A stretch of 64,000 bases of DNA from Nitrospira sp. ND1 (lineage in GTDB: Bacteria > Nitrospirota > Nitrospiria > Nitrospirales > Nitrospiraceae), in NCBI RefSeq assembly GCF_900170025.1, contig NZ_FWEX01000006.1, positions 1,024,795 to 1,088,794 of the forward strand, given 5' to 3'. Positions 1 through 64,000 of the stretch are shown piece by piece. Made by a program: the position numbers and the translations under genes. The notes below the pieces were generated by a model. The model was not told the DNA's origin, did not search any database, and was given only the letters and a program-made list of their open reading frames with translations. The first letter of the stretch is position 1. Each line of letters opens with the position of its first letter.

Positions 1-873
1 GTCGGGGATACGCAGCGATTCCACACGGTACAGCCGATCCTGTCGGCGGAGTATGAACTCTGGCCGGCGGTGTCGCTGATTGCCGGCACGATCAAGCGCA
101 ACCACCCCTTTGTGGATGCCCTGTTCAACGATGCCTCCCTGTTTTCACGCCCTCTCGAACAAGGGTTCCAGCTCCTGGTGAACCGGGAACATTACCAGCA
201 GGATCTATTCATCAACTGGAACCAGATCGAGACGTTTCAAAAGGCGGAGCGATTCGACGTGGGATACGCAGGGCGCGCGAGCGCCGGATTCTTTTCCTTA
301 AACGGCCAAGTCTACTGGACACACAGCGGCGGGGCCCAGTACTCGGAATCACGCACGTTTTTCGGAGCCGGCCTGCCGAGGGACCGGCCGGCCTCGAACA
401 ATTTCCTGACGGCCGTCGGACCGCAATTCACGTTCCAGCCCAATCGCTACTCGTCCGCCCTGTCGTGGTTTCGTGAAATCGACGTGATGGCGCTGTATCT
501 CACCAGCCAAAACGAGCCGACCCAGAGCGGAGCGCCGATCGTTCGCGGCCGGGGCTACCAACTGACGGCAGGTGTGGATCTGGACGGCTGGCGGCCGTAC
601 GTCACGATTTGGCGAGGCGAGCATTTCGTGAATGAACAGGGCGACCCGGCCTACTACGCCGGAAACTTCACGGAGTTCGGCCTCTTGCGCGATTTTTTGC
701 TGCCGGCCGGGTTCTCCTTGCGGGTCGGCGGGTTCGGGCGCGTGATCGACAATCGCATGACCCATACCGAGTATGCGTTACTCAACTGGTCCTGGGATCA
801 ATCGCCATGGCGCGGGTTCTGCTTGCGACCGACGTTACTGCATCGAAGCGAGTCGTCCTGCAGCCAGCCTTGA
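1..873 (+). CDS. Outer-membrane beta-barrel-like protein, 5' end cut by window
   Basis: The frame is open from base 1 (phase 1) to the stop at 873, so the N terminus lies outside the window; the GTG at 70 is only the first internal start. The visible 290 residues are rich in Tyr, Trp, Phe, Gly and Asn, with alternating polar and hydrophobic stretches and short turns such as GDPAYY, typical of a transmembrane beta-barrel. No enzyme motif is seen. A second barrel-type gene follows 93 bases downstream on the same strand. I do not recognise the family; a secreted beta-rich protein is an alternative. Confidence 0.5.
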   Translation, partial: VGDTQRFHTVQPILSAEYELWPAVSLIAGTIKRNHPFVDALFNDASLFSRPLEQGFQLLVNREHYQQDLFINWNQIETFQKAERFDVGYAGRASAGFFSLNGQVYWTHSGGAQYSESRTFFGAGLPRDRPASNNFLTAVGPQFTFQPNRYSSALSWFREIDVMALYLTSQNEPTQSGAPIVRGRGYQLTAGVDLDGWRPYVTIWRGEHFVNEQGDPAYYAGNFTEFGLLRDFLLPAGFSLRVGGFGRVIDNRMTHTEYALLNWSWDQSPWRGFCLRPTLLHRSESSCSQP

Positions 874-966
874 GACACACTTCTCTCTTGCCACCCCGCA
901 TCAAGCCCGTTAGAGTAGCACCAGCGACAGGCGGCAGGCAGACGTTTCGTTCATGGTGGAGGGTGT

Positions 967-1593
967 ATGTTTCGTAGGAAGTTAGCGGTTTTGTTAGGAA
1001 TCGTGGTGCTTTGCCTCCCCTCGCTTGGTCATGCCGAAAACTATGCTGCATTCGCCATTGGGCCGAATATCGCCACCCTCGATACCACGGACGTCGGCAA
1101 AATCGATCTCGCGAACAATCTGGCTTATGGCGCGAAATTCGGCCACTATTTCGACGATCGCGGCTTCAATTGGTTCGGCCTCGAAGTCGACATGTATCGA
1201 TCGGCGCCCGACGTTAAACAGCAAAACATCCCCGCCTCCACCAATCGCTTCCTGTCGCAAAAAGTCGTCGGCGCTGACCTCTTGGTGCATTCGCTCGCGT
1301 TTAACGCACTCGTCCGCGTCACCGGCTATCAATACAAAGTTGAGCCCTATGCAGGTCTCGGCATCGGCCTCAACATGGGGAATCTTTCGGATGGAAACTT
1401 CAGGCCGGAAGCGTCGTTCGCCCCGAGCTTTAACGTGCTAGCCGGCATCAAATATTTCGTGACACCGAAGATCGCGCCCTTCATTGAATACAAGTACAAT
1501 TTCGCCCATTTCAGCTTCAGTCGCAGCAACATCACGGCTGACTACCGCGCCAACCTCTTCATGTTCGGCGTTGCCTTCCATTTCGGACGATAG
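967..1593 (+). CDS. Small outer-membrane beta-barrel protein
   Basis: 208 residues. The first 24 form a signal peptide (basic MFRRK, hydrophobic core, cleavage near GHAEN). The mature part has alternating strands and Gly/Tyr/Phe-rich turns, and ends in FMFGVAFHFGR, an aromatic-rich last strand like those of OmpA/OmpW-type 8-stranded barrels. The ATG at 967 follows a GGAGG 7 bases upstream. The function is unknown; porin-like or structural roles are typical of such barrels. Confidence 0.7.
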   Translation: MFRRKLAVLLGIVVLCLPSLGHAENYAAFAIGPNIATLDTTDVGKIDLANNLAYGAKFGHYFDDRGFNWFGLEVDMYRSAPDVKQQNIPASTNRFLSQKVVGADLLVHSLAFNALVRVTGYQYKVEPYAGLGIGLNMGNLSDGNFRPEASFAPSFNVLAGIKYFVTPKIAPFIEYKYNFAHFSFSRSNITADYRANLFMFGVAFHFGR

Positions 1594-1868
1594 CCCTAGT
1601 GACTTGCCCGGTAAAACGACTCCTCCAATCTCCGGCTCGGGCATGGACCTCCACCTAACAGCCTAAGTCCAACGTGCCCTCCCACAGCACCACGCGCACA
1701 GTGGCAGACTCTGGGTCACAGCCGATCTTTGCTATTGCCGGCTAGAAGGCGTAAGGTCACAGCTGGCTATCCCCCACACTCTGCCCCCACTGCCTGCGGC
1801 CTGCCACCGCCGACAACGCTCGAAAGGCGGCTCCCCGTGTTGACGCGTCCACACAAAATCCCGGGCTA

Positions 1869-1885
1869 GAACCTATCTCAAAATC
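1869..1885 (+). repeat. IS5-family left terminal inverted repeat
   Basis: 17 bp reading GAACCTATCTCAAAATC. It is the exact reverse complement of bases 2685-2701. Confidence 0.9.
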
Positions 1886-1921
1886 ATTGACAGGGTGAAC
1901 AGACGTCCGTATACGTGCACC

Positions 1922-2692
1922 ATGCTGCAGTTGCGCGACGATCAATGGGAGCGAATTCGGGACCAGTTTCCTGAAGAACACATCCCGGACACTCGCCCCG
2001 GCCGCAAACCGATCCCCACCCGGGCCGTCCTGGACGCGGTGCTCTGGATTCTGAACACCGGGGCGCAATGGCACCTGCTCCCGCAGTGCTATCCCAACTA
2101 CAAGACGGTGCATCGCCGGTTCCAACAGTGGTGCCAACGGGAGGTCTTGCGAGAGGTCCTCACCCAGCTGGCGAATACGTTGCGTGACGAAGGAGCCCTG
2201 GATGAACGCGAAAGTTTCATCGATGCCACATTTGCGGCGGCCAAGGGCGGCGGCGAGGCCATCGGGCTCACGAAACGCGGCAAGGGTGTGAAAATCCTGG
2301 CACTTGTGGATCGGCACGGACTGCCCCTTTCCGTGAGCACGCATGCGGCGAATCATCATGAAGTCACCCTGGTGCAACTCAGTTTCGACTTCTACATGCT
2401 CGAGGCCAAGCCCGAGCATCTCATCGGAGATCGGGCGTATGACAGCGATGGCCTCGATGCCGCCCTCCGCCACGACGGTGTGAACCTGATCGCCCCGCAT
2501 CGCTCCACTCGCAAACTCAAGACCCAGGATGGGCGGCACCTACGCCGGTACCAACGCCGCTGGCTCGTGGAACGGTTCTTTGCCTGGCTCCAGTGGAAAC
2601 GCCGACTCCTCATTCGCTGGGAGTACTACGCGGCCAATTTTCTCGGATTTGTGCAACTCGCCTGCATCACGATGCTCCTCAAACGATTTTGA
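1922..2692 (+). CDS. IS5-family DDE transposase
   Basis: 256 residues from the ATG at 1922; an in-frame GTG at 1895 would add nine residues (MNRRPYTCT) not typical of the family. An N-terminal DUF4096-type domain (LRDDQWERI..., LWILNTGAQWHLLP) is followed by the DDE nuclease core. The catalytic residues appear as the Asp in SFIDATF, the Asp in IGDRAYDSD and the Glu in LVERFFAWLQ. The length is complete for single-ORF IS5 members and no frameshift is needed. Confidence 0.9.
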   Translation: MLQLRDDQWERIRDQFPEEHIPDTRPGRKPIPTRAVLDAVLWILNTGAQWHLLPQCYPNYKTVHRRFQQWCQREVLREVLTQLANTLRDEGALDERESFIDATFAAAKGGGEAIGLTKRGKGVKILALVDRHGLPLSVSTHAANHHEVTLVQLSFDFYMLEAKPEHLIGDRAYDSDGLDAALRHDGVNLIAPHRSTRKLKTQDGRHLRRYQRRWLVERFFAWLQWKRRLLIRWEYYAANFLGFVQLACITMLLKRF

Positions 2693-2701
2693 GATAGGTT
2701 C
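2685..2701 (-). repeat. IS5-family right terminal inverted repeat
   Basis: 17 bp, the exact reverse complement of 1869-1885. It overlaps the last codons of the transposase and is followed by TA. Confidence 0.9.
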
Positions 2702-2964
2702 TACTCAGGTGCCGCAACTGTCCTATTGTCATCCCCTCGAATTCAGCCACCGTTGCATCGAGTCTTTCCTTAGAGACCACCGGGCAATCTGAGCCAGACA
2801 TCCGCGCCAAGCGGGACTCAGCCTGCAAGTCCTTTACATCGAATGTTGGGACTCGCCGGGCTAGCAGCGCAAAGTGGAACGCGGACAGGCTAGCCGGCGA
2901 TCACCCGGCAGAACCAATGGCAAGTACACAGGCTGTCGATCCGATTACTACCTGGAGGTATCGT

Positions 2965-3453
2965 ATGAATGGAAGAAACGTTGCGCACAGTTCACTCTGG
3001 GTACTGCTCATCAGCGGTTTCTTTGGTTGTGCCGGCGCGGGGCCGTTTGTCACGCTGCCGAGTAGCGCCTTTTTTGAGACCGACGTAAAGGAGCGAGAGG
3101 CATTGCAGGTGGTGAGCCGAACCCAGGAAGCGCGGCGGGCGAATTGCCAACAGAACGCCAGCTGTGAAGAGGTGACGTACCTCAGGGGCCTAGTCGCGCT
3201 ATTCGAAAACCGCGAGGATGCGATCCACGCATTCCAAGAATTACGCACCACCGTGCCAAACGGCCGCTATGCCGCCTCCAGCACTCGCTGGCTCACCCTG
3301 CTGCAAGGCGGTCAGCCGGCATCCGTCAGGCACGAGCCGCTGTTCATGCAACTGAGACAGGAGATTCTCCATGGCCTGCTGGATCCGGACACCCTTGCCG
3401 CAAGTCGGAAACTAAAAGAACAAGAACGGCGAATTGCCGAGGTGAGCCGCTGA
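2965..3453 (+). CDS. Small putative lipoprotein of unknown function
   Basis: 162 residues from the ATG at 2965, chosen because a GGAGG lies 6 bases upstream; an earlier in-frame start at 2917 has no such site. The N terminus is a signal peptide ending in a lipobox-like ISGFFGC, so the protein is probably a lipid-anchored envelope protein. The rest is helical, with one CxxxxxC pair (NCQQNASC) and a TPR-like stretch around YLRGLVALFENREDAIHAF. The family is not recognised. The 261 bases between the IS element and this gene hold no supported feature. Confidence 0.55.
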   Translation: MNGRNVAHSSLWVLLISGFFGCAGAGPFVTLPSSAFFETDVKEREALQVVSRTQEARRANCQQNASCEEVTYLRGLVALFENREDAIHAFQELRTTVPNGRYAASSTRWLTLLQGGQPASVRHEPLFMQLRQEILHGLLDPDTLAASRKLKEQERRIAEVSR

Positions 3454-3516
3454 ACGCCGGTATCAGCACGGGCTGCCGGCAGGCAGAAACAGAATGAACG
3501 AGAAGGTGATAACTAG

Positions 3517-3607
3517 GTTATCCCGGCACCAAGAACAATCGTAAAGGCTCCGGGTCGAGCAAGCTCTGTTTGGAAGCGCCGGGCGGGTTCGACCCACGGC
3601 ATCGCAG
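3517..3607. repeat. Degenerate attachment-site copy A (left half)
   Basis: 91 bp aligning without gaps to 5880-5970 with about eleven substitutions. The last part matches the 3' half of the tRNA-Cys gene at 14595-14670. The match stops abruptly at GCATCGCAG (3607), where the intact copy continues TTTTGCAG. The missing right half reappears at 5573-5611, on the far side of the antiporter gene. Confidence 0.75.
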
Positions 3608-3643
3608 TAAGAGATTGGATGACGCCGCAGTTAATTCAGACTT

Positions 3644-5389
3644 TCACGTACTTCGCCCAACACCGGCCTTCCCGGCCTCCACGTTCCCTGAATCAGGTCC
3701 CTCACCGGACGATCGAAACGCTTGGCAGGACTTAAGATAATCGAGGATGCTCGACTTCGAGACCTTCAAGGCCTGGAAGGCGTGTCGGATCAAGGTATGT
3801 GCCCCCTCGACCTCAGGCAGGATAACTTCCGTCGCTCCCACGTCCTTCAGGTCCTCAGCCTCCCTAAAGCCATGCGCTCGGGCGAGAAGGGGAGTTTTTT
3901 CGTTCAGCCCCCGGAATCGTCGAACGGTAAGCGACGTCTCGTGAATGACCGGAAGCGCCACGATCACTAACGCCGCATGTTGGGCACCGGCCGCTTTCAA
4001 CAGCTCAGTTTGCGAGGCATCCCCGTAGACGCAGGAAATTCCGCGTCGGCGCAACTGTCGAACGATGTCCGGGTCGCGCTCAATCACGGTATACGGCAGT
4101 TCAAAATGATCGAGGGCGAGTCCCACCGCACTGCCCATGCGACCGAACCCACACAGCACCACATGCCCGGCTTGCTCGTCAGAAATCCCGCCTTGAATGG
4201 GCAAGGACACTCGTCCCATTTTAAAATGTAATGCAGCGATCCACCCAGGCGCATACCGAACGAGGGGCGCGTTAAGGAGAATGCTCAGCAGCGAAGCGGC
4301 CAGGGTGGCATTATACACATCCTCGCTCACATGTCCCGCCGTTTTAGCGACCTGAACCAACACGAAAGAAAATTCGCCAATCTGCGTGAGACCGACGCCC
4401 ACGAGCAGGGCGGTGCCCCAAGCATAACGAAACAGCCTCACGACCAGCGTCCAAATGACGAATTTCCCCACGATAATCAATCCGAGCATGAGACCGAGCA
4501 ACGGGAGATTGGCCCACACCACGCGCGGATCGATAAGGGCACCGATCGTCACAAAAAACAGGGCCACAAACGCGTCACGGAGCGACAGAAGCCGGGCTAA
4601 GGTTTCGTGACCATATTCTGAACCGCTGATGATCAATCCGGCCAGAAACGCGCCAAGCGCCAGGGACAGCCCTGCCATCTGTGTGACGGCTGCCGTGCCG
4701 ATTCCCAGGGACAACGCGACCAGGAGAAAGAGTTCGGCATTTTGTGCCTTCGCAATGCGTGTCAACAACGGCGGAATGGCCTTCGCCGCGAGATAGGCGA
4801 AGGGAAGCAGAATGAGGACCGCGAGCCACAAGGCCTTTCCAATCGTGGCAAAGCGGCCTGGTTCCAGAGCACCGAGCGCCGGAAGCAGGACGGTGAGCAC
4901 CACCACCGCCAGGTCTTCCACGAGTGTGATCCCGATCATCACCCGGCCATGCTTGGCACGCAAATCTCCACTGTCCAGCAGCAAGCGCGCCAGAACCATC
5001 GTGCTCGCCACGGACACCACCGACCCGATCACCACGCTTTGAATCCAACTCCATCCCACCACATGGCCCAGACCGACAGCGAGGAGAATGGAGAGGAAAA
5101 TGCCGAGTGGCCCTCCCAGCAGGGCGACCCACCGGACTCGTAACAAGTCATTCAGGGAAAATTCGATCCCGATGCAGAACATCAAGAGGATCACGCCGAT
5201 CTCGGCGAACAATTCGAAACTATGGACATCCGAAATGGAGGGACCGGGGGTAAACGGGCTGATCAGAATGCCGCCGAAGACATATCCCAGAATCAACGGT
5301 TGACGAAGCAGAAAGGCGGAGGCCCCGCCTATGACCGCAGCGACAAAGACATATGCGAGATCTCTGAAAAAAATCGGATCAGGGGTCAT
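3644..5389 (-). CDS. CPA2-family cation/proton antiporter with C-terminal TrkA-N domain
   Basis: 581 residues. Residues 10-385 form a Na+/H+-exchanger domain of about 12 membrane helices with the ion-binding Glu-Asp pair in TLVEDLAVV (158-159). Residues 409-525 form a RCK/TrkA-N Rossmann domain (VLCGFGRMGSAVG) that binds NAD(H) or a similar ligand and gates the transporter. The architecture matches KefB/YbaL/RosB-type inner-membrane K+ or Na+ efflux antiporters; substrate cannot be read from sequence. It stands alone and is bracketed by the two halves of a split attachment-like site (3607 and 5573), suggesting it arrived as a separate unit at the tRNA-Cys hot spot. Confidence 0.85.
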   Translation of the reverse strand: MTPDPIFFRDLAYVFVAAVIGGASAFLLRQPLILGYVFGGILISPFTPGPSISDVHSFELFAEIGVILLMFCIGIEFSLNDLLRVRWVALLGGPLGIFLSILLAVGLGHVVGWSWIQSVVIGSVVSVASTMVLARLLLDSGDLRAKHGRVMIGITLVEDLAVVVLTVLLPALGALEPGRFATIGKALWLAVLILLPFAYLAAKAIPPLLTRIAKAQNAELFLLVALSLGIGTAAVTQMAGLSLALGAFLAGLIISGSEYGHETLARLLSLRDAFVALFFVTIGALIDPRVVWANLPLLGLMLGLIIVGKFVIWTLVVRLFRYAWGTALLVGVGLTQIGEFSFVLVQVAKTAGHVSEDVYNATLAASLLSILLNAPLVRYAPGWIAALHFKMGRVSLPIQGGISDEQAGHVVLCGFGRMGSAVGLALDHFELPYTVIERDPDIVRQLRRRGISCVYGDASQTELLKAAGAQHAALVIVALPVIHETSLTVRRFRGLNEKTPLLARAHGFREAEDLKDVGATEVILPEVEGAHTLIRHAFQALKVSKSSILDYLKSCQAFRSSGEGPDSGNVEAGKAGVGRST

Positions 5390-5572
5390 GAGTCCTCTCA
5401 GACAGAAGGTCGTCTGCTATGCTGCAGACTAGCATGAACCAACGCTGGTTGCCGCGATAAGTAAAATGCTAAAGGACTGTTTGATAAGGACGCACGTATT
5501 ACATGTTCGGCAGGTGTCGGCTACGAGCGATGTGATATTGCGAAGGTTCTCCTGTTTTTATTTTCCAATAGT

Positions 5573-5611
5573 GCAGTTTTGCAGCTTGGCCTAGGGCTCT
5601 ACGACCGATGA
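5573..5611. repeat. Degenerate attachment-site copy C (right half)
   Basis: 39 bp starting GCAGTTTTGCAGCTTG that match 5967-6005 with three substitutions. Copy A (3517-3607) supplies the other half, and the two share a 4-bp GCAG (3604-3607 and 5573-5576) flanking the antiporter segment. In the tRNA gene this position is the anticodon stem-loop, a common crossover site for tyrosine recombinases. Confidence 0.65.
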
Positions 5612-5701
5612 CGGCGAAGAACGACGGATAGAGAGGTCGGCCAGACAATCAATGATCTACCGCTCGCGATTGCACCCTACTGCGACTGTCTAGGATATCG
5701 A

Positions 5702-5830
5702 AACGAGAGCAACACTGGGAGTGGGATCGGACGCATCACCGCCTTGTACATAAGTTGGAACGGGATCGCAGCGACAAGTCCGAACGGAACCGGCAGTAAA
5801 ACCGGGAGTAGTCGGATGCAAAGGGAATGA
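5702..5830 (+). pseudogene. Relict 3' end of a tyrosine integrase gene
   Basis: A short open frame ending at 5828-5830 encodes GIAATSPNGTGSKTGSS, resembling GAIASKSASGTGSKTGS in the tail of the intact integrase. At DNA level 5786-5810 differs at one of 25 bases from 14500-14524. It lies just left of an attachment repeat, as the intact integrase does, so it is probably what remains of an earlier related element. The catalytic domain is absent. Confidence 0.5.
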
Positions 5831-5932
5831 CGAGGGGCGAGGCCTAGTCAGGAGAAATTACCCAGAATGCCCTGGAGGAGTTATCCCGTCGCTAAGAACA
5901 ATCGTAAGGGATCCGGGTCGAGCAAGCTTTGC

Positions 5933-5978
5933 TTGGAGGCGCCGGGCGGGTTCGAACCGCCGCATCGCAGTTTTGCAG
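5933..5978. repeat. Left attachment repeat (attL) of the integrative element
   Basis: 46 bp identical to 14594-14639. It carries the 3' half of tRNA-Cys (T arm, variable loop, 3' anticodon stem and loop) read on the minus strand. The 5' half of the tRNA is missing here, so this copy cannot make a tRNA. Confidence 0.85.
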
Positions 5979-6221
5979 CTTGCCCGAGGGCTCTACGACC
6001 CATGAAGATCAACAGCGACAGACAGAGAGTAAGGCCATTAAATAACAAGGTGTTACGACATTTTATTGGTGCCCATTTACGACTAAAGAGGACTCCCAAC
6101 CGGGAGCAAAATCGGGAGTGGAACCGGGACTAAAACCGGGATCAGGGTTTGTACGTTGCCGTAGATTGGTGGGAAGCGAATCAGTTCCCAATAACACTGC
6201 CCGTCAAAACCAACATACTAA
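5979..6221. other. Non-coding left end of the integrative element
   Basis: No gene is supported. Bases 6120-6144 carry another variant of the GGAACCGGGAGTAAAACC repeat found in the integrase tail (14500-14524), here with no integrase around it. In a circular form the integrase frame would read from the attachment core into this stretch and stop at 6043-6045. Confidence 0.5.
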
Positions 6222-7451
6222 TTAATTATTAATTTGCCGTAGATCCTCAATAAAATACTTCGGGTTTCGTTTCCGCACAAGATCTACAAGAAAGCTGTCT
6301 GCGATGGAGGTTACCAAGCCCAGAGCGGGGTCATACACTCCCGCCATTGTCGTAGCCAAAAGACGCAAAGTCTTGCCTTTGTGAGTCGAAACAAATGGAA
6401 TATCATGCATTAATCTCCCGTATTCCTTGGCAATTACGTGAGGACTGTCACGACACTTTTCATGAAACCACGCTCTAAATTGAACAGCATCTCTAGTCCC
6501 TCGCTTAATCAAAATGTCATGCAGGCGTGCTGGTCTATCTGGAATCGAAGCATCTATTACATAACTCGCGATATCGGGAACTTCTGTAATTTCTTTCAGG
6601 GATCCAAATCTCTCAAAAGGACTAGATCTAGCACTGCCTCGCTGCTGTTTCGCCTTCAATACGTGACCAACAGGCGTTCCAGTAGCTGTATCCGTGCAAC
6701 CAGTCTGTAATGCAAGCAACATTTCTAGATTGGCGCGGGCGATTCTAAGAACGGAATCAATTTCATCTCGCTCTTCGAAAGTCTGAATTTCCCCACACCT
6801 AAATTGATTGGGCTCAACACCAAACAAATGATCAAGACTGGTATTCCTGAGGCTAAAAGCAGTCCTTAAATATGGGCCATCTAAAATATCCTTGTAGGAC
6901 TCCTCGCGGATCAGAGAAACCATCTTCTCCATCGGGAATGTTTGGGTGTTCTCAAGGATCATCCTACTTAAGTTCACCCTTCTCGGCTTCGTACTGAGCC
7001 CATTCAGGGCCCACTCCAAGGTTGAATCATCATCCGCAAATTGATCTACAGGGCGAGTTTGGTCGTGAAGAATGTCGTATGATGCAAGGCCACCCCCGTT
7101 CCCTATGTACGCAAGTGCCCCTTTCACACGTACAAAACTAACTGCATTATTTTCAATCAGCTCTGCAACGCCATCTTCTCCAAAAACACTTATCAAAATA
7201 ACAACCGACATGAAGTCATGAGTTGGGACAATAACCTTGTCATACAGAAGCATGCTATCCAAAAAGGTCGATAGAGGATGCCGGCCCTTCCGTATGAAAT
7301 TTTCATATCTTTCATTTGGAGATCCAGGATCGAAGTAACTCCACATGTTTCCAGCAAACAGTGCCATCGGATTAATCGGAGCGGGCTCACCTAAGAAACT
7401 AAGTTTCCACTTGAACCACTGAGGCGTCCCTTTTTTTAGTTTAATTCTCAT
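6222..7451 (-). CDS. Uncharacterised 409-residue element protein
   Basis: One uninterrupted frame starting at ATG 7451 with AAAGGA closely upstream. No signal peptide, membrane helix or familiar motif is seen. The N-terminal third is hydrophobic and well ordered (FLDSMLLYDKVIVPTHDFMSVVILISVFGEDG), followed by a Gly-rich AYIGNGGGLASYD. The C-terminal half is mixed helical with many charged residues, and Cys residues are few. It looks clearly AT-richer than the chromosomal genes, which fits recent acquisition. It lies at the left end of the element, downstream of cld on the same strand but 600 bases away, so probably has its own promoter. I do not recognise the family. Confidence 0.6.
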   Translation of the reverse strand: MRIKLKKGTPQWFKWKLSFLGEPAPINPMALFAGNMWSYFDPGSPNERYENFIRKGRHPLSTFLDSMLLYDKVIVPTHDFMSVVILISVFGEDGVAELIENNAVSFVRVKGALAYIGNGGGLASYDILHDQTRPVDQFADDDSTLEWALNGLSTKPRRVNLSRMILENTQTFPMEKMVSLIREESYKDILDGPYLRTAFSLRNTSLDHLFGVEPNQFRCGEIQTFEERDEIDSVLRIARANLEMLLALQTGCTDTATGTPVGHVLKAKQQRGSARSSPFERFGSLKEITEVPDIASYVIDASIPDRPARLHDILIKRGTRDAVQFRAWFHEKCRDSPHVIAKEYGRLMHDIPFVSTHKGKTLRLLATTMAGVYDPALGLVTSIADSFLVDLVRKRNPKYFIEDLRQINN

Positions 7452-7680
7452 GGATCCTTTTTTCGTTCAGCCTTTGCCTTTCCGGCACCCCTCTGCATTA
7501 AAGATTATCGAAATATAACCTCATTAGATCGACATTTCGAGGTTCCTCAGAGGCTCGCGCAAAATCTTTAGGCAATCGGCGAGCGCTTCCTTGAAACTGA
7601 ATCCTCCCGCCCAAAAGTTAGGCTTCCGCCTGAGAACCCAAAGGAAGGGTCGTCCTACTTTGACCATATAGATCAAGTGA

Positions 7681-7743
7681 AGCGGGGGCTGCGCCCCCGA
7701 GCCCCCCGGCCGTCCGGCCCCGGCAGTCCGGAGCGGCCGGCGG
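7681..7743. repeat. GC-rich nested inverted repeats, possible origin or terminator structure
   Basis: The block begins with a perfect hairpin GGGGGC-TGC-GCCCCC (about 7684-7698). It continues with CCGGCCGTCCGG, partly inverted later as TCCGGAGCGGCCGG (about 7729-7742). The base composition is sharply different from the AT-rich neighbours. In mobile elements such blocks can be single-strand origins, oriT-like sites or terminators; the sequence alone does not decide. Confidence 0.4.
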
Positions 7744-7993
7744 GCCTTCGTGGTCAGCATATTTCGCGTCTAGTTGATAATCCTGGGCAGACAAAGTCTT
7801 CATCTCAACTCTGCATGGCCACTAATTCACCAAGGGGACGGCCAAGCTAGCGCATCGCCGTCACCACTTGAAAATAACCCTGCATTTCCTCCCTCTCACC
7901 CCCTGAGAAGCCAACAGGTGGTGACAGGGTGGGGCGGATATAGAGCCTATAACTAAGTATTAGAAGTAAAGATTTGTGAGTACCAGCATAGAA

Positions 7994-8019
7994 GTGACCA
8001 CCTGTTCCCAGGTGGTCAC
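7994..8019 (-). terminator. Hairpin downstream of cld
   Basis: 10-bp perfect stem GTGACCACCT/AGGTGGTCAC with a 6-base loop, 30 bases past the cld stop codon. There is no clear U-tract, so it may be a weak terminator or an mRNA-stabilising 3' structure. Confidence 0.5.
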
Positions 8020-8048
8020 CGTGTTCTGGAACGCGCGAGCGAAATAGA

Positions 8049-8843
8049 CTAGCGACTGAGAATATCGAGGATTTCATCCAATGGTCGAATGGTCCCCAAC
8101 AGGAGAGGATCACCGAAACGCCTATTATGACGGTTCTCCTTGACCTTGAGCAATCCAGTCACAAGATTGTTGAAATCATCCAGCTTGGATGTTTCAAAGT
8201 AGGTAATAAAATCCCAATCATCCAACCCGCTGGAGTGATAGAGCTTCCGTTTCACCGTCTTCAAGTATGCGACCGTCGCATCCGTGTGTTCCTTCATCAG
8301 GCCTGTTCGGGTGTCTTGTCCAGAAATCCACCATTCTGCGTCCTTGCGTATAGGAACCACTATAACGTATGGGCTGCCCTGAGGTGGCGGTGTCTTCAAC
8401 TCCCCCTTCAGTTCTTCTGGGAAGCTAGGGACATAATTTAGGGTTTTGGTGATGCCATTGAAGGTGTCAGTATTTTTCATATCCATCCCCATAGTGGTCC
8501 CCATGAGGTCTAACAAGAAGTTCTGATTATGAACCATCTCTTTCGAGTGAATCCTGACAAGTACATCAGCTCTCTCAGACAGACCACGAAGCAAATGCGT
8601 ATCGACTATTAACTTATCGGCGTGCTTTTCGAACACCTTTTTCATTTCGGAGGCCGCCTTGACACGCGCTTCATGATCCATCTGCCACCAGTGCTCCCCC
8701 ATCTTGAACACAGCAAACGTTGCGTAGACACCAGGATCCTTTAAGAGCTTGTCGTGATCCATGGCCGCCTCACTCACTACAGACAACATGGGAAGGAAGC
8801 ATAATAGAAGCGCAACCATCGAAATCTGACTGATTCTCTTCAT
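8049..8843 (-). CDS. cld: Periplasmic chlorite dismutase
   Basis: A heme b enzyme that converts chlorite to chloride and O2. 264 residues from the ATG at 8843, chosen because AGGAGA lies 8 bases upstream and a signal peptide follows directly (cleavage near SEAA|MD, residue 27). The sequence matches my memory of Nitrospira Cld closely: the proximal heme ligand is H186 in LMKEHTDA, and the distal Arg is R199 in KTVKRKLYHS, 13 residues later as in Nitrospira defluvii Cld. FITYFET and NRRFG blocks are also present. Length fits the long (lineage I, usually pentameric) form. It is the last gene after a response regulator and histidine kinase, with its own phased-repeat promoter at 8897-8951. It lies within an integrative element. 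Confidence 0.96.
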   Translation of the reverse strand: MKRISQISMVALLLCFLPMLSVVSEAAMDHDKLLKDPGVYATFAVFKMGEHWWQMDHEARVKAASEMKKVFEKHADKLIVDTHLLRGLSERADVLVRIHSKEMVHNQNFLLDLMGTTMGMDMKNTDTFNGITKTLNYVPSFPEELKGELKTPPPQGSPYVIVVPIRKDAEWWISGQDTRTGLMKEHTDATVAYLKTVKRKLYHSSGLDDWDFITYFETSKLDDFNNLVTGLLKVKENRHNRRFGDPLLLGTIRPLDEILDILSR

Positions 8844-8896
8844 AAGTCCGTTCTCCTTTTCGGTTAAAAGGGCTGGTACAACCCAATGCATGGTCA

Positions 8897-8902
8897 AGCA
8901 TA
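8897..8902 (-). promoter_or_regulatory. Candidate -10 element of the cld promoter
   Basis: Reads TATGCT on the minus strand, about 54 bases before the cld start codon. The same hexamer is placed similarly before the response regulator gene (11231-11236). The operator repeats lie immediately upstream, where -35 would be, as expected for an activator-dependent promoter. Confidence 0.5.
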
Positions 8903-8913
8903 GCCCTGCCCCT

Positions 8914-8951
8914 TCACATCGATCTCACGAAATTGTCACATTTTTATCACG
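8914..8951 (-). promoter_or_regulatory. Four 11-bp-phased TCAC(A/G) repeats: response-regulator operator of cld
   Basis: On the plus strand TCACA, TCACG, TCACA and TCACG begin at 8914, 8925, 8936 and 8947, exactly 11 bp apart (on the coding strand (C/T)GTGA). Tandem half-sites at one-turn spacing are the standard binding pattern of OmpR/PhoB-family regulators. Two further half-sites with identical spacing precede the response regulator of the same operon. Binding is inferred. Confidence 0.7.
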
Positions 8952-8994
8952 CCTGATGTGGCGAGCGGCCCGTAACGGTCGAGAACAATAGAGA

Positions 8995-10473
8995 CTAGAA
9001 GTGCACGGTGGGCAGTTCAAAGCTGATGATGGTTCCGATGTTAGGTATACTCTCTGCTCGAATTGTACTTCCATGTAGCTCTAGGATTCGCTTAGTAATG
9101 GCCAGCCCGAGCCCAGCTCCTCCAGGCTGATTTTGTCGATTCGCCCTATAAAAACGATCAAAAATATAAGGCAAGTCGTGATCAGCGATACCACAGCCAG
9201 TATCAGAAATTCGTATCATAACCGAGCCGGATTCGTGGCTTAACGAAATCGCAATGGTCCCTCCGCTCGGTGTATAGCGAGTAGCATTATTGATTATGTT
9301 TTCTAGCGCCCGCTCGATGAGGCCGATATCAGCCTCCACAAATGGCAGATCATCTGTAAAACTGCTCTTTAGGGCTATCCCCCTATTTGCGACGGTGAGT
9401 TGAAACTTTTGACACACATCCTGGACAAGCTCGGCTAAAGAAAATTGTTCGCATTGAATGCGAGCTTCACGCGAATCTAAGCGAGCCAATTCAAAGAGTT
9501 CCCCCACAAGCTCCCTAAGCCGTTGGCTTTGCTTGAGGGCAATGTCGAGAAACGTCCGGTATTCCTCTCGTGTAAGCGTCCCTTCTTTCATCAGTAACGT
9601 TTCCAGATACCCATGCAAGGATGCCAGGGGGGTACGCAAATCATGGGACACATTGGCCACCAACTCACGCCGAAGGATGTCCGTCTGCTTCAAAGTGGCC
9701 ACTTGCTGAAGAATTCGTTCTACCATCCGATTGAATGTGGACCGGAGCCGATCAATTTCATCACTATTCCGCTCAGGAATGAAATCCTGAGGATGCAGCT
9801 CGAGCGCCTCTGAAAAATCGCTCTTTGCGAACGTTTCCATCGTCGATGCTAGTTTGGTTAACCTTCTGGTGAGCATGTTGAATAGAAAGAGACCGCCCAA
9901 AAGAGCGAACAGTAAGCCGGTAAGTGCTGCCCAGAGACTCAGCCGGAAGATGTAGCTCCGATTCAGCATATCGGCGACGGAGTCATACTCCTCTCCGCCA
10001 AGGACAATGTACAGATATCCTGTTGGTTGTCCGTGTAAGGGTATGGCTGAAACAGAAAAGACCTTCTGGCGAGTCGCATCACGGGGATCGTCACCAAGAA
10101 TAGGAAATGCGTCCGCCTCGGTGAGAAAACGATGTATTGGTTCTAACGAGACAGCCGAGCGCTTGACCTTCTCAGTGGGAGCGGAGAAGTTGACTATGCC
10201 CCCATTCTCATCAAGCAAGTACATCTCAATGCTCGGATTGATAACCATAAGTAGGTGAAACAGTTCTTTCAGAGCGTACGGACTCACCTCTCCTTGGCTG
10301 CTTAGTAACTGGTCAGCAACAATGTTTCTGGCCAGAGCACGGTTCAGCTTCTGATTCACTTCCTGCTGATACATGCGCGTCGTGAAGACCGTTAGGAGAG
10401 TGTATAGAACCCCAACCGCACAAAACAGGAAGAGCAACACAAGGGCGAGTTTGCCGTAGAGTGACCGCGACAT
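8995..10473 (-). CDS. Sensor histidine kinase of the chlorite dismutase locus
   Basis: 492 residues. Membrane helices at about 8-30 and 177-199 bracket a periplasmic sensor domain of about 145 residues. Then follow a HAMP region (200-255), a HisKA domain with phospho-acceptor H277 in ANVSHDLRTPLASL, and a HATPase domain with N box (ENIINNATRYTP), G1 (DTGCGI) and G2 (GGAGLGLAI). All catalytic motifs are present. It starts 2 bases after the stop of the response regulator and sits upstream of cld, so the three probably act together. The signal sensed is unknown; an oxyanion or other oxidative stress is a guess from context only. Confidence 0.92.
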   Translation of the reverse strand: MSRSLYGKLALVLLFLFCAVGVLYTLLTVFTTRMYQQEVNQKLNRALARNIVADQLLSSQGEVSPYALKELFHLLMVINPSIEMYLLDENGGIVNFSAPTEKVKRSAVSLEPIHRFLTEADAFPILGDDPRDATRQKVFSVSAIPLHGQPTGYLYIVLGGEEYDSVADMLNRSYIFRLSLWAALTGLLFALLGGLFLFNMLTRRLTKLASTMETFAKSDFSEALELHPQDFIPERNSDEIDRLRSTFNRMVERILQQVATLKQTDILRRELVANVSHDLRTPLASLHGYLETLLMKEGTLTREEYRTFLDIALKQSQRLRELVGELFELARLDSREARIQCEQFSLAELVQDVCQKFQLTVANRGIALKSSFTDDLPFVEADIGLIERALENIINNATRYTPSGGTIAISLSHESGSVMIRISDTGCGIADHDLPYIFDRFYRANRQNQPGGAGLGLAITKRILELHGSTIRAESIPNIGTIISFELPTVHF

Positions 10474-10475
10474 GG

Positions 10476-11204
10476 TCAGTCCTTTAAGCCGGATCCTTCT
10501 AGTTCACAGAATTTGTATCCGACGCCCCACACAGTCAGAATAAAGTCGGGCTTGGCCGAATCCTTTTCAATCTTGGCGCGCAATCTGTTGATATGGGAAT
10601 TTACCGTGTGTTCATAGCCGTCGTGACCGTAACCCCAGACCGAATCGAGAAGCTGACTGCGCGTATAAACTCGGCCTGGATGGGATGCAAACTGCAGGAG
10701 CAAATCGAACTCTTTGGCCGTGAGATCCCTCAAGCTGCCTCTCACTGTGACCTTCCGTTTTTCAACATCGATGAAGAGGCCCTTTGCGCGGATAGTTTTC
10801 TGAAGGTCCTGCGTCTTATCTCTAAATGCTTCAGAACGGCGGAAGAGGGCCTTTACACGTGCGAGCAGTTCTCGAACACTAAATGGTTTAGTAACATAGT
10901 CGTCAGCACCAACTTCCAGCCCAAGGACCCGGTCTATTTCTGAGGATTTCGCAGTCAACATGAGGATGGGTGTATAGGTGGGGAGCGATCGAAGCTGCCG
11001 ACATATCTCTAACCCGTCGATGCCAGGCAGCATCACGTCAAGAATAATAAGGTCATATCTCTTCGAGAGCACACATTGAAGGCCATCCTCTCCGGTTTTG
11101 GCGATCTCTACGGCATATGCGGTGTCGGTCAGGTGCATCTCCAAGAGCCGACCAATATCTAAGTCGTCTTCTACGACAAGAATTTGTTTAGCCATAAAAA
11201 CCAT
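10476..11204 (-). CDS. OmpR/PhoB-family response regulator of the chlorite dismutase locus
   Basis: 242 residues counted from 11204 (an ATG at 11195 giving MAKQ is an equal alternative; neither has a clear ribosome site). The receiver domain has acidic residues in VVEDDLD, phospho-acceptor D56 in LIILDVMLPG and K106 in VTKPFS. The C-terminal winged helix has the transactivation and recognition pattern LTAKEFDLLL...HTVNSHINRLRAKIE. It is first in the RR-HK-cld set. Phased half-sites lie before both this gene and cld, so it probably activates itself and cld. Confidence 0.93.
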   Translation of the reverse strand: MVFMAKQILVVEDDLDIGRLLEMHLTDTAYAVEIAKTGEDGLQCVLSKRYDLIILDVMLPGIDGLEICRQLRSLPTYTPILMLTAKSSEIDRVLGLEVGADDYVTKPFSVRELLARVKALFRRSEAFRDKTQDLQKTIRAKGLFIDVEKRKVTVRGSLRDLTAKEFDLLLQFASHPGRVYTRSQLLDSVWGYGHDGYEHTVNSHINRLRAKIEKDSAKPDFILTVWGVGYKFCELEGSGLKD

Positions 11205-11230
11205 ATATTCGAGGCAGCAGGAATGCCTTT

Positions 11231-11236
11231 AGCATA
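11231..11236 (-). promoter_or_regulatory. Candidate -10 element of the response regulator promoter
   Basis: TATGCT on the minus strand, identical to the hexamer in front of cld, with the phased operator directly upstream. Confidence 0.45.
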
Positions 11237-11243
11237 GCGTCCG

Positions 11244-11259
11244 TCACAAATTCATCACA
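11244..11259 (-). promoter_or_regulatory. Two 11-bp-phased TCACA repeats upstream of the response regulator
   Basis: TCACA begins at 11244 and 11255 (TCACAAATTCATCACA), the same motif and spacing as the four repeats before cld. This suggests autoregulation by the OmpR-type regulator. The gap to the -10 hexamer is 7 bases here and 11 at cld. Confidence 0.6.
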
Positions 11260-11397
11260 GCCATAGATTATAGACCCAACTGAAAAAATCCTGGCATGCT
11301 GAGGAAATGTCCGCTTTCAATGCCAAGGCCTGGTTTAATCGAGCGAATATTCCATGTGGCGGTAGCCGAGAATTTTAAGAATCGAGACTACGAGTGG

Positions 11398-11631
11398 TCA
11401 GCCCGCACAGTCGATACAGAGCCAGATTTCGCATGTGACGTCATGCTCCCTATAACAAAACCGCACCCACGCCCGTTCAAATTGGCAAAACTCGCAGAGC
11501 CGTTCCTTCGTATGCTCAGAACAGAGACAGGCTTTGCGCGCACGATCATACGTGGTGGCTTCCCGTCTGCAACCTGCCGGCCCAAATAGACTCGGCAGCT
11601 TCAGATCGCATCGATGCCAGATCATCCTCAC
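11398..11631 (-). CDS. Small Cys-rich protein of the element, possible zinc binder
   Basis: 77 residues starting at GTG 11631, which overlaps the stop of the Rep-like gene as GTGA and is preceded by AGGAGG. The pattern CLC...CEFC...C...C...CIDC with ten Cys suggests zinc binding. The start-stop coupling and ribosome site argue it is a real gene. It is the third member of the excisionase-Rep-Cys-rich set, each overlapping the next. Function unknown. Confidence 0.6.
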   Translation of the reverse strand: MRMIWHRCDLKLPSLFGPAGCRREATTYDRARKACLCSEHTKERLCEFCQFERAWVRFCYREHDVTCEIWLCIDCAG

Positions 11632-12341
11632 ACCTCCTGATAGACAAGCCCCTTCCCCAGCACGAGTTGCAGAATGGTGCCGCTAAACCAAATGGGATGC
11701 CCTGACAGCAGATCCTCCCAGGTCTTGATGAAAACGATCCTCGGGATTTCAATCTCGCCTCTGATCCGTCGGTAGGCATTCCTGGTCGACCATTGATGCC
11801 GCATCTCCTCCCACAGTCGGCTGATGGGAAAGCCCAGCGACCGCTTCCAGGACCAACACATATTCACGTAGCCACATTGATCCTGGACGTACTGGCTGAT
11901 GACATAGCGGCTGAGACGGTTTCGTGAACGATGGCTAGGCTGATAGGCCTTGATCCAGACCACCGGAGCCCCGTGGAGGGCTTGCCACTGGGAGGAAAGC
12001 CATTCCTGAGAGATCCAGAAGCGGCGGGCGCGCTCCCCGTCCGGCACCCGCCAGGCCCAGAAGATATGGAGGACGCCATGCCCTTCCTCAGTCCGGACCT
12101 GGTAATACTCCAACCCCTGAAAGCCGAGCTGGCGTTCGATCCGCTGACGCAGTTGTTTATGATGGTAGGTCAGCTTCTCCGCATCCCCGCCTTCTGCCGT
12201 GGAGAGCGTGACCCAGAGCACCTGGAACTGGTGGCATTCCCAGAACCAAAGCAGCGACCGGACGCGGTGATAGCCTCGTTTCTGCTTTCGCGTCCATTCC
12301 CCGGCGACGGGCTCCCGCCGGAACTCCTTCCAGCGGCTCAT
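11628..12341 (-). CDS. Rep-like protein (putative rolling-circle replication initiator)
   Basis: 237 residues from the ATG at 12341, which overlaps the excisionase stop as ATGA and follows GGAAGGTG. Three blocks resemble rolling-circle initiators: VLWVTLST (motif 1-like), GVLHIFWAW (position of the His-hydrophobic-His metal motif, second His absent) and RYVISQYVQDQ (Tyr motif-like). The degenerate metal motif makes nuclease activity uncertain. Context next to an excisionase in an integrative element supports a replication or mobilisation role. Confidence 0.5.
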   Translation of the reverse strand: MSRWKEFRREPVAGEWTRKQKRGYHRVRSLLWFWECHQFQVLWVTLSTAEGGDAEKLTYHHKQLRQRIERQLGFQGLEYYQVRTEEGHGVLHIFWAWRVPDGERARRFWISQEWLSSQWQALHGAPVVWIKAYQPSHRSRNRLSRYVISQYVQDQCGYVNMCWSWKRSLGFPISRLWEEMRHQWSTRNAYRRIRGEIEIPRIVFIKTWEDLLSGHPIWFSGTILQLVLGKGLVYQEV

Positions 12342-12547
12342 CGGGCACCTTCCGCTTGAGGGATGGCAGGTCTGAGGCCGGCAGACAGAATCCGTTCGAG
12401 TTCTTCGATGGGAATCCGTACGGCGCGCACCGACGGCTTCACATAGGCGATCTGCCGTTTCAGGATGTATTTCCTGATCGTGCTTTCCTTGAGCCCTAAC
12501 CGATTTGCCGCTTCTCGAATGGTGATCAATTTTGTACTCGGGACCAT
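12338..12547 (-). CDS. Excisionase / AlpA-like helix-turn-helix regulator
   Basis: 69 residues from the ATG at 12547, chosen for the AAGGAGGTG 5 bases upstream. The sequence KLITIREAANRLGLKESTIRKYI and YVKPSVRAVRIPIEELERIL is the MerR-like winged helix of the excisionase/HTH_17 family. Such proteins bend DNA at attachment sites or activate element genes. It is translationally coupled to the Rep-like gene and divergent from the integrase operon across the dyad at 12582-12609. Confidence 0.85.
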   Translation of the reverse strand: MVPSTKLITIREAANRLGLKESTIRKYILKRQIAYVKPSVRAVRIPIEELERILSAGLRPAIPQAEGAR

Positions 12548-12581
12548 CGGGCACCTCCTTGGTAATGAGTGAATCATTTCT

Positions 12582-12609
12582 GTTATGCCTAATACTTATT
12601 AGGCATAAC
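12582..12609. promoter_or_regulatory. Operator-like perfect dyad between the divergent element operons
   Basis: 12-bp arms GTTATGCCTAAT and ATTAGGCATAAC separated by 4 bases. A weaker outer pair GGTAATG (12561-12567) and CATTACC (12623-12629) flanks it. Rightward, TTGACA at 12615-12620 and TACACT at 12640-12645 could form a promoter for the zinc-finger and integrase genes. The layout is that of a control region for the integration/excision switch. Confidence 0.65.
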
Positions 12610-12752
12610 GCTCATTGACATGCATTACCATTGACGAGGTACACTCCCCAAGAGTTTTCAGTCCCAAGGTGCCTCGTTCACCTCCAGTTTTTTCATATGA
12701 AATGGGGTGGAGTGATGAAGCTGCCGAAGCCAGCTACAGAAGGAGAGGTCAG

Positions 12753-13469
12753 ATGACCATAGACCGTGCCGCAATTTTTGAGCAGTTCTACGGCGAGATG
12801 AAGAAGGCCAGAGAGCGGATTCTCACCACAGCAGACGGCGAAGTCGGCTGGCTCTTGAAGTTTATCCAGACCGACCTAGAAGCTCTCACGCCAAGTGAAT
12901 GGATGGTCCTGGCTTTCGAGGTGGCCAGCTTTGTGGATGACGTCGCGAATCGCCATGGGGAGGAAATCGCGACAGAAGGAGGGTGGAGCGTCCAATCTAT
13001 CCCAGGAGAGAGGTTTCGTGGCACTATTCCAAGCAGCGCAGAGGCCAAGGAGGTTCAGACCATGGTCCTCCACAGCCTGGAAAACTTATGGGAAAAGGCA
13101 GTGACTGCCTTCACGTTCCCTCAATTCACCATCATTGTCACACTGCCTGGCGCGGACCACGAACGAAAAGGGAATGTGTTTGTTGCCACAAAGCGAAAAG
13201 TGAAGGAGTTTGAATATCGGTTCGCCCATTTATTGGTCGACTATTCCGGGCGAATTCGCCGTTGCCCAGAATGCCAACGGATTTACTTAGCGATTCGGTT
13301 TGATCAAACATACTGCGGTCCTCGGTGCCAGACACGAGTGGCCACTCGTAAATGGCGAGAGAAACATCTACCGAAGAAACAAAAAGCCTCAGTAGGTAGG
13401 ACTGGCACAACGGCGGATTCCGACATGAAAAACCGAAAGGGAAAGCCCGATGGCAAGGCGAAACGGTAA
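12753..13469 (+). CDS. CGNR-type zinc-finger protein upstream of the integrase
   Basis: 238 residues from the ATG at 12753 (AGGAGAGG five bases upstream); the frame extends farther 5' but without a ribosome site. The N-terminal 150 residues are unfamiliar and helical. At about 180-215, RRCPECQRIYLAI...TYCGPRCQTRVATRKWRE is a CGNR-like treble-clef zinc finger (CxxC...CxxxC) with a basic helix, usually DNA binding. The C terminus is Lys-rich. It overlaps the integrase start by 20 bases, so the two are co-translated; a regulator or cofactor of integration is likely. Confidence 0.65.
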   Translation: MTIDRAAIFEQFYGEMKKARERILTTADGEVGWLLKFIQTDLEALTPSEWMVLAFEVASFVDDVANRHGEEIATEGGWSVQSIPGERFRGTIPSSAEAKEVQTMVLHSLENLWEKAVTAFTFPQFTIIVTLPGADHERKGNVFVATKRKVKEFEYRFAHLLVDYSGRIRRCPECQRIYLAIRFDQTYCGPRCQTRVATRKWREKHLPKKQKASVGRTGTTADSDMKNRKGKPDGKAKR

Positions 13470-14652
13470 AGACCGTGGGGTGGTGTTTAAGCAAGGCGGT
13501 TGGTGGGTCCGCCTGTATGTGAATGGCCGGGAGAAATGGTTCCGGGCGGACTCCAAGAGCCAAGCCAAGACACTGTACGGTCGGTTGCGGTCCGAGGCTC
13601 GCGAAAATCGCTACTTTCCCGAGAAGTATGCCGTCTCCAAGGAATTGACCCTCCGGGCATGGATTGCGCGGTATCTGGAAGGCGTGACTTCACCAGGTCT
13701 TCGGAATGTGCATCGCTATGGAAAGTTCTGGTCGAAGCTCCTAGGACGGAAGCTTCTGACCGAGATTACCGCCGACGACTTACGGCATATCCAAGCCAAA
13801 ATGAAGCACAAGGGCACACGAACCGCCCGAACGATTAACCGCTACTTTGGAGCCCTGCGACGCATCCTGAACTTGGCGATTGCCGATGGTTTGCTTTCGG
13901 CCAATCCAGTCAAAGGCGTGAAGTTCTTTTCAGAACCAGCCGGGCGACTACGGTTCCTTAGTGATAGAGAAATCTCCAGCCTGCGCGATACCTTGCCTCC
14001 AGAGCACTGGTTGATTGTGGCCTTCGCTCTCGAAACAGGGTTACGCCTCACCGAGCAGTTTCATTCGCGCTGGGACTGCCTGAACACCGAACAGGGCATC
14101 TTGACCATTCCATTGAGTAAGTCCGGCAAGACCCGCCACGTCATTCTGACGGATGCCGCGCTGGACATCGTCAAGGGTCTCACCTCGTGGATGCACAGCC
14201 CATTCCTGTTCCCGAGTCCTCTTACCTCCGCACAACCGATGCAGGGGCGCAACTTTGTGGTGAAGATCTACGAGCCAGCCTTGAAGCGAGCTAAAATCGA
14301 AGATGTCACCTGGCACACCTTACGGCATACCTTCGCGTCTCGGGCTGTCATGGCAGGAGTGGATATCAGGACAGTGCAGGAACTGATGGGCCATTCCACG
14401 ATCACGATGACAATGCGCTACGCCCATCTCTCCCCGGCCCATCTGCGAACGGCGGTAAATCGAGCGAGTTTAGGAGCGATTGCGTCGAAAAGTGCGAGTG
14501 GAACCGGGAGTAAAACCGGGAGTAACGAAAATCAGCGGGTGGAACAGGGTCCGGTCAGAATCACCGAACCCTCTGAGATATCTGCAGGAATGATTGGAGG
14601 CGCCGGGCGGGTTCGAACCGCCGCATCGCAGTTTTGCAGACTGCTCCCTTAG
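13450..14652 (+). CDS. int: Tyrosine recombinase (integrase) of the tRNA-Cys element
   Basis: 400 residues. An N-terminal AP2-like arm-binding domain (VVFKQGGWWVRLYVNGREKWFR) and a SAM-like core-binding domain (65-155) precede the catalytic domain. Active-site residues are all present: R199 (ETGLRLTE), K224, H289-xx-R292 (WHTLRHTF), H315 (MGHSTI) and Y324 (MRYAHLS). The tail has a GTGSKTGS repeat and runs antisense through the attachment core into the tRNA-Cys gene. The last four residues (RLLP) and the stop codon are therefore chromosomal; in the circular form the frame would continue into the left end of the element. Confidence 0.95.
   Translation: MARRNGKDRGVVFKQGGWWVRLYVNGREKWFRADSKSQAKTLYGRLRSEARENRYFPEKYAVSKELTLRAWIARYLEGVTSPGLRNVHRYGKFWSKLLGRKLLTEITADDLRHIQAKMKHKGTRTARTINRYFGALRRILNLAIADGLLSANPVKGVKFFSEPAGRLRFLSDREISSLRDTLPPEHWLIVAFALETGLRLTEQFHSRWDCLNTEQGILTIPLSKSGKTRHVILTDAALDIVKGLTSWMHSPFLFPSPLTSAQPMQGRNFVVKIYEPALKRAKIEDVTWHTLRHTFASRAVMAGVDIRTVQELMGHSTITMTMRYAHLSPAHLRTAVNRASLGAIASKSASGTGSKTGSNENQRVEQGPVRITEPSEISAGMIGGAGRVRTAASQFCRLLP
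14594..14639. repeat. Right attachment repeat (attR) inside tRNA-Cys
   Basis: 46 bp identical to 5933-5978. It covers the 3' half of tRNA-Cys including the encoded CCA, so integration restores a complete tRNA gene. Confidence 0.85.
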
Positions 14653-14670
14653 CCACTTGGGTACGGCGCC
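14595..14670 (-). tRNA. tRNA-Cys (anticodon GCA)
   Basis: 76 nt on the minus strand. The 7-bp acceptor stem GGCGCCG/CGGCGCC, D arm CCC...GGG, anticodon stem GCAGT/ACTGC with loop CTGCAAA (anticodon GCA), variable loop GATGC and T arm GGCGG-TTCGAAC-CCGCC all pair. The discriminator U typical of tRNA-Cys is followed by an encoded CCA. It is the integration target of the neighbouring element and overlaps the integrase gene antisense. Confidence 0.96.
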
Positions 14671-14775
14671 ACGGATCGGATTATAGAAGGGGGAGCTTCA
14701 GGAACTCAACCGCGAAGAGCAGAGAAATGGAGGAATGTTCAAAACATAGTCCAACTGAGGGGGATCCGCTTCTGA

Positions 14776-15981
14776 TCAGCGTTTCGTCGGCAAAACAGGA
14801 ATATCGCGAACGATGGTGGAATGCTCATCCGGCGCATGACCGATCAATTCCCACCCAGGCTCCGCCTGCCCATCTGACGATGCTGCCGTTTCGTGAGTCC
14901 CTCCGGCGGCCTCGGCTTCTTTTTCCTTGGCCAGCAACTCGACCTCGTGGATCAGCGTGTCCATGAGTTCTTCAAGCGGCACTTTCCGCATCAATTTGCC
15001 CTTCTTGAAGAGAATCCCTTTGCCTTCACCGCCGGCGATGCCGATATCCGCTTCCTTGCCTTCCCCGATGCCGTTCACGACACAGCCGAGCACGGAGACG
15101 TTCAGCGGCGTCTTGATATGGCCGAGCTTCTTTTCCAGTTCATTCGCCATGCGCACCACATCGATCTCAACCCGGCCGCAGGTCGGACAGGCAATCACAT
15201 TGATGCCACGATGGCGCAACTCCAGCGACTTGAGAATCTCGAACCCGACTTTGACTTCCTCCACCGGATCAGCCGCCAACGAGACTCGAAGGGTATCCCC
15301 GATGCCCTGCGAGAGCAGCCAACCGAGGCCGATTGCGGACTTGACCGCACCCGTCATCGCCGTGCCCGCTTCCGTAATTCCGATATGCAGGGGATAATTC
15401 GACTGGGTGGAGAACAAATAATAGGCATCGATGGCATGGTGCACGTCGGAAGCCTTGAGCGACACCTTCATATTGGTGAAGCCCTCGTCTTCCAAGGCAT
15501 GGACGGCATTTAAAGCCGACTCAGACAGGGCTTCGGGAGAAGGCCAACCATACTTGTCCAACAACGGACGTTCGAGCGAGCCGCCGTTCACGCCCACGCG
15601 CAGGGGAATGCCCCGCTCATTGACGGCCTTAATGACTTCCTGCACCTTCCACCAAGCGCCGATGTTGCCTGGATTGATGCGGACGCAATCCACCACTTCC
15701 GCCGCCTTGAGGGCTAAGCGATGGTCGAAGTGAATGTCGGCGATCAGCGGAACCGTCATCGCGGCTTTGATCTGAGGAAGCGCAGCTGCCGCCGCCTCAT
15801 CAGGGACGGCGACACGAATGATTTCACACCCGGCCTCTTCCAGCTGACGGATCTGAGCCACCGTGGCGTTCACATCGCGTGTATCCGTCGAGCACATCGA
15901 CTGGACTGAAATCGGCGCATCTCCGCCGATCTTGACCGATCCCGCCTGAATCTGTCGCGTCTTTTTTCTCGTGATATGCAT
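14776..15981 (-). CDS. ispG: 4-hydroxy-3-methylbut-2-en-1-yl diphosphate synthase
   Basis: 401 residues, normal for bacterial IspG (GcpE). It performs the penultimate MEP-pathway step, reducing MEcPP to HMBPP with a [4Fe-4S] cluster. The N-terminal TIM barrel begins RQIQAGSVKIGGDAPISVQSM. The cluster cysteines and Glu appear in IACPTCGR and CVVNGIGEGKEADIG. A Glu/Ala-rich tail of about 45 residues follows the core. It lies 44 bases downstream of dxs on the same strand and probably forms an operon with it; ispH is at 30.3 kb. Confidence 0.95.
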   Translation of the reverse strand: MHITRKKTRQIQAGSVKIGGDAPISVQSMCSTDTRDVNATVAQIRQLEEAGCEIIRVAVPDEAAAAALPQIKAAMTVPLIADIHFDHRLALKAAEVVDCVRINPGNIGAWWKVQEVIKAVNERGIPLRVGVNGGSLERPLLDKYGWPSPEALSESALNAVHALEDEGFTNMKVSLKASDVHHAIDAYYLFSTQSNYPLHIGITEAGTAMTGAVKSAIGLGWLLSQGIGDTLRVSLAADPVEEVKVGFEILKSLELRHRGINVIACPTCGRVEIDVVRMANELEKKLGHIKTPLNVSVLGCVVNGIGEGKEADIGIAGGEGKGILFKKGKLMRKVPLEELMDTLIHEVELLAKEKEAEAAGGTHETAASSDGQAEPGWELIGHAPDEHSTIVRDIPVLPTKR

Positions 15982-16025
15982 CAGCTTCTCAGCGTATGTC
16001 CTGTTTTGGTGCGCCCCGACGTCAA

Positions 16026-17972
16026 CTAACTGCCCTGCTCATCGCCGTGCGGCAAACTCCCCACCAGCGACGCCAACCGGGCGGCATCATCCGTGGCCAC
16101 ACTGGCCCCGAACAAGGCCTTCACGCTGTTGTAAATTCCGTCTGCCGTCAGGCCATACCGTTCGCGAAGCAGGTCTTGCGGACCCTGCTCGATGTACCAA
16201 TCAGGCAGGCCGATCATCTTCGTTCTCAAGTTCGTGATACCTTCTTCGGACAAAGCTTCCAAGACCGCGGAACCGAATCCACCCATCTTGCAGCCTTCTT
16301 CGACAGTCACCAGGCAGCGCACGTTCTTCGCCGTCTTGATGATCAATTCCGTATCCAGGGGTTTCACGAAACGGGCGTTGACCACCGCAGCGGAGATCCC
16401 CTCCTGCGCCAACCGTTCAGCCGCCTTCATGGCGGGCCAGACGGTGACTCCGATCGCCACAATCGCCACATCCGTGCCTTCCCGCAACAACTCGCCCTTG
16501 CCGATCGGCAACGCCGTCGGTTCTGGATCCATCGGCACCCCGAGACTCACGCCGCGCGCGTACCGCACCGAGGCGGGCCCGTCATGCGTCACACAGGTCT
16601 TCATCATGTGTTGCAGCTCGTTTTCGTCCTTCGGTGCTGCCACCACCATATTCGGCACATGGCGCAGGAAGGCAAAATCGAACGCGCCGTGGTGCGTCGT
16701 ACCATCCTCGGCCACCAGACCGCCCCGGTCGATGCAGAAGGTCACCGGCAGGTTCTGAGTAGCCACATCGTGCACCACCTGGTCATAGGCCCGCTGCAAG
16801 AATGTGGAATAGAGCGCGACCACCGGCTTCATGCCCTGCGCAGCCATACCGGCGGCGAAGGTGACAGCATGTTGCTCGGCGATACCCACGTCATAAATCC
16901 GATCCGGGAACACCTTCTCGAACGCATTGAGGCCCGTGCCCTCGCACATGGCGGCGGTAACAGCCACGATCCGCTTGTCCTGATGAGCGACTTTGATCAG
17001 CGCATCAATCGCCATACTCGTATAGCTGGGGCGCGATGCTTTCTTGGCCGGCACACCCGTTTCACGCACAAAGGGCGGACAGGCATGGAACCAGACCGGA
17101 TTATCCATGGCCGCCTGATAGCCCAAGCCCTTCTTCGTAATCACGTGCAGCAGGACCGGGCCCTTCATTTTCAGCACGTTCTCCAAGGTCGGCAGCAGGT
17201 GCTCGAAATTATGTCCATCGATCGGTCCGGCATACTGGAAGCCCAATTCCTCAAACAACAGACCGGGAAGAATCGCCCCCTTGGCCAATTCCTCAGCCCG
17301 TCGGGCGATTTTCTGCACCTCAAGGCCGATGTGGGGAATCTTCCGCAACAGTTGGCCGGTTTCCTCCCGCATACGCGCGTAGAATTCGCCGGTGAAGGTC
17401 CGGTTCAGGTAGGCCGAAATCGCCCCGACATTCTTCGAGATGGACATCTGGTTGTCGTTCAGGACGACGATGAAATCCTTGTTGGTGCCGCCGGCATGGT
17501 GCAACCCTTCGAGGGTCATCCCGGCCGTCATGGCGCCGTCACCCACCACGCAGACAACTTTGTGTTTTTCGTTCCGCTGCTCGCGCGCCTCCACCATGCC
17601 GAATGCGGCGGAGACTCCGGTGCCGGCATGCCCGGCATTGAAGGTATCATAGACACTCTCCTCGCGCTTACAGAACCCGCTCAACCCGCCGTACTGCCGG
17701 AGCGTGTGGAACTGCTCCCGTCGTCCGGTGAGCAGTTTGTGGGTATAGGCCTGATTGCTGGTATCCCACACGATTTTGTCTTTCGGCGTATCCAGGAGAT
17801 ATTGCAGCGCGACCGTGAGCTCCACCACACCCAGATTGGAGGCCAGGTGCCCCCCGACATTCGAAACCACCGTAAGGATCTGCTCACGGATCTCCTGGCA
17901 CAGTTCCGGAAACTGCTCAGGGGAGAGGCGTTTCAAATCAGCGGGACTGTGGATATTTTTCAGCAGAGACAT
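16026..17972 (-). CDS. dxs: 1-deoxy-D-xylulose-5-phosphate synthase
   Basis: 648 residues, full length. This thiamine-diphosphate enzyme condenses pyruvate with glyceraldehyde 3-phosphate, the first step of the MEP pathway. The ThDP-binding motif is GDGAMTAGM...NDNQMSIS. The transketolase pyrimidine domain (YDVGIAEQHAVTFAAGMA) and C-terminal transketolase domain follow. A long antisense frame (15996-18041) is a shadow of this gene. It supplies isopentenyl units for hopanoids and quinones together with ispG and ispH. Confidence 0.95.
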   Translation of the reverse strand: MSLLKNIHSPADLKRLSPEQFPELCQEIREQILTVVSNVGGHLASNLGVVELTVALQYLLDTPKDKIVWDTSNQAYTHKLLTGRREQFHTLRQYGGLSGFCKREESVYDTFNAGHAGTGVSAAFGMVEAREQRNEKHKVVCVVGDGAMTAGMTLEGLHHAGGTNKDFIVVLNDNQMSISKNVGAISAYLNRTFTGEFYARMREETGQLLRKIPHIGLEVQKIARRAEELAKGAILPGLLFEELGFQYAGPIDGHNFEHLLPTLENVLKMKGPVLLHVITKKGLGYQAAMDNPVWFHACPPFVRETGVPAKKASRPSYTSMAIDALIKVAHQDKRIVAVTAAMCEGTGLNAFEKVFPDRIYDVGIAEQHAVTFAAGMAAQGMKPVVALYSTFLQRAYDQVVHDVATQNLPVTFCIDRGGLVAEDGTTHHGAFDFAFLRHVPNMVVAAPKDENELQHMMKTCVTHDGPASVRYARGVSLGVPMDPEPTALPIGKGELLREGTDVAIVAIGVTVWPAMKAAERLAQEGISAAVVNARFVKPLDTELIIKTAKNVRCLVTVEEGCKMGGFGSAVLEALSEEGITNLRTKMIGLPDWYIEQGPQDLLRERYGLTADGIYNSVKALFGASVATDDAARLASLVGSLPHGDEQGS

Positions 17973-18155
17973 TGCACAATCTCCTTGTCAAATGATGACA
18001 ATTGGGCGCAGGTATTCATTCAGTGGGAACAAGCCGTATAGAGAAGGTCGCGACGAAGCAGCGAAGCAGTTTCGTATAATCGGCTCATCCTCACATATGG
18101 CACTGCCTGTGTCAAGATTTCGCCTTCCCCTGCACCAAAAACTTCGCCCTCGCGA

Positions 18156-19184
18156 CTACGACCGGAACCGGTAGGTGAGGACGGTGGAGAGGGTAAAATC
18201 CGCCGCGCTCCCGGTGATGAAATCCAGATTCTCCACTCCATACAGCTGCCAGAGCAGACCGGGAAGGATTCGATAACTCACCCCCAGCACCGACTCCGTC
18301 ACGCCCTTATCCAGGACTCGCGTGCCTGTCCCGTGAAACGGCGGGGAATAATAATCGAACTGGGCTGTGATGGAAAAGTTCTCCGTCCAGAGGTATTCCA
18401 CGGCGACCAACCCGCTCACCACCGGTTGAAGTCCCAACCCGGCAATCCGTCCCGTGGGAAACACTCCGTTGAGATTCGCGTACAGGATCCAGTTATCGGC
18501 GAACTTCTTATCCAGCGCCAAGCCGATGCCGGCATCAGGATGCCCGCTACCGAACACTTCGCCGGTGTCTCCGGTCGGAGCCTTGACCCCGACCCGGACT
18601 GACAGGGCTGGAAGGCTCGAGGTTTCTTTGAGAATCTGGTACTTGCCGTAGAATGAGATATCGCCCAATCCCGTCGCGCCGTCGTTTCCTTGAAACAACG
18701 TGCGGGAGCCGTTTGAAATATTGAAGGCATACCCGGTCTCCCGCAGGGCCTTGCGCGGTGGCGCCACGCCGGTCGTGCCTCGTTCCACCCCGATGATCGC
18801 CCCCTCCATGAAGCCCCGGTACCGATGATAGCCGGGAATCTCCGCGCCGAGCTCCAATCGATCGGTGAGACCATACCGGAGAAAAAGGCCGGCCCGGACC
18901 GTTTCAAACTTCATCGCCACCTCGGCCTGCGCCTCACTGTCCCTGGCGATGCTGGCCGTATTCGCCGCTTCCAGCCGCACATCGAAATCGCCCTTACGAA
19001 GCACCGTCGCCCGCTCGCCCGGCATGGCCAGGACCAATTGGTCCAGCGCTTGAAAGTTTCTGACTGGAAACGGGCCGAAACCTTCCGCTCCGGCAGCACA
19101 CGGAAGGACACTCAGAAGTGCAAGGAGGCAGAAACAATGAATGGTGTACCGCAAGAGCAACCCCGGCCGTTCACTCAGTGGCAC
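18156..19184 (-). CDS. DUF3187-family outer-membrane protein
   Basis: 342 residues from a GTG that directly follows the stop of the upstream barrel gene. A signal peptide (cleavage near CAAGAEG) leads into GPFPVRNFQALDQLVLAMPGE, a typical start of DUF3187 proteins. Repeated amphipathic strands, the motif PTGDTGEVFGSGHPDAGIGL and a final strand ending TVLTYRFRS indicate a beta-barrel. The function of the family is unknown. It is the last gene of the hopanoid-Mla-Omp85 run, so a role in outer-membrane lipids is possible. Confidence 0.78.
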   Translation of the reverse strand: MPLSERPGLLLRYTIHCFCLLALLSVLPCAAGAEGFGPFPVRNFQALDQLVLAMPGERATVLRKGDFDVRLEAANTASIARDSEAQAEVAMKFETVRAGLFLRYGLTDRLELGAEIPGYHRYRGFMEGAIIGVERGTTGVAPPRKALRETGYAFNISNGSRTLFQGNDGATGLGDISFYGKYQILKETSSLPALSVRVGVKAPTGDTGEVFGSGHPDAGIGLALDKKFADNWILYANLNGVFPTGRIAGLGLQPVVSGLVAVEYLWTENFSITAQFDYYSPPFHGTGTRVLDKGVTESVLGVSYRILPGLLWQLYGVENLDFITGSAADFTLSTVLTYRFRS

Positions 19185-20390
19185 TTAGTAGGGAAAGTCT
19201 AACCCTGCGAAGACCGCTCCGCCCTCGCGACTGTAGCCGTAATCGACCCGGCCGACTACATTGGGACGAACGATGGCGCGAAACCCCAACCCCGGCGTCA
19301 TCCGATAATCTTGAAAGCTGACGTCTTTGAATGAATTGAAGACCTGCCCCGTGTCGAGAAACGGCGCCACCTCGAAATCCGCGGTCACCCCGGCCAGTTT
19401 CGTCCTTAAGATATGAATTCTCTCTTCGATACTAAAGGCAATCAGATGTTTGTCGATGTACCGGTCCAAGCCGAATCCGCGCAGATTGTTCTGCCCCCCG
19501 AGCGAAGACTGTTCGAAAAACGGCACCTGAGATCCGATCGTCGCCTGCAGGTCGGCGCGAACCACCAGAATGGCGCGCTTGGACTCGCTGGGGAATAATT
19601 TTTTGACTTCGAGTTCATACCGCGAATAGACCGGGTGGTCGCCGTTTTTCACATTTTGATTCAGTTCGGCATAGGCGGTAATGGCCACGCCGTCGGTCGG
19701 GGAAACCAAGCTGTCACGGGTATCGTAATAAAACGAGGCGCGGTGGCCCACGATGATGGACTCGCCTTGAATACCGTCAACCGTGGGAAATTGTTCGACC
19801 GAAAAGGGCAGATCGATCGCTCCTCGCTGGAGCTGCACCTGCCGGACCCGCTGCCCGACAGAAATCTGCGTCACTTCATTCGCGTAGAGGCCAAGCCGCC
19901 AGTAGGCGCGCGCTTCCCTGGCCGTATAGTTGGACTCGGCGGCCTGGGTCGTCGCCTGGCCGAGGCCGAAGAACCGTGAGGTCGCGTTCTTAAAAAAGGT
20001 GCCGCCGAAATTGAGTGAATATTGCCCGTTGCCGAATGCCGGATCGACATAATCGAACAACACCTTGCGTTCGATTCGTTCGGTCAACGAGGCGATGAAT
20101 CGCATCTGTCGTCCACCCGGATCGTACTTGAACAGATTGAAGACCCCGCGTGTCCCCACGATCGAGTTCTGAATGAGCATGGGCGCCATCAGATACTTCA
20201 GCTCTCCGTCCGGATCCGCAATCAGGATCGGCGCGATCAAACCGGCGTCGTTGCCGTCGTTCCGGCTGGTCGAGACGGAGGGGACCGGAAAAATCTGCGT
20301 GTCGGCGCCTGCCGCAGCCGGAAGGCTCAGGAGCAAGAGGCCGGCCAGCGCCAGACAACTTCGAATCGACGACAAATAGTGACACTGCAT
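19185..20390 (-). CDS. Omp85/BamA-type barrel protein without POTRA domains
   Basis: 401 residues with a signal peptide (cleavage near AAAGADT). The whole mature part resembles the C-terminal D15/bacterial surface antigen barrel: QSSLGGQNNLRGFGLDRY holds the LRGF version of the conserved (V/L)RG(F/Y) loop-6 motif, and the protein ends VFAGLDFPY. At about 380 residues there is no room for POTRA repeats, so it is not the main BamA. It sits between mlaC and the DUF3187 gene with short gaps, suggesting an outer-membrane partner for lipid transport in place of MlaA, which is absent here. Confidence 0.8.
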   Translation of the reverse strand: MQCHYLSSIRSCLALAGLLLLSLPAAAGADTQIFPVPSVSTSRNDGNDAGLIAPILIADPDGELKYLMAPMLIQNSIVGTRGVFNLFKYDPGGRQMRFIASLTERIERKVLFDYVDPAFGNGQYSLNFGGTFFKNATSRFFGLGQATTQAAESNYTAREARAYWRLGLYANEVTQISVGQRVRQVQLQRGAIDLPFSVEQFPTVDGIQGESIIVGHRASFYYDTRDSLVSPTDGVAITAYAELNQNVKNGDHPVYSRYELEVKKLFPSESKRAILVVRADLQATIGSQVPFFEQSSLGGQNNLRGFGLDRYIDKHLIAFSIEERIHILRTKLAGVTADFEVAPFLDTGQVFNSFKDVSFQDYRMTPGLGFRAIVRPNVVGRVDYGYSREGGAVFAGLDFPY

Positions 20391-20424
20391 GGCGCTCGCC
20401 GGAATCGCTCACTCCCTACCGGAC

Positions 20425-21039
20425 CTACGGAGCTTTGATCTTGTCGGATTTCTTGCGGAGTTGATCGACGAGTTCGGGATACGAGGAGGTGTGGAGGATC
20501 TTTGTAAATTGCCCGCGGTAGTTGTTCACCAGACTGACGCCATCGACCACGACATCGTACACATGCCAGTCGTTGCTCTTGTTCAGCAACCGGTAATCCA
20601 TGGGGATTTCAGTTTTCCCCGAGAGCACCTTGGTGCGGACTTCCGCGTATTCTTTCTCGGTCCGCTCATTCAGATATTGCACACCCTCGCCTGAATAGGT
20701 CTCTACACGATCCGCGTACGTATTGGTCAACAGCGTCCGGAACAGATCGACGAACTCCTGCTTATCCTTGTCGGACAACTGATTCCACTGTGCACCCAAC
20801 GACCGCCGGGACATTTCTGGATAGTCAAACCGCTGGGCCACCACTTTTTCCAAGCGCTGCCGCCGGTCCTCCAGGCGGGCCGGGGCTTTCAATTCTTTAT
20901 CGTTCAAGATCCTGAGCACCTCGTCGATGGTGCCCTTAACAGAATCAGTCGCCGGTCCGGCCATGGCGGACGAAAGCCCGCCCACCACTATCTGCAGGGC
21001 CAGCAAGGCCCCGATCATCATCCAACGGCTTGTATGCAT
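20425..21039 (-). CDS. mlaC: Periplasmic lipid-binding protein of an Mla-type system (MlaC)
   Basis: 204 residues from the ATG at 21039, supported by AAGGAGAGG upstream; the frame continues farther 5' without a ribosome site. A signal peptide ends near SSAMAGP. The MlaC/Ttg2D pattern is clear: VLRILND, QRFDYPEMSRRSLG, FVDLFRTLLTNTYADRVETYSGEGV and DWHVYDVVVDGVSLVNNYRGQF. MlaC shuttles phospholipid between the inner-membrane MlaFED complex and the outer membrane. It follows mlaD by 87 bases. Confidence 0.93.
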   Translation of the reverse strand: MHTSRWMMIGALLALQIVVGGLSSAMAGPATDSVKGTIDEVLRILNDKELKAPARLEDRRQRLEKVVAQRFDYPEMSRRSLGAQWNQLSDKDKQEFVDLFRTLLTNTYADRVETYSGEGVQYLNERTEKEYAEVRTKVLSGKTEIPMDYRLLNKSNDWHVYDVVVDGVSLVNNYRGQFTKILHTSSYPELVDQLRKKSDKIKAP

Positions 21040-21126
21040 TCCAACACCTCTCCTTTGAGTGGTGAGTCCCTGACCCCACCGGCCTGGCTTGTTCACTTTC
21101 ATCTCCTGACAGCTGACACGATCAGC

Positions 21127-21570
21127 CTAGTTGACCTTCCCGTGTACATACTGGCTGACCAATTCTTCGAGATCAAGTCCGGACTCGGTATCACGAATCT
21201 TGTCGCCGGGCTTCAACGGATCGCCCCCTCCCCCCACCGACAGAGCGAGATACTTGTCACCGATGATCCCGCGGGTCTTGATTGAGGCAATCGTATCTGA
21301 ATACAACTTCACGCCGTCTTGGATGGCTAATGCCACCAGAGCACGGTCGCTACTCAGGCCGATATGCCGGACACGTCCGACCTCGACACCGGCGATTTCG
21401 ACCGACGCCCCCGGCTTGAGTCCCGACGCAGACGTAAACTCCGCCTCGACCGGATAATTATGCCCACCGATGACTTCCAGCTTCCCCAACTTGATGGACA
21501 GATACCCGAGGCAGGCGATCCCGACGAGCACAAAGATTCCCACCATCAATTCCAGCTTTGCGCGTTCCAT
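21127..21570 (-). CDS. mlaD: MCE-domain protein MlaD
   Basis: 147 residues: an N-terminal membrane anchor (LMVGIFVLVGIACLGYLSI) and a single MCE domain (YPVEAEFTSASGLKPGASVEIAGVEVGRV). It is the expected length for MlaD, which forms a hexameric ring that passes lipids through the inner-membrane complex. It starts 11 bases after mlaF. Confidence 0.94.
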   Translation of the reverse strand: MERAKLELMVGIFVLVGIACLGYLSIKLGKLEVIGGHNYPVEAEFTSASGLKPGASVEIAGVEVGRVRHIGLSSDRALVALAIQDGVKLYSDTIASIKTRGIIGDKYLALSVGGGGDPLKPGDKIRDTESGLDLEELVSQYVHGKVN

Positions 21571-21581
21571 AACGTCTCCTA

Positions 21582-22343
21582 TCAGAGGGATGCGGTCGGC
21601 AACCCCTTCGGCGTGACGGTCCCGGCGACAAAAATAAACTCTCGAATCTCTTCGTCCGTCGTCTTCACAAACTCGTTCGAGGGCGCCATTTCGGCGATCC
21701 GTCCGTTCTTGAGCATCGCCACATAGTCGGAAATCCCGAAAATCTCGGGGATCTCGTGACTGACCATGACAGCAGTAAACTTGAATTGTTGCTGCATCGC
21801 CACGATCAGATCATGAATGGCTTTCGCCATCAACGGATCGAGCCCCGTCGTCGGTTCGTCGAACAGAATGATCTCCGGCTCCATGACCAGGGCGCGCGCC
21901 AACCCGGCGCGTTTGCGCATGCCTCCGCTCAGTTCGGCGGGAAACTTATGGCCCATGCCCTTCAGTCCCACCTGTTCCAGTTTCTCCTCAACTCTCCGGG
22001 TGACGATCTCGCCCTTCAGGCGAAGCTTTTCTCGTAGGGGGAAGGCGACATTTTCAAATACCGTCATCGAGTCGAACAGGGCCGCACCCTGGAACAACAT
22101 GGCGAACTTCTTGCGCACCTCATTGAGCGCCTGCCCCTTGAGACGCGCAATGTTCGTCCCGTCGATCCAGACCTCGCCGCGATCCGGCTGCATAAGGCCG
22201 ATGATATGCTTCAGTAGCACGCTCTTGCCTTCGCCGCTTCGCCCGATGATCGTCGTCAACTTTCCAGTGGGAATGGTCAGGTCCACGCCCCGCAACACCG
22301 GCTGCTTGCCCAAAGTCTTTTCGACGCCGACCAGTTTAATCAT
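21582..22343 (-). CDS. mlaF: ABC transporter ATP-binding protein MlaF
   Basis: 253 residues. Walker A GRSGEGKS, Q loop AMLFQGAALFDSMTV, signature LSGGMRKRAGLARAL, Walker B IILFDEPTTGLDP and the switch His (MVSHE) are intact. The LSGGMRKR signature is typical of the Mla/Ttg2A/Mkl group. It powers lipid movement with MlaE and MlaD encoded on either side. Confidence 0.95.
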   Translation of the reverse strand: MIKLVGVEKTLGKQPVLRGVDLTIPTGKLTTIIGRSGEGKSVLLKHIIGLMQPDRGEVWIDGTNIARLKGQALNEVRKKFAMLFQGAALFDSMTVFENVAFPLREKLRLKGEIVTRRVEEKLEQVGLKGMGHKFPAELSGGMRKRAGLARALVMEPEIILFDEPTTGLDPLMAKAIHDLIVAMQQQFKFTAVMVSHEIPEIFGISDYVAMLKNGRIAEMAPSNEFVKTTDEEIREFIFVAGTVTPKGLPTASL

Positions 22344-22418
22344 GGAGCCTCGTACGGGCGGCAGCTGCCCCGTTCCGCCGTAGCCGCATTCTCCTCATGC
22401 GCTTCACGTTTCACGATG

Positions 22419-23186
22419 TTAGAGCAGCACCGACGTCAAAAAATAATCCCACACCAGAATCAAGACCGCCGAGAGCACCACTGCTTCGGTCGTCGCGGTC
22501 CCCAACCCTTCGGCACTTTGCCTGGTGTGAAAGCCTTTGTAACAACAGACCCAACTGATCAGCAGGCCGAAGCTGATGGATTTCAAAATGCCTCCATAGA
22601 CATCCTTCCACTCGACGGCCGACTCAATCGAACTCCAGTAGGCGCCTTCATTCCCGTTCAACAGTTGCACGCCGACGACGTACCCCCCATAAATCCCGAC
22701 GACGTCAAAGAGCGCGACCAGCAGCGGCACGGCGATGAGACTGGCGACGAGTTTAGGCCCGATCAGATATTGCAGTGGATTGATGGCCATCGTGTCCAGA
22801 GCATCGATCTGTTCCGTAATCCGCATGATGCCGATTTCCGCGGTCATGGCGGATCCGGCCCGGGCCGTCACCATCAACGCCGCCAGAACGGGACCCAATT
22901 CCCGGATGATGCTGAGCGCCACGGCAGAGCCGAGCACCGCTTCAGAACCGAATTTTCGGAGTGTGTAATGCCCCTGCAGGGCCAGGACCATGCCGGTAAA
23001 AACGGCAGTGAGGACGACGACAAACGTGGACTTGTAGCCGATGAAATTCAGCTGCTTGACGATTTGGTAAACGCGGAACGGCGGACGCGTCAGCCAGGCA
23101 AAGGAGGAGAGGACGAACAACATCATCCGTCCCATCTGCTCTGTCAGATCGATCGTATACCGTCCGATACGAGCAATGCCTTCCAT
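22419..23186 (-). CDS. mlaE: MlaE-family permease
   Basis: 255 residues with about five to six membrane helices and the MlaE pattern TVVVLTAVFTGMVLALQGHYTLRKFG...SIIRELGPVLAALMVTARAGSAMTAEIGIM. It is the inner-membrane core of the lipid transporter. GAGGAG precedes the ATG at 23186. It starts 60 bases after hpnG. Confidence 0.95.
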   Translation of the reverse strand: MEGIARIGRYTIDLTEQMGRMMLFVLSSFAWLTRPPFRVYQIVKQLNFIGYKSTFVVVLTAVFTGMVLALQGHYTLRKFGSEAVLGSAVALSIIRELGPVLAALMVTARAGSAMTAEIGIMRITEQIDALDTMAINPLQYLIGPKLVASLIAVPLLVALFDVVGIYGGYVVGVQLLNGNEGAYWSSIESAVEWKDVYGGILKSISFGLLISWVCCYKGFHTRQSAEGLGTATTEAVVLSAVLILVWDYFLTSVLL

Positions 23187-23246
23187 GCCACGCTCTCCTC
23201 TCGTCCACCTACCCGAAACTCAGCGGTCGAAACACGTTGGGCCCGG

Positions 23247-24002
23247 TCAGGCCAGTCCCTCGCGTAACGCCTTATCCGCGCAGGCTCTGAATACCGCCGT
23301 CAATTGTGTTCCGGCGATGCGGCTTTGCACACGAAGTCGATTGAGTCCGATGAGACTCGTCGGATGAGCCAGACAAGCGGCGACACCCTTCACCCATCCA
23401 GATGGCCTGAGAAACAGATTGAAGTCAAGCGGAAGGCTTTCATCGACAAGATCCGACGCCGTACGAACAATGACAAATGGAATCTTGCGCTCCGAAGCCA
23501 CAAACCCCAACGCCGCACTCTCCATGTCGAGGCCGACCCCTCCCGCTCGAGTGGCAATCTCCTGCTTGTCCTCCGCCCGGCAGAGAACCCGCGGCACCGA
23601 AACGAACTGCCCGGCCTGCACCGGGAGGCGCTGTTGCTGCACGGCCTGCCGCACCCAATCGGCTCCGGCCGCAGCACAGGGAACGGACCGCCCGTCCTCC
23701 GCGCCACCTTCCATAGTCACGTGAGTTCCGATCAACACCTCGCCGATAACGGCCTGACCCAACGCACAGGCAAACCCCGTGGACCACACAGCGGCAAATG
23801 ACTGTTCCCCGAGCACCCGTCCGGCGGTCGTGGTGGCCCGCTCGGGTCCGACACCCATCGGGATGACCCACCACTCGACCTGACCCTGCCGCGCAACGGC
23901 ACAACGAATCCCTCCGACGACCCGCATCTCGCTCGCGGCAAACGCCTGACACACGGCGGCCGACTCCCACCGGGTTGCCACGAAGACTCCGATCGCGGTC
24001 AC
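23247..24002 (-). CDS. hpnG: Hopanoid-associated nucleosidase/phosphorylase (HpnG)
   Basis: 251 residues from the GTG at 24002, preceded by GGGAG; an earlier GTG at 24050 would add 16 residues (MFIEFSFSCHCPSGVI) unlike the family. The fold is that of purine nucleoside phosphorylases: IPMGVGPERA, STGFACAL and the purine-binding GLDMESAALGFVA followed by IVRTASD. HpnG removes adenine from adenosylhopane during extended hopanoid synthesis. The gene directly follows shc, which supports this over general nucleoside salvage. Confidence 0.85.
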   Translation of the reverse strand: MTAIGVFVATRWESAAVCQAFAASEMRVVGGIRCAVARQGQVEWWVIPMGVGPERATTTAGRVLGEQSFAAVWSTGFACALGQAVIGEVLIGTHVTMEGGAEDGRSVPCAAAGADWVRQAVQQQRLPVQAGQFVSVPRVLCRAEDKQEIATRAGGVGLDMESAALGFVASERKIPFVIVRTASDLVDESLPLDFNLFLRPSGWVKGVAACLAHPTSLIGLNRLRVQSRIAGTQLTAVFRACADKALREGLA

Positions 24003-24056
24003 AATGACTCCCGAGGGACAATGACAGGAAAAGCTGAACTCGATGAACACCCACGG

Positions 24057-35058: not shown

Positions 35059-35676
35059 TCACGTGTGCTTTAACGCGATGCGCTCAAGAATATTGGCGAC
35101 ATCTTCGCACCGATCCGTCCCCGCTTCGAAGTTTTCGTAGATCTCTTTCCATTTGATCACGGCGATCGGGTCCGTCTCCTTCTCGAACAACAGAGAGATG
35201 GCATCGCGGGAAATGCGGTCGGCTTCATTCTCCAAGCTATTGACCCGCACGCTGCACTCCGTGACGGCCTGGTGCGACTTGCCCAGCAAGTCCACGGTCG
35301 CCCCGACCTCCACCGCCGCCTGATACAACACGTTCGCCAGCCGGATCGCCGACTCCGTGGGAGCCGTCACCTTGTAGAGGACAAATCGGTCGGCGATGGC
35401 CTCGACCACATCCAGGATATCGTCGAGGGCACTCGCGAGATCATGAATATCCTCTCGGTCGATGGGCGTGATGAATGTCTGGTTCAGCTTCCTGGCAATC
35501 TCATGGGTAATACCGTCCCCGACATGCTCAACGTCCTTGATGCGTTTGGCCTTTTCGACAGGATTCCGGAAATCCTCCGTCATATCTTTCAGGAGACGAC
35601 TCCCCTCGATCATGTTGTGCGCCGCATTCTTGAACAAATCGAAAAATGCTTCTTCCCGAGGAATGAGACCGAACAT
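35059..35676 (-). CDS. DUF47/PhoU-like accessory protein of the Pit transporter
   Basis: 205 residues, all helical: MFGLIPREEAFFDLFKNAAHNMIEGSRLL, DREDIHDLASALDDILDVVEAIADRF and KWKEIYENFEAGTDRCEDVANILERI are diagnostic of the DUF47 (TIGR00153) family. Such proteins have a PhoU-like fold and usually pair with a Pit gene, as here. AAAGGA precedes the ATG. Confidence 0.92.
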   Translation of the reverse strand: MFGLIPREEAFFDLFKNAAHNMIEGSRLLKDMTEDFRNPVEKAKRIKDVEHVGDGITHEIARKLNQTFITPIDREDIHDLASALDDILDVVEAIADRFVLYKVTAPTESAIRLANVLYQAAVEVGATVDLLGKSHQAVTECSVRVNSLENEADRISRDAISLLFEKETDPIAVIKWKEIYENFEAGTDRCEDVANILERIALKHT

Positions 35677-35700
35677 AACGTCCTTTCTAGCCGCGAGGGG

Positions 35701-36708
35701 TTACCAGCGCACCAGTCCTGTCGCCCAGGTCAAGCCCCCGCCGAATGCGCCCAACAACACCAGATCCCCTGCCGCAAGTCGCTGTGTCCGAACCGCCTGA
35801 TCCAGCGCGATCGGCAGGGAGGCCGACGATGTATTCCCATACTGTTCAATCACCGAGTAGACCGCCTCCTGCGAGAGGCCGAGACGACGACGCAGCTGCT
35901 CCAAAATCCGCGCATTGGCCTGATGGGCAATGACCCTTGTCACGTCGCCGGCCGCAAGCCCGAACTCCTTTAAGACATCGATCATTGCCTGCTCCAGGCG
36001 ACGTACCGCCGATCGAAACACCGCGCGGCCTTGCATACGCAGCATGTGCTCACTCGCACGGACGGTGTCCACCCCGACGGGCTTCCGCGACCCCCCGGCG
36101 GGAATCGTAATCAGGCCGTGGCCCGAGCCGTCGGCATAGAGCCGCACACCAAGAATGCCCGGCGCGTCCGGTTGGGCCGAGTCCTCCTGCACAACCAGCA
36201 CCGCTCCGGCTCCATCGCCGAAGAGCATGGCGGTCTCTCTGTCCCTCGCATCGAGAGACCGTGATTTCACCTCGGCGGCAATGACCAGGCAGGAGCGAAC
36301 CTGCCCGCTCCGAATCATGACATCCGCCATCGATACCCCATAGAGAAACCCCGAGCAGGAAGCCGACAGGTCGAATGCCATGACCGGATTCGCACCCAGC
36401 GCACGTTGGACATGGCAGGCCGTCGAGGGAAAGGCGCTGTCGGGAGAGGTCGTTGAAACAAGAATCGCATCGACAGACTGTGGAGTTATCCCGGCGGCCT
36501 CGCACGCGCACTGCCCGGCGACTACCGCCAAGTCCGACGACGCCTGGCCCTGCTCTACCCAATACCTGGTCCGAATCCCGGTCAAAGCGACAATCTGGTC
36601 CGGGTCCAGGCCGAGCGGAGCGGCTACCTCCTGGTTGTCTACAACCCGGGAGGGCACGTACGAACCGGTTCCGACAATGCGACTGCGCTTCACGGGGTTC
36701 CTATTCAC
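35701..36708 (-). CDS. fabH: 3-oxoacyl-ACP synthase III (FabH-like)
   Basis: 335 residues from GTG 36708; a GTG five codons later with AGGA upstream is an equal candidate. The catalytic triad is complete: C118 in DLSASCSGFLYG, His in IAHQANARI and Asn in EQYGNTSSAS. FabH starts fatty acid synthesis by condensing acetyl-CoA with malonyl-ACP. It stands apart from other fab genes, so a specialised ketosynthase role cannot be excluded. Confidence 0.88.
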   Translation of the reverse strand: MNRNPVKRSRIVGTGSYVPSRVVDNQEVAAPLGLDPDQIVALTGIRTRYWVEQGQASSDLAVVAGQCACEAAGITPQSVDAILVSTTSPDSAFPSTACHVQRALGANPVMAFDLSASCSGFLYGVSMADVMIRSGQVRSCLVIAAEVKSRSLDARDRETAMLFGDGAGAVLVVQEDSAQPDAPGILGVRLYADGSGHGLITIPAGGSRKPVGVDTVRASEHMLRMQGRAVFRSAVRRLEQAMIDVLKEFGLAAGDVTRVIAHQANARILEQLRRRLGLSQEAVYSVIEQYGNTSSASLPIALDQAVRTQRLAAGDLVLLGAFGGGLTWATGLVRW

Positions 36709-36898
36709 TCGCCTTTGGAGACCGTCTGGGATGACATGTCAGGCGACCTCACGAGGTGCGGCGAGATTATAGGACCCGGGCCCAGGAGGGTCAACCTCCA
36801 CAAGCCGAATTCGTTGCTTTTCGCTTCCTGATCTGCTAGAAAAATTGTGTAGTTACGATCAGTCCACGTTCTCGACTATTTACCGAAGGAGTCGCTGG

Positions 36899-37819
36899 AT
36901 GCACAGGCATTCAAGGGGGTTGTGTGTCGGTCTCACCATTGTGGTGGGAATGTTATGGTTTGCAGCTGGATGCTCCAGCAAACCGAAGACGACCGCCGAC
37001 GCCAAACCCGTAAGCGGCACGGATGAGCAGATCTTCCTCGGCGACACGATCGAGAAGAACTACGATCCGAACGTGATCATGAAGCGCGGCGAGGCGTTCT
37101 TCGACAAGGAGGAGTTTGCCGAGGCCATCGTCGAATACCAGCATTTCCTGGAATTGCATCGAGCCCATCAACTGGCCGTCTATGCCCAGCTCCGTTTGGC
37201 GGAAAGCCATCTCCGGATGGCCAAGTCGATCGACCGAGACCCGGAGCCGATCCAAAAGGCCATCGCCGCGTTTGAAAAACTGCGGAAGGATTTCCCCGGC
37301 AGCAAGTATGAAGCGCAGGCGCTCCAGCGTATTGCCGATTGCCACGACTGGCTCGCTCAGACGCACCTGTTCGTCGGTCAGTTTTACTATCGTCGAGCCT
37401 CCTATCTGGCAGCCGCGCATCGATTCGATCAGATTATGAAAGACTATCCGGACAAGAAGGTGGCGCCGGAGGCCTTGTACTATTTGGCCCTCACCTATCA
37501 GGAACTCGGTGCCGATGATTGGGCCATGGAAAAACTTCAACTTCTAGCCGAGAAGTATCCGAACAGCGAGAACGCCGGCGATGGCCGCCGGCTACTGGCC
37601 AAGCTGGAGAAGAAATCGCCACCTGCGCCGACCGTCGTGGCCAAGACCGACACGCCGGCTCCGCAGAATCAACCTTCGACGACACTGCTTGCGGCCTCGG
37701 TGCCATCGTCGAGCTTTACGCCTTCCGCTACAACACCCAGCATCCCCAACCTGAAGAATTCGCCGGCCCTCTCCCTTGGGCAACCGTTCGTTTCCTGCCG
37801 GCTCGGCGCCTGGTGCTGA
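36899..37819 (+). CDS. bamD: Outer-membrane assembly lipoprotein, BamD-like
   Basis: 306 residues from the ATG at 36899, with AGGAG seven bases upstream. A signal peptide ends in the lipobox WFAAGCSS. Residues 60-240 carry tetratricopeptide-like helices in the YfiO/BamD pattern (MKRGEAFFDKEEFAEAIVEYQHFL, QALQRIADCHDWLAQTHLFVGQFYYRRASYLAA). BamD is part of the beta-barrel assembly machine. The last 70 residues are Pro/Ser/Thr-rich with an odd Cys-containing end, longer than typical BamD. Confidence 0.82.
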   Translation: MHRHSRGLCVGLTIVVGMLWFAAGCSSKPKTTADAKPVSGTDEQIFLGDTIEKNYDPNVIMKRGEAFFDKEEFAEAIVEYQHFLELHRAHQLAVYAQLRLAESHLRMAKSIDRDPEPIQKAIAAFEKLRKDFPGSKYEAQALQRIADCHDWLAQTHLFVGQFYYRRASYLAAAHRFDQIMKDYPDKKVAPEALYYLALTYQELGADDWAMEKLQLLAEKYPNSENAGDGRRLLAKLEKKSPPAPTVVAKTDTPAPQNQPSTTLLAASVPSSSFTPSATTPSIPNLKNSPALSLGQPFVSCRLGAWC

Positions 37820-37997
37820 TAGGCGTCGAACCTCCCGTTCATCCACCCATGTACAGGCCGTTCAGAACACCTCCCGCAAGACTGCAGCGAAGTCGACGTC
37901 GCGACGAATAAGGCGGGCCACGCCTGCCGACTCCGTCGGGACGGTGAGGCGCCGGTGTCATACGAGAACGCCATTGGCGGACGTCTCCACCAGCCTG

Positions 37998-39206
37998 TTA
38001 CCGTAGATGTAATGCTTCGAGCAGCAGGTCGTTGACCGACGCCTTGAGGCGCTTCTTCGCATCGGGCAAGAATTGTACGGCTGTGGTACGTCCCTGCAGA
38101 ACTTCGAAATAGGACTGCACCACATCCTGGTAGCGTCGGAGAAGCCTGAAGCCGAGTCGGGGGAAGGCATAAATGACCCGGGCGATTCTGGCCGTGACTC
38201 GAAAATCCGGGAGAATGTCACGCTCCAACGCTGCCTCGTAGGCGGCGAGCGACTCACGGGGGTCATGAACGTTCCCCAAAATCGACCGGGCTGCGAGCTG
38301 GCCTGAACGAACCGCGTAATAAATGCCTTCGCCAAACAGCGGGTCGACTAAGTGACCGGCATCACCCACCAATGCTGCTCGACCATTGACGAATCGAGAG
38401 CCTCTTCCGTCTCCATGCCCGCCTTCGGCATCTGAATAGGCGGGAATCGGATGGCCAACCGGACGAGGCACTGTCCAGCCGGACAGCCCCCGCGCTTCGC
38501 TGACAAACCGATCGAAGGTCGTGCGCAAACCGCTCGATTTGCGACGAAACTCTCCTACCCCCACAGACACGCCATTCTTTTTGGGGAAAATCCATCCGTA
38601 CCCCTGACGGGCGGCCCCCACATCCACAAGGATGGTGGTCGCGCTCGGATAGTGTCGGCTATTCCCGAGCCGCACCTCGCTTTCAAGTGCCGGCGCCCGA
38701 TACAGGGAGCGGTTGGGAAACAGCTGCCGCGCAACCAGACTATTGGCGCCATCCGCACCGATCACCATCTTTGCGCGATACCGTCCCTCCTGCGTCACCA
38801 CCTCCACACCATCGGAATCCTGAGTGACCTCGACCACCCCCTCACCGGTCCGGAACTCGGTTCCGGCTTCAATCGCTTGTTGCACAAGGTAGTGATCGAA
38901 ACGATCGCGCATGACCATGTAGGCGATCGGTTGAGAGGATTCAATGAGCAGCGGATCCTGCCCACGATAGACAAACTGGACGCCATTGACCGTCTGTTCA
39001 ACAACCGATTTGAAGCCGGGCTCTAAGAGCAGGTCGATGCGCGCCGAGAGCCCACCGCCGCACACCTTGTACCGGGGATGGACGTCCTTGTCGAAACCGA
39101 GCACCGTCAAGCCCCCGCGACAGAGAGCCGCAGCAGCAACCGCTCCTGCCGGCCCCATTCCGACAATAATCACATCGTAGGTTGTGGCCAATTGCCTATC
39201 AGCCAT
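37998..39206 (-). CDS. Geranylgeranyl reductase family FAD-dependent oxidoreductase
   Basis: 402 residues. N-terminal FAD-binding VIIVGMGPAGAVAAAAL, then YKVCGGGLSARI and the second FAD motif ALVGDAGHLVDPLFGEGIYYAVRSG, all typical of the GGR family. These enzymes reduce prenyl double bonds in quinone side chains or isoprenoid lipids. The C-terminal part (LPDFRVTARIARVIYAFPRLGF) is also family-like. Substrate is not known; the many isoprenoid genes in the window fit the assignment. Confidence 0.83.
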   Translation of the reverse strand: MADRQLATTYDVIIVGMGPAGAVAAAALCRGGLTVLGFDKDVHPRYKVCGGGLSARIDLLLEPGFKSVVEQTVNGVQFVYRGQDPLLIESSQPIAYMVMRDRFDHYLVQQAIEAGTEFRTGEGVVEVTQDSDGVEVVTQEGRYRAKMVIGADGANSLVARQLFPNRSLYRAPALESEVRLGNSRHYPSATTILVDVGAARQGYGWIFPKKNGVSVGVGEFRRKSSGLRTTFDRFVSEARGLSGWTVPRPVGHPIPAYSDAEGGHGDGRGSRFVNGRAALVGDAGHLVDPLFGEGIYYAVRSGQLAARSILGNVHDPRESLAAYEAALERDILPDFRVTARIARVIYAFPRLGFRLLRRYQDVVQSYFEVLQGRTTAVQFLPDAKKRLKASVNDLLLEALHLR

Positions 39207-39325
39207 GTCTCAGCTCCCAGTTGAAGGACACAGAGCTCCGACCTGGCCTTGGCCAAGGGTAGACCACGCACTGTAACGCAGGCGTCAGGGGGGAGCCCGA
39301 TAGGAAAGGGAAAGACAGGCCGGAG

Positions 39326-40072
39326 TTACTGACCGAGGTACCAGCCGATCCCATAGCGTTCGAGAAAGCTCGTGATCATGGTCAGCGAATTGGCATAGAT
39401 CATCACACCCACCACGATGAGCAACACCCCGCTCACCGTCGACACACCCCAGAGATATGCGCGCACTTCTTTAAAGTAACTGAGAAATCGATCGACGCCG
39501 AGCGCGGTGAGAAACAGCGGTAGGGCTAACCCCAGCGAATAAAACGTGAGCAATACCACACCACTGAGCATCGATTCTGTCGTACTGGCATAGAGCAGGA
39601 TCGTCCCCAGGACAGGTCCCACGCAGGGAGTCCAGCCTGCAGCAAACGCGATGCCGATCAGGAACGAACCCAGAAACCCGGCCGGTCGGTTTCGGAATTG
39701 ATACCGGTGCTCCATTTTCAAAAAGTTTAAATTCAAGATACCGAGGAGATAGAGGCCGAAGATAATCACGACGATGCCTCCGAACCGGCGCAGATGCTCC
39801 TGGTAGGTAATCAACGCCTGGCCCAAGAGGCTGGCCGATGCCCCGAACGCGACAAACACCGTCGAAAACCCAGCGATGAACAGCAGGGAATTCAAAATGA
39901 TCGCTTTCCGGAAGCGATTCCGTTCAGAGACGTCCGTGAGCTGTTCGATCGAGAGCCCGGTAATGTAGGAAATGTACGAGGGGACGAGCGGCAGCACACA
40001 GGGCGACACGAACGACAGCAGCCCGGCGGAGAATGCGGCAACCAATGAAATCGATTGCACCGAATCGGTCAT
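39326..40072 (-). CDS. ccdA: Cytochrome c biogenesis thiol transporter CcdA
   Basis: 248 residues with six membrane helices. The two redox cysteines are in FVSPCVLPLVPSYI and AAGWTPCVGPVLG. CcdA carries reducing equivalents across the inner membrane to keep apocytochrome c haem-binding thiols reduced. Last gene of the resB-ccsA-thioredoxin-thioredoxin-ccdA run, two bases after the previous stop. Confidence 0.95.
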   Translation of the reverse strand: MTDSVQSISLVAAFSAGLLSFVSPCVLPLVPSYISYITGLSIEQLTDVSERNRFRKAIILNSLLFIAGFSTVFVAFGASASLLGQALITYQEHLRRFGGIVVIIFGLYLLGILNLNFLKMEHRYQFRNRPAGFLGSFLIGIAFAAGWTPCVGPVLGTILLYASTTESMLSGVVLLTFYSLGLALPLFLTALGVDRFLSYFKEVRAYLWGVSTVSGVLLIVVGVMIYANSLTMITSFLERYGIGWYLGQ

Positions 40073-40074
40073 GG

Positions 40075-40641
40075 TTAGGACCCCTGCAACAGCGATTCAA
40101 CCAGGCGCTTCCCCGCAGGGGCGCTCCAGTCTCTGGCCCCTGGAATCCGATTGCGAATGATGCCCTTGCGATCGATCAGAAACGTCATGGGGAGCTGGCG
40201 TGCGCCATACTGAAGCCCGATGCGAAAATCGGCGTCGTGGAGCACGGGGAAAGTAAAGCCGACTTCCCGCTGAAAGGGACGGGTCACCGCTGCGCCCTGG
40301 GCGTCGGTCGAGACCGCGAGAATCTCAAAGTCCTTGCGGCTGAAGCTTCGATACAGTCGCTCCATCGCCGGCATCTCGATTTTGCAAGGCCCGCACCAGG
40401 TCGCCCAGAAATTCAAGAGCACAACTTTCCCTCGGAACTGATCGAGCGTGACGTTGAACCCCTCGGAGTCCCGAAGGAGGAAGTTCGGAGCCTCCTCATC
40501 GACCTGAGGAATGCGCTCGACGACAAGCATCGGCACAGCCGGCGAGGAAGGCAATGCTCCGCGAGCGTCAGCAGAAAACCCTCCACAGAGCATCATGACC
40601 GCACCGGCCATAGATAATATTGAGCAGCGCGTCATCATCAC
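40075..40641 (-). CDS. Periplasmic TlpA/ResA-like thioredoxin, second copy
   Basis: 188 residues: a signal sequence (first 28 residues) and a redoxin domain with active site WATWCGPCK. Likely receives electrons from CcdA and reduces apocytochrome c thiols. It is the second of two adjacent thioredoxin-like genes; this one uses the CGPC motif and is probably secreted. Confidence 0.9.
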   Translation of the reverse strand: MMMTRCSILSMAGAVMMLCGGFSADARGALPSSPAVPMLVVERIPQVDEEAPNFLLRDSEGFNVTLDQFRGKVVLLNFWATWCGPCKIEMPAMERLYRSFSRKDFEILAVSTDAQGAAVTRPFQREVGFTFPVLHDADFRIGLQYGARQLPMTFLIDRKGIIRNRIPGARDWSAPAGKRLVESLLQGS

Positions 40642-40643
40642 CG

Positions 40644-41267
40644 TTACGACGTTGGCAGCGCCTGAGTAGGGGTCGCATGGGCGGCCTTCTCCGCAGGCTT
40701 GAGAAGTTGGGTCAACACCTTAAGATTATCCAGTCGTGTCCAATCCCGAGGCCCGATCACTTTTTCACGCAGGACACCCTGCTGATCAATGATGTAGGTT
40801 TCGGGGACACCCATCAATTTGTAGCGCTTGTCGGTCTGGCCCCAGGAATCAACCAGTACGGGAAACGTGAGGTTCAAGCCCTTCACGAACGGAGGTATTT
40901 CTTTCTTCGTCGTCACCCGGTCGATGCTGACCGCGAGAATCACCAACCCGTCCTTTTCAAAATTCTTGTACAAAACCTCCATCGAAGGCATTTCCTCACG
41001 GCACGGCTTGCACCAGGTCGCCCAGAAATTCAAAAAGACCACTTTGCCGCGATAGTCCGATAACCGCAGCTGCTTCTCGTTTAAGTCGGGCAATTGAAAA
41101 TCCGGTGCCTCTTTTCCCACCACCAATGGTTCGTACTTGGAACTCTGTAGCCAGACTACGAGAAACATCACGCCCAGAATGGCCGCAGCGGCTATTACCA
41201 CCAGGGTACGGGACGGGCCGGTTCGCGGCGCAGTGTTGGCAGGGCTCTGGTTGATTGGATCTGTCAT
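40644..41267 (-). CDS. resA: Membrane-anchored ResA-like thiol-disulfide oxidoreductase
   Basis: 207 residues with an N-terminal anchor (TLVVIAAAAILGVMFLVVWLQ) and a redoxin domain with WATWCKPCR. It keeps the CxxCH thiols of apocytochromes c reduced in system II maturation. It lies three bases after ccsA and two bases before the second thioredoxin gene. Pairing of CKPC here and CGPC in its neighbour suggests different redox tasks. Confidence 0.9.
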   Translation of the reverse strand: MTDPINQSPANTAPRTGPSRTLVVIAAAAILGVMFLVVWLQSSKYEPLVVGKEAPDFQLPDLNEKQLRLSDYRGKVVFLNFWATWCKPCREEMPSMEVLYKNFEKDGLVILAVSIDRVTTKKEIPPFVKGLNLTFPVLVDSWGQTDKRYKLMGVPETYIIDQQGVLREKVIGPRDWTRLDNLKVLTQLLKPAEKAAHATPTQALPTS

Positions 41268-41270
41268 GGT

Positions 41271-42185
41271 CTAGGCGTAGGCATGCAGACCGGAGAGCAG
41301 AAAATTCACTCCCCAGAAACAGAAAATGACCATGAGCAAACCAAAGATCGCGTAGATCGCCGCTTTATGGCCTTCCCACCCCCGCGTCATGCGAGCATGG
41401 ATATAGGCGCCATAGATCAGCCATACGATCAACGACCAGGTCTCCTTGGGATCCCAACTCCAGTACCCGCCCCAGGCATAGTTCGCCCACATTGCTCCGA
41501 GGATGATCCCGAAGGCCAGCAGCGGAAACCCCAGCATGATCGCCTTATAGCCAAGCTCATCGATGGTTTCGAGATCGGGAAAGGCGGCATAAAACCGCGA
41601 CTGACTGCCACGATTGACCGCCCGTTCTTTGAAGAGATACATCAGGCCCAATCCACCGGCCATGGCAAACGCCGCGTAGCTGGTCAACGTGACGGAGACA
41701 TGGATGTAGATCCAGTAGCTGTTCAGGGCCGGAACGAGCGGCTCTGCCGTCTGGTATCGATAGGGCAAGAGCGACGCGGCGCCCATGGCAATAAACCCGA
41801 TTCCCACCACAAAGGCACCGACGGCCTTAATCCTGTAGCGGAATTCGAGAAGCACGTAGCCCAAGATAATGGCCCAGGACACATAGGCCATTGCCTCGAA
41901 CTGGTTTGACCAGGGCGCGAAGGTGCCTGAATGTTCCATTCGCTCAAATGCCCGCGTCGTGAGCGCCAAGGTGTTCAGCACCCACCCGAAGACGGTCACA
42001 AGGGTTGCGACCTGTCCCAATTGCGTGGCCCAAGCACCATCACGTTCTTCAAGGTCCTCAATCGGATGCCCGGCTGGAACCATCTGCATGGCAGGACGTT
42101 TTGCGAACAGATAGGCCACATACAACCCTAACGCGGCTAAATACAACCAGAACGTCATATCGAATAGGAACAGTGATCGCATCAT
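41271..42185 (-). CDS. ccsA: Cytochrome c synthase subunit CcsA/ResC
   Basis: 304 residues, about eight membrane helices, with the haem-handling Trp-rich motif WGGYWSWDPKETWSLIVW. With ResB it forms the system II haem lyase that moves haem to the periplasm and attaches it to CxxCH motifs. ACGGAGGT precedes the ATG at 42185. Confidence 0.95.
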   Translation of the reverse strand: MMRSLFLFDMTFWLYLAALGLYVAYLFAKRPAMQMVPAGHPIEDLEERDGAWATQLGQVATLVTVFGWVLNTLALTTRAFERMEHSGTFAPWSNQFEAMAYVSWAIILGYVLLEFRYRIKAVGAFVVGIGFIAMGAASLLPYRYQTAEPLVPALNSYWIYIHVSVTLTSYAAFAMAGGLGLMYLFKERAVNRGSQSRFYAAFPDLETIDELGYKAIMLGFPLLAFGIILGAMWANYAWGGYWSWDPKETWSLIVWLIYGAYIHARMTRGWEGHKAAIYAIFGLLMVIFCFWGVNFLLSGLHAYA

Positions 42186-42268
42186 ACGGACCTCCGTCTG
42201 TCTATCCTAGCGTGCAGCGCAGACCGAATGAAACGTTGCTCTCGGTCGCGCGGCAGCGATCTTCAGGA

Positions 42269-43699
42269 TTAGGCCTGAGCGTTAATTTTTTCCGTCAACT
42301 TCCTGAACTCTTTTTGGAAATCGATCTGGCTTTTGTGCGTTGTTCCGCCAAGATGGAGCGTCACACCGGACTCGCCGGGAATGATCTTCGCCCATAACCG
42401 CCGATGATAAATCAGCGACGACAGAGTCATGCCCACCACCAGCATCGTACACCCGATCCAGACCATATTGATGCCAGGATTTCTGGCAATCTGCAGCCCG
42501 GTGAACTTCTTCGGCTGATATCCGATGAATTCGAATTGGTATGCGGAGTCCTTGATCTCGAAGAGGTCGGGATAATGATAGAACACCCAGGGAGTGGACT
42601 GTACGCTACTCCGCTCATCAACCGCCAACCGAATCGCGGGATTGGCATGCTCCGCGGTTTTTGAAAACACCTTCTTCTCGGTCGAATTAAACGCGAAGTC
42701 GGCCACAAAATCCGTCATCTTCATCTTCAATGGAAGGCCGTCGACGGCTTTTTCCTTATTCCACTCCAGATCGACCGTAGCGATAATCTTGTCGCTGCCC
42801 TTCTCCTTAATGTTGATTCGAGCCGCCTCGATCTGATCCCACGCATCCCCATAGCTGGATTGGTAAAACCAGATCCCTTTGTAGACCAAGGGATCGTTCA
42901 CCGTAATCGTCTTGGTTGTAGTGGGAGTACCCTGATCGATCACGGTCAAGGTGCTGTTGTAGGACTTTACCGATCCGTTCTCATGGTAGTCGATCCAGAA
43001 CTTATCGACACGAAGATCGAAGTTGCCACGCGGGATGTGGTAGGTCTGCCCTTCGAGGCACACCCCGAACTCCTGAAATCCATAATAGCTACCCAGTAGC
43101 CCCCCGAGCACGATGACCGTGGCGCTGAGGTGGGCCACATGCGCGCCGACCCGGCCCATAATCCCCTTGGTGGCGTAGACCGTCACCTCGCCGGGATCGC
43201 TCTTGGCCAGCACCCGATAACCTTTTTCAGCGAAGAGCTTTACAAGTCGCTCAGCCACAGCGTCTCTCGATTGATTGAGTGAGAGGGTGGTCTGCTGCTT
43301 CATCCCCTGGATAAAGGCCAACGACACACTGACCTTATCCTGACGCATGGACCGCCATACACTGGGAAACCGTTTATGGAAACAAGTGAGAGAATTGACG
43401 CACAGGAGCCCCAGCAGACTGGTAAACCACCAGGTGTGATAGACATCGGTGAAACCCAATCGCAGGAACCAGCGATAGGCTTCTTCTCCATATTCCTGCA
43501 CATAGGTTTCCGGGCGTTCGCCCTGCTGAATGACCGTGCCGATCGTCGCAGTCATGGCGAGCACAATGAACAGAAACATCGCCAGCTTGATCGAAGCAAA
43601 AAAATCCACGACCTCGCGTGAAAACTCCTCCCAGCCAAGGCCGGAGGTGCGCGGAGCGGATGCGCTCACATCGGATGCTGCATCGGGTTTATCGTTCAT
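42269..43699 (-). CDS. resB: Cytochrome c synthase subunit ResB/Ccs1
   Basis: 476 residues: three N-terminal membrane helices (DFFASIKLAMFLFIVLAMTA and others), a large periplasmic domain, and a C-terminal helix (GINMVWIGCTMLVVGMTLSSLIYHRRLW). DVYHTWWF and GAHVAHLSATVIVLGGLLG are ResB-family sequences. It heads the system II cassette, needed in Nitrospira for its many c-type cytochromes. Confidence 0.94.
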   Translation of the reverse strand: MNDKPDAASDVSASAPRTSGLGWEEFSREVVDFFASIKLAMFLFIVLAMTATIGTVIQQGERPETYVQEYGEEAYRWFLRLGFTDVYHTWWFTSLLGLLCVNSLTCFHKRFPSVWRSMRQDKVSVSLAFIQGMKQQTTLSLNQSRDAVAERLVKLFAEKGYRVLAKSDPGEVTVYATKGIMGRVGAHVAHLSATVIVLGGLLGSYYGFQEFGVCLEGQTYHIPRGNFDLRVDKFWIDYHENGSVKSYNSTLTVIDQGTPTTTKTITVNDPLVYKGIWFYQSSYGDAWDQIEAARINIKEKGSDKIIATVDLEWNKEKAVDGLPLKMKMTDFVADFAFNSTEKKVFSKTAEHANPAIRLAVDERSSVQSTPWVFYHYPDLFEIKDSAYQFEFIGYQPKKFTGLQIARNPGINMVWIGCTMLVVGMTLSSLIYHRRLWAKIIPGESGVTLHLGGTTHKSQIDFQKEFRKLTEKINAQA

Positions 43700-44098
43700 G
43701 AATCAACATACCTAGCTGCTTCGACCTGGCTGTCATACAAATCCCATCATCATACCCAATGACGAGCTGCGTGTGGAATCCTGCGCCAATGCAGGTCGGT
43801 ACCACGAGGCTGGAAGTGCCGGGGCGGAGCGTTTATGATGAAAAATGTTCCAAATGCGCGAAAAGTAAGCTATCTTACAAGTCGTCTTAAAGGACTGTCA
43901 AGCAAGACGCTTGTCCGGCGCGAGACTCAACCAATTCCACCAGAACGGTGGACAAAAACAGACCGGTCAGCTACTATTGCCTTAGTTTTTTTGCGGAGTT
44001 GCCTGATCATCTTAAGCGTAGCGGCTTCCACAATCAGTCGCCGTACCACCTGACTTCAATCGCCGCATCCTCGTATCACTTCAATTCCAGGGGGAACA
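43700..44098. other. Divergent intergenic region between resB and metK
   Basis: About 400 bases that must hold the promoters of both operons. No SAM or SAH riboswitch core is recognised before metK, though I could not fold the leader. A CAGGGGGAA ribosome site lies at 44087-44095. No gene is supported. Confidence 0.4.
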
Positions 44099-46611
<2,513 letters not shown>

Positions 46612-46935
46612 TTTTATCGGAGAAGGCCGGAGCTGCTCTCGTGGCGGCTCCGGCCCATCCACCGAGCAGTTCTGAGCATCTGAGCGACCTCCTCATGCCA
46701 CTCCGGACGCTCCTACTACTCTTTCTCTCTGCTCTCTATAACTTTCTCTCAGTCATACCGAATACCTGGCCTCTGACAAGTATTGGAGGTCGATTGTCAT
46801 GAAGCGACTACACCACAGTAGGCGCAGGTGCAGCTCCGGCCAAATAGATACAGAAAACGTCAAGTCTAGACCTCCCCACGCCTCACTTGCTGAAGCACGG
46901 GGATAGCTGACAGAACATGGCAAACCTTGCGCAGA
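46612..46935. other. Intergenic region after ahcY
   Basis: A 9-bp stem GGCCGGAGC/GCTCCGGCC (46625-46655) just past the ahcY stop is a likely terminator, though without a U-tract. The rest shows no gene or recognised site. Confidence 0.5.
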
Positions 46936-48570
46936 CTAACGTGAATTGACCATGGGAAGTTCGCGAGATCCTTCGGCCTCCTGCTGAATCCGCTGACGCT
47001 CGGCTTTCGACTCTTCCAACACACTGTGCAGTAACTCATCGCTCAGCTGGGTCAATTGCGCTGCAGCGTCTTTCATCTCCGCATGCTCCACCGCCCGCGA
47101 CAATACTTCGGCCTTTGTCGCCCCCTTCTTCTGGCCCAAGAAGGGCTTGATGATGAGATAGGCCACGTCACGGAACGGCATGAAACGCAAGAATCGGCGC
47201 AGCAGCTTGAAGGTCTGAATCGGGTATCGGGTGAGCTTATAAATAAACAGCTTCTTCAGCCCCTCTTGGCGAACTGAATTAATGACTGCCCCCGGCAAAC
47301 AGGTCGGATCAATCTCCGAACACTTAAAATACTTGTACCAATCCTTGGCGTCGCTCACCAATCCACGCTTGATATATTCCTGCCACAGAGGCGTGCCCCG
47401 ATAGACGCACAGCCGATTGAATCCAAACGTGTCCAAAGGCAATTTCGAGGCGAAATCAAACGTCTTCTGCATGTCCTCGACGGTTTCGTCGGGATTGCCC
47501 ACCGTAAAGAAACCGTGAACGATTTCGATCCCTGCCTTCTTGGCGTTTCTAACCGCGGTCTCAACCTCGGCGAGCGTCTGCTCCTTCTGGAGGCGATCCA
47601 GAATTTTCTGGCTGCCGCTTTCGATGCCGAACATCACCGTCCTGCAATGCGCCTGAGCCATGGCAGGGAAGAGGTGCTGGGCCACGGAATCAACCCGGCC
47701 TTCGATTCCCCATTGGATTGTCAGCTTCGCATCGATGATCCCTTTACAAATCGCATCGATCCGCTTCGGCTGCAGTAAAAAGTGATCATCGACGAAATAG
47801 ACAGATCCGTACCCATTCGCCTCGAGGTACTTCAGCTCATCAACGACGTGCTGCGCGCTACGCGCCCGCCACTTCCCCTCGTTGAAAATCGGGATGTCAC
47901 AGAAGACACAGGGCCACGGACAGCCCCGCGAAGTCTGCATGGTCGTAAATCGCTCCATCGACAACACCGCCGGCACGTCCAACGGCATCGACTCGACAAA
48001 GTCTAATTCCAGGCTTTCCCGGTCAGGAAATGGCCACTGATCCAAGTGGCGCTCCATCGTCCTGTTGGGGTTATTGATCACCTTGCCGTCTTTCGCCCAA
48101 GTGACACCGCCCACCTCTTGCGGATCCTCAAGACGATCGAGCAAATCAAGCAACAACTGCTCCCCGTCTCCTCGACACACAAAGTCGATTTCTGGACACT
48201 GGAGCTTCACCAAACCCGCGTTGAGACTGGCAAATACTCCGCCGAAGGCCAGCTTGACGGTACTATCGGCCGCTCGAATCTGACGAGCTAGAATTTTGGC
48301 ATAGGGATAGCTGGTGGTACTGAGGAAACTAAGACCAACCAAGGCCGGCTTCCGCCGTTTGATCTCCTCGATAATGAACTCATTCGGGGTCTCAGGATGC
48401 GCCTGATCGAACATCACACATTCATGGCCCGACCGCTTCAATACCGACGACAATGACATAATGCCGATGGGCGGAAACCCCATGACCCGGATACGCCCGT
48501 TCTTAGCTCGCGTCTTCGCCGGAAGGGCATAAAACTGGGGATCGCGCACATGTATCAGAAACACCAGCAT
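46936..48570 (-). CDS. B12-binding-type radical SAM enzyme of unknown substrate
   Basis: 544 residues. Residues 1-150 form a cobalamin-binding-like Rossmann domain, though the usual DxHxxG ligand motif is not evident. The radical SAM core has the [4Fe-4S] motif SRGCPWPCVFCDIP (C217, C221, C224; CxxxCxxC) and the GIESGS and GFFTVGNPDET barrel motifs. The C-terminal 140 residues are helical. This architecture covers BchE-like cyclases, hopanoid and lipid methylases and methylthiotransferase-like enzymes. Substrate unknown. It lies just beyond the terminator of the rTCA run on the same strand. Confidence 0.82.
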   Translation of the reverse strand: MLVFLIHVRDPQFYALPAKTRAKNGRIRVMGFPPIGIMSLSSVLKRSGHECVMFDQAHPETPNEFIIEEIKRRKPALVGLSFLSTTSYPYAKILARQIRAADSTVKLAFGGVFASLNAGLVKLQCPEIDFVCRGDGEQLLLDLLDRLEDPQEVGGVTWAKDGKVINNPNRTMERHLDQWPFPDRESLELDFVESMPLDVPAVLSMERFTTMQTSRGCPWPCVFCDIPIFNEGKWRARSAQHVVDELKYLEANGYGSVYFVDDHFLLQPKRIDAICKGIIDAKLTIQWGIEGRVDSVAQHLFPAMAQAHCRTVMFGIESGSQKILDRLQKEQTLAEVETAVRNAKKAGIEIVHGFFTVGNPDETVEDMQKTFDFASKLPLDTFGFNRLCVYRGTPLWQEYIKRGLVSDAKDWYKYFKCSEIDPTCLPGAVINSVRQEGLKKLFIYKLTRYPIQTFKLLRRFLRFMPFRDVAYLIIKPFLGQKKGATKAEVLSRAVEHAEMKDAAAQLTQLSDELLHSVLEESKAERQRIQQEAEGSRELPMVNSR

Positions 48571-48809
48571 AGTAATGTCCTTTCATCGGGACAGTAACCG
48601 AATTCCTCATTCTGCTCGTGGATGGAGGATCCAGGTTCTCAGTGCAGAGAGACCAAATCACTCAGGCCAATCGACCCTCGTGAGGCGTCCTACAGTACCA
48701 CGTCTCGCAAGAGGGAAAAAGGGAAGATTCTGACAAAGAGAGGAGTACACCGGTGACATCGGCGATCCTCAACCGTTGACCTGCGGTATGGTTTGCGCGT
48801 CACAAACGC

Positions 48810-48844
48810 AAAGAGGGCGTCGGATCAGATCCGACGCCCTCTTT
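48810..48844 (-). terminator. Strong hairpin ending the rTCA gene run
   Basis: 15-bp perfect stem (48810-48824 with 48830-48844; inner part GGGCGTCGGA/TCCGACGCCC) with loop TCAGA, 16 bases after the sucD stop. A-rich and T-rich edges flank it. Confidence 0.8.
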
Positions 48845-48859
48845 AGAAGAGATACCTGA

Positions 48860-49732
48860 CTAGCGACCGAGCGCCGCCTTCACGGCATGGCCGATCTCAG
48901 CGGGATTCTTCACGACTCGTACACCAGCAGCTTCTAGCGCCTTCATTTTTTCCGTCGCCGTCCCTTTGCCGCCTGAAATGATGGCACCCGCATGCCCCAT
49001 CCGACGCCCTGGCGGCGCCGTGATCCCGGCAATGAAACTAATCACTGGCTTCTTGACGTGCTTCTTAATATATTCGGCCGCCTTCTCTTCCGCATCGCCA
49101 CCGATTTCGCCGATCATCACGACAGCCTGTGTTTCAGAATCCTTCTCGAACAAGGGCAAGACATCCACGAATCCCGTGCCGTTGACGGGATCACCGCCGA
49201 TTCCCACACAGGTCGTTTCTCCGAGCCCCAACGTCGACAGTTGATGAACGGCCTCATACGTCAGGGTGCCGCTGCGTGATACTACGCCAACTACACCACG
49301 TTTATGGATGAAGCCGGGCATGATGCCGATCTTGGCTTCATCGACTGTGATGACGCCTGGGCAATTGGGACCGATTAATCGGACATCACGTCCATGCAGC
49401 GCACGTTTCACCTTCACCATATCGTTCACGGGAATGCCTTCGGTGATGCAGATAATCAGTTTAACACCTGCATCAGCAGCTTCCAGGATCGCATCCGCAC
49501 AAAATGGCGGCGGCACAAAGATCAAAGAGGTATCGCAGTCGGTCTTCTTCACAGCATCGGCCACGGTGTTGAAGACGGGGATGCCCTCAACTTCCTGCCC
49601 GGCCTTGCCAGGTGTCACCCCGGCGACCATCTTCGTGCCATACGCTTTGCATTGCGTCGCGTGAAAGGACCCTTCCTTCCCTGTGATCCCCTGCACTACC
49701 ACTCGCGTATTCTTATTGACGAGAATGCTCAC
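48860..49732 (-). CDS. sucD: Succinyl-CoA synthetase, alpha subunit
   Basis: 290 residues from the GTG at 49732 (AAGGAG upstream); the frame runs farther 5' into sucC. CoA-binding N-terminal domain ([20 protein letters not shown]) and the phosphohistidine in [11 protein letters not shown]. In rTCA direction it makes succinyl-CoA from succinate and ATP. Its N terminus resembles that of AclA in the same gene run, as expected since citrate lyase evolved from this family. Confidence 0.96.
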
Positions 49733-49743
49733 GGTCTTCTCCT

Positions 49744-50922
49744 TTACGCCGCCTTGCCGGTCAGCTTCACAATTTTCTGCGCCGCTTCCCACAGATCATT
49801 GGCAACCTCCAACTTGAGGCCGGACTCCGCCAATAGTTTGCGGCCTTCATCTGCATTCGTACCTTGGAGACGCACCACTAATGGAACGGTAATCTTCACT
49901 TCCTTGGCAGCTTCGATCACACCATGCGCAATGCGCTCACATCGTACGATGCCACCGAAGATATTGATAAAGATGCCCTTCACGTTCGGGTCCTTGAGCA
50001 GAATCCGGAATCCGGCTGCCACCGTGTCCTTCGTGGCTCCGCCGCCCACATCCAGGAAGTTCGCCGGCTCGCTACCCGCCAGCTTGATGACGTCCATAGT
50101 GGCCATCGCAAGACCGGCGCCGTTCACCATACAGCCGATGTTGCCGTCAAGCTTGACATAATTCAGATTGTTCGCCGTCGCTTCGATTTCCAGCGGATCC
50201 TCTTCATTGAGGTCCCGCATGTTCTGAACATCGTCATGTTTAAAAATGCCGTTGTCGTCAAATGAGACCTTGCCGTCCAATGCCACCAAGGTTTTCTCCT
50301 TGGTGATAATCAACGGATTGATTTCAACGAGCGCCGCGTGTTTTTCCATGAATAGGCGATAGAGATTGCCGAGCATCTGCACGAAGGGATTGATGACAGC
50401 AGGTTCCATCGTCTGCAAGCCCAATGCAAAAGCGACGTTTCGCCCATTGTGCCCCTGAAATCCAACGGCGGGATCGACCGCTTCCTTAATAATCTTCTCC
50501 GGAGTCTTTTCAGCCACCTCTTCGATTTCCATCCCGCCTTCGGTGCTGGCGATAAACGTCGGCCAACCGGTGTCGCGATCAACAAGAATGCTCAGATATA
50601 ACTCTTTCGCAATATTGGCGCCCTCTTCGAGCAACAGCCGATGAACCTTCCTCCCCTTCGGTCCAGTCTGGTGCGTGATCAAGGTCTTGCCGATCAACTC
50701 CTTGGCGATTCCTGCAACAGCCCCCTTCTCCTTCGTAATTTTGACGCCGCCGGCCTTTCCACGCCCACCCGCATGGATTTGAGCTTTCACCACGAAGACC
50801 GGCGTATTCAGTTCACTTGCCCAGGCAGTGGCGGCCTCGGGTGAGGTAATTTCCTTGCCCCGTGGCACCGGAACCCCGAACTGTGCGAACAATTGCTTGG
50901 CCTGAAATTCATGAACGTTCAT
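49744..50922 (-). CDS. sucC: Succinyl-CoA synthetase, beta subunit
   Basis: 392 residues. ATP-grasp domain starting [22 protein letters not shown], with [18 protein letters not shown] and a C-terminal CoA-ligase domain ([22 protein letters not shown]). Full length. Lies 85 bases after frdA and 11 bases before sucD. Confidence 0.96.
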
Positions 50923-51007
50923 TGAATCCTCATAAGAGCTAGTGGCTCATGACAAATGACGTAGAGCGTGACTCCTAGCGGGGTCGGCTTGCCCGGACCA
51001 GCCGCCA

Positions 51008-52609
51008 TCAGCCATTCGCCGTACGCTCTGGTTCTTTTCGCGTATAGGCGGGGAGAATCATCGGAGAGATCACACCGCTGGAGCTGCCGTGCTGCTTGGC
51101 CTCCGCTCGGAATCGTCGCAGATGTTGGAGCGTGAGCTTCCCTTGTGGCATGGATCCGGCGCGCGATGCCGCTGTCAACCCTGAGCGCTTTCCAAACACC
51201 ATGAGGTCCAGTAGCGAATTCCCCATCAATCGATTTCGTCCGTGCAATCCCCCAGAAGCTTCTCCGGCAACGAAGAGATTCTTCACATTGGTTTCCGAGT
51301 TTGCATCGATCTTCACTCCGCCGTTCTGATAGTGCAACGTCGGATAAATGAGGACGGGATCCTTGCTGATGTCAATACCGAATCGCTCAAACTGCATCAT
51401 CATGGCAGGAAAATGCTTTTCCACCGTTCCCGGCCCATGCTCTGCATCAAGCAACGGCGTATCCAACCAAACACCGACACGACCGGACATGGTGCGAATA
51501 CCACGGCCCTCCTCACACTCACGAATAATGGAGGAGGAGACGACATCACGGGTATCAAGCTCATTCACAAATCGCTCACCTTTGGCGTTCACCAGATGGC
51601 CGCCCTCCGACCTGATACCCTCTGTAACCAAGGCGCCGATCAATTGCTCGGGATAGACCGCGCCTGACGGGTGATACTGGAACGTATCGATGTGATCGAG
51701 CTTCGCGCCCATCCGGTAGGAGAGGCACAAACCGTCGCCCGTCGCGCCATAATGGTTGCTAGTGGGAAATCCTTGAATATGCAGCCGGCCGATACCACCG
51801 GTCGCGAGAATCACAGACTTCGCAGCCACAACCACCTGCCTGTGATTGTCGAGATCCTTAAAGATCGCCCCCGTGCAATGGCCGTGGTCATCACTGAGCA
51901 ACTCCACTGCGGCGCAGAATTCGAGAAGTTGGATCTTTTGATTCAGCACCTCGTCTTTGAGGACTCGCATGATCTCTAGGCCAGTGTAGTCTGAGCAAGT
52001 CAGAAGACGTGGCTTAGAGCTCCCCCCCCCCTTCTTGACGTGCAGATTGCCATCGGCCTGCCGATCAAAAAGCACGCCCAGTTCAATTAACCACTTGGCT
52101 ATGGAAGGCCCATCCTCGACCATGACCTTGAGTAATTCGTGGTCGTTCTGCATATGGCCACCCTTGAGTGTGTCAAGGAAATGGGTGACCGGAGAATCTT
52201 CTGGCGCAACGGAAATCTGCATCCCGCCTTGAGCCATCACACTATTGGAGTCTCCAAGTCGCAGCTTCGTGGCAAGAATCACCTTCGCGCCGGTACCGTG
52301 GGCATGCAACGCTGCCGCACACCCAGCACCGCCGCCGCCGACGACCAAAACATCCGTTGTGTAGTGTGGGGTCAGATCAATATTCTCAGCGATTGAGCTA
52401 TCACCTTCGAGAAGGGCAGCGAGTTCAACGACCGTCTTGTCGTTCGCGTTCGGGCCAAATCGAATCGGACGATAGGCGCTGGTACGGTAATCAGGATGAT
52501 ACTTATGGATCAGCTGGTCGCGATCGGCAGGGGAGAACTTCGGGATAGTCTGTTTACGGCGAGCGTCCCGAGTCTGGTGGACAATCTGTTGGAGTGCGTG
52601 AATATCCAT
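51008..52609 (-). CDS. frdA: Fumarate reductase/succinate dehydrogenase flavoprotein, non-covalent-FAD type
   Basis: 533 residues from the ATG at 52609; a GTG at 52672 would add 21 residues, and neither start has a strong ribosome site. An unusual N-terminal stretch of about 85 residues precedes the FAD motif VLVVGGGGAGCAAALHA. The position of the His that binds FAD covalently in most SdhA/FrdA proteins is N122 (DSNSVMAQGG). Active-site regions QYHPSGA, LVTEGIRSEGG and LHYQNGG and the C-terminal GNSLLDLMVFGKRSG are present. No membrane anchor gene is nearby, so a soluble enzyme reducing fumarate in the rTCA cycle is likely. Confidence 0.85.
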   Translation of the reverse strand: MDIHALQQIVHQTRDARRKQTIPKFSPADRDQLIHKYHPDYRTSAYRPIRFGPNANDKTVVELAALLEGDSSIAENIDLTPHYTTDVLVVGGGGAGCAAALHAHGTGAKVILATKLRLGDSNSVMAQGGMQISVAPEDSPVTHFLDTLKGGHMQNDHELLKVMVEDGPSIAKWLIELGVLFDRQADGNLHVKKGGGSSKPRLLTCSDYTGLEIMRVLKDEVLNQKIQLLEFCAAVELLSDDHGHCTGAIFKDLDNHRQVVVAAKSVILATGGIGRLHIQGFPTSNHYGATGDGLCLSYRMGAKLDHIDTFQYHPSGAVYPEQLIGALVTEGIRSEGGHLVNAKGERFVNELDTRDVVSSSIIRECEEGRGIRTMSGRVGVWLDTPLLDAEHGPGTVEKHFPAMMMQFERFGIDISKDPVLIYPTLHYQNGGVKIDANSETNVKNLFVAGEASGGLHGRNRLMGNSLLDLMVFGKRSGLTAASRAGSMPQGKLTLQHLRRFRAEAKQHGSSSGVISPMILPAYTRKEPERTANG

Positions 52610-52678
52610 GGTTTCACTTTCAGCACGGAGCACAGTCTTCGGACATATCTGCCCGAGACCGGCGGACGGCACGAGGCA

Positions 52679-53389
52679 TTACTTCACTGTCGCGCAGTGG
52701 TCGGCCAGCTCCTGTTCGTTCATTGCGAGCACTTTGTTCCATTCATCGTTGAAACGGCCGTCTTGAATTTCCTTGATACGGATATCCAGCCCCTGCGGCT
52801 TCTCTGTGAAATGAGCACCTTGCGCCCGGCTCACGTACAGGGCGACCAGATTGGGGGCGATGTCGGCAATACACACCGGTGTGCACATCCCACACATGAC
52901 GCAATCCATGAACATCTCGGAGACGCTCTTGAAATCACCGAACACTGCCTTCCACACCCCTTCACGCACATCGATCTTCTGAGGGCACGCCTCCGTACAG
53001 GCATTGCAATTGCGGCAAAGCGGCGCTTCCGGATAGAGATTGAAGAGGTCTTGCTTCGGATCTTTGAGCGACTGGATGTCGTACAGAGCCTTACGAGCGG
53101 GAAACGGCGGCATGATGGTGAAAGACATGCCATCTTCTACAGCCATCTGGCAGGCCAAGCAGGTCCGGACCTTGGGATCATCCTTGGTTCGATAGTAGGT
53201 CGCGCAGGCTCCGCAGAATCCGCCGAGGCAGCCAGCTCCACGCACTACTTCCTGGCCCGTATGCCACAATGCCTTGATGACGGTGATACCTTCCGGCACT
53301 TCATACTTCTTACCGGAGATTTCAATCGTCACCATTTTGTGGCGCAACACTTCTGGCTGGTCGATCACGTTGGTGTCTTCTTGTGCCAT
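52679..53389 (-). CDS. frdB: Fumarate reductase/succinate dehydrogenase iron-sulfur subunit
   Basis: 236 residues. An N-terminal plant-type [2Fe-2S] domain (CLGGFCGACATYY...C) is followed by two complete CxxCxxCxxxC motifs, CRNCNACTEACP and CVMCGMCTPVC. Two full four-Cys motifs resemble TfrB/HdrC-type subunits more than classic SdhB. Lies 69 bases upstream of frdA and 84 after idh. Confidence 0.88.
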   Translation of the reverse strand: MAQEDTNVIDQPEVLRHKMVTIEISGKKYEVPEGITVIKALWHTGQEVVRGAGCLGGFCGACATYYRTKDDPKVRTCLACQMAVEDGMSFTIMPPFPARKALYDIQSLKDPKQDLFNLYPEAPLCRNCNACTEACPQKIDVREGVWKAVFGDFKSVSEMFMDCVMCGMCTPVCIADIAPNLVALYVSRAQGAHFTEKPQGLDIRIKEIQDGRFNDEWNKVLAMNEQELADHCATVK

Positions 53390-53473
53390 GTTTCTCTCGT
53401 GGACGGCTGAAAGCCAGGCATGAGGAGATTCGCTTCCCCCCTCACACCTGACGTTTAATTAACGGATACGCCC

Positions 53474-55723
<2,250 letters not shown>

Positions 55724-55730
55724 CTATGAG

Positions 55731-57977
55731 TTAGTTCAGCGCATTCAACGCCGAACCCGCCTTGAACCAAGCGATCTGCTGCTCAGTGATGCTGTGGTTC
55801 GTTTGGATGGTCAGAGCTTTGCCATCCGCCTTGTGTATGGTGACCTGCACAGGTTTGCCTGGAGCCAGATTGTTGAGGCCCGTCACGCTGATGCGGTCTT
55901 GCTGCTCGATCTTGTCGTAGTCCTTCGGATCTGCGAAGGTCAACGCCACGATGCCCTGCTTCTTGAGATTGGTCTCATGAATCCGAGCAAAGCTTTTCGT
56001 GATCACTACCTTCACATTCAAAAATCTCGGAGACATAGCCGCATGTTCACGACTGCTGCCTTCACCGTAGTTCTCGTCACCTACTACAACTGACCCTATG
56101 CCTTTGGACTTGTAGTCGCGTGCAATCTGAGCAATCGTGAGATTTGCCTCACCCGTGAGCACATTCGTTCCTCTGCCCGGCTCTGATGTAAAGGCACTAT
56201 TTGCGCCCAAAAACATGTTGTCGCTGATCTTATCGAGATGCCCACGGAACTTGAGCCATGGCCCAGCTGGAGAAATATGGTCGGTGGTGGTCTTTCCTTT
56301 TGTCTTGATCAGCAGCGGTAGCTTTTCAAAGTCTTTCCCATCCCAGCGTGGGAATGGTTGCAACAGTTGCAAGCGCTCGCTGGTAGGCGGTATGTCCACC
56401 GTCAACCCCTCACCGCTTTCAGCAGGAGCCACGAACCCCTCTTCACCTTTCGCAAAACCTTTGGCTGGAAGTTCCTCACCTTGTGGCGGCTGGAATTTGA
56501 ACTCCTTGCCGTCTGCACCCTTGAGCATCTGATTCACCGGGTCAAAACCAAGATCTCCCGTAATAGCATACGCGGTCACGACCTCGGGGCTCGCCAAGAA
56601 CGAGAGTGTTTCGCTGATTCCATCATTGCGACCAGGAAAGTTTCGGTTGAAGGAGCTAACGATTGAATCGGCCTTTCCCTTCACCCCGTCGGCCCGCTTC
56701 CACTGCCCGATGCAGGGACCACAGGAATTCGAGAGGACCGTTCCTCCGAGCTTTTCAAACGTATCCAAAAACCCGTCACGCTTCATCGTATGGTAAATGC
56801 GCTCGGATCCAGGAGAAACAAGAAACGATGCCTTCGCTTTTAAACCAGCTTTCAAGCCCTGCTCAGCCACATGGGCAGAGCGGCTGATGTCTTCATAGGA
56901 AGAATTGGTGCAGCTACCGATCAGTGCCGCCTTCAGCTCGACCGGATACCCCTTCGCCTTTGCCTCCGCCGCCAACTTTGAAATCGGCCGTGCAAGATCC
57001 GGCGTATGCGGGCCAACTACATGCGGTTCGAGCGTTGACAGATCAACCTCAACGATCTGATCGTAATATTTCTCCGGCGATTGATAGACTTCCGGATCCG
57101 CCACAAGCAGGTCTCTGTGAGATTGAGCAAAGGTCGCCAGATCAGCGCGATCCGTGATGGTCATGTAGGCGACCATCTTCTCGTCGAAGGGGAACACAGA
57201 GGTCGTCGCCCCAAGCTCCGCACCCATGTTACAGATAGTGCCCTTGCCTGTTGCACTGATCGTTTCGGCCCCTGGGCCAAAGTACTCCACAATCTTGTTG
57301 GTCCCGCCCTTCACTGTCAGCAGACCGCACAGGTAGAGAATGACGTCTTTCGGCGAAGCCCAGCCATTCAATTTTCCGGTCAGGCGCACGCCGATCAATT
57401 TCGGATGAAGAACCTCCCACGGCAAACCTGCCATCACTTCACCCGCATCTGCGCCGCCGACACCGATCGCCAGCCCACCCAAGCCACCACCGTTCGGCGT
57501 ATGTGAGTCAGTTCCAATGATCAAACAGCCGGGGAACGCATAGTTCTCCAACACCACTTGATGGATAATCCCGGCTCCTGGCTTCCAGAACCCAATGCCG
57601 TACTTCTTTGCCGCAGAAGCGAGGAAATTGTAGACCTCTCGATTTTCGTCCATCGCGCGAAGCAGGTCCTTCTCGGAACCCATTTCAGCACGAATGAGGT
57701 GATCGCAATGGATCGTGCTCGGCACAGCCGCTTTTTCCTTATTGGCCTGCATGAACTGCAGCATGGCCATTTGGGCCGTGGCATCTTGCATGGCCACACG
57801 ATCTGGCCTGAGCGCCAACATCGCCTTGCCCCGCTCCCAGATCTGCGCGTCGAAATTATCTGCGTGCGAGACCAAGATTTTGTCAGCCAGGGTGAGGCCT
57901 CGGCCGAATTGCTTTCTGGCCTTGGCAAATACTTCCGGCATCTTGGCATACAGTTTCTTGGCGAGATCCATCGACAT
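55731..57977 (-). CDS. acn: Aconitate hydratase
   Basis: 748 residues of the mitochondrial/AcnA-like type. [4Fe-4S] ligands are in IGSCTNSSYEDI and SNSCGPCIGQW. Substrate-binding motifs IIGTDSHTPNGGGLGGLAIGVGGADA and the swivel-domain GDENYGEGSSREHAA are present. It interconverts citrate and isocitrate between the Acl and Idh steps encoded on either side. Confidence 0.96.
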   Translation of the reverse strand: MSMDLAKKLYAKMPEVFAKARKQFGRGLTLADKILVSHADNFDAQIWERGKAMLALRPDRVAMQDATAQMAMLQFMQANKEKAAVPSTIHCDHLIRAEMGSEKDLLRAMDENREVYNFLASAAKKYGIGFWKPGAGIIHQVVLENYAFPGCLIIGTDSHTPNGGGLGGLAIGVGGADAGEVMAGLPWEVLHPKLIGVRLTGKLNGWASPKDVILYLCGLLTVKGGTNKIVEYFGPGAETISATGKGTICNMGAELGATTSVFPFDEKMVAYMTITDRADLATFAQSHRDLLVADPEVYQSPEKYYDQIVEVDLSTLEPHVVGPHTPDLARPISKLAAEAKAKGYPVELKAALIGSCTNSSYEDISRSAHVAEQGLKAGLKAKASFLVSPGSERIYHTMKRDGFLDTFEKLGGTVLSNSCGPCIGQWKRADGVKGKADSIVSSFNRNFPGRNDGISETLSFLASPEVVTAYAITGDLGFDPVNQMLKGADGKEFKFQPPQGEELPAKGFAKGEEGFVAPAESGEGLTVDIPPTSERLQLLQPFPRWDGKDFEKLPLLIKTKGKTTTDHISPAGPWLKFRGHLDKISDNMFLGANSAFTSEPGRGTNVLTGEANLTIAQIARDYKSKGIGSVVVGDENYGEGSSREHAAMSPRFLNVKVVITKSFARIHETNLKKQGIVALTFADPKDYDKIEQQDRISVTGLNNLAPGKPVQVTIHKADGKALTIQTNHSITEQQIAWFKAGSALNALN

Positions 57978-58091
57978 GACTTATCTCCTTAAAATATGTC
58001 TGTCACCAAATCAGCACCATCAGCCGGCTGGGAACATGACATTCCAACGACCGGATTGACGAGTCATGTTTGACGACCGACCATTGTCGTC

Positions 58092-59912
58092 TTACTTCAA
58101 TGGCGGAACTTCCCGCCGCTTCGGTGCCGCATAATTCACAAGGTAGTCGAATAAACGGATCAGCCGGCTATCCTGGCGTTTTTGATCAACCCAGTGGCCG
58201 ATCAATCCGATCGTCCGCGAGAGAATGAAGAACCCGTTCAAGCTATCGACAGGGAATCCGATATCGACCAGTACGGCCGCCATGGTCCCATCGACGTTCA
58301 GAATCAGATTATCCTTTTTCACGGAGGTAATTTTCTCCACCTCCAGTGCGAAGTCCAGGCATGGTGTCTTAATATTCAAGCTCTTCACGTACCCAACCAA
58401 TTCCTTCACTCGCTTGTCCGGGTTGCGCAAACTCTTCACGCGATGACCAATTCCTGGAACCGGCCCATGGTTTTTCTTCATGTAGGCCAAGAATTCGTCG
58501 ACCGACATCTTGTTATCGACAGCATACTTAAAGAACCGCCCGGCATCAGTAACCGCACCGCCGAAGCGCGGACCAATCATAATCATGCCCGCGGCAACTG
58601 ATTGCGACAGCCCGATCCCGGCACAAGCCGCAAGGATTGTCGCGTATGCTCCGCTCACACAAGGGCCGTGATCAGCGGAAAGCATCATGATGCGCTTAAT
58701 GATTTCGGCTTCCTGTTTCGAGATCAGCCGCTTGTCCCACAAAAGACCGATAACATGAGGAATTTCGTAGCCTTTGTTGATGAGCTCAGAGGCAGGATAA
58801 CCGTCGTAGCAGGGCTCATCGCCGCGGTCATCGCTGATGGTCGTACGGATCAGCGGCGAGACCATGACCTCGTCAGCCTTCATCGCCTCTTCGATGGTTT
58901 TTGGCAACCGGGGCAACGTAGCCGGCTCGACCGGTTCCTTGATCTGGCCTGACTTCAAGAGATCTTGATAGGTTTCCTTGATGGCAGGACCAAGGGCGCC
59001 AAAAGTGGGCGGCACGAGGGCGCCGGCTTTCTTCAGCGCATCGGACTTGGAGCGAGCTGATCCTTCACCCTTCATCCCCTCTTTCGCGCCGGCATGACCG
59101 AACTTCATCCCCTTCGGCAAACTCTCCTGACAAAATCCGGAGACCACGGCAATCAACTTCACCCGGCGCTTTTTCGCGCCATACCATTCTGCAGCCCGCT
59201 CTTCGAGATCACCGCCCATTTCGCCGACGATGACAACCGCCTTCGTTTGCGGATCGTTTTCGAACATCTCGAGATAACTGACATAATCGGTTCCAGGATA
59301 GGCATCGCCGCCAATACCGATGGCCGTCGTGATCCCGTCGGCAAACTGAGAGCAGATCCAGATGATTTCGTTCGAGAGACCGCCGGACTTGGTGATGACA
59401 CCGAACGATCCTTCGCGATAAAGCTTGGATAGAACAAGATTGTCGAACGCACCGCCAATCACGCCAAGCCGGCATGCTCCGGCGGAGATGATGCCAATGG
59501 ATGAGGGACCGTTAAAGACCTTCCCCAACTTGCGCGCATGAGCGCCAAGAATCTTGGCATCTTTTTCCGGCACGCCCTCGGTGATCATTGAGACCACCTT
59601 GATATGAGAATCGTCCAGCGCCTCAATACCGCCCTTCATCGCACGGTCTGCGCCAATGTACACGAGACTGGTATTCAGGGTCGGATGGTGCTTGGTGGCT
59701 TCAGCAATGGACTTGTAGACCGGAATGGCGATCAGACCGCTGCCGTATGGGATCTCATTGCTCTTGCCGGCATCGGGTGGATAGACAAACGCCTCAACGT
59801 TGAGCGGACGTTTAATGAGATAACAGAACTCGGCCATGCGGCGGGCAGCGTTGACACCGGCTTGACCACCCTGGATCACCACACGGGTGTCTTTGTTTGC
59901 CAGAATACTCAT
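58092..59912 (-). CDS. aclA: ATP-citrate lyase, alpha subunit
   Basis: 606 residues. The N-terminal 300 are SucD-like (MSILANKDTRVVIQGGQAGVN; phosphohistidine in KFGHAGAKEG). The C-terminal 260 form the citrate-synthase-like lyase domain (MMLSADHGPCVSGAYATI, PGIGHRVKSLRNPDKRV). With AclB it splits citrate into oxaloacetate and acetyl-CoA, the diagnostic step of the reductive TCA cycle. AAGGGGAGA precedes the ATG. Located 42 bases after aclB. Confidence 0.97.
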   Translation of the reverse strand: MSILANKDTRVVIQGGQAGVNAARRMAEFCYLIKRPLNVEAFVYPPDAGKSNEIPYGSGLIAIPVYKSIAEATKHHPTLNTSLVYIGADRAMKGGIEALDDSHIKVVSMITEGVPEKDAKILGAHARKLGKVFNGPSSIGIISAGACRLGVIGGAFDNLVLSKLYREGSFGVITKSGGLSNEIIWICSQFADGITTAIGIGGDAYPGTDYVSYLEMFENDPQTKAVVIVGEMGGDLEERAAEWYGAKKRRVKLIAVVSGFCQESLPKGMKFGHAGAKEGMKGEGSARSKSDALKKAGALVPPTFGALGPAIKETYQDLLKSGQIKEPVEPATLPRLPKTIEEAMKADEVMVSPLIRTTISDDRGDEPCYDGYPASELINKGYEIPHVIGLLWDKRLISKQEAEIIKRIMMLSADHGPCVSGAYATILAACAGIGLSQSVAAGMIMIGPRFGGAVTDAGRFFKYAVDNKMSVDEFLAYMKKNHGPVPGIGHRVKSLRNPDKRVKELVGYVKSLNIKTPCLDFALEVEKITSVKKDNLILNVDGTMAAVLVDIGFPVDSLNGFFILSRTIGLIGHWVDQKRQDSRLIRLFDYLVNYAAPKRREVPPLK

Positions 59913-59954
59913 CTCGGGATCTCCCCTTATCTTCGGTTGGTCATAGGCGGCAGG

Positions 59955-61154
59955 CTACTTCGCTTGGAGTGCCTTGTCGACAATGTCGGTGAGCGGTGTA
60001 TTGCGGTCGAAGACATTGATGTCAAAGCCTTCTTCTTTCAACGCGCGCATCGCATCAAGCCCCTCTTTTTCCCGCGGCCCACCGCGACGCACCCAAATCT
60101 TTACGCTCTTCAACTTCCCTTCGGACTTCGCCTTCCTGAAGCCGTTGATGATCCCTCCGAACGTCTTCTTCACGTCGGTGAAATTGGCGATCGCACCACC
60201 AACGATGATGTTCCGGATTCCCGGCAGAGAACAGACCTTTTCCGTGAGGACCTCGACGGCCCAATCGGGTGGATCACCGGAGTATTCGGCATAGTTGGCC
60301 AACTTGCCGCCACGCGCCACGACCGCGTCGGAGTAGTACACGCTGGCACCACCGCCCGCCGGCAACATCGCTGTATCCCCACCAGGAATTTCTATAAATT
60401 TAACTGAGCCTTTAATCTTGCTGTCGACAGCCATCACCTCGAGCTCTTGCTTGGAATAGGCACGGCCAAATTCCGCCGCAAAAGCGAAGTTCCAGTCCGG
60501 ATGTCTAAATTTGGCATCGCCGTCGAGCAATGTCACGGCATCAAGCGCCACCAGCTCTTCATCGGCGGCACGAAGGACGACCGGATTCACCTCGAGATAC
60601 TGCGCATCTTCACTGTCGAAGCAGGCAAACATTTTTCCTGCAAACTCAGCCATCTTCTTCGTGAGCGGCCCGCCAAATCCTGCCTCTTTCGACAGTTTTT
60701 CGAGGGATTCAGGAGAAGGAGCTTGTCCGATCTCAAGACACAACCGCTTAACACGTTCCCAATTTGATTCGACTTCGATCCCGCCACAATTGGCAACCAG
60801 GATCTCACTGCCTTCGCGCGTTGATTTGACCGCGCAATAATACTCTTCCTTGTGCGGGATCATCTCAGAGACAATCACCTGAGTCACGGTGATGCTGCCG
60901 ACCTGACGGCCAATCATCTCTTTAGTGGCAGCTTCAGCCGCCTTGAAGTCCAGATCGATCTTCACCAGCCCCAACTTGAAGCGCGACCCGAGAGCCTCGT
61001 GTGCCTTCGCAACAAGCTTGGACTTCTTCAACCACTCATTGGCTTGACCCAGCCTGGTCAACTCGTCTACGGAGGTGACGACCACATAGTTGGGAACACT
61101 GATTCCCCACTTCTTCATCAGCCCCATCCCGGGACCTTCCAGCACTTTCGCCAT
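59955..61154 (-). CDS. aclB: ATP-citrate lyase, beta subunit
   Basis: 399 residues, ATP-grasp/SucC-like: KSKLVAKAHEALGSRFKLGLVKIDLDF, VTQVIVSEMIPHKEEYYCAV and EVNPVVLRAADEELVALDAVTLLDGDAKF. First gene of the rTCA run, with AAGGAG before the ATG. The two-subunit arrangement aclB-aclA is that of Chlorobium and Nitrospira, not the single-chain eukaryotic enzyme. Confidence 0.96.
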   Translation of the reverse strand: MAKVLEGPGMGLMKKWGISVPNYVVVTSVDELTRLGQANEWLKKSKLVAKAHEALGSRFKLGLVKIDLDFKAAEAATKEMIGRQVGSITVTQVIVSEMIPHKEEYYCAVKSTREGSEILVANCGGIEVESNWERVKRLCLEIGQAPSPESLEKLSKEAGFGGPLTKKMAEFAGKMFACFDSEDAQYLEVNPVVLRAADEELVALDAVTLLDGDAKFRHPDWNFAFAAEFGRAYSKQELEVMAVDSKIKGSVKFIEIPGGDTAMLPAGGGASVYYSDAVVARGGKLANYAEYSGDPPDWAVEVLTEKVCSLPGIRNIIVGGAIANFTDVKKTFGGIINGFRKAKSEGKLKSVKIWVRRGGPREKEGLDAMRALKEEGFDINVFDRNTPLTDIVDKALQAK

Positions 61155-61354
61155 GATTGACGACTCCTTGGTGTGTGATAGGGCAGAGAAACGGAGCGGT
61201 AGAGTACCGAATTCTGCTGATTAGCTCAATCCTCCAAAAGGCCCAAGCTGCGAGCACAGAAGTCCTACCATAATGAGCACTGAAGATTCATCACCATAAA
61301 TAATTGATAACGTTATTATTGTTTCCGACGCTTCAAGGTTTGGGGTTAGCGAGA

Positions 61355-62209
61355 CTATTCAGGCCTTGTGGCGCGCCGACGCCCGTTTCGCTGGCATGTG
61401 GGACAGTAAAACGAACTTCGTTCGCCGATAGAACGACAGATCACAGCACCGCAGGCATTCGGGCAGGGCTCCCCGGCTTTGGCATACACCAGATGCCTGC
61501 GCTTGTACTGGCCTTCGGTCCCATCCGGCGCAAAATAATCCCGCACACTCGACCCACCCATGGCGATGGCTTCCCGTAACACCTCCCCCATGACTTGATG
61601 CAACCGCGTGATCGACTTCCCTGGAATCGAATTCGACGGCTGATTGGGATGGAGGCGGGAACGGAAGAGGATCTCATTTGCATAGATGTTGCCGATCCCT
61701 GCGATGACCTGTTGACGCATCAGGAGAGACTTTAGCCGACTCCGTGTCGCCCGGAGCACACGCAGGAATTGCTCATGACTAATCGTAAGGGGATCATGGC
61801 CGAACCGGCGAGCGACATATCGATCCAGTCCCGCCCAGTCAAGCAGCGATAAGCGACCAAACCGCCGCGGATTCCAATATCTGATATCAGGCTCACAACA
61901 ACCATCGAGGTGCAGGATAAAGTGGGTATGTTGGGGGTGCTTGGTCAAGGTGGATCGGAACAGCAACAATCCGGTCATACCTAACTCTGCGACGAGAAAT
62001 CTCGGCTCCTTGCCGCAGAGAAAGTGAAGAATCACGCTTTTCCCCTTCCGCTCGACCCCTGTAATTTTGGCCTGACGATACTGCTCCAGAGAAGGCAACC
62101 CTTCTCGCACGATGTCCTCACGGCCAATCCAGCAATCACGGACTGTAGCTCCGACGACCCGTTCGCGCAATTGACGCGCGGCGACTTCGGCTTCTGGCAA
62201 TTCAGGCAT
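61355..62209 (-). CDS. mutM: Formamidopyrimidine-DNA glycosylase
   Basis: 284 residues. Begins MPELPEAEV, giving the catalytic Pro2 and Glu3 after Met removal. H2TH region at RQQVIAGIGNIYANEILF and a C-terminal zinc finger (CPNACG...FYCPTCQ). It removes 8-oxoguanine and opened purines from DNA. The 200 bases between mutM and aclB contain the aclB promoter region but no clear motif. Confidence 0.95.
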   Translation of the reverse strand: MPELPEAEVAARQLRERVVGATVRDCWIGREDIVREGLPSLEQYRQAKITGVERKGKSVILHFLCGKEPRFLVAELGMTGLLLFRSTLTKHPQHTHFILHLDGCCEPDIRYWNPRRFGRLSLLDWAGLDRYVARRFGHDPLTISHEQFLRVLRATRSRLKSLLMRQQVIAGIGNIYANEILFRSRLHPNQPSNSIPGKSITRLHQVMGEVLREAIAMGGSSVRDYFAPDGTEGQYKRRHLVYAKAGEPCPNACGAVICRSIGERSSFYCPTCQRNGRRRATRPE

Positions 62210-62397
62210 CGAGCATTCTCGAGGTGGCAGAGAGAACCTACTGAAGGCAAATTACGCCATGGGGCCGAGGCAAAATGCAACTCCGACCTGAGATAGTCCA
62301 GGAGACATCAATTTGGATGACTATAACGAGAGCGTCCGGAGAGGGATGAGGAACTGACGAAGAAGGACAAATCGGAATGTCCCTGACAGCGCAGCTT

Positions 62398-62826
62398 CTA
62401 AGACGTTGATGAATTCACTTGGGTTTGCCGGCGGCGACAAACATCCTGAATCGTTTCTCGGAGGCGCGGCAACGGCATGCCGCCTGGACGCCTGGTCAAC
62501 ACAAGCTTCACCGCATCGGCATAGGCCATTCCCTCGACACAACATAGATAGGCAATTACCACTGACACCGACCGACCCATGCCAACCCGACAACACACCA
62601 TCAACCGATTGTCTGCCATATGTGCCGCAATCCATTCCACAGCCTCATATAATGCAGACGCTGCCGGCTCACCAAACTCCTTGAGCGGAATCTTGGCATA
62701 GATAACCCGGGAGGGAACTGTCACATTTTGTTCTTCAGCCACCATGAGAACGGCGTTTACCTGGGGGGGAGGATTCCTGGCGTCATCGGCATTGCCGACC
62801 AGAAGACGTTTGTTTATCATGTGCAT
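62398..62826 (-). CDS. Dual-specificity-phosphatase-like protein
   Basis: 142 residues. The signature Cx5R loop is present as CRVGMGRS, but the usual preceding His is Cys (VCCRVGMGRS) and the expected general-acid Asp region reads IPLKEFGEP. The fold pattern (HMINKRLLVGNADDARN...; EAVEWIAAHMADNRLMV; VSVVIAYLCCVEGMAYADAVKLV) is that of small DSPs. Activity on protein or other phosphoesters is plausible but altered. An alternative start two codons later is possible. Confidence 0.72.
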   Translation of the reverse strand: MHMINKRLLVGNADDARNPPPQVNAVLMVAEEQNVTVPSRVIYAKIPLKEFGEPAASALYEAVEWIAAHMADNRLMVCCRVGMGRSVSVVIAYLCCVEGMAYADAVKLVLTRRPGGMPLPRLRETIQDVCRRRQTQVNSSTS

Positions 62827-62947
62827 CGTGTCGTTAGTATAGGGGGCGCGTGCTTCCGGTCAAGTGAATCCTCGGAATTCGGACAAGGCGGTTGAACATC
62901 ACTGAAGCCGGTGCGTATACTCAACTCCGCTATTCGAGGAGGAATTG

Positions 62948-63307
62948 ATGGCTCACACGTCGCTTGAAGCGGTAGAAAAACGGCTGGCGAGTGTCCAGTG
63001 CGCAATCTGTAAGACCAATACCTTTGGCGTCGACCGGCGCACATTGCAGCCAGATGGGGAATGTCGGGCGGTCTGCTTGAAATGTCGGTACAATTTTCCC
63101 GTCTACACAGATATGGAGTTTTACCTTCGGACTCAACCGGATGTACCCTATCGCCTAAAAGAGATTTCTTGCCCAAACTGCCAGCATCGAGGCGTGACCT
63201 TGGACTTTCGGATCACCATGTCCGTCCGCGAGGCGATCTATTTCGTCACCTGCAACGCCTGCCAAACACAGTTCCCTGAACGCTCTTCATTGGAAGCGTT
63301 TGAGTAA
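62948..63307 (+). CDS. Small four-CxxC zinc-ribbon protein
   Basis: 119 residues from the ATG at 62948, with GAGGAGG upstream. Four CxxC knuckles (CAIC, CLKC, CPNC, CNAC) form two zinc ribbons, one in each half. No catalytic motif is seen; such proteins often bind nucleic acid or act in metal handling. Family not recognised. Confidence 0.65.
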   Translation: MAHTSLEAVEKRLASVQCAICKTNTFGVDRRTLQPDGECRAVCLKCRYNFPVYTDMEFYLRTQPDVPYRLKEISCPNCQHRGVTLDFRITMSVREAIYFVTCNACQTQFPERSSLEAFE

Positions 63308-63344
63308 CCCTTCCGAGCGCAGTTTCATGTATACTAAGCTTATT

Positions 63345-63539
63345 ATGAGCACCACACAAAAGCCAGACTCCCAGAAAAATCCTACTCCGGTCACTCAGAC
63401 TGAAACGAAGCCCCGGAGGGAAATTCCGCTTATTTCAGTTCCAAACGATCGGGACATGATTGCAGCGGAAATGGCCGAACTCTTCGACGAAGATCGAGTA
63501 TCCCATCAGCACGGTTCCTCAGAACCTGAGGCGGACTAG
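63345..63539 (+). CDS. Short hypothetical protein
   Basis: 64 residues from the ATG at 63345 (an in-frame ATG at 63327 is an alternative; neither has a strong ribosome site). The N-terminal half is Lys/Thr/Pro-rich and disordered; the C-terminal half is acidic (DMIAAEMAELFDEDRV). It follows the zinc-ribbon gene by 37 bases on the same strand. Real expression is uncertain. Confidence 0.4.
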   Translation: MSTTQKPDSQKNPTPVTQTETKPRREIPLISVPNDRDMIAAEMAELFDEDRVSHQHGSSEPEAD

Positions 63540-63543
63540 ATCT

Positions 63544-64000
63544 TCACGCAGAGCGAACGATCTCCACGGTGCCGGACGAGATAATCCGGCCCACCATAGC
63601 CGGTCGCCCTTTTCGCTCCTTTCTGACAATGTCGCTCACCCGAATGATGGCCCCGCGATGCCAGCCATCAAAGGCAGTGTTCGACATTGAGCTTTCCTTG
63701 TCCTGGCGTCCAATCTCCGACCTCCCCGTTTGATCGCACAACCAAACCCGTTTTTCGCCTTTCATCACGCGCAACTCACTCACCACGCGGTGGTAGTCCG
63801 GATCTCGTGGCACGAGCGTTTTTCCGTCCTTGCGAAAAATCACATAGGAAAATTTGAGCGCATCCTTGATAAGTCCGACTCGTCGATCCACTTGGGCAAT
63901 CCAGGCCGGATTCTCCCACTTCCGCTCTTCATGGCACCAATCGTCCGGCTTAACTAACGCAGAACAGGGCGCGTCATGGAGACAGGGAGCATAGACAGAA
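63544..64000 (-). CDS. Rsm22-family ribosomal methyltransferase, C-terminal part, cut by window end
   Basis: The frame stays open on the minus strand to the window end; the N-terminal methyltransferase domain lies outside. Upstream of the internal GTG at 63891 it encodes APCLHDAPCSALVKPDDWCH, matching the Cys-rich PCPHxxxCPL...DWCH motif of Rsm22, where these cysteines bind an iron-sulfur cluster. KDALKFSYVIFRKDG and WLCDQTGR continue the family pattern. Likely acts on small-subunit rRNA assembly. The last 60 residues fit a small C-terminal beta domain. Confidence 0.7.
   Translation of the reverse strand, partial: SVYAPCLHDAPCSALVKPDDWCHEERKWENPAWIAQVDRRVGLIKDALKFSYVIFRKDGKTLVPRDPDYHRVVSELRVMKGEKRVWLCDQTGRSEIGRQDKESSMSNTAFDGWHRGAIIRVSDIVRKERKGRPAMVGRIISSGTVEIVRSA

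What the first reader, a model, noticed from the sequence alone, without database searches (positions are those of the whole stretch)
51008..53389. Soluble-type fumarate reductase lacking the covalent-FAD His and any membrane anchor
FrdA has Asn (N122) where SdhA/FrdA have the FAD-linked His, plus an N-terminal extension of about 85 residues. FrdB has two complete four-Cys ferredoxin motifs, and no sdhC/D-like gene follows. Non-covalent flavin and no quinone anchor point to a soluble, fumarate-reducing enzyme with an electron donor other than quinol, useful in the rTCA direction.
Basis: partly seen in the sequence, partly recalled or inferred. Interest (0 to 1): 0.56.

Follow-up and report, generated by a model that had tools for sequence, protein, structure and literature searches.

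The report
Anchorless soluble fumarate reductase (Nitrospirota)
A two-protein enzyme in the carbon-fixation gene cluster of this bacterium looks like a water-soluble fumarate reductase without the usual membrane part; it belongs to a widespread but little-studied branch whose relatives sit beside NADH- and heterodisulfide-reductase-type genes, and what feeds it electrons in this group is still unknown.

Summary
FrdB-FrdA (53389-51008, minus strand) lies in a reverse-TCA operon with no room for an anchor gene. These traits define a family: Asn and six catalytic residues in 37 of 37 rows, own clade 100/100 apart from SdhA/FrdA and NadB. Other members lie beside HdrABC/FlpD and FlxAB (NADH) genes, pointing to soluble donors; FlpD is absent from 57 of 57 genomes of this order. 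A canonical SdhA, SdhB and SdhE exist elsewhere, but SdhE adjoins SdhAB in a relative without FrdA and is missing in 52 of 152 FrdA genomes of the class; FrdA tracks ATP-citrate lyase there: 152 both, 0 FrdA only, 9 lyase only. Against a purely reductive role: a succinate-dehydrogenase-like Gln, energetic cost, lyase genomes without FrdA. The two four-Cys motifs are not diagnostic. Donor unknown. Anchorless FrdAB was already reported in Leptospirillum, soluble NADH:fumarate activity in Pelotomaculum.

The parts
51008..52609 (-). frdA: flavoprotein, 533 aa from the ATG (554 aa from the upstream GTG at 52672); FAD_binding_2 only, no Succ_DH_flav_C
52364..52609 (-). N-terminal extension of frdA (residues 1-82), predicted mostly helical, pLDDT 84-92 per block of ten
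52244..52246 (-). codon of Asn122 in place of the FAD-linking His
   Evidence: position reckoned from the ATG at 52609
52679..53389 (-). frdB: 236 aa, [2Fe-2S] ligands C54/C59/C62/C80 and two CxxCxxCxxxC motifs
48860..49792 (-). sucD
49744..50922 (-). sucC
53474..55705 (-). monomeric isocitrate dehydrogenase
   Evidence: PF03971
55731..57977 (-). aconitase
58092..59912 (-). ATP-citrate lyase, CoA-ligase/citrate-synthase-like subunit
   Evidence: PF00549, PF00285
59955..61154 (-). ATP-citrate lyase, ATP-grasp/citrate-binding subunit
   Evidence: PF16114, PF24948

Best explanation
FrdAB is a cytosolic fumarate reductase for the fumarate-to-succinate step of the reverse TCA cycle. Shown by sequence: FAD domain with the whole fumarate site, no His for covalent FAD, no C-terminal complex II domain, a three-cluster FrdB, no anchor in the operon. 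Inferred: FAD is bound non-covalently, which favours fumarate reduction; electrons enter FrdB from a soluble low-potential carrier. The family's other members sit with HdrBC or with Flx (NAD(P)H) proteins; the Nitrospirota line probably first worked with FlxCBA and Nitrospirales then dropped it, so that FrdB now takes electrons from ferredoxin or from an NAD(P)H reductase encoded elsewhere. The donor is the weakest step (ferredoxin about 0.35, NAD(P)H through an unlinked protein about 0.35, other 0.3).
For: Own clade 100/100 apart from SdhA/FrdA and NadB. H, T, E, R, H, R of the E. coli site kept in 37 of 37 rows and Asn in 37 of 37. PF02910 missing; the predicted core matches flavocytochrome c3 fumarate reductase (Z 32.6, 385 aligned, rmsd 3.4) as well as E. 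coli FrdA (Z 33.4). FrdB's 4Fe-4S part best matches HdrC (Z 10.9, 87 aligned, rmsd 2.2), E. coli FrdB only Z 7.2 at rmsd 13.8. Same operon order in relatives. In the class, 152 of 152 FrdA genomes have ATP-citrate lyase. FlxCBA next to FrdBB'A-SucCD in L170 and L171; HdrB near FrdA in 46 of 80 loci, FlpD 34, HdrA 32, FlxA 27; FrdAB beside fumarase-like reading frames in L180 (by eye). SdhE missing in 52 of 152 FrdA genomes of the class and 21 of 29 outside it. In Pelotomaculum, NADH:fumarate activity is 35.7 mU/mg in the soluble fraction against 5.7 in membranes, assigned by its authors to an anchorless FrdAB beside an FrhB/4Fe-4S gene (PMC10308238, passages); L161 has a similar gene set.
Against: Gln at the E. 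coli FrdA Glu49 position, as in SdhA; 33 of 37 rows of A2 have Glu. A nitrite oxidiser would pay more for NADH or ferredoxin than for quinol (reasoning). Nine lyase-bearing genomes of the class show no full FrdA; for one of them (G039) SdhA-SdhB-SdhE are adjacent, so the cycle may run on SdhABE. SdhE co-exists with FrdA in 100 of 152. No Hdr or Flx partner is visible in this order. Nothing here measures direction or donor. Pelotomaculum Sdh2A was not compared by sequence.
Confidence: 0.66

Rival explanations
1. FrdAB is quinone-linked through a subunit encoded elsewhere (SdhE-like CCG protein or an unrecognised anchor), i.e. a trimmed type E complex II.
For: A CCG protein is in the genome and co-exists with FrdA in 100 of 152 genomes of the class. 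For Leptospirillum a type E assignment and an amphipathic orf1 as anchor were proposed in 2008 (PMC2607301, passages).
Against: SdhE is adjacent to SdhA-SdhB in a relative lacking FrdA, and SdhE is missing from 52 of 152 FrdA genomes of the class, several of them single-contig. The membrane-protein gene between the citryl-CoA-lyase-like gene and frdB in three Leptospirillum-like genomes has no counterpart in the window operon.
Confidence: 0.15
2. FrdAB works mainly as a succinate dehydrogenase (or in both directions), handing electrons to a soluble acceptor.
For: SdhA-like Gln in the FAD loop in Nitrospirales; all residues needed for either direction are present.
Against: Loss of the covalent His is expected to impair succinate oxidation (recalled from E. 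coli FrdA mutants). Operon and co-occurrence with ATP-citrate lyase point to the reductive cycle. A canonical SdhA, SdhB and SdhE are present.
Confidence: 0.15
3. The flavoprotein is an L-aspartate oxidase or another FAD oxidoreductase, as one transcriptome paper left open for a Nitrospira gene that may be the orthologue.
For: PMC6606698 (passages) reports that NITMOv2_0695 is annotated as SdhA or NadB; that it is the orthologue is my guess. NadB model 308.6 bits.
Against: Below the NadB cut-off of 452.75; the genome has a separate NadB above it (539.1); FrdA is outside the NadB branch, has an Fe-S partner gene, and a Gly where E. coli NadB has the Glu aligned with FrdA F116.
Confidence: 0.04

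Closest known systems
Putative TfrAB of the rTCA cluster of tubeworm symbionts and Thioflavicoccus (PMC6315080, PMC11636981; passages)
   Same: Two-gene putative fumarate reductase in an ATP-citrate-lyase rTCA cluster. The papers report Hdr-Flx genes interspersed, as I see around relatives such as L136 and L182.
   Different: Genomes of the window's order have no FlpD (0 of 57) and the window operon has no Hdr/Flx genes. I did not compare the symbiont proteins themselves.
frdAB of the Leptospirillum ferriphilum ccl operon (PMC2607301, PMC7084401; passages)
   Same: No anchor found by those authors; order acn-ccl-orf1-frd-sucCD-peroxiredoxin.
   Different: The 2008 paper describes FrdA in general as carrying covalent FAD and proposes type E with orf1 as anchor; the family FrdA has Asn instead of His.
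Cytoplasmic NADH-linked FrdAB (SDH2) of Pelotomaculum thermopropionicum (PMC10308238; passages)
   Same: No anchor subunit; soluble NADH:fumarate activity; next to an FrhB-like/4Fe-4S gene.
   Different: Sequence not compared here; anaerobic fermenter rather than an rTCA autotroph.
Thiol:fumarate reductase TfrAB of methanogens
   Same: Best NCBIfam model for FrdA is TfrA.
   Different: 369 bits against a cut-off of 718, matched only to model position 407 of 546. FrdB has no CCG domain; that methanogen TfrB carries one is recalled.
Flavocytochrome c3 fumarate reductase (Shewanella)
   Same: Soluble; the match ends at the chain's last residues (model to 484, chain to 568), so both lack the complex II C-terminal domain.
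   Different: No haem domain; has an Fe-S partner; TIGR01813 220.4 bits against a cut-off of 285.45.

Membership tests
Complex II (SdhAB/FrdAB of SQR/QFR) | His for 8-alpha-histidyl FAD | tested here: not met
   Asn122; 37 of 37 rows Asn
Complex II (SdhAB/FrdAB of SQR/QFR) | C-terminal domain PF02910 of the flavoprotein | tested here: not met
   not among Pfam hits of FrdA; the genome's two matches lie elsewhere
Complex II (SdhAB/FrdAB of SQR/QFR) | SdhB-type [2Fe-2S] domain PF13085 | tested here: not met
   FrdB matches Fer2_4/Fer2, not Fer2_3; the only genome match is the canonical SdhB on C5
Complex II (SdhAB/FrdAB of SQR/QFR) | catalytic dicarboxylate residues | tested here: met
   H232, T244, E245, R287, H355, R390 (E. 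coli FrdA) kept in 25 of 25 and 37 of 37
Complex II (SdhAB/FrdAB of SQR/QFR) | membrane anchor subunit | tested here: inconclusive
   none in the operon; no Sdh_cyt in the genome; SdhE present but assigned to SdhAB; FrdC/FrdD and type B anchors not searched
Thiol:fumarate reductase TfrAB | TfrA model above its cut-off | tested here: not met
   369.3 bits against 718
Thiol:fumarate reductase TfrAB | CCG domain in TfrB | tested here: not met
   no PF02754 in FrdB; the genome's CCG matches lie elsewhere
Thiol:fumarate reductase TfrAB | CoM-SH/CoB-SH as donors | not testable with these tools
   needs biochemistry
L-aspartate oxidase NadB | TIGR00551 above its cut-off | tested here: not met
   308.6 against 452.75
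Flavocytochrome c fumarate reductase | TIGR01813 above its cut-off; haem domain | tested here: not met
   220.4 against 285.45; no CxxCH motif in the translated sequence (by eye)
Anchorless Hdr/Flx-associated FrdAB family (delimited here) | Asn in the FAD loop, N-terminal extension, no PF02910, partner FrdB with two 4Fe-4S motifs | tested here: met
Anchorless Hdr/Flx-associated FrdAB family (delimited here) | linked Hdr or Flx genes (common in the family, not universal) | tested here: not met
   none in the window operon; FlpD in 0 of 57 genomes of the order
NADH-dependent FRD of Hydrogenobacter (FrdABCDE) | five subunits with an NADH module | not tested
   no sequence retrieved; a subunit list was seen only for Aquifex in PMC10052474

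The most novel reading that the evidence does not exclude
The window enzyme belongs to an undescribed family of soluble fumarate reductases built to take electrons from Hdr/Flx machinery, in which fumarate serves as the high-potential acceptor of an electron-bifurcating NADH:(ferredoxin, fumarate) complex. Nitrospirota reuse the fumarate-reducing half without bifurcation, driven by ferredoxin or NADH, so that CO2 fixation in these nitrifiers spends low-potential electrons, not quinol, at this step.
Probability: 0.3. Interest if true: 0.75.

Novelty: new variant of a known kind. Interest (0 to 1): 0.52.

Why it matters
If this is the rTCA fumarate reductase of Nitrospira-type nitrifiers, their carbon-fixation energy budget and electron-flow maps that route fumarate reduction through quinone-linked complex II need revision, and a gene annotated as SdhA or NadB gets a testable role. 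The wider family links Hdr/Flx electron bifurcation to fumarate in many uncultured anaerobes.

Tried and rejected
Considered and rejected: (a) NadB: below cut-off and outside the NadB branch. (b) Methanogen-type TfrAB: below cut-off, no CCG; TfrA itself could not be put in the tree because I had no methanogen sequence. (c) The two four-Cys motifs as a sign of a quinone-free enzyme: the canonical SdhB of this genome has the same two motifs. (d) SdhE as FrdAB's anchor. (e) An FNR-like protein as the missing NADH module: the FlxA query finds three weak partial matches in the genome and one at E 0.2 (best 33% over residues 14-223, 2.9e-15), the best in a 235-aa protein whose neighbours in the fetched stretch gave no link to FrdAB; not conclusive. 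(f) Fold of the N-terminal extension: barely covered by matches (VIA rows span 65-521); not folded alone, so nothing is claimed about it.

Limits: co-occurrence counts are over related genomes and not independent; the Fisher values (0.004 within the class, 1e-60 over 395 genomes) are not corrected for that. The phylum-wide sets used thresholds of 1e-100 (FrdA2 query, lyase query) and 1e-20 (SdhE query), so split or fragmentary genes count as absent: G020 has FrdA in two abutting pieces and is counted as lacking it. Gene counts around the 80 named loci are lower bounds because contigs end; the 80 are the best of 562 relatives, chosen by closeness to the Flx-type sequence P0003, and so over-represent that type. 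In one search my motif pattern matched only 47 of the 80 named loci; the 33 others were not counted there. In one search two of 25 chosen extra loci (L180, L110) gave no sequence by my filter and were left out; the 25 family rows counted are the window FrdA, G036 FrdA2 and 23 others. A2 holds the window FrdA and 36 proteins from 36 of the 80 named loci. The tree has long NadB branches.

Full report
What is there. On the minus strand the window encodes, in order, ATP-citrate lyase (61154-58092), aconitase (57977-55731), monomeric isocitrate dehydrogenase (55705-53474), FrdB (53389-52679), FrdA (52609-51008) and SucC-SucD (50922-48860). Gaps around frdB and frdA are 84, 69 and 85 bp and hold no anchor gene. 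The window lies in a 4.45-Mb genome. Contigs of several relatives in its phylum have the same length as named Nitrospirae/Nitrospiria records, so the phylum is Nitrospirota; the genus Nitrospira is my inference.

FrdA. Read from the ATG at 52609 it has 533 residues. The GTG upstream adds 21 residues that only near relatives share. It matches FAD_binding_2 but not Succ_DH_flav_C; the genome's two Succ_DH_flav_C matches lie in other genes, one a canonical SdhA and one NadB. In an alignment with E. coli SdhA, FrdA and NadB, 82 residues precede E. coli FrdA residue 4 and only 45 follow residue 420, against 183 in E. coli FrdA. Asn stands for the FAD-linking His in 25 of 25 family rows and 37 of 37. 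H232, T244, E245, R287, H355 and R390 (E. coli FrdA numbering) are all kept in those rows, and F116 is Gly in 25 of 25. This genome's NadB also has Asn, so Asn by itself is not diagnostic.

Phylogeny. In a careful tree of 32 proteins the FrdA family (25 rows) is one side of a 100/100 branch; SdhA/FrdA (97/97) and NadB (97/89) lie on the other. Methanogen TfrA and Hydrogenobacter FrdA could not be included. NCBIfam puts TfrA first at 369 bits, far under its cut-off of 718.

Structure. The AlphaFold2 model of FrdA (37 rows, mean pLDDT 81.4, pTM 0.87) matches E. coli FrdA (Z 33.4) and flavocytochrome c3 (Z 32.6) about equally. The extension is predicted mostly helical with pLDDT 84-92 per block of ten, but its fold was not tested. 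FrdB (mean pLDDT 79.7) has poor confidence at residues 51-58. Its 4Fe-4S part best matches HdrC (Z 10.9, rmsd 2.2, 87 aligned) and CODH, its N-terminal part matches [2Fe-2S] domains of complex I and [FeFe]-hydrogenase (Z about 8), and E. coli FrdB matches only at Z 7.2 with rmsd 13.8.

Neighbourhoods of relatives. A scan of named genomes kept the best 80 of 562 relatives, with titles from Deltaproteobacteria/Desulfobacterales, Gammaproteobacteria, Chloroflexi/Anaerolineae, Omnitrophota, Firmicutes and others. Near FrdA lie FrdB in 78 of 80, HdrB in 46, HdrC in 42, an FlxC/FrhB-like protein in 39, FlpD in 34, HdrA in 32, FlxA in 27, FlxB in 27 and SucC in 27 (Pfam on L136 confirms the CCG, 4Fe-4S, FlpD and NAD-binding domains behind these labels; the Hdr and Flx names themselves are recalled). 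Ten of the 80 also carry a canonical SdhA nearby. In Nitrospirota, L170 and L171 (two genera of one family) have FrdB-FrdB'-FrdA-SucC-SucD-FlxC-FlxB-FlxA without HdrABC, and L181-L183 have the full Hdr-Flx-FrdBA set. L180 has FrdAB next to reading frames that look like fumarase (by eye, from recall). This shows association, not function.

Co-occurrence. In the same 395 genomes of the phylum, the 163 of the class split into 152 with FrdA and ATP-citrate lyase, 0 with FrdA only, 9 with lyase only (G012, G020, G039, G045, G242, G254, G359, G401, G403; G020 has a split FrdA) and 2 with neither. Outside the class 29 have FrdA, 3 of them with this lyase, and 8 have the lyase without FrdA. In G039 (lyase, no FrdA) SdhA, SdhB and SdhE are adjacent, so SdhABE may serve there, which counts against FrdAB being indispensable.

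Anchor elsewhere? The genome has SdhB and a two-CCG SdhE-like protein 10.5 kb apart on another contig, and SdhA on the window's own contig. Sdh_cyt is not found. SdhE is found in 100 of the 152 FrdA genomes of the class and not in 52, several of them single-contig assemblies; outside the class it is missing in 21 of 29. So SdhE cannot be a general partner of FrdAB. FlpD is absent from 57 of 57 sampled genomes of the order. An FlxA query finds only weak partial matches in this genome.

Direction. The lost His favours fumarate reduction (recalled from E. coli FrdA mutants). Against this, Nitrospirales FrdA has Gln where E. coli FrdA has Glu49 and E. coli SdhA has Gln; 33 of 37 rows have Glu, and among the loci that could read no Nitrospirales window-type FrdA carries Glu. 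PMC10308238 (passages) cites this position as separating SQR from QFR types. The Gln may mean bidirectional use.

Prior work. Leptospirillum frdAB was described in 2008 with no anchor found, placed in type E, with orf1 as candidate anchor (PMC2607301, passages). L215-L217 match that operon and have a membrane-protein gene in the orf1 place. Tubeworm symbionts have putative tfrAB among Hdr-Flx genes (PMC6315080, PMC11636981, passages). Pelotomaculum has a soluble NADH:fumarate activity ascribed to an anchorless FrdAB (PMC10308238, passages). For N. moscoviensis a flavoprotein gene annotated as SdhA or NadB was expressed much more than the SDH/FRD genes (PMC6606698, passages); that it is the orthologue is my guess. 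The ten paper searches listed no paper that I saw describing the Nitrospira enzyme as an anchorless fumarate reductase; I read listings and passages, no whole paper.

Verdict. A real, conserved, anchorless FrdAB of an under-described family, most likely a soluble fumarate reductase of the rTCA cycle. Donor unknown.

Noticed in passing
L064, L065, L066, L068, L072, L075, L082 (also L170-L175, L187, L188): Two FrdB-like genes in tandem before FrdA in deeper Nitrospirota; the window genome keeps one. A lone further FrdB-like gene sits at L041 9733-10461. What the second copy does is unknown.
   Followed up: partly
window 51008-52609, residue 127: Gln instead of the Glu that 33 of 37 rows of A2 have, at the E. 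coli FrdA Glu49 position; also Gln in L158, L161 and L169.
   Followed up: partly
G012, G242, G254, G359, G401, G403: Genomes of the class with ATP-citrate lyase but no FrdA match at 1e-100; not checked whether the gene is broken, lost or in an assembly gap.
   Followed up: no
L215 7759-8367, L216 6328-6909, L217 7919-8515: Membrane-protein gene between the citryl-CoA-lyase-like gene and frdB in Leptospirillum-like genomes, probably the orf1 of PMC2607301; absent from the window operon.
   Followed up: partly
G000 contig 5 535000-554000 and contig 6 1686000-1700000: The canonical SdhA, SdhB and SdhE genes of this genome are scattered over two contigs, whereas a relative (L046) keeps them adjacent.
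   Followed up: partly
window 37998-43699: Cytochrome c maturation block: ResB-like, CcsB, two ResA/TlpA-like, DsbD-like proteins and a geranylgeranyl-reductase-family protein.
   Followed up: no
window 46936-48570: Radical SAM/B12-binding protein downstream of sucD, kept next to the operon in G001, G023 and G163.
   Followed up: no
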